From: a virus
Direction: 5' to 3' (one strand)
DNA: 22,307 nt
IMG/VR virus record: IMGVR_UViG_3300022890_001247
Span: 1-22,307 of that record
Part shown: in pieces, positions 1 to 22,307 of the stretch
How positions within the stretch are numbered: the first letter of the stretch is position 1
Layout of the letters: each line of letters begins with the position of its first letter
The notes under the pieces: generated by a model
Told to the model about the DNA's origin: nothing
The model's input: only the letters and a program-made list of their open reading frames with translations
Database searches by the model: none
Program-made: the position numbers and the translations under genes

Positions 1-11
1 CGGACCTTCCG

Positions 12-2009
12 ATGCCTCCCTACTACGTTCCTGAGACTCCGGGCGTTCCTGGCAGTGGGTACGCCACCCAGACGGCGGTCCCCTCCGCTGGGTGGATCAA
101 CGTAGAGGATGCGGAGATCCCCAAACTGCCAGCCATTTTTGGGAGCATCTCGTTCGGGGCCTTGGATCAGCGATCCGTGACCCAGCAACATTGGGATTGG
201 GTCCGGTACAAGATCTTCAAAACGATCACGGAGGAGCACAAGTCCCCGGACCACATGGTGCTCAACCAGAACAACGTCCTCACCAGCGGTGACTGGTTGT
301 TGGACAGGACGCTGGAGACGGCAACTCTCCAGGTTGCCAGTATCAATTCGCTGGCCCTGGCCCCGCTCCATATGGTAGCCGAGGGTGTCTACAAGGTGGT
401 GGATGGCTCGACGGTTTATGCCCGGACGGACTGGACATTTGATGCCAACCAGCAGACGCTGGTGCTGGACAAGGGACTGAACTTCTCCTCCGCTACGGCA
501 ACCGTCACGGTCTTGTTCTACCCAGGCAAACCCATCACCGACACCTACCTCCTGGGCCAACCCGTCCAGGATGGGATGACGCTTCTGAACGAGGGTACAC
601 CCCCTGTTCCGATGAGCCAGGGTGTAGGAGCCACGCACGAAGAGATCCACGGGTCGTTCCTGAACGACCCTGCCCACATTCTGAACGAGAATCCGGGCTT
701 CACCTTGAACGACCCCTACAATGTCCTGGTTTTCGTGGATGACGCCGAAGCCCTCTACGAGAATATGAAGTTCATGGAGGTGGACAACAGCGGTGATACG
801 GGCCTGATCTCCACCCCCTGCGAGGGTACTCTGCCACAAGGTTTCTCTGGGCATTCGCCGGATGAGGGTGAGGAAGTGTACTCCAAGACGGGTACGGGAG
901 CCTCCCTGGGTGGCGTTGGCCAGAGTGCTGGCCTCAAGGCAACCGGGACGAAGGTGGGAGAAGCCGTTGGTGCCCACGTCTTGGGGTTCAAAGGCACTAA
1001 GTTCTGGGAGAAGATGACATCACCGAAGCCCAGCCCGTTCGAGCAAGGCGGTGGGATGCCGGGCAAAACCTTGTTTGCATCTGGAGGCAACTATCTTGGC
1101 CCAGTGGTGGATCTGGGTGGACAAATCATCGACATGAAGCCCCTTGGCGGGACGCTCGGGCCGGGAACGGCTGTTCTGTACCCGAACTTCGTAGAGGGTG
1201 CTGCTAAACCGGGGACCGGGATCAAAGGGATCTACCGCCGCACTGATTGGTTCCTCCGATTGCACGCTGTCATAGGGCAGAACCAGCAAGAGAAGCAACT
1301 CATCGAGATCATGTCCCTGGACAGTGCAGACAACACGCCACCCACCACACCGTACCGTTGGGCTGTCAACCCCTCGGGGACGCCCCCAGTCAATGGTTAT
1401 GGGGCTTGCCTGGCGGAGTATACGGGAGCAGGAGAGTATTCGCACACGGGGCCTTGGGGTGGACTGTCAGCATTGGAAGCGGCCCAGGACTTCGGAATCC
1501 TGGAGTTCCTTGGGCTGACGGTTCCCGTGGGCACTACAGCAGAGGTACGGAGCGATGCAGGCTGGTCCGTTGTTTTCACGGCAGTGGCTGTTCCGGTTCT
1601 CCCCACGGAATTTGCAGCGGCCCCGACGCCGCATCTCAGTTTGGCTGACGCCATCAACAACCACGCCGTCACCCGGAACTGGGTGGAGGCGGTGGCTGGT
1701 TTGACTTGGTGGGGAAGCCGTGCGGTGACGGTGGAGTCCTTGTCCCCCGTAGTGGTTGGGAATCTGGTTAGCATCTGGGGCACGCCCCCGCAGATTGTGG
1801 TGCAGGATGTCCTGGGGACGGAGGCCGGAGGTATCTTGACTGGGGGGGCGAAGATCAATCAGTCATCGGTGTTGGCCGGGGGTTGGCAGACGGTTAACCC
1901 TGTCGGACCAGGAGAACATGATCCGCTTCTCGGTTTTGTGTGTCAGGGCGGTGCCCTCCTTCCCGTGGGCGGTACAGTGATTGAGGTTTTGTCGTCTCCA
2001 GCGGTGTGA
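12..2009 (+). CDS. Large phage virion structural protein (665 aa), possibly 5'-incomplete
   Basis: I do not recognise a named family for the whole protein. It has no signal peptide or membrane segment and is rich in Gly, Pro, Thr and Val, like beta-rich tail or fibre proteins. Around residues 497-590 is a segment with the logic of a small beta-rich module common in phage structural proteins: a strand pair, then LADAINNHAVTRNWVEAV, then a strand-rich GNLVSIWG ending. A related module seems to be present in the gene at 3725-7339. Residues 200-260 are rich in Asn, Asp and His. The middle (about residues 285-360) is Gly/Ser/Thr/Lys-rich and probably flexible. The ATG at 12 is the first in frame, with GGA seven bases upstream, but the frame is open to the left edge, so the true start may lie outside. 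The protein is placed by its context among tail genes; its exact role is unknown. Confidence 0.8.
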   Translation: MPPYYVPETPGVPGSGYATQTAVPSAGWINVEDAEIPKLPAIFGSISFGALDQRSVTQQHWDWVRYKIFKTITEEHKSPDHMVLNQNNVLTSGDWLLDRTLETATLQVASINSLALAPLHMVAEGVYKVVDGSTVYARTDWTFDANQQTLVLDKGLNFSSATATVTVLFYPGKPITDTYLLGQPVQDGMTLLNEGTPPVPMSQGVGATHEEIHGSFLNDPAHILNENPGFTLNDPYNVLVFVDDAEALYENMKFMEVDNSGDTGLISTPCEGTLPQGFSGHSPDEGEEVYSKTGTGASLGGVGQSAGLKATGTKVGEAVGAHVLGFKGTKFWEKMTSPKPSPFEQGGGMPGKTLFASGGNYLGPVVDLGGQIIDMKPLGGTLGPGTAVLYPNFVEGAAKPGTGIKGIYRRTDWFLRLHAVIGQNQQEKQLIEIMSLDSADNTPPTTPYRWAVNPSGTPPVNGYGACLAEYTGAGEYSHTGPWGGLSALEAAQDFGILEFLGLTVPVGTTAEVRSDAGWSVVFTAVAVPVLPTEFAAAPTPHLSLADAINNHAVTRNWVEAVAGLTWWGSRAVTVESLSPVVVGNLVSIWGTPPQIVVQDVLGTEAGGILTGGAKINQSSVLAGGWQTVNPVGPGEHDPLLGFVCQGGALLPVGGTVIEVLSSPAV

Positions 2010-2049
2010 CGGTAGAGCCTCTATTTTAGGGCAAGGGTAAGGAGCCGGG

Positions 2050-2706
2050 ATGCTACATAGAGACAAAGCACGTAAGATCCAGCAGGGGGTGAAAATGGGC
2101 CTCGATATGGGAACCTTCCTGGAAAAGGGGGGCATTACCGCCGCAGTGGGAGGCGTTTTCATCCTCGAAATGCGAGATGCCACTACCGGGGAAGTTCTGG
2201 AGTATTGGGAAAAGAAAAATCAAATCGTTTTGGATGCTGGCATTTTGGCTGCCCGACTTTTCAAAAACAGCACGGACCCAAGCCCGGCCCAGAACAACGG
2301 GCTGGTGATGCTGGGGGTGGGCACCGGGGCGACAGGCAACATCCTCTCACCCGACGCCCCGCAGACGGGGCAGCGAGAACTGAACGCCGAGATCGGACGG
2401 AAGGCTTTTGCCTCTACTCAGTTCAGGAATGCCAACGGGGTGGCGGTTTCCTACCCAACGAACGTCGTGGATTTCACTACGACCTTCGGGGAGGCCGAGG
2501 CGGTCGGGCCGTTGAACGAGATGGGCCTGATGAGCACGGCGTCATTGAACCCGCTCATCACGAACCCGATCCAGAACGGCCCGACTGACTATGACCCGAC
2601 GATTGATGTGACTGGCAAAGACCTGATGGCTAACTATTTAACCTTCAGTTGTCTTTCAAAGCCGTCGACTGCGGTGCTGACCATTACGTGGAGACTTTCC
2701 TTTTGA
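2050..2706 (+). CDS. Phage structural protein (218 aa), tail/fibre-associated type
   Basis: The protein starts with a short basic helix-like segment, then a Gly-rich stretch, then the pattern FILEMRDATTGEVLEYWEKK followed by NQIVLDAGILAARL. This arrangement (a strand pair, 'KNxIVxxAG', then a GVGTG loop and a late 'EMGLM' strand) recurs in small phage virion proteins, usually annotated as hypothetical or tail proteins. It ends TAVLTITWRLSF, a natural-looking terminal strand, so I see no sign that the neighbouring nuclease truncated it. Two starts are possible: ATG 2050, with TAAGGAG just upstream, or ATG 2095, with AGGGGGTG upstream. I keep 2050 because its extension reads as a coherent basic helix, but 2095 is a real alternative. 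Its stop codon overlaps the next start in TGATG, indicating translational coupling to the nuclease gene. Confidence 0.8.
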   Translation: MLHRDKARKIQQGVKMGLDMGTFLEKGGITAAVGGVFILEMRDATTGEVLEYWEKKNQIVLDAGILAARLFKNSTDPSPAQNNGLVMLGVGTGATGNILSPDAPQTGQRELNAEIGRKAFASTQFRNANGVAVSYPTNVVDFTTTFGEAEAVGPLNEMGLMSTASLNPLITNPIQNGPTDYDPTIDVTGKDLMANYLTFSCLSKPSTAVLTITWRLSF

Positions 2707-2708
2707 TG
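2704..2708 (+). promoter_or_regulatory. TGATG stop-start overlap (translational coupling)
   Basis: The TGA of the 218-residue gene (2704-2706) shares its A with the ATG of the nuclease gene (2706-2708). The bases just upstream contain no good Shine-Dalgarno sequence, so the nuclease is probably translated by re-initiation of ribosomes ending the structural gene. This overlap is why I reject the longer in-frame start at 2649. Confidence 0.65.
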
Positions 2709-3713
2709 TCCGAACCAACAATGAGCTTAGAGAATGTAGACATGGTGATTTGTAAGAACCATCTCCATGTTGTGGTGTGTCAAATCTGTGGTGTAGAACG
2801 ACGACGGTTGGGGGCACACATCAAAGCGACACATGCTATGACAGTTGAGGAATACAAAACGAAATATCCAGATGCCTTAACAGAGGTGCCGGGTTCCCGA
2901 AAACGATCTCCTGAATGTCGAGCCAAACAATCTGTAGCAGCATTCAAACGATGGGCAAACCCTGATGAACGGGCTGCACAATCAGTTCGGCTTAAAAAGG
3001 CCGCTCCCTGGAAGGGTAAAAAATTCACCGATGAGCACAAACGTGCTATCAGTAGGGGTGGCCGTGGCATTTCGCACAAGTTGACTGATGAGTCGAGACA
3101 AGCGCAGGGGGACCGGGGTCGGCGTGTGCTGTCTGAGATCCGTAATGATCCACAGGTCCGTTTGAAGATAGGAGCAGCAACCAGGCGTCGGTTCCAACAG
3201 GGGGAACAATTTGGGTTTCGGAGTCCCGGCGTTTTTGATAGGATTATGGCCTCAAAGGTACGAAACGGAACTGTGGTGTCCGCAAACGCTGGACGGGGTA
3301 TTACTGGCTTCCGTGTTGGTATTCCACACTATTGTCGAAGTACCCTTGAAGCCAATTTCGCTAGAGTACTTATATCGGAGAACATCCCATATGAGTACGA
3401 GCCAAAGGTGTTCCTTTTGCCTAACGGTCAGCGATGGACACCTGATTTCCTGCTGGCTCGGTCGTTGGGAAACCTTGTACCTGCGGGTTGGGTCGAACTG
3501 AAGGGGTGGCGAAATAAGGATGGGACTTTGCCCGGTGCTGCGGACAGCAAAATCAAAGCTTTTGAATCTATGACGGGCGAACATATGACTGTAGTTACCC
3601 AGGATAGTACCCTGTGGGGCGTAATTGAGAAACGTTACGCTGGTAAGGGGGCCTGGGAAACTGGTCGCCGGAACAGACGGACCCATCCAGAAGTGTTCGG
3701 ACGGACAAAATAG
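2706..3713 (+). CDS. PD-(D/E)XK homing-type endonuclease with Ros/MucR-like zinc finger (335 aa)
   Basis: Probably a free-standing, site-specific DNA endonuclease that spreads by homing. Residues 25-43 form a C2H2 finger (C25-x2-C28-x9-H38-x4-H43) followed by TVEEYKTKYP, as in Ros/MucR-type DNA-binding domains. Residues 65-115 carry two short basic motifs (SPECRAKQSVAAFKRW and WKGKKFTDEHKRAIS) resembling NUMOD3 DNA-binding segments of homing enzymes. The C-terminal domain has the PD-(D/E)XK signature: E215 in RSTLEANFARVL, P246-D247 in TPDFLL, and E264-L-K266 in WVELKGW. All catalytic positions look intact. The gene is clearly more AT-rich than its neighbours (23 of 60 G+C in bases 2821-2880, counted by hand), suggesting transfer. 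It sits exactly between two structural genes, coupled by TGATG upstream, with its TAG inside the next gene's TAGGGG ribosome binding region. The target site is unknown, and no intron or interrupted gene is seen. Confidence 0.82.
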   Translation: MSEPTMSLENVDMVICKNHLHVVVCQICGVERRRLGAHIKATHAMTVEEYKTKYPDALTEVPGSRKRSPECRAKQSVAAFKRWANPDERAAQSVRLKKAAPWKGKKFTDEHKRAISRGGRGISHKLTDESRQAQGDRGRRVLSEIRNDPQVRLKIGAATRRRFQQGEQFGFRSPGVFDRIMASKVRNGTVVSANAGRGITGFRVGIPHYCRSTLEANFARVLISENIPYEYEPKVFLLPNGQRWTPDFLLARSLGNLVPAGWVELKGWRNKDGTLPGAADSKIKAFESMTGEHMTVVTQDSTLWGVIEKRYAGKGAWETGRRNRRTHPEVFGRTK

Positions 3714-3724
3714 GGGTAGGGGAG
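3711..3724 (+). promoter_or_regulatory. Stop codon fused to Shine-Dalgarno of the gene at 3725
   Basis: TAGGGGTAGGGGAG runs directly into ATG 3725. The first TAG is the nuclease stop codon, and the AGGGG runs provide the Shine-Dalgarno. Similar stop/AGGGG junctions occur before 7354 and 18886. Confidence 0.6.
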
Positions 3725-6700
3725 ATGGCCGTGAAAGATTACACCAAGCATTACGACGGATTGAGAGATCCGCTGGGTGCTACGCCGACCCCAAATACTG
3801 TGTCTCGAAACATCGAGGTCGGAGAGCGGGCACTTACGACTGTCGTATGGCAGTCCGGCAAGGCCGTCCTCGATTCTGAGTTGCAGTGTGGCCAGGATGC
3901 AGCCTGGTGGGATACCTTCACGTTCAGGCGGTGGCAGGTGCCTTCCGGCTGGTTGCGGGGGCAGACTCACTACGACGTCCTGCACGATTACACCCTCCAA
4001 CTCGCTCCGGCAGTGGTCGTGGACGACATCGAAGACTATGGTGGATCGTACGGGTCCATTGGGCCAGGTGATGCCGGGATCCTCCCCGATCGAACGATGA
4101 TCAACTGTTTCCTACTTCCTCGGTTGGAGTGTGTGGTGGCAGGACGGCCCATCGTCGTAGAGTACACCTACACCCGAACGCCGGGTTGGAACCTGATCCC
4201 CTTGTCACCTCCTCAGACATATGACGGGACTGAGGGGACAGTGAAGCGCACGGACTTCCTGTTCCTTGAAGTTTGGCAGGCGCTTGTTGCCCCCAGCCCG
4301 AAGGCTTCGGGTCAGCTTCAGGTGGCCGACGCTGCTGTCCTGGTTGCTGGTGACCTCGTAACAATTGCGGGGATGAATCTTACGGCAGTCGCCATTCCCG
4401 GTGGGGTGGACACATTCCTCATTGGTGTGGACGAGGCAGCCACCGCTGCCAACATCGCCCAGGCCCTCAATGACCCTGCCAACTCCTTCGCCACCACGGT
4501 GGCGGCTTCAGTTTCCTTTGACACAGTCACGGTCGAAGGTGTAGTGCCCGGAGCGGGGGATGTTGGGCCTCCCCCGACAGGGAACTTCATCACCCTTGCT
4601 GTAACGACGATGGTGGTCGGAGCGATGGTGGTCTCAGGACCGCTGCTGATAGGTGGAGCCGACCGTTTCGCCAAACCTGCTACGGATCAGGATGCCCTCT
4701 ATCGCCATGGAAACGTGCTGTCTCCGTGGCCTGTGTGGCTCGAAGACGAGATCGTGGACCCGATAGTGAACGCTGAGACGAGTCAGCGGGTGCAACTTCA
4801 GTACCGTATCCGTCACACGGACACACACCAGGGCGTGGGCTACAAGAAGCACCCGGACGCCTTCAGCAACACCACGGCGGCACCGGGGCCAGCACCCACC
4901 ATCTACGCCCAGGGGGGCACCCCTGCCCCTGTCAGCCCCTATCCCTTTGTCCCGGCGGATCGCACGTCCGTATGGATGAGTTCCTCTGCTGTTGCCTACG
5001 ATGTAGAGGACACGGGACTCTGGGTGGCGGGTGACGGTTCTGAGGCCGCAGCGATGGCCCTTGGGTCACTGGATGGGTACGTTTATGCCATTCCCCTCTG
5101 TTTCGTTCATAGGCATAATGACGTCTCCAGCAGCATGGCGGGCTTTAAGGGTTTCGACCCCGTGTCCAATGCCAACGGAGCGCCCACCTATCAGCATCTA
5201 GGATACAATGGACCCCTGGGGGCGATTCCCGCTGGGGCCTCTGACCGTCCTGACTCCCACTACTGCGACGTCATCGACCCGACCCGTATCCTGGATCTCC
5301 GGCGACATATTCTGTTGCCCGGTGGCTTGGACACGGCCTCTGAGTTGCAGTATCAGTTCCAGTCCCTCATGGACGGCTCGAACCACACTTGGTCCGTGGA
5401 CACATCCAGCAAACAGGATCTGGGCGGGGATAGCGGGGACGTGTCCTCCCAGTTCCTCATCTGCAACGAGGTGGGGCGGAGTTCCGCACACCACGGCAAC
5501 AACGTGACCTCTGGGGACACGCAACGAGGCGTTTTCATTAGAGATTTCGACCATGTCGCCCGGCGTTTCGGGGATCAGCCCGTAGTCGAACGGCTCGTGA
5601 TCGCTTTCTATCCCGGTGACCGGGAGGTTGGTCCTGTGGTTGCACCGGGCCTGATAAACCCCGGCAAGTATGTGGACCCCGTGGTAGGAGGGACGACGAC
5701 CATCTGGTCTGAGGGCGACGTTTTGAACCTGAACCTGGAGGAATTGGATGCCACGACTCTTGGTGGCATCTTCCAGGGCACAGCAGATGGGGGCGGTTCA
5801 TTCATTCCAGGCGGTTTCACTCCCTCGGTAGCTGAATTCGCTCCTTTGGGGACGGTTATCACGGACGTCCTGAGCATCTACCACGATGATGGAGACTGGA
5901 ACGGCCCGGTGGATCAGACCGTCCAGGCGTCCCTCGTCACGGGTTTGGGCACAATGCATCTCCAGGTCACGTTGGATGGCAATCCCACCCAAGTGACTGG
6001 GGGTCTCGATGTCGCTACCTATGACATGGTTGAGGACTTGGTTGCACCCGCAGACGGGTCACCCCGTAGGATCTTCCTTGAAGTCGAGATCACCTATCCG
6101 CTGGGGACGGGGACTACGGATACCCCGGACCTCCTGATCACTCCTGATGGTGACGTGTACGACGGGTCGAAGGCCTTCGGAGAAGCTCCCGGTCCCGGTC
6201 CGATCATTGAGAACGACGCCGGACAGAGGCCAAACGATTTCGAGGCGCTCCTGGCCCCTGAGTACCGGGACACCTACCGAGAGGTGCATCTGGAGTATAT
6301 CGCCAACGACACGACCAGCCATGCAGTGCCCCCGAGTGCGGGTGTTCCGGTGCCCGACACCGTCGTGAGCCGGGACCGGGACACCCTGTACCCGCCACGT
6401 CGATTGTACGGTAGTAGGACCAAGCTGATCACTGTCGTTGATGCCCAAACGGCGGCTCCCATGGTCGTTGATACGGCTACGACCGAGTACGGAAGTAGTA
6501 GCCGGAAGCTGGACGTAACAACGAACCTCTCGGGTGTTGGGCACACCCTCTGCGACATCACCTATTTCCCACTGGACCCGATCTCCAACTACGGTGTCAA
6601 CGGTGGTGGCTATCAGGTGAGTGCCTACTTCCGGTCGAATGCACCGCAGACGGCTGGGGTCAAAGAGGGGGACATCAAGTCAACGGGGGATGGGGTCATT

Positions 6701-7339
6701 CCCACCATCCTTAACGTAGAACCTCTCCTGATGGGGCCAACTGTGTGGTCCGGGCAGATCGGTTCCGGTTCCCAGGATAGGGGTTACCCCTACGGGATGG
6801 CACTGGATCAGATCCCCATCAACGATGATGGTGCCGTACCCCTCACCAGGGAGTGGTATTTCTGCGCCACGGCCAACATCGCAGTGTCGGATTTCAACTC
6901 GGACACGGGGCTGCTCAATCTCCATCCCTTCGTTCCGGCGGACACACAGAACATCCTTCAGTTCGGGGGTCTGGCAGCGGACGAGTCCCCTCTGGTAGAT
7001 GGCGAATTCAGGGCCTTCTACCCCTTCGCCGCTGACTGGGTTTACAGGCCGACTGTCCTGTCCCAGCCGTTGTACGGAGCGACACGCCACAAGGTCATGC
7101 ATCCCTTCCTGGCCAGGATCGTGGAAGAGGTTCATGCTGTAGATGGGAACGGGATCCTGTTCCGTAAAAACGAGGTTGTCCTTGTTGTTCTGAGCCGTTT
7201 TGCCGAACTGGATGACGAAAACAACGTGCGCTTCACGGACACGGACAATGCAACGTGCGCTGGTCTGTACCGCACGAGAAATATGCTGCTTATCGTAGGC
7301 GACAGGTCCTATCCTGTTCCGTCTGCGCCTGCACCGTAA
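3725..7339 (+). CDS. Large phage virion structural protein (1204 aa), paralogue of the gene at 19925
   Basis: Probably a tail, baseplate or fibre component. Residues 40-53 read VVWQSGKAVLDSEL, a short N-terminal motif resembling those of phage tail/baseplate proteins ('xWQxGxxxLDSEL'). Further landmarks are RTDFLFLEVW (175-184), VQLQYRIR (356-363) and GYVYAIPLCFVHRHN (from 451). All four occur in the same order in the incomplete gene at 19925, so the two are paralogues. Residues 198-315 look like an inserted beta-rich module containing TAANIAQALND, apparently related to one in the gene at 12-2009. The C-terminal third is rich in Asp, Pro, Gly and Thr, and I cannot assign it. The start has a strong AGGGG Shine-Dalgarno that overlaps the stop of the upstream nuclease gene. 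No signal peptide or membrane segment is seen, and codon use is GC-rich like the other structural genes. The exact virion position is unknown. Confidence 0.85.
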   Translation: MAVKDYTKHYDGLRDPLGATPTPNTVSRNIEVGERALTTVVWQSGKAVLDSELQCGQDAAWWDTFTFRRWQVPSGWLRGQTHYDVLHDYTLQLAPAVVVDDIEDYGGSYGSIGPGDAGILPDRTMINCFLLPRLECVVAGRPIVVEYTYTRTPGWNLIPLSPPQTYDGTEGTVKRTDFLFLEVWQALVAPSPKASGQLQVADAAVLVAGDLVTIAGMNLTAVAIPGGVDTFLIGVDEAATAANIAQALNDPANSFATTVAASVSFDTVTVEGVVPGAGDVGPPPTGNFITLAVTTMVVGAMVVSGPLLIGGADRFAKPATDQDALYRHGNVLSPWPVWLEDEIVDPIVNAETSQRVQLQYRIRHTDTHQGVGYKKHPDAFSNTTAAPGPAPTIYAQGGTPAPVSPYPFVPADRTSVWMSSSAVAYDVEDTGLWVAGDGSEAAAMALGSLDGYVYAIPLCFVHRHNDVSSSMAGFKGFDPVSNANGAPTYQHLGYNGPLGAIPAGASDRPDSHYCDVIDPTRILDLRRHILLPGGLDTASELQYQFQSLMDGSNHTWSVDTSSKQDLGGDSGDVSSQFLICNEVGRSSAHHGNNVTSGDTQRGVFIRDFDHVARRFGDQPVVERLVIAFYPGDREVGPVVAPGLINPGKYVDPVVGGTTTIWSEGDVLNLNLEELDATTLGGIFQGTADGGGSFIPGGFTPSVAEFAPLGTVITDVLSIYHDDGDWNGPVDQTVQASLVTGLGTMHLQVTLDGNPTQVTGGLDVATYDMVEDLVAPADGSPRRIFLEVEITYPLGTGTTDTPDLLITPDGDVYDGSKAFGEAPGPGPIIENDAGQRPNDFEALLAPEYRDTYREVHLEYIANDTTSHAVPPSAGVPVPDTVVSRDRDTLYPPRRLYGSRTKLITVVDAQTAAPMVVDTATTEYGSSSRKLDVTTNLSGVGHTLCDITYFPLDPISNYGVNGGGYQVSAYFRSNAPQTAGVKEGDIKSTGDGVIPTILNVEPLLMGPTVWSGQIGSGSQDRGYPYGMALDQIPINDDGAVPLTREWYFCATANIAVSDFNSDTGLLNLHPFVPADTQNILQFGGLAADESPLVDGEFRAFYPFAADWVYRPTVLSQPLYGATRHKVMHPFLARIVEEVHAVDGNGILFRKNEVVLVVLSRFAELDDENNVRFTDTDNATCAGLYRTRNMLLIVGDRSYPVPSAPAP
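4316..4669 (+). other. Inserted beta-rich domain inside the 1204-aa structural protein
   Basis: Residues 198-315 interrupt the region between landmarks shared with the paralogue at 19925: RTDFLFLEVW lies before it and VQLQYRIR after it. In the paralogue the corresponding spacing is only about 48 residues (148-195), against 171 here (185-355). The segment has the order 'strand, GDLVTIAG, strand, TAANIAQALND helix, strands, GNFITL', also recognisable in the protein at 12-2009. This suggests an exchangeable module. Confidence 0.5.
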
Positions 7340-7340
7340 T

Positions 7341-7353
7341 AGGGGGAACGGAG
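7341..7353 (+). promoter_or_regulatory. Ribosome binding site deciding the start at 7354
   Basis: AGGGGGAACGGAG lies directly before ATG 7354, just after the TAA at 7337-7339 of the previous gene. It supports 7354 as the start rather than the longer in-frame ATG at 7255, which would overlap the previous gene by 85 bases. Confidence 0.7.
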
Positions 7354-10300
7354 ATGCCGAGACCGACTAACCCTGGAAGCATCAAGACAGGTCCAGGCAA
7401 GACCACTCCGGGCCAGACGGATGAGTATGCTCTTGTCGGCGCTGGGATGGTCGGGCTGCCCCCGAACATTGGGGAGCCTGGTTTCATCCCACCCGGAGGA
7501 ATCGTTCCTGAAGCCGGGTACCCCATGCCTCCGCTGGGCGGCGTGGCCGGAACTGGTGCTGTCCTTCTGACTCATCTGAATGACCCTAGTGGGGCACATT
7601 CGGCCATCGCTATCAGCATCGACGGGCATCCCCCGTTGATCTTCTCGGAGAACGTCGAAGGAGCCTTGGACGAACTCATGGGTGCTATCGCCCCCGAGCC
7701 CCCGAAACTTGGTGAGTGGCTCGCACATATTACCCCACAGTTCGACTGCGTCCCCGACTGGGGTGAGGCTCGGATGGACGACGGTCCTGTTCCTCATGAG
7801 GAACCCCCAGGGAACACGGAGACTGGCGAGGAGGTCTACCCCTGCTACTGGACGGCCCCGACTCCGGTGGGGGATGTGTCCTTCCTGTCCTATGGTCTCC
7901 CTGGTGAGGATCCCTACACGGACCCCATCTGGAATCACATCCCAAGCAGTCTTGGGGTGGGACTGGTCGAGGTCTGCCCCATCGCTGGGGGCTACACAGA
8001 CCCCGTTACCGATGGTGTCGTGCGGACACGCCTCTTCACGCCCCTTGCGGCCCTTCCGTGGGCCACGGAGGACGCTCCTGTCATCAACCTATCGGGTGCT
8101 CTTCACCCGGCAGACAGAGGTGTTCTGGCGCTTGTTCATTTCCCGTCCCTGGACTCGGGGACCGCCTTCCTTGACCAGACGTTGGAGGAGAGGTGCTGGG
8201 CGGCTCTCCTGCTGGGCCAGGGGCTGTACCAGAATCCGGGGTGCATCGCCAGTCCTACCCCAACGAGTTGCGATGGGGATGTAGGGGGCATTTTCGCCCC
8301 CGGTGAAGACGCTGACGGCAACTACGATCCCTTTGCTTATCCGGGCAGGGCCTCAGGGCAGTATGATCTGGAGGAAATGCACACAGGACTGTCAGGTATC
8401 GATGGGTCAGCCCTTCCGGCGGCGGGGGCACCGAGAGTCAAGGACGCTATAATTCCCGGAGCCGGTCAGGTTCGACTGGGTACGGACCCTGACGCTGGTG
8501 AGATTGACCCCACGGACTACGGCATCCCAATCCTGGGGGCGAGCGTTGCAGCGTACAGCCCTGTCGTACTCAACAACGCCAGTTTCATCCCTCCGACTCC
8601 CACGTTGGGTCGGACGGTAGTGGCACCAGACAACTTTTTCCGATACCGCCTGCCCTATCTGGATGATTACAGCCAGAGCACAGGACTGAAGTACACCCCG
8701 AGAGGGGAGACCCCTATTGGCACACGGGAGACGGGGCGCTACTTCGAGGTGGCTCTTCCTTACAACACGATTGCTGGCCTGGTGGAGACAGTAGGGGGTG
8801 CCGACCGACTAGTAAACGCTGGAGCCTATGGGGGTTTCGATCAGGACTATTGGACCTGGCAGCTTGCCCGGTACAAGCAGTTCTTCTTCCAGTCCGAAGC
8901 TGTTGTAGCTGGCCGACGCATCGGGACCAACGTCTTGATCCATTTCAAGACCGAAGCGGACTTCGAAACCTGCGTCCGAGATGGTGTGATGCCCTGGGAT
9001 GCGGCGGACGGATACGAGACCTATGGGGTGACTCCTCAGGTGGATCCGCTCGTTGGTGTCCCGGACACCTATGCCGATCTGGTGAACCGTAAGGTGGTTG
9101 GGGACATTCCGCCGACGTATGGCTACGAGGGCAACGCTTACAACGTCCTGCGGGAGAACATGTTCCTGGCGGATACCGTCACGACCCCGACGCCGGACGT
9201 CGCATCCGAGTGGAGCTACGATGTCAGCGTCCCACCACTTGACTACATGTATGTCAGCGGGGTGGCCTACATGGTCCCGCTGCACATCGACGGCACGACC
9301 AACTTCCGCATTGCCACGTTGTACGCTGAGTTCGCCAACGCTTGGGACGATGGTTACAGGGTGGATGACAACCCGATGACGGGTGATCCTTCGGCAGAGC
9401 CCTCCTCGGTCTCCAGTGCCAACCCGGCGCTCCTGTCCCTGTCCCACTTTGCTTACGACACGGTGGCGGGTACTCCGACCTACAACATCCCTGGTGGTAC
9501 CACGGATGCACGGGGCGAGCGACGACAGCGGGTGGAGTTCCCCTTCACCTTCACAGGTCTCTTCACGGAAAATCTGGGGCCAACGGCTGCGGATGCCCTC
9601 GTGATTCAGTTCCAAACCGCTGCGACCCTCGACGGGGATGTTCTACCTGCCTTTGCAACGAATGCTGCCCCCCGAGTGTTTGTGAGGCGTCCCACGACGC
9701 CTCCGATGCAGCCCGTTTCGGCTGATGGACTTGGGTATAAACTGCCCCTGAGTGGAGCACTCACCGATCAGGTGCTCTTCCACTCCACTGGTTTCCACCT
9801 TGCGGCTGGTGTCGGAGTGGGTTCATCCTTCGGCAACTTTGTCGATGCTACTCCCCGAGCTTGGGGTATCCTTTCGGATGCAACGAAGGATGTGTCCGAA
9901 CGGTTCCTGGATGAGGTGTACCGGATCAAGCAAGACCTCCCGATTGTTGGTTGGCCCGCAGCCAAGATAGCGGCTCTTGTTGGACCTGGAATGGGCACCT
10001 GGGCTGGTGGTCCCGCCCCCGTGCCCGTTCAGATCGGGAACACGGCATACATCCCGGCTCCCGCTCAGGCGGTATGGGATCCGGCGTCATGGCTCCAGGA
10101 GCAGGACTACTTGACCTCCGTCGCTCTGGTGCCTGAGCTTCAGGCGGCAGGACAGCCCGACAGAAACCCGCCGCCCGAAAACTGGATACGAAATCCGTTC
10201 GCTTCCGCTGGGGTGCTGTTGTACCCCCAGACGGACTACACGACGAACTTCCGTCCGGCGGTGGGGGAATTATCCGGTGCTGACACACAGTTCGATTACA

Positions 10301-10968
10301 GTGCAGCCGCCGGACTGCGAGAGTACATCCGTGCCTTCGATGCAGCCTTCTCCCGTGATGCGACGCTTCACTGGGATGCCGCTGGTCAGGCCACAGTGAC
10401 CTTCCGCATCGACGGGCTGGTCCTGGGTGATTTCGCCTTTACAGGTGTCGGTCCGGGAGCTTTGGCCATCGCTGGTCAGGACATTGCCATCATGATCAAG
10501 GTGCCGGGTTTGACGACCTGGATGGACGTTGGTCGCCGTGACGGTGATGGACCCAGCAAGCAGGATGCTTTCTCGGACGGGGCTGGTTGTCAGGTAGTCG
10601 GGCCTTATACCTTCACGGGCGTAGACCCGGACACAGGGGCCGTTTTCAGCCAGATCCGTATCCATGTTGGTCCAGTGGCAACACTGGCCGCAGGGTACTC
10701 TATCGGTGGGGGTACCCCACGGGATGAGGTTCCCGTTTTGGTGAAGGTCATGGCAGGCCCAGACTTCACGAACTACGACCTCACGATGAAGGCCACGGTG
10801 CCCGGCACCTTCCTCCCGGCTGTTGCCGATCCCGCAGTGTGGGCGCATCGGGTTCGGGGCATCCAGGAACTTTCGCTGGTACACCCCGACAACGTGCTGG
10901 CCCCGACTGCGGCGGAATTGAGTGCTTGGGAAGCGTACATGGACCCGGCGACTGGTCCTGGGGCCTGA
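7354..10968 (+). CDS. Large phage virion structural protein (1204 aa) with HxNDPSGAH module
   Basis: I do not recognise a named full-length family. Residues 71-110 contain LLTHLNDPSGAHSAIAIS, then a loop and VEGALDELMG. This matches a short module seen repeatedly in phage virion proteins ('H-x-NDxSxAHxAxAIS ... VExALxEL'). The N-terminal 65 residues are Gly/Pro-rich and probably extended. The centre (about residues 390-700) is rich in Tyr, Trp and Asp. From about residue 989 a domain begins YIRAFDAAFSRDATLHW and continues through KVPGLTTWMDVGRRDGDGPS and an AGCQV strand; it looks like a compact beta-sandwich, possibly for ligand binding, but that is inference. No signal peptide or membrane segment is present. 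The start at 7354 follows a strong Shine-Dalgarno. The gene is followed by the only sizeable intergenic gap, where the TnpB gene is inserted. It probably encodes a fibre or baseplate component. Confidence 0.83.
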   Translation: MPRPTNPGSIKTGPGKTTPGQTDEYALVGAGMVGLPPNIGEPGFIPPGGIVPEAGYPMPPLGGVAGTGAVLLTHLNDPSGAHSAIAISIDGHPPLIFSENVEGALDELMGAIAPEPPKLGEWLAHITPQFDCVPDWGEARMDDGPVPHEEPPGNTETGEEVYPCYWTAPTPVGDVSFLSYGLPGEDPYTDPIWNHIPSSLGVGLVEVCPIAGGYTDPVTDGVVRTRLFTPLAALPWATEDAPVINLSGALHPADRGVLALVHFPSLDSGTAFLDQTLEERCWAALLLGQGLYQNPGCIASPTPTSCDGDVGGIFAPGEDADGNYDPFAYPGRASGQYDLEEMHTGLSGIDGSALPAAGAPRVKDAIIPGAGQVRLGTDPDAGEIDPTDYGIPILGASVAAYSPVVLNNASFIPPTPTLGRTVVAPDNFFRYRLPYLDDYSQSTGLKYTPRGETPIGTRETGRYFEVALPYNTIAGLVETVGGADRLVNAGAYGGFDQDYWTWQLARYKQFFFQSEAVVAGRRIGTNVLIHFKTEADFETCVRDGVMPWDAADGYETYGVTPQVDPLVGVPDTYADLVNRKVVGDIPPTYGYEGNAYNVLRENMFLADTVTTPTPDVASEWSYDVSVPPLDYMYVSGVAYMVPLHIDGTTNFRIATLYAEFANAWDDGYRVDDNPMTGDPSAEPSSVSSANPALLSLSHFAYDTVAGTPTYNIPGGTTDARGERRQRVEFPFTFTGLFTENLGPTAADALVIQFQTAATLDGDVLPAFATNAAPRVFVRRPTTPPMQPVSADGLGYKLPLSGALTDQVLFHSTGFHLAAGVGVGSSFGNFVDATPRAWGILSDATKDVSERFLDEVYRIKQDLPIVGWPAAKIAALVGPGMGTWAGGPAPVPVQIGNTAYIPAPAQAVWDPASWLQEQDYLTSVALVPELQAAGQPDRNPPPENWIRNPFASAGVLLYPQTDYTTNFRPAVGELSGADTQFDYSAAAGLREYIRAFDAAFSRDATLHWDAAGQATVTFRIDGLVLGDFAFTGVGPGALAIAGQDIAIMIKVPGLTTWMDVGRRDGDGPSKQDAFSDGAGCQVVGPYTFTGVDPDTGAVFSQIRIHVGPVATLAAGYSIGGGTPRDEVPVLVKVMAGPDFTNYDLTMKATVPGTFLPAVADPAVWAHRVRGIQELSLVHPDNVLAPTAAELSAWEAYMDPATGPGA

Positions 10969-11085
10969 TCGGTGAGTTGGTTATAAGGATCCCTGGTTAG
11001 GCGTAGCATGGAGGACAAATAGGCATTTGGCTTTTTATTTGAAGACACCCTCACTAGGACGTGACGGGGGGGAAATACAGACTAG
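10969..11085 (+). other. 117-base non-coding stretch before tnpB, likely including the element's left end
   Basis: This is the only gap over 100 bases in the window and has no convincing ORF. It holds two weak inverted repeats: CAAATA (11016-11021) with TATTTG (11036-11041), and CCCTCAC (11048-11054) with GTGA-C-GGG (11061-11068, one bulged C). Stand-alone TnpB elements of the IS200/IS605 type carry a short non-coding left end with hairpins, so part of this stretch probably belongs to the inserted element. I cannot fix the boundary. No convincing promoter or terminator is seen. Confidence 0.4.
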
Positions 11086-12474
11086 ATGAAGGTTACCCGA
11101 ATACTCTTTTCCAAAAACCTCAATGCAGGTAAATTCACTGCCTTAGAGGAACAAGCGCACCGATTAGGGGAACTTCGTTCAGAAATATGGCAACGATTCG
11201 GATCTGTAAATGGGGTGGGAAAATCGGATAGGGAAATCCGGGACGAATGGCTGCAACAGAAGAAAGAGTTTGATGTTCCAGCCAACGCCTGGAAAGAAAC
11301 CCTAAGGGATACTGTTTCTGACATCAAGACCTCTAGGGAAGCAGCAAAGGTCAAAGCAAGAAAAGCGGTTTGCCGCCACACAACTGACGTTGCTGAAAGA
11401 AAGTGTCTGTATACGCTTCTTAAGTCAGATAATTGGACCACCGATCCTTATTTGACTCGTATCATGCGAAAGTACTGGAAGCGAGGACACAACCACACCC
11501 ATAATCAGATCATCGTTCGTACTGACAACTACAGGACTTTTGAACTCGACGGTAGCGTTTGGCTTAAGATACCAGGGTTAACACCACGAAAAAGGATCTC
11601 GATTCCCTTAGACACTAACGTACACCCAACAGGTACTCTCCGACTGATCCTTCGAGGTGGTAAGGTTGAGATCCATTATCAAATCGAGGTCAAAAAGGAA
11701 AACCGTCACGGAGACAAAACACTTGGGGTGGACAAAGGTTACACGGAAGTCCTTGTAGATTCTGACGGAGACCACCATGGGGAAGGATTGGGGAAACTGT
11801 TGTCCTCAGAGTCCGGTTACCTGAAGGTCAAATACCAACGACGAAACAAACTCAAGGCAATTGCTAGGAACAAGCCTCATAAAAGGGTGGACATCGAACG
11901 AAACAATCTTGGTCGAAAGAAACTTGATCGACGAGATCGGGTTGTAAAGGTTTGTGTTCGAGACAAGGTTTTCAAAGCTGCTCATGCTGTTGTTGATAAA
12001 GCAGCAGTAGTGGTTGCTGAGGATTTAACCTCACCTATTCCTTCGAAAAGATCTTATGGGAGGAATATGAACCGGCGACTTTCCGCTTGGACCAAGGGTG
12101 TCATTGCGGAGAGTCTTGATTCCGTATCTCAGCGTAGAGGTTCTACGCTTGCGCTCGTTAATTGTGCATATACATCGCAAGTGGATTCTCGTTATGGTGT
12201 TCTTCGTGGACGTCGTAAGGGGGATTCGTTTTACTGTTTTGATGGGGTTGTTTTGCACTCTGATGAGAATGCTGCACGAAACGTTTTGGCAAGACATTAC
12301 GACTTTGAGATAGGTCGTTGGACTCCGTACCGGAAAGTTCGGGGTATTTTGCTTGAGCGGACTAAATGCCATCGGTTGGGACTGCTCAACCTGGACACCA
12401 GTTGCAGACCGGAGGGTCTATCAACGGTGAGCGAATTACCTTTGCAAGGTAAGGGGCAATTATGCCATGCCTAA
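11086..12474 (+). CDS. tnpB: TnpB, RNA-guided RuvC nuclease of IS200/IS605 type (462 aa), no TnpA
   Basis: TnpB proteins are RuvC nucleases, ancestors of Cas12, guided by an RNA (omega RNA/reRNA) made from the element's right end. The three RuvC acidic residues are visible: D216 in LGVDKGYTEVL, E312 in VVVAEDLTSPI and D393 in HSDENAARNVL. The N-terminal part (MKVTRILFSKNLNAGKF, then WQRFGSVNGVGKSDREIRD) and the tail (PYRKVRGILLERT, then LNLDTSC and LSTVSELP) resemble a distinct TnpB group that I associate from memory with cyanobacterial elements. The zinc finger is degraded: in TSQVDSRYG both usual Cys are Asp and Tyr, and only C384 of the second pair remains. No TnpA transposase lies nearby, so the gene is stand-alone. 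Base composition is lower in GC (29 of 60 in 11281-11340) than in the structural genes. The Shine-Dalgarno is weak and distant (GGGGGGA at 11066-11072). The gene looks intact. Confidence 0.93.
   Translation: MKVTRILFSKNLNAGKFTALEEQAHRLGELRSEIWQRFGSVNGVGKSDREIRDEWLQQKKEFDVPANAWKETLRDTVSDIKTSREAAKVKARKAVCRHTTDVAERKCLYTLLKSDNWTTDPYLTRIMRKYWKRGHNHTHNQIIVRTDNYRTFELDGSVWLKIPGLTPRKRISIPLDTNVHPTGTLRLILRGGKVEIHYQIEVKKENRHGDKTLGVDKGYTEVLVDSDGDHHGEGLGKLLSSESGYLKVKYQRRNKLKAIARNKPHKRVDIERNNLGRKKLDRRDRVVKVCVRDKVFKAAHAVVDKAAVVVAEDLTSPIPSKRSYGRNMNRRLSAWTKGVIAESLDSVSQRRGSTLALVNCAYTSQVDSRYGVLRGRRKGDSFYCFDGVVLHSDENAARNVLARHYDFEIGRWTPYRKVRGILLERTKCHRLGLLNLDTSCRPEGLSTVSELPLQGKGQLCHA
12380..12470 (+). ncRNA. Candidate TnpB guide RNA (omega RNA/reRNA) scaffold at the 3' end of tnpB
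   Basis: In IS200/IS605-type elements the guide RNA scaffold overlaps the 3' end of tnpB and finishes at the right end, with the guide read from flanking DNA. Here two hairpins stand side by side: TTACCTT-TGC-AAGGTAA (12436-12452, perfect 7-base stem) and GGCA-ATTA-TGCC (12455-12466). Both lie within the last codons of tnpB. Boundaries are guesses. If the element ends near 12470, the guide would begin in the ribosome binding region of the next gene. Confidence 0.35.
12436..12466 (+). repeat. Tandem hairpins at the right end of the tnpB element
   Basis: A perfect inverted repeat of seven bases with a three-base loop (12436-12452) is followed two bases later by a four-base inverted repeat with a four-base loop (12455-12466). 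Subterminal hairpins are characteristic of IS200/IS605 ends. No poly-T follows, so this is not a standard intrinsic terminator. Confidence 0.55.
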
Positions 12475-12488
12475 AGGAACAGTGACGG
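12473..12488 (+). promoter_or_regulatory. Ribosome binding site for the 1766-aa gene, overlapping the tnpB stop
   Basis: AAAGGA at 12473-12478 is the best Shine-Dalgarno for ATG 12489, with 10 bases between. The tnpB TAA (12472-12474) overlaps it, so the inserted element ends just before or within the original junction sequence. Confidence 0.5.
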
Positions 12489-15400
12489 ATGAGCACAAAT
12501 AACATCCCCCTTGATCCCTGGCAGGAACCATTGGCCAACCTGACCACCGTTCCGGCCACCAAGGTTCTGGAAGCCTCTGAGATTCTTCAGGGGTTCATTG
12601 GTTCCTGGGCCGGATCCTACGCTTTCGATACGGGTACTTCTGGGGACATCTCGTCCGCTGACATAAGTACCCCTAACCCCCGGCGGATCAAAAAGTCCAA
12701 GATTGGGGATCCGGGACACCCCGAGATCAACTTCGCTCCTTACAACTTCCGCACGAATAGGTTCGGACCGAAGGGTGGATCCCTGATTGGACATCCCATC
12801 TCGTTTGAGCCGGTGGGTCCGACGCTCAAGGCGCCTGATTCAGACTCCTACTACTGGGTTCTCCAGCAGGGCACAGGGACTACGGGGGATACGTTTACGC
12901 TCGCCGGTGGTGGCTTCACGGCGATGCTAGACATTTTTGGGATTGACATCCTTGACCGTTTTCCGGGGGGGCTCTACGTTTTCATTAACCAGACGGGCGA
13001 CGAAGGACCCTTTACTGGCGGCGGTGTGGGTGATGGGAACAGCATGGTCCCGGACCTGACTCCGAACAGTGCCTCCAGCAAAGGTGAAATCTTCCGAGTA
13101 GTTGCCGTCCGTGCTTCTGAGCTGACACTGGACTACACCAAGCGTGTTGGCACCTACTTTACGGCAGCGGCTAATCCCTGTTCCGTGCGGGGGGTTACGA
13201 TTGTTCAGCCCCGTGCGACTCGCATGACAGCTATCCCTGAGCCGGGCGTGGCTAAAGGACATGAAAAGACTTTTGCCGTTGTGTCGCCCGTTAGGGCGCT
13301 CAACACGGACGAGCAGTATCCCTATAAGGACTGGCTGGCAGGGTTCACAGAGTACTGGCTGGCTAACGGTGGTTCTACCATGCCGGTGGGGCTTCCCTTT
13401 GACTACCGCAACAAGCCCTCCCTGCCCGTCCCCCGTCCGAAGGGGCACACGGCAGCACGTCTGTACGGGGGTGTCCCTGTCGTACTCCAGGCGGGGTGGA
13501 TGAGGTTGTTGGAGGCCGCTGCTGAGTTGGTTGTTGGGGACATCATCAGGGTGTTCGACATCAAGATCGTCGGGAATGCCGGGCTGACAACCAACGTGGC
13601 CACCGGGAAGAGGGCTTCGTTGGACGTCCTCCTGGGATGGTTCGAGGTGATGGCGACTCCCGGTGGTGGTGAGACCTGGGTCCGCCGGATGGAAGAGTGT
13701 AATCCCACCACGGGTGCCACCTTCTTTGGCACCCCCGAACTCCTCACCCAGGAAATTGCGGTCACACCAACTGACTACATAGAACTGGTCTGCACGGTAC
13801 ACAGTCCGGTCACCACGCTTTGGAACAATGCCGTGACTGGCAACTATTTCGACGTTGACGCCGTGGATTCCGCTCGGTTGACCAACATCATCAACCCGGA
13901 CTGGGTTGAGAGTACGATGAAGTCCATGGGTGTCGAAGACGCTGGGATCAACCCTGGCCGAGCCGACCGTGCGGTCTTCGACACGAAAGGGCCGGGTACT
14001 CCTGGGAACAATGTCAATCCTGGCAATTTGTTGGACCTGGGCTTCCGCATGGTCTTGTTCCCGGCGATGGAACACCTTGTGGATGACCCGGCGGGCGCTC
14101 CACTGTCCCTGAGTGTTACTGGTCCAGACTGGAGCCGTCCTATCACATCCAACGAGGTGGTGCTCGATCCTTCGAAGCTGGATGAGAAGCAGTTCATCAC
14201 GGTAGACTATTCTAACGGACTGGTGCGGCTGTCCCATGCCCCACAGACGGGTTCAGATCTCGACGCTACCAGTTACGGTGCTGATAATCCCAGAGAAGAG
14301 TTGGTTCTGTTTGCCTGCTGCGTACCCTACTCGATGGAGGAGGGTCAGCTTGGCAGCGGTGTGCGTGTCACAGGCTCCGATGCCCTGCCTGTCACAGGCG
14401 CTTGTGTTGCTGACCCCACGGGGTCTCCTGAGCACGCTGATGTGTACAGTAATCGTTTTTTTGCGGCCCTCTCTACTCAGGTGATTAACAGTAGCCGGGG
14501 CGCAGGAACGACAATCACACTACAAGGTTGGGTTGCCGATCAGATCCCTCCCGGTGGTTTCGTAGAACTGGTTTGGGGTGAGACGCCCTATGGTGACCCA
14601 CTGTTCAGTGTGGGAGTTTCAGGCTTGAGAGGTTCCATTTTCGGTTATGCAGGAGTGGTTGAAGCTGTTGTAGGTCCCGACAATGTCACGAACTTGACGG
14701 GTTGCTACGGCGGGGGGATTCTAGCTACGGCTGCTACAGTGGACTCGACGCACCCCGCTAGTGCCGTGTTCAGGCGAGAGTTCCTGACACCCCAGACCGC
14801 CACGGGCACCATAGGGGTGGAGTACCAGTACGACACGACCTACGGGTCTGCCAAGCGGGCCAACGCCCTCCGGTTCGAGTACTCGGGAACGAGGGTCAAC
14901 ACCGATGGGTCTGTCTCGGTCATCGACCAGAATCCCACGACGGGAGACCAAACTCATCTGTTCGATGACTTGTTCAGTTCTTGGCTGATCCGAGATGGGG
15001 CACTGACAACCAACATTGTAGGGGCAGACATCACCTGTACCGTGGCACCAGCCACGATCATCAAAGAGGGTGTGCGTCAGAGTCCTCCTGCTTTGTCTAT
15101 GATGATCACTCCAGTAGGGCTTGGTGTTCACTACCTGTACTACACGTCGCTGCCTGGTGACTGTGTGACCCTGGCTGTGGCCACGACTCTTCCGCTGCCC
15201 TCTCCCGAGGACATCCTGTTGTGGAAGGTTGAGGTGTTGGGCATTGGTCCCATTACCATTACCACAACAGACCTCAGGGCACCCCTCCAGGATGTGGACA
15301 AACGGGTCGACCTCTATGTGGGAGAGAGGGCTCCCCTGGGAGAGGCTGGAGATTGGTTGGCCTACCGCCCGAACTTCGCCACCTTGAGCGAGGCCATCGG

Positions 15401-17789
15401 CTACGCCAACGAGATCGGCAACCCTGATGGGGGCGAGGGTGTGGCACAGATCAGGATCTTCGTGGTGGGTCCGACCTGGGAACAGGACGGAACGTACCCC
15501 ATCCAGATCAAAACCGATGGTATCATCATTGAGTCGGCAGCGAAAGAATCGACAGCCATACCATACACAGAGATTTGTTGGGGGGATGAAGCAGCAGCGA
15601 CCGCCCGTGAGCCGCTTCTGGATCTTAACGGGCATTCCAACATCGTGATCCGGGGGGTGGCCTTCCGGTATCTGTGGCAAGGAGGGGCACTCCCGACCGA
15701 TGCTGACCCTCTGGGAGCCTTCGTCCTGACCAACAAGGCGGCAGGATCCACCTGTACCAACATCACGTTGGAGAACTGTCGCTTGGCCGAGGGGGATGGG
15801 TTCTTCACGGTGAATTTAGGCGACTGCGTCAACCTTCAGATCAAGAAGAACGTCGGTCTGACCCTGTACACATCCGGTGTCCATGTCCGGTTGGCTTCGG
15901 GACTCAAGCAGTGTGTGATTAAGGATAACACCTTCTGGGGGATTGCCGCTCAGTCAGGATGGCCCCTGGCGGACGTTACCTCGGGCATCCAAATCGAAGG
16001 GATCGGTCCGGTGCTCTCAGCGGGTCGGGATATCACAATCGACCGGAATGACATCCGTCGTTTCAACCATGGCATTTTTGCCAGTGCCTCAGGCTCTGGG
16101 ATTGCCACCCCCTCATCGGACATTGGGGGGATCAACGTCAGGCACAACCGGATCTGGGACACAAGGGGTCCGGGCGCTTTGATTATAGGTCTGGTCGGGG
16201 AGGTGGCCTACAACTTCCTCTACAACGTCCACCTGGACATCCCCCCCGTGACAGTACCGAGAACGTGGCGAGCCGGGATGAAGATTTCGACCCTATTGGT
16301 CAACTACTCGATGCAGGGTTTCGAGGTGATGGGCAATAGCATCTACATGGCCTCGGACTTTGACACGGCGATCCCTGGGGCTGCCCTGTATGTGACGACC
16401 GAGATGGCCGTGACTAAGGCTGCACCCGGAATCATCCGTAGGAATGACTCCCATGTGGTGGGGGCGGTGGGTATTCATATAGCACCTGTTTCTGTCCTTG
16501 CAGGTACGGGTTGTGTTCTGGAAAGTCACTCGGACAACTGGATCGTGGTAGGGCAAGGGAATAGCATTGTTCACAACTCGATGCCCCGTATCTTCGTCAA
16601 CTATGACCATTACGGGTGGTTCGTTGAGACGACCTACACACCAGAGACTTTCATCGACATCTACGAGTCGAACTACGTTGCCCACAACACGTTCGAATTT
16701 ACCGTTTCCCCAGATGGGACGTTAACGGTGTTTGGTGTGAAGACTGTGTTGGAAGGGAACCGGATCGAAGGGACGGGGACACTTGGCATCGGTTGTTATG
16801 TGAATGACGACTGCCGCTTGGTAGACAACTACATCGAGCACCTGAAGACACCCTATTTCTGGCCTGATCCTGTTACGCCTACTTTACGTAAAGCAAATGA
16901 TTTGCTGATGATGGGTAACACTGTCATCCACGTAGGGGAGGATGTCGCAGGAACAGAGGATGGTGGTTTGTTTGGAAAGGCTCAAGTCTGGGAATCCAAC
17001 ATAATCAGGGCAACGGGCCTGGCTTTATCCGAGGCCCAAGTCCTTTTTACGGGCAACAGATTTGATGCTACCTCCAGTGTTACCCTTTTGGTGGGCGAAA
17101 CAGCCGTTGTCAACAGTAATGAGTTTCTTTCTGTCGGGGACATAATTGTTACGGTAACCTCCGGTACCATTGTGGGTAACGTTGTTCAGTCCTTTAATGG
17201 TGATGTCACTGTCCTCTGTGGTACGGATGACAGTGCCACCGTAGTAGGCGACAATAAGGTAAGTACTGCAAAGTCTGGGGGAGCCGCAAGTCTTGAGGTG
17301 CAGGGTACCTTGTGTACTGTGTCAGGAAACAAGGTTAGCCATCTTCTCGTGTCAGCAGAAAGGACCACTGTTCAGGGAAACAACGTAGGACCAACTATTG
17401 ATCCCTATTACGCCTTGGATATTGGCGGCACGAAATGTACCGTGACAGGTAACTATGTAATGGGAACGTTGCGGGTAATTTGGAATAACGCAACCCCTAT
17501 TATTGATGACGTGACCATCCAGGGGAACAGGGTAGAAACGAGCGGGGCGGGGGACATCCGCATCGAGTGTAATTCCAACCTTACCATTTACCCTAATTTC
17601 CTGGTACTGGGTAACTGGGTTGAGAATGACATTGTTCTTTACGATGTGTTTGCGTTCGCCTCAGTGGCTCCTCCGGGGACAGTTCACTATGTGTGTCAGG
17701 GGAATAGGGCAACGAACGTGCTGACACTGAATCCGAACCCCACACAGTACCCAATTCCCGCTCTGGTGGATGACTACAATATTGATTAG
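12489..17789 (+). CDS. Giant tailspike-like structural protein with C-terminal parallel beta-helix (1766 aa)
   Basis: Probably a tailspike or fibre protein acting at the host surface. Residues 1-600 are an unassigned virion-type region; near residues 560-625 the pattern FITVDYSNGLVRLSHAPQ resembles a beta-rich phage module. Residues 879-930 (YLYYTSLPGDCVTLAVATT, then ITTTDLR) match the pattern of a short domain common before fibre regions in phage proteins. From about residue 959 (NFATLSEAIGYANEIG, then RIFVVG) to the end come repeated turns of a pectate-lyase-like right-handed beta-helix: units such as ITLENCRLAEGDGF, CVIKDNTFWGIAA, ITIDRNDIRRF, INVRHNRIWD, VLEGNRIEGTG and CTVTGNYVMG, each with an Asn near the turn. 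No catalytic site can be assigned. The last 300 or so codons are much more AT-rich than the rest. The start is preceded by AAAGGA with 10-base spacing, overlapping the tnpB stop. Confidence 0.88.
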   Translation: MSTNNIPLDPWQEPLANLTTVPATKVLEASEILQGFIGSWAGSYAFDTGTSGDISSADISTPNPRRIKKSKIGDPGHPEINFAPYNFRTNRFGPKGGSLIGHPISFEPVGPTLKAPDSDSYYWVLQQGTGTTGDTFTLAGGGFTAMLDIFGIDILDRFPGGLYVFINQTGDEGPFTGGGVGDGNSMVPDLTPNSASSKGEIFRVVAVRASELTLDYTKRVGTYFTAAANPCSVRGVTIVQPRATRMTAIPEPGVAKGHEKTFAVVSPVRALNTDEQYPYKDWLAGFTEYWLANGGSTMPVGLPFDYRNKPSLPVPRPKGHTAARLYGGVPVVLQAGWMRLLEAAAELVVGDIIRVFDIKIVGNAGLTTNVATGKRASLDVLLGWFEVMATPGGGETWVRRMEECNPTTGATFFGTPELLTQEIAVTPTDYIELVCTVHSPVTTLWNNAVTGNYFDVDAVDSARLTNIINPDWVESTMKSMGVEDAGINPGRADRAVFDTKGPGTPGNNVNPGNLLDLGFRMVLFPAMEHLVDDPAGAPLSLSVTGPDWSRPITSNEVVLDPSKLDEKQFITVDYSNGLVRLSHAPQTGSDLDATSYGADNPREELVLFACCVPYSMEEGQLGSGVRVTGSDALPVTGACVADPTGSPEHADVYSNRFFAALSTQVINSSRGAGTTITLQGWVADQIPPGGFVELVWGETPYGDPLFSVGVSGLRGSIFGYAGVVEAVVGPDNVTNLTGCYGGGILATAATVDSTHPASAVFRREFLTPQTATGTIGVEYQYDTTYGSAKRANALRFEYSGTRVNTDGSVSVIDQNPTTGDQTHLFDDLFSSWLIRDGALTTNIVGADITCTVAPATIIKEGVRQSPPALSMMITPVGLGVHYLYYTSLPGDCVTLAVATTLPLPSPEDILLWKVEVLGIGPITITTTDLRAPLQDVDKRVDLYVGERAPLGEAGDWLAYRPNFATLSEAIGYANEIGNPDGGEGVAQIRIFVVGPTWEQDGTYPIQIKTDGIIIESAAKESTAIPYTEICWGDEAAATAREPLLDLNGHSNIVIRGVAFRYLWQGGALPTDADPLGAFVLTNKAAGSTCTNITLENCRLAEGDGFFTVNLGDCVNLQIKKNVGLTLYTSGVHVRLASGLKQCVIKDNTFWGIAAQSGWPLADVTSGIQIEGIGPVLSAGRDITIDRNDIRRFNHGIFASASGSGIATPSSDIGGINVRHNRIWDTRGPGALIIGLVGEVAYNFLYNVHLDIPPVTVPRTWRAGMKISTLLVNYSMQGFEVMGNSIYMASDFDTAIPGAALYVTTEMAVTKAAPGIIRRNDSHVVGAVGIHIAPVSVLAGTGCVLESHSDNWIVVGQGNSIVHNSMPRIFVNYDHYGWFVETTYTPETFIDIYESNYVAHNTFEFTVSPDGTLTVFGVKTVLEGNRIEGTGTLGIGCYVNDDCRLVDNYIEHLKTPYFWPDPVTPTLRKANDLLMMGNTVIHVGEDVAGTEDGGLFGKAQVWESNIIRATGLALSEAQVLFTGNRFDATSSVTLLVGETAVVNSNEFLSVGDIIVTVTSGTIVGNVVQSFNGDVTVLCGTDDSATVVGDNKVSTAKSGGAASLEVQGTLCTVSGNKVSHLLVSAERTTVQGNNVGPTIDPYYALDIGGTKCTVTGNYVMGTLRVIWNNATPIIDDVTIQGNRVETSGAGDIRIECNSNLTIYPNFLVLGNWVENDIVLYDVFAFASVAPPGTVHYVCQGNRATNVLTLNPNPTQYPIPALVDDYNID

Positions 17790-17798
17790 AGGTGACCG
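17787..17798 (+). promoter_or_regulatory. Stop codon overlapping the Shine-Dalgarno of the gene at 17799
   Basis: TAGAGGTGA at 17787-17795 contains the stop of the beta-helix gene (TAG) and a near-perfect Shine-Dalgarno (AGAGGTGA), three bases before ATG 17799. The genes are therefore translationally linked. Confidence 0.65.
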
Positions 17799-18590
17799 AT
17801 GAGGGTACTCGTAGATCTTGGCAGCCACGTTGGAGGCGTCCCCGCTATCACACAGGTGGAGCGGGTTCCTGACGCTGGCGTTGGCGTGCCCATCAACGGG
17901 AAGTACGTCCTGCCCATCTTCCCAGGTGCGGAGTTCCCGATCACGGCGGACTCCTATGTGTTGGACGGGGGCGGAGACGTTGACGGTGAGGATGTTTCCA
18001 GCATCTCTTTCGCTCATCTTCTTGCGGCATATCCGCAGTTCGGGAACATCTACTTCAACCCGCTCCTTACGGCAGCCAACGTAGGGGAACTGGACCCGAC
18101 CCTGGCGTTCCATGATCCCATCCTCGGTGTGGATGTCACCCCCAGATATCAGTCAGGACGAGGTCCTGGGCTCAATGATGGGCAGATGCCTACACACACG
18201 GCGCTCCTCGGGCAAAACTTCCTTACGACCCCCGTCCGTCCTGGCCTCCTGATCTCGGACAACATCGACATCAGCCCCTATGCGGCGGCTGGTGCTGATG
18301 AGTTCATGGTCTACTGGAAGATTTTGGAGTTCAGCGTCACCGAGGACATCTGTGCTGATTTCGGTGTGTTGGCGGGACAGAACACTCCTGCCATCCGTAC
18401 CGTAGAGGAAACAGACCAGGAACCGACCGGGTTATCCTTTTATATTTCCCCAGATAATGGAATGCACTGGTGTGAAACAGGATTTTTGGAACCAGTGGCC
18501 TTCTGTGCGAAGACGACCGCTTTCCGGGTTGCCTTCCGCAGTTCCTCACTGGACAAGATTTACCTGGCGCACTTTGCAGTGCTGTTCTAA
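17799..18590 (+). CDS. Phage virion-type protein (263 aa), function unknown
   Basis: I do not recognise a named family. The protein lacks a signal peptide and membrane segments. The N-terminal half is Gly/Pro/Asp-rich and contains FAHLLAAYPQFGNIYFNPLL. The second half (from about residue 165) reads as alternating strands: EFMVYWKILEFSVTEDI, then GQNTPAIRTVEETDQEP, LSFYISPDNGMHW and a final strand KIYLAHFAVLF. This looks like a beta-sandwich, with the 'SPDNGxHW' loop typical of extracellular or virion beta domains. The gene begins three bases after a strong Shine-Dalgarno that overlaps the stop of the tailspike-like gene, and its stop TAA is part of the Shine-Dalgarno of the next gene. The tight linkage suggests it works with the tailspike-like protein, perhaps as a capping, attachment or accessory fibre protein. 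That role is inference from position only. Confidence 0.78.
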   Translation: MRVLVDLGSHVGGVPAITQVERVPDAGVGVPINGKYVLPIFPGAEFPITADSYVLDGGGDVDGEDVSSISFAHLLAAYPQFGNIYFNPLLTAANVGELDPTLAFHDPILGVDVTPRYQSGRGPGLNDGQMPTHTALLGQNFLTTPVRPGLLISDNIDISPYAAAGADEFMVYWKILEFSVTEDICADFGVLAGQNTPAIRTVEETDQEPTGLSFYISPDNGMHWCETGFLEPVAFCAKTTAFRVAFRSSSLDKIYLAHFAVLF

Positions 18591-18600
18591 GGAGATAGAG
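18588..18600 (+). promoter_or_regulatory. Stop codon fused to Shine-Dalgarno, deciding the start at 18601
   Basis: TAAGGAGATAGAG directly precedes ATG 18601. The TAA is the stop of the 263-residue gene and TAAGGAG is a strong Shine-Dalgarno. This favours 18601 over the longer in-frame ATG at 18457, which would overlap the previous gene by about 134 bases. Confidence 0.75.
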
Positions 18601-18876
18601 ATGCGGATCACAATGGACGACCTGGCCAACAGCACGAACCTGATCAGGGTTCTAGATGCTGAAGGTAACCAGATGGGCTGCTTGCACTGGGTGAACCTCG
18701 TAACCCATGAGTGCGGACAGGCTGTTTTGGGGGAGCCCCAGTTGATCCAGGCAGGAACGTCTGAGTTTCCTGTGTCCACTAATGAGCGCCGGGTCCTGAC
18801 CAATCCCGATGGTACTGTGAAGACGCAGGTCGTGAAGTACAGTCGGATCGAGATTACCGCCCGACAGGCACAGTAG
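18601..18876 (+). CDS. Small phage hypothetical protein (91 aa)
   Basis: This is a short soluble protein with no named family. After a short N-terminal segment, it reads LIRVLDAEGNQMGCLHWVNLVT and later RRVLTNPDGTVKTQVVKYSRIEI. This 'xDxxGNxxxxxxWVNxxT ... DGTVxxxVxxYxxIxI' strand pattern occurs in small hypothetical proteins of tailed phages near virion genes, as I recall them. The start is fixed by TAAGGAG. The gene lies between the 263-residue virion-type gene and the HNH nuclease, with a nine-base gap to the latter. Its composition matches the structural genes, so it probably belongs to the original operon. Function is unknown. Confidence 0.8.
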   Translation: MRITMDDLANSTNLIRVLDAEGNQMGCLHWVNLVTHECGQAVLGEPQLIQAGTSEFPVSTNERRVLTNPDGTVKTQVVKYSRIEITARQAQ

Positions 18877-18885
18877 GGGTAGTGC

Positions 18886-19923
18886 ATGACTCAGGCATCC
18901 ACAGTTCAGACACTGCACAAATGTTCCAAATGCGGGGGGTCCGGTGAGTGCCGTCCGGGGTTTCAGCATTGCCGAGACTGTGAACGGAAATACGGACGTG
19001 AACGGTATCAAAAGCAGAAGGCTAGATGGGCAAAGTACAGGGAGGAGAATAGGGAGCACTACCGGGCACTGAACCTTGTGATCTCACGCAGGCGAAAAGC
19101 TGAGAGGCAGCAGGAGATTGATCGTTTGAAGAGTGTTCCCTGTAAGGATTGTGGTATGAGTTACCCTCCTTATGTGATGGATTTTGATCATCTGGATCCA
19201 AGCACAAAGTTGTGGAACATCAACCATCTCATACACAAAACGGCTGCTCCTTGGAGCAGGCTTTTGACTGAAATCAACAAGTGTGACGTGGTTTGTGTGC
19301 GTTGCCACAGACTAAGAACTTGGCACCCTCCCAAGCAGAGTAGCACACGCACCAGGTTGGTTCAGTCGTTGAAGGCTGTCCCTTGTATTGACTGTGGGGA
19401 TACATTCCACTACAGCCAGATGGACTTTGACCATGTCCGTGGGAAAAAGCTGTGCTGTGTTCCACATGCCGGTTCAAAGGCAGCCATTCGGACAGAGGCT
19501 GCCAAGTGCGACGTGGTTTGTGCCAACTGTCACCGGGAACGGACACAGCGGAAACTGATTAACCCCAGGCGGAACAACACGGGTTTGGAACTGAGATGGC
19601 AACGAAAAACGACGGGGCCACAAACGCTATTTGCTCCTGCCCCTCCTGTGCCGGAACGGCATAGAAGTTGGCATGCTCTGGTTGGTACAATGTCTGACGT
19701 AGCAGTAGCTAAAGAAGGGGGTGTGACCCCTGCTGCAGTTTGTGTTTACAGGAAAAAGATCGGGGTGCCCGTTTTTTGTCTGGACATTGCCCAACGGTAT
19801 CCATGGCATCCCCTTGCAGGTACGGTGTCTGATGGGGTGCTTGCCTCACAATGGGGCCTGACAAGAAAAACTGTTGGGAGACACCGGCAATTATACGGAC
19901 TTCCCGTTTATCGGAGGAAATAG
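18886..19923 (+). CDS. Duplicated-domain HNH endonuclease with two C-terminal HTH-like repeats (345 aa)
   Basis: Probably a free-standing homing-type DNA endonuclease. Residues 13-32 form a zinc-ribbon-like motif (C13-x2-C16, then C29-x2-C32), followed by a basic, probably helical stretch (about 33-82). Two HNH domains follow. Copy 1 (83-145) has C86-x2-C89, DFDH at 99-102, N111, and CDVVCVRCHR (133-142). Copy 2 (164-220) has C167-x2-C170, DFDH at 180-183 and CDVVCANCHR (208-217), but the position of N111 is C191. The C-terminus holds two ungapped 36-residue repeats (262-297 and 307-342) of the form WHxLxGTxSD...A...GxT...V...R...GxPV, resembling short helix-turn-helix DNA-recognition repeats. 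They are identical at 15 of 36 positions. HNH enzymes usually carry one domain, so the internal duplication is unusual. The gene is AT-rich (24 of 60 G+C in 19141-19200), and its end contains the ribosome binding site of the next gene. Confidence 0.87.
   Translation: MTQASTVQTLHKCSKCGGSGECRPGFQHCRDCERKYGRERYQKQKARWAKYREENREHYRALNLVISRRRKAERQQEIDRLKSVPCKDCGMSYPPYVMDFDHLDPSTKLWNINHLIHKTAAPWSRLLTEINKCDVVCVRCHRLRTWHPPKQSSTRTRLVQSLKAVPCIDCGDTFHYSQMDFDHVRGKKLCCVPHAGSKAAIRTEAAKCDVVCANCHRERTQRKLINPRRNNTGLELRWQRKTTGPQTLFAPAPPVPERHRSWHALVGTMSDVAVAKEGGVTPAAVCVYRKKIGVPVFCLDIAQRYPWHPLAGTVSDGVLASQWGLTRKTVGRHRQLYGLPVYRRK
19132..19320 (+). repeat. HNH copy 1 of an internal gene duplication
   Basis: Encodes residues 83-145. 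It matches the copy at 19375-19545 in protein pattern and partly in DNA: the 13-mer GACGTGGTTTGTG occurs at 19285-19297 here and at 19510-19522 in copy 2. Confidence 0.75.
19375..19545 (+). repeat. HNH copy 2 of an internal gene duplication
   Basis: Encodes residues 164-220. It keeps the zinc-binding Cys and the DFDH motif but has a shorter central loop (MDFDH to CDVVC) and Cys in place of the Asn expected in the middle of the fold. Confidence 0.75.
19669..19776 (+). repeat. HTH-like recognition repeat 1
   Basis: Encodes residues 262-297, WHALVGTMSD through GVPVF. It aligns without gaps to the repeat at 19804-19911. Confidence 0.7.
19804..19911 (+). repeat. HTH-like recognition repeat 2
   Basis: Encodes residues 307-342, WHPLAGTVSD through GLPVY. 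The two repeats likely read adjacent half-sites or segments of the nuclease target. Confidence 0.7.
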
Positions 19924-19924
19924 A
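19912..19924 (+). promoter_or_regulatory. Shine-Dalgarno of the gene at 19925 inside the end of the HNH gene
   Basis: CGGAGGAAATAGA (19912-19924) includes GGAGG seven bases before ATG 19925. It lies within the last codons of the HNH gene, whose TAG (19921-19923) ends one base before the start. Confidence 0.7.
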
Positions 19925-22307
19925 ATGGCTAATAAGGACTATGGCAGCGGGGTTTCCCGGACACTGGATGCTTACAGGCGGCAGTTCCGGCATGTCGTTT
20001 GGCAGAAAGGTCGCCCCCCACTCGATTCTGAGTTATCGCTTCAGGACGACATTTCCTCCGAGATGTCTAAGGAACTTGTCAGCACGATGCTCCCTTCTGG
20101 GTTTTTCATGGACCCGACCAGGACTGTGCAGGACTACCAGACGGATCCCCTGTGGGCAAACCAGATTAAGCTGGGCAACCCTCGGGTACCCTTTGGTTCC
20201 GGCGAGGCTGCGGAGCAGGATCCGGTTCTGTGGGCGAACGTCAATGGCTGGGTCATTCCTGTTTGTGGGTCCACCACGGTCGAGGGTGACCTTGCCAACA
20301 TCATCAAGTTGTATCCGCCGCCCGAAAGTGACACACGGATAGACTTCATTTTCCTTGAGGCATGGGCCACTCGGGTAGACGCCAACCCTTCCACGGTGAA
20401 CAAGCCATCCGCTTCTACCATCTGGAAGTTCGGAAACACCAAGTACGGCGGCACCAATCTGGCTGACGATCTTGAGGATCCCACCATCGGTTACGAAACC
20501 ACGGCTCGGGTCCAGATCCAGTACAGGCTCAGGGTTCACGGACAGGGCACCGGCCTCGGGGCTTCGGTGGCACTGGACGTTTATCCCGAGGGTTTGGATG
20601 ACCCCAACGTGCTCGGACAGGGCACGGCAGCCCTTCCGGTCGGTGGTGACAACTTCGTCAATATGCGTGAGGCGCTGGGTGACCCCAGCCTCTGGCGTGC
20701 AGGTTCAGGGGATCCTAACAACTCTCTCGGCACGATCGATGGCTACACCTATGCTGTCCCGGTCTGTGCCATCTTCCGCCGTTGCTCCAACGTCTATATG
20801 GCGGTCAACACGGCAGGTAATCCGAACCACAACGGTGCGTTCAACAGGACGCCCAGCAGCAAGTTCCTCCCGGACCCCCTCTTGGGAGCACGAGTGCTGT
20901 TGCAGGCAACCCTCACCAACGACCTGTCCCCGACTGACGCTTTGGACCCCGCCGGGGCCGATGCGATGGTGAACGTCACGAACTTGAACGGTTGTGGCTT
21001 GGAGGACACGCACCACGTCCTTACCAGCGTCTTCCTGGTGCTGGAGAACGAGATCGTTGGGATTAGCGCACTGGACCTTGTAGCCGGTACGATCACCATC
21101 CCTGCCGGTGGTAGGGGTCGGTACGGAACGGCGGCTGTGGGGCACGCAGCGGCCACTGAGGTAGGGTTTTTCAACACCCGCCCGGATGGGTTGTACTCGG
21201 ACCAGGTCGCTGCCCAGGACATTATGGACATGCGCCATGCTGTCAATCCCAACGACTGGGACTTTGGCAGGCTCCTGGAGCACAACGTCGCTGCACTCCT
21301 CAAGGGAGACTTGCACGCCACCTGGAAACACGCTGCGGCAGGCAACACCCAGGGGCCTGAAACCCACGAGATCACCTACCTCTATGGGGACGGTTCCATT
21401 GCTGTTCCGAACCACACTGAGGCTGCGGATGGCCCGGACGGGATCCGTACCATCTGGTCGGACGCAGCGACCATCCAGCCGGACGTGACGGTCCTTCTGA
21501 ATAACGAGGCGATCCAGGACGGCGGGAACGTCGGACTGACCAACGCCAACACCTTCACCTCCGGGGCGGGTTTCGCCTGGGACGTGGGAGCCGGGTTCTA
21601 CCCCAGTGGCTTCATGAATGTGTTCGGACAGCCTGCGACCGATGTCTTCTGTAACGGCACCACCCTCTTGCTCTTTACAGGTGGACTGGCCGGATCGGGA
21701 GGTGCTCGGGCAACCTTCAGGGACGGGGACACCAGGGCTGTGCGGGCCGTGACCCCCAAGGAGTACTGGAAGTCAGGGTACCCCATTGTGGACCCGGCCA
21801 ACGGCAATCAGCACCCAGTCACGTTGCGTTTCCTGGAGGAGCGGGCCAACGAACAGCCTCCGACCGCTCTCAGCAGCGACGCACGGAAGGCTCGTCACGT
21901 TGGACCCTTCTCCCCCTACCGGGAAACGAACTTCGAGAAGCCCTTCATCGTACTCGGTGGGATGTTGCGCCCGGAGATGCGTATCACGGCGGTGGCCACT
22001 GCGGATATGACAACGGTGGGTACCGTTAGTACCATCGACGTGGGTATCGATTTTGATGCGCTGGGTGATTACTACTCCTTGGACGCTGCTGGAAACATCG
22101 CCAACGATCCGACTGCTGTTTCCAGTCCTCTGCTTCGGGGCAAACGCACTCTCTACGGGATGCTTACGGCGGATGGGACGGACTACTCGGGGTACTCTTC
22201 CGAGGTCTACGTTGTCATTTATGGTGACAACGCCAGCAACCAGAACAATGGTTGCTGGAAGGTGATTGGTGCTGGAACGGTGCCCTACACGGCGTCCACA
22301 CCCTCCG
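19925..22307 (+). CDS. Large phage virion structural protein, 3'-incomplete (794+ aa), paralogue of the gene at 3725
   Basis: The frame is open from ATG 19925 to the right edge (794 codons and one base), so the C-terminus lies outside the window. It has the same landmarks, in the same order, as the 1204-residue protein at 3725-7339: VVWQKGRPPLDSEL (24-37), RIDFIFLEAW (138-147), VQIQYRLR (196-203) and GYTYAVPVCAIFRR (from 273). Later PDGLYSDQVAAQDIMDMRHA corresponds to YCDVIDPTRILDLRRHI in that protein. The pair is therefore paralogous, and both are probably tail, baseplate or fibre components. The copy here lacks the extra module found at residues 198-315 of the other protein. The start has a strong GGAGG site. 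Further on, residues 480-700 are rich in Gly, Asn and Thr with no motif I can name. Composition is GC-rich like the other structural genes, in contrast to the preceding HNH gene. Confidence 0.87.
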   Translation, partial: MANKDYGSGVSRTLDAYRRQFRHVVWQKGRPPLDSELSLQDDISSEMSKELVSTMLPSGFFMDPTRTVQDYQTDPLWANQIKLGNPRVPFGSGEAAEQDPVLWANVNGWVIPVCGSTTVEGDLANIIKLYPPPESDTRIDFIFLEAWATRVDANPSTVNKPSASTIWKFGNTKYGGTNLADDLEDPTIGYETTARVQIQYRLRVHGQGTGLGASVALDVYPEGLDDPNVLGQGTAALPVGGDNFVNMREALGDPSLWRAGSGDPNNSLGTIDGYTYAVPVCAIFRRCSNVYMAVNTAGNPNHNGAFNRTPSSKFLPDPLLGARVLLQATLTNDLSPTDALDPAGADAMVNVTNLNGCGLEDTHHVLTSVFLVLENEIVGISALDLVAGTITIPAGGRGRYGTAAVGHAAATEVGFFNTRPDGLYSDQVAAQDIMDMRHAVNPNDWDFGRLLEHNVAALLKGDLHATWKHAAAGNTQGPETHEITYLYGDGSIAVPNHTEAADGPDGIRTIWSDAATIQPDVTVLLNNEAIQDGGNVGLTNANTFTSGAGFAWDVGAGFYPSGFMNVFGQPATDVFCNGTTLLLFTGGLAGSGGARATFRDGDTRAVRAVTPKEYWKSGYPIVDPANGNQHPVTLRFLEERANEQPPTALSSDARKARHVGPFSPYRETNFEKPFIVLGGMLRPEMRITAVATADMTTVGTVSTIDVGIDFDALGDYYSLDAAGNIANDPTAVSSPLLRGKRTLYGMLTADGTDYSGYSSEVYVVIYGDNASNQNNGCWKVIGAGTVPYTASTPS

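Follow-up and report, generated by a model that had tools for sequence, protein, structure and literature searches.

Acting alone, a homing enzyme with one HNH domain does not usually break both DNA strands, and monomeric LAGLIDADG enzymes such as I-SceI and I-DmoI carry two pseudo-symmetric catalytic halves in one chain, with which an asymmetric site can be read. The fold and active site of the LAGLIDADG enzymes are unrelated to those of the protein described here, and the analogy is one of architecture only. Single-domain HNH homing enzymes are elongated, with DNA-binding modules tethered to one nuclease domain (PMC3943268). The protein encoded at 18886 to 19923 (+) of the window (the whole 22,307-nucleotide stretch of DNA that was analysed) is like the I-HmuI type in its HNH domain tethered to DNA-binding modules and in its probable phage homing, but the I-HmuI type is elongated with one nuclease domain (PMC3943268), whereas the window protein has two HNH units and two HTH repeats per chain. 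The single-HNH phage endonucleases of PHROG 3106 and 2255 (StarPlatinum gp106 and Myrna gp144) share with it the HNH unit CxxC...MDFDH...CxxCH and often a zinc-ribbon and helix N terminus. However, they have one HNH unit instead of two, and their places in named phages are at most 444 nt long among the matches listed. The consulted part of another source (PMC10448857) describes phage homing endonuclease genes (HEGs) at gene borders with a nuclease at one end and one or more, sometimes repeated, DNA-binding domains at the other. As at our locus, these genes lie beside essential phage genes, HEG content is variable, and the repeated DNA-binding modules are exchangeable. In contrast, that part describes no duplicated nuclease domain and no HTH repeat family common to HNH and LAGLIDADG enzymes. 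A literature search on tandem, double or duplicated HNH found "two HNH domains" only in papers on CBASS.

The identity of the window gene as a homing endonuclease gene is well supported by comparison with its relatives. We consider it highly probable that it is a free-standing homing gene of an uncultured large tailed phage, with two active HNH units that nick opposite strands. All records compared are metagenomic contigs. The compared parts of the window match a 109 kb contig at 100% identity and in the same order, and the window most likely belongs to the genome of the virus represented by that contig.

Architecture of the double-HNH protein

The gene is an intact open frame of 345 codons. 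Its product begins with a CxxC..CxxC motif (residues 11 to 34, 18916 to 18987; C13, C16, C30 and C33) that recurs in several relatives, followed by two long helices, HNH units 1 and 2, a linker and two HTH repeats. A sequence-only reading of this frame had claimed two HNH units, two 36-residue recognition repeats and an N-terminal zinc ribbon. Both duplications were borne out by alignment: the HNH units are 47% identical over 66 columns (E 1e-16), and the repeats match at 15 of 36 positions without gaps (E 2e-10). As for the ribbon, the four cysteines are in place and probably form one. HNH unit 1 (residues 80 to 145, 19123 to 19320) carries C86, C89, D101, H102, C137, C140 and H141, and unit 2 (residues 161 to 220, 19366 to 19545) carries C167, C170, D182, H183, C212, C215 and H216. 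HTH repeat 1 (WHALVGTMSD...) extends from W262 to F297 (19669 to 19776) and repeat 2 (WHPLAGTVSD...) from W307 to Y342 (19804 to 19911).

An AlphaFold2 model calculated with 30 aligned sequences had a mean pLDDT of 87 and a pTM of 0.59; an earlier model with too few aligned rows had left HTH 2 unresolved. In agreement with the proposed double build, it contains two confident beta-beta-alpha units, at 98-102/133-137/138-144 and 179-183/208-212/213-223 (pLDDT blocks of about 94 to 98), and two HTH units with helices at 271-278/282-292 and 316-322/327-337 (about 76 to 95). A helical linker (residues 30 to 82, 18973 to 19131) leads into unit 1, and a linker of low confidence (residues 228 to 258, 19567 to 19659) separates unit 2 from the repeats. 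Because the pTM is 0.59, the relative placement of the domains is unreliable, and the model does not bear on the pseudo-twofold arrangement on DNA that the one-chain pseudo-dimer suggested by the sequence-only reading would have. The two beta-beta-alpha units with conserved H102/H141 and H183/H216 identify an HNH nuclease, and the union of nuclease domain and DNA-binding modules in one protein is that of a homing endonuclease.

The open frame matched the HNH families PHROG 3106 (E 1.8e-37, covering unit 1) and PHROG 2255 (E 5.6e-36). Pfam and NCBIfam gave only below-threshold noise, with no Pfam HNH model over threshold, so the HNH assignment rests on PHROGs and motifs. Sequence and fold searches of the PDB found no significant match to a solved structure, and no LAGLIDADG motif or profile matched the protein. 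Rfam at the gathering threshold had no match in the whole window, with no known group I intron family detected. The best structural matches in a viral library were the giant-virus HNH proteins A0A8F8PKE7 (Clandestinovirus) and A0A7S7YEG4 (Medusavirus), over about 280 to 340 columns but at about 20% identity and high rmsd; this structural alignment suggests that they share the multi-unit build.

Two other genes bring the nuclease-type genes of the window to three, two of them homing genes. The product of 2649 to 3713 (+) is a putative second homing endonuclease with a MucR-like zinc finger, a NUMOD3-like stretch and a C-terminal PD-(D/E)xK-looking part (PHROG 314 homing endonuclease, 3e-5; PHROG 9019 Holliday resolvase, 1e-5). 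The gene at 11086 to 12474 (+), between two large genes, is TnpB/OrfB-like (Pfam Cas12f1-like TNB, 1.3e-6; PHROG 506); RuvC-like D, E and D motifs are visible, and the zinc-ribbon Cys pairs are apparently reduced.

Distribution and conservation of the two HNH units

The double arrangement, unfamiliar to the sequence-only reading, recurs in about 26 proteins in IMG/VR, with none among the best named-phage matches. A DNA pattern of two MDFDH motifs spaced by one CxxCH found 13 stretches over IMG/VR, to which profile scans contributed others. The motif-based collection came to 25 distinct double-HNH and 93 single-HNH ORFs; as double proteins served as queries, these counts should not be read as frequencies. 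An HMM found one further double (L111). Matches listed for the 50,697 named phage records were, in the rows inspected, too short to hold two HNH units. Two-piece matches in reference phages (e.g., Mandalore) were rejected as doubles, both query units aligning to one HNH. A 518-aa ORF of a 427 kb phage (G006; L094:190-1743, -) joins a DNA-modification domain (Pfam Mom, 3e-28) to two HNH units that have a Cys4 motif apiece, placing nuclease and modification in a single chain.

In a tree of HNH units (65 columns, of limited resolution), the second copies from five loci (the window, L003, L005, L056 and L059) group together with support of 99/92, separate from their first copies. This clustering indicates that the duplication predates these phages and that the double form is old and inherited; the remaining doubles may have arisen separately. 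The double form persists among proteins 32 to 54% identical to the window protein.

Across the 16 aligned double-HNH proteins, both copies keep every catalytic and zinc residue, and the set reaches down to about 32 to 37% identity with the catalytic His and Asp of each copy still in place. D101, H102, K108, E129, H141 and their copy-2 partners are also retained across the motif-collected ORFs, in which the search pattern fixed all four Cys, in part also D101, H102 and H141, and left K108, E129 and K132 free. The K108, E129 and K132 columns are retained in 24 to 25 of the 25 double proteins in each copy. The sequence-only reading had taken the Cys of copy 2 opposite N111 (C191) as a sign of an altered active site. 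We rejected this, because the column is not conserved (Asn in 30 of 93 single-HNH relatives, 5 of 25 first copies and 7 of 25 second copies), which makes Cys191 uninformative, and the catalytic residues are kept. When an HMM scan was run without the motif requirement, no double with a unit decayed by point changes turned up; a highly degenerate copy might nevertheless be missed by such a scan. The exceptions to intact doubles are one frameshifted double from a Chloroflexi MAG (L042) and one deletion allele (L108).

The strict conservation of both sites is consistent with two active sites in a single chain, and the window enzyme likely has two active blades. Two conserved HNH units in one chain would most simply place a nick on each strand. 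We regard it as unlikely, though the strongest of the competing explanations, that only one unit cuts while its partner is a zinc module for structure or DNA binding, in which case the enzyme would nick like I-HmuI. Single-HNH relatives are indeed the commoner form among those found (93 versus 25 by motif, with double queries), and phage HNH homing enzymes are described as carrying their DNA-binding modules on a single nuclease domain (PMC3943268). However, a purely structural copy would be expected to lose catalytic residues in some lineage, whereas the 16 aligned proteins, down to ~32 to 37% identity, retain the catalytic His and Asp as well as the zinc ligands in each copy.

The slot before the tail gene

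In relatives the insertion slot is bordered on the left by a structural-cluster gene of 263 aa (17799 to 18590, +) and on the right by a tail-like gene (19925 to 22307, +), whose open frame extends over 2125 codons in the 109 kb contig. The latter gene weakly resembles a tail protein PHROG, and its other weak matches are phage G gp420 and a gene of a Tunturiibacter phage that carries a tail fiber annotation; it looks essential. Only 1 bp separates the nuclease stop from the tail-gene ATG at 19925, and a GGAGG within the last nuclease codons (19913 to 19917, +) is a putative ribosome-binding site for that ATG. The homing reading proposed from the sequence proved right, as empty sites exist in relatives, but the empty site had been placed at the edges of the nuclease gene itself; the slot runs from 18590 to 19925 and therefore includes a small ORF of 91 aa (18601 to 18876, +). 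This ORF had no tblastn match in the compared relatives and may be cargo or a local gene. L084 has a 43-aa ORF in its slot to which it may bear a weak resemblance.

We scored a slot as empty when the 263-aa gene homologue ended at most 160 bp before the tail gene and as filled when it held a nuclease or HTH-repeat gene. Among 80 IMG/VR tail-gene relatives, 55 slots were empty, 8 were filled, 9 had other gaps and 8 lacked a recognisable upstream gene. Presence and absence at one site between homologous flanks, the mark of a homing gene, is seen in these 55 empty and 8 filled slots and in the pair L193/L195. The fillings comprise double HNH with HTH repeats (the window locus, L184, counted once, and L193), LAGLIDADG with three (L207) or one (L186) HTH repeats, HTH repeats alone (L223, with a zinc-finger start as in L207 and no LAGLIDADG part), endonuclease VII-like genes (L210 and L234) and GIY-YIG with NUMOD3 (L208). 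The census HMMs were built partly from slot proteins; independent evidence of family comes from matches to LAGLIDADG_3 (2e-6) and PHROG 4645 (6e-23) for the LAGLIDADG genes, GIY-YIG (1.2e-5) and NUMOD3 (7e-19) for the GIY-YIG gene, and endonuclease VII (4.6e-10) for the endonuclease VII-like gene.

No close relative of the window shows its slot empty, and the insertion was resolved in the filled L193, whose protein is 46% identical to the window protein, and the empty L195. Their right flanks are 94.4% identical over 4.4 kb and their left flanks 85% over 1.25 kb, with the insertion point after tail codon 6. In L193 the left sequence continues through the first six tail codons, ATGGCACTCGACCACGGA, which form the nuclease start (MALDHGQLRR...), and the end of the insert re-supplies the tail start as GTGGCGCTTGATCATGGA, with 5 changes in 18 nt at the start codon and third positions. 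At the flank divergence the chance of such change is about 0.003 to 0.012. This is only suggestive, but the altered codons could spare the L193 element its own cut; drift is the alternative. The GIY-YIG gene of L208 likewise opens by repeating the start of the tail gene that it precedes, and in L207 (LAGLIDADG), L210 (endonuclease VII-like) and L223 (HTH only) the ATG overlaps the stop of the upstream gene as TGATG.

In the proposed mechanism, recognition of the conserved tail-gene start, or of its junction with the preceding gene, would fall to the C-terminal HTH repeats, possibly aided by the zinc ribbon. HNH units 1 and 2, both active, would nick opposite strands to give a double-strand break, and repair of the cut empty allele from an occupied one would copy the nuclease gene in. 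We infer the cleavage, the strand cut by each HNH unit, the binding place and the occurrence of homing.

A non-selfish phage nuclease located here by chance, acting in host DNA breakdown, competitor exclusion or tail-gene regulation, is an improbable explanation. It would agree with the tight fit of the gene to the tail-gene start and with the existence of an HTH-repeat version without nuclease (L223), and a homing endonuclease encoded in a phage intron is reported to act in interference competition (PMC11620839). However, most relatives lack the gene, four unrelated nuclease families exchange in the one slot, and decayed alleles occur (L108/L267-L269). Competition and selfish homing are also compatible with each other. 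In the decayed alleles (L108 and two further contigs, L267-L269), which directly precede the tail gene, the zinc ribbon is fused to the middle of HNH unit 2 and unit 1 is gone, as expected for a homing gene past its useful life. Such deletion and frameshift alleles (L108, L042) might suggest that the window gene too is a non-functional remnant retained by chance, but this is very improbable, since its ORF is intact with all conserved residues present and the double form is maintained across proteins 32 to 54% identical to it.

Double-HNH genes also precede tail-gene paralogues in G002, G003, G004, G007, G008 and G010, and they stand at other structural-cluster junctions in G006, G009, G011-G013 and L270. 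In L100 (G007:226500-234500), two different double-HNH genes lie one on each side of one tail paralogue. A further homing-like ORF, NUMOD3-like by eye, is found at L249:1700-2215. In L101, L102 and L098 (G011-G013), double-HNH genes are inserted next to a 185-aa "RDCVVFFKGD..." gene that occurs as tandem paralogues; to judge from these sequences, the paralogues are a second preferred insertion neighbourhood.

HTH repeats as proposed targeting modules

The WHxLxGTMxD motif of the repeats was confirmed at only 12 places across the whole of IMG/VR. Each of them falls in a double-HNH, HNH-remnant, LAGLIDADG or HTH-only gene, and most adjoin a member of this tail-gene family. The repeats of the window protein and of the LAGLIDADG enzymes are homologous (41 to 42% identity over about 94 residues, E about 2e-17). 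Passage of the two-repeat module in order between the window gene and its LAGLIDADG slot-mates is only suggested: sign-flip tests of order-preserving orthology with the window gave p values of 0.18 for L034 and 0.02 for L223, and window repeat 2 grouped with L34_r3/L223_r3 at 84/92 in the repeat tree, a node that is not starred.

Two related genes were seen. In a 618 kb phage, the gene at L223:2973-3500 (+) encodes 175 aa in the L207 layout with the LAGLIDADG part cleanly absent, joining the zinc-finger start to three HTH repeats. In the window's virus, L097:1533-2699 (+) (G001:107532-108698) is a 389-aa ORF composed for the most part of some eight HTH-type repeats akin to those at the C terminus of the window protein; no nuclease domain was recognised in it.

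We tentatively propose, as a possibility somewhat short of even, that the one-chain HNH pair breaks both strands at an asymmetric site and that the HTH repeats are a transferable address on which the cutter, HNH pair or LAGLIDADG, is swapped. HNH-pair and LAGLIDADG enzymes with a common repeat family would then compete for one tail-gene start.

The single-chain cutters, at 216 to 345 aa, are compact and could serve as tools. Known HNH homing enzymes join a single nuclease domain to DNA-binding modules. The recurrent double-HNH form, the natural empty and occupied pairs, the deletion alleles and the LAGLIDADG slot-mates with shared repeats offer a ready comparative set for asking how such enzymes gain double-strand cutting or new targets, and whether modules for targeting and for cutting are exchanged separately.
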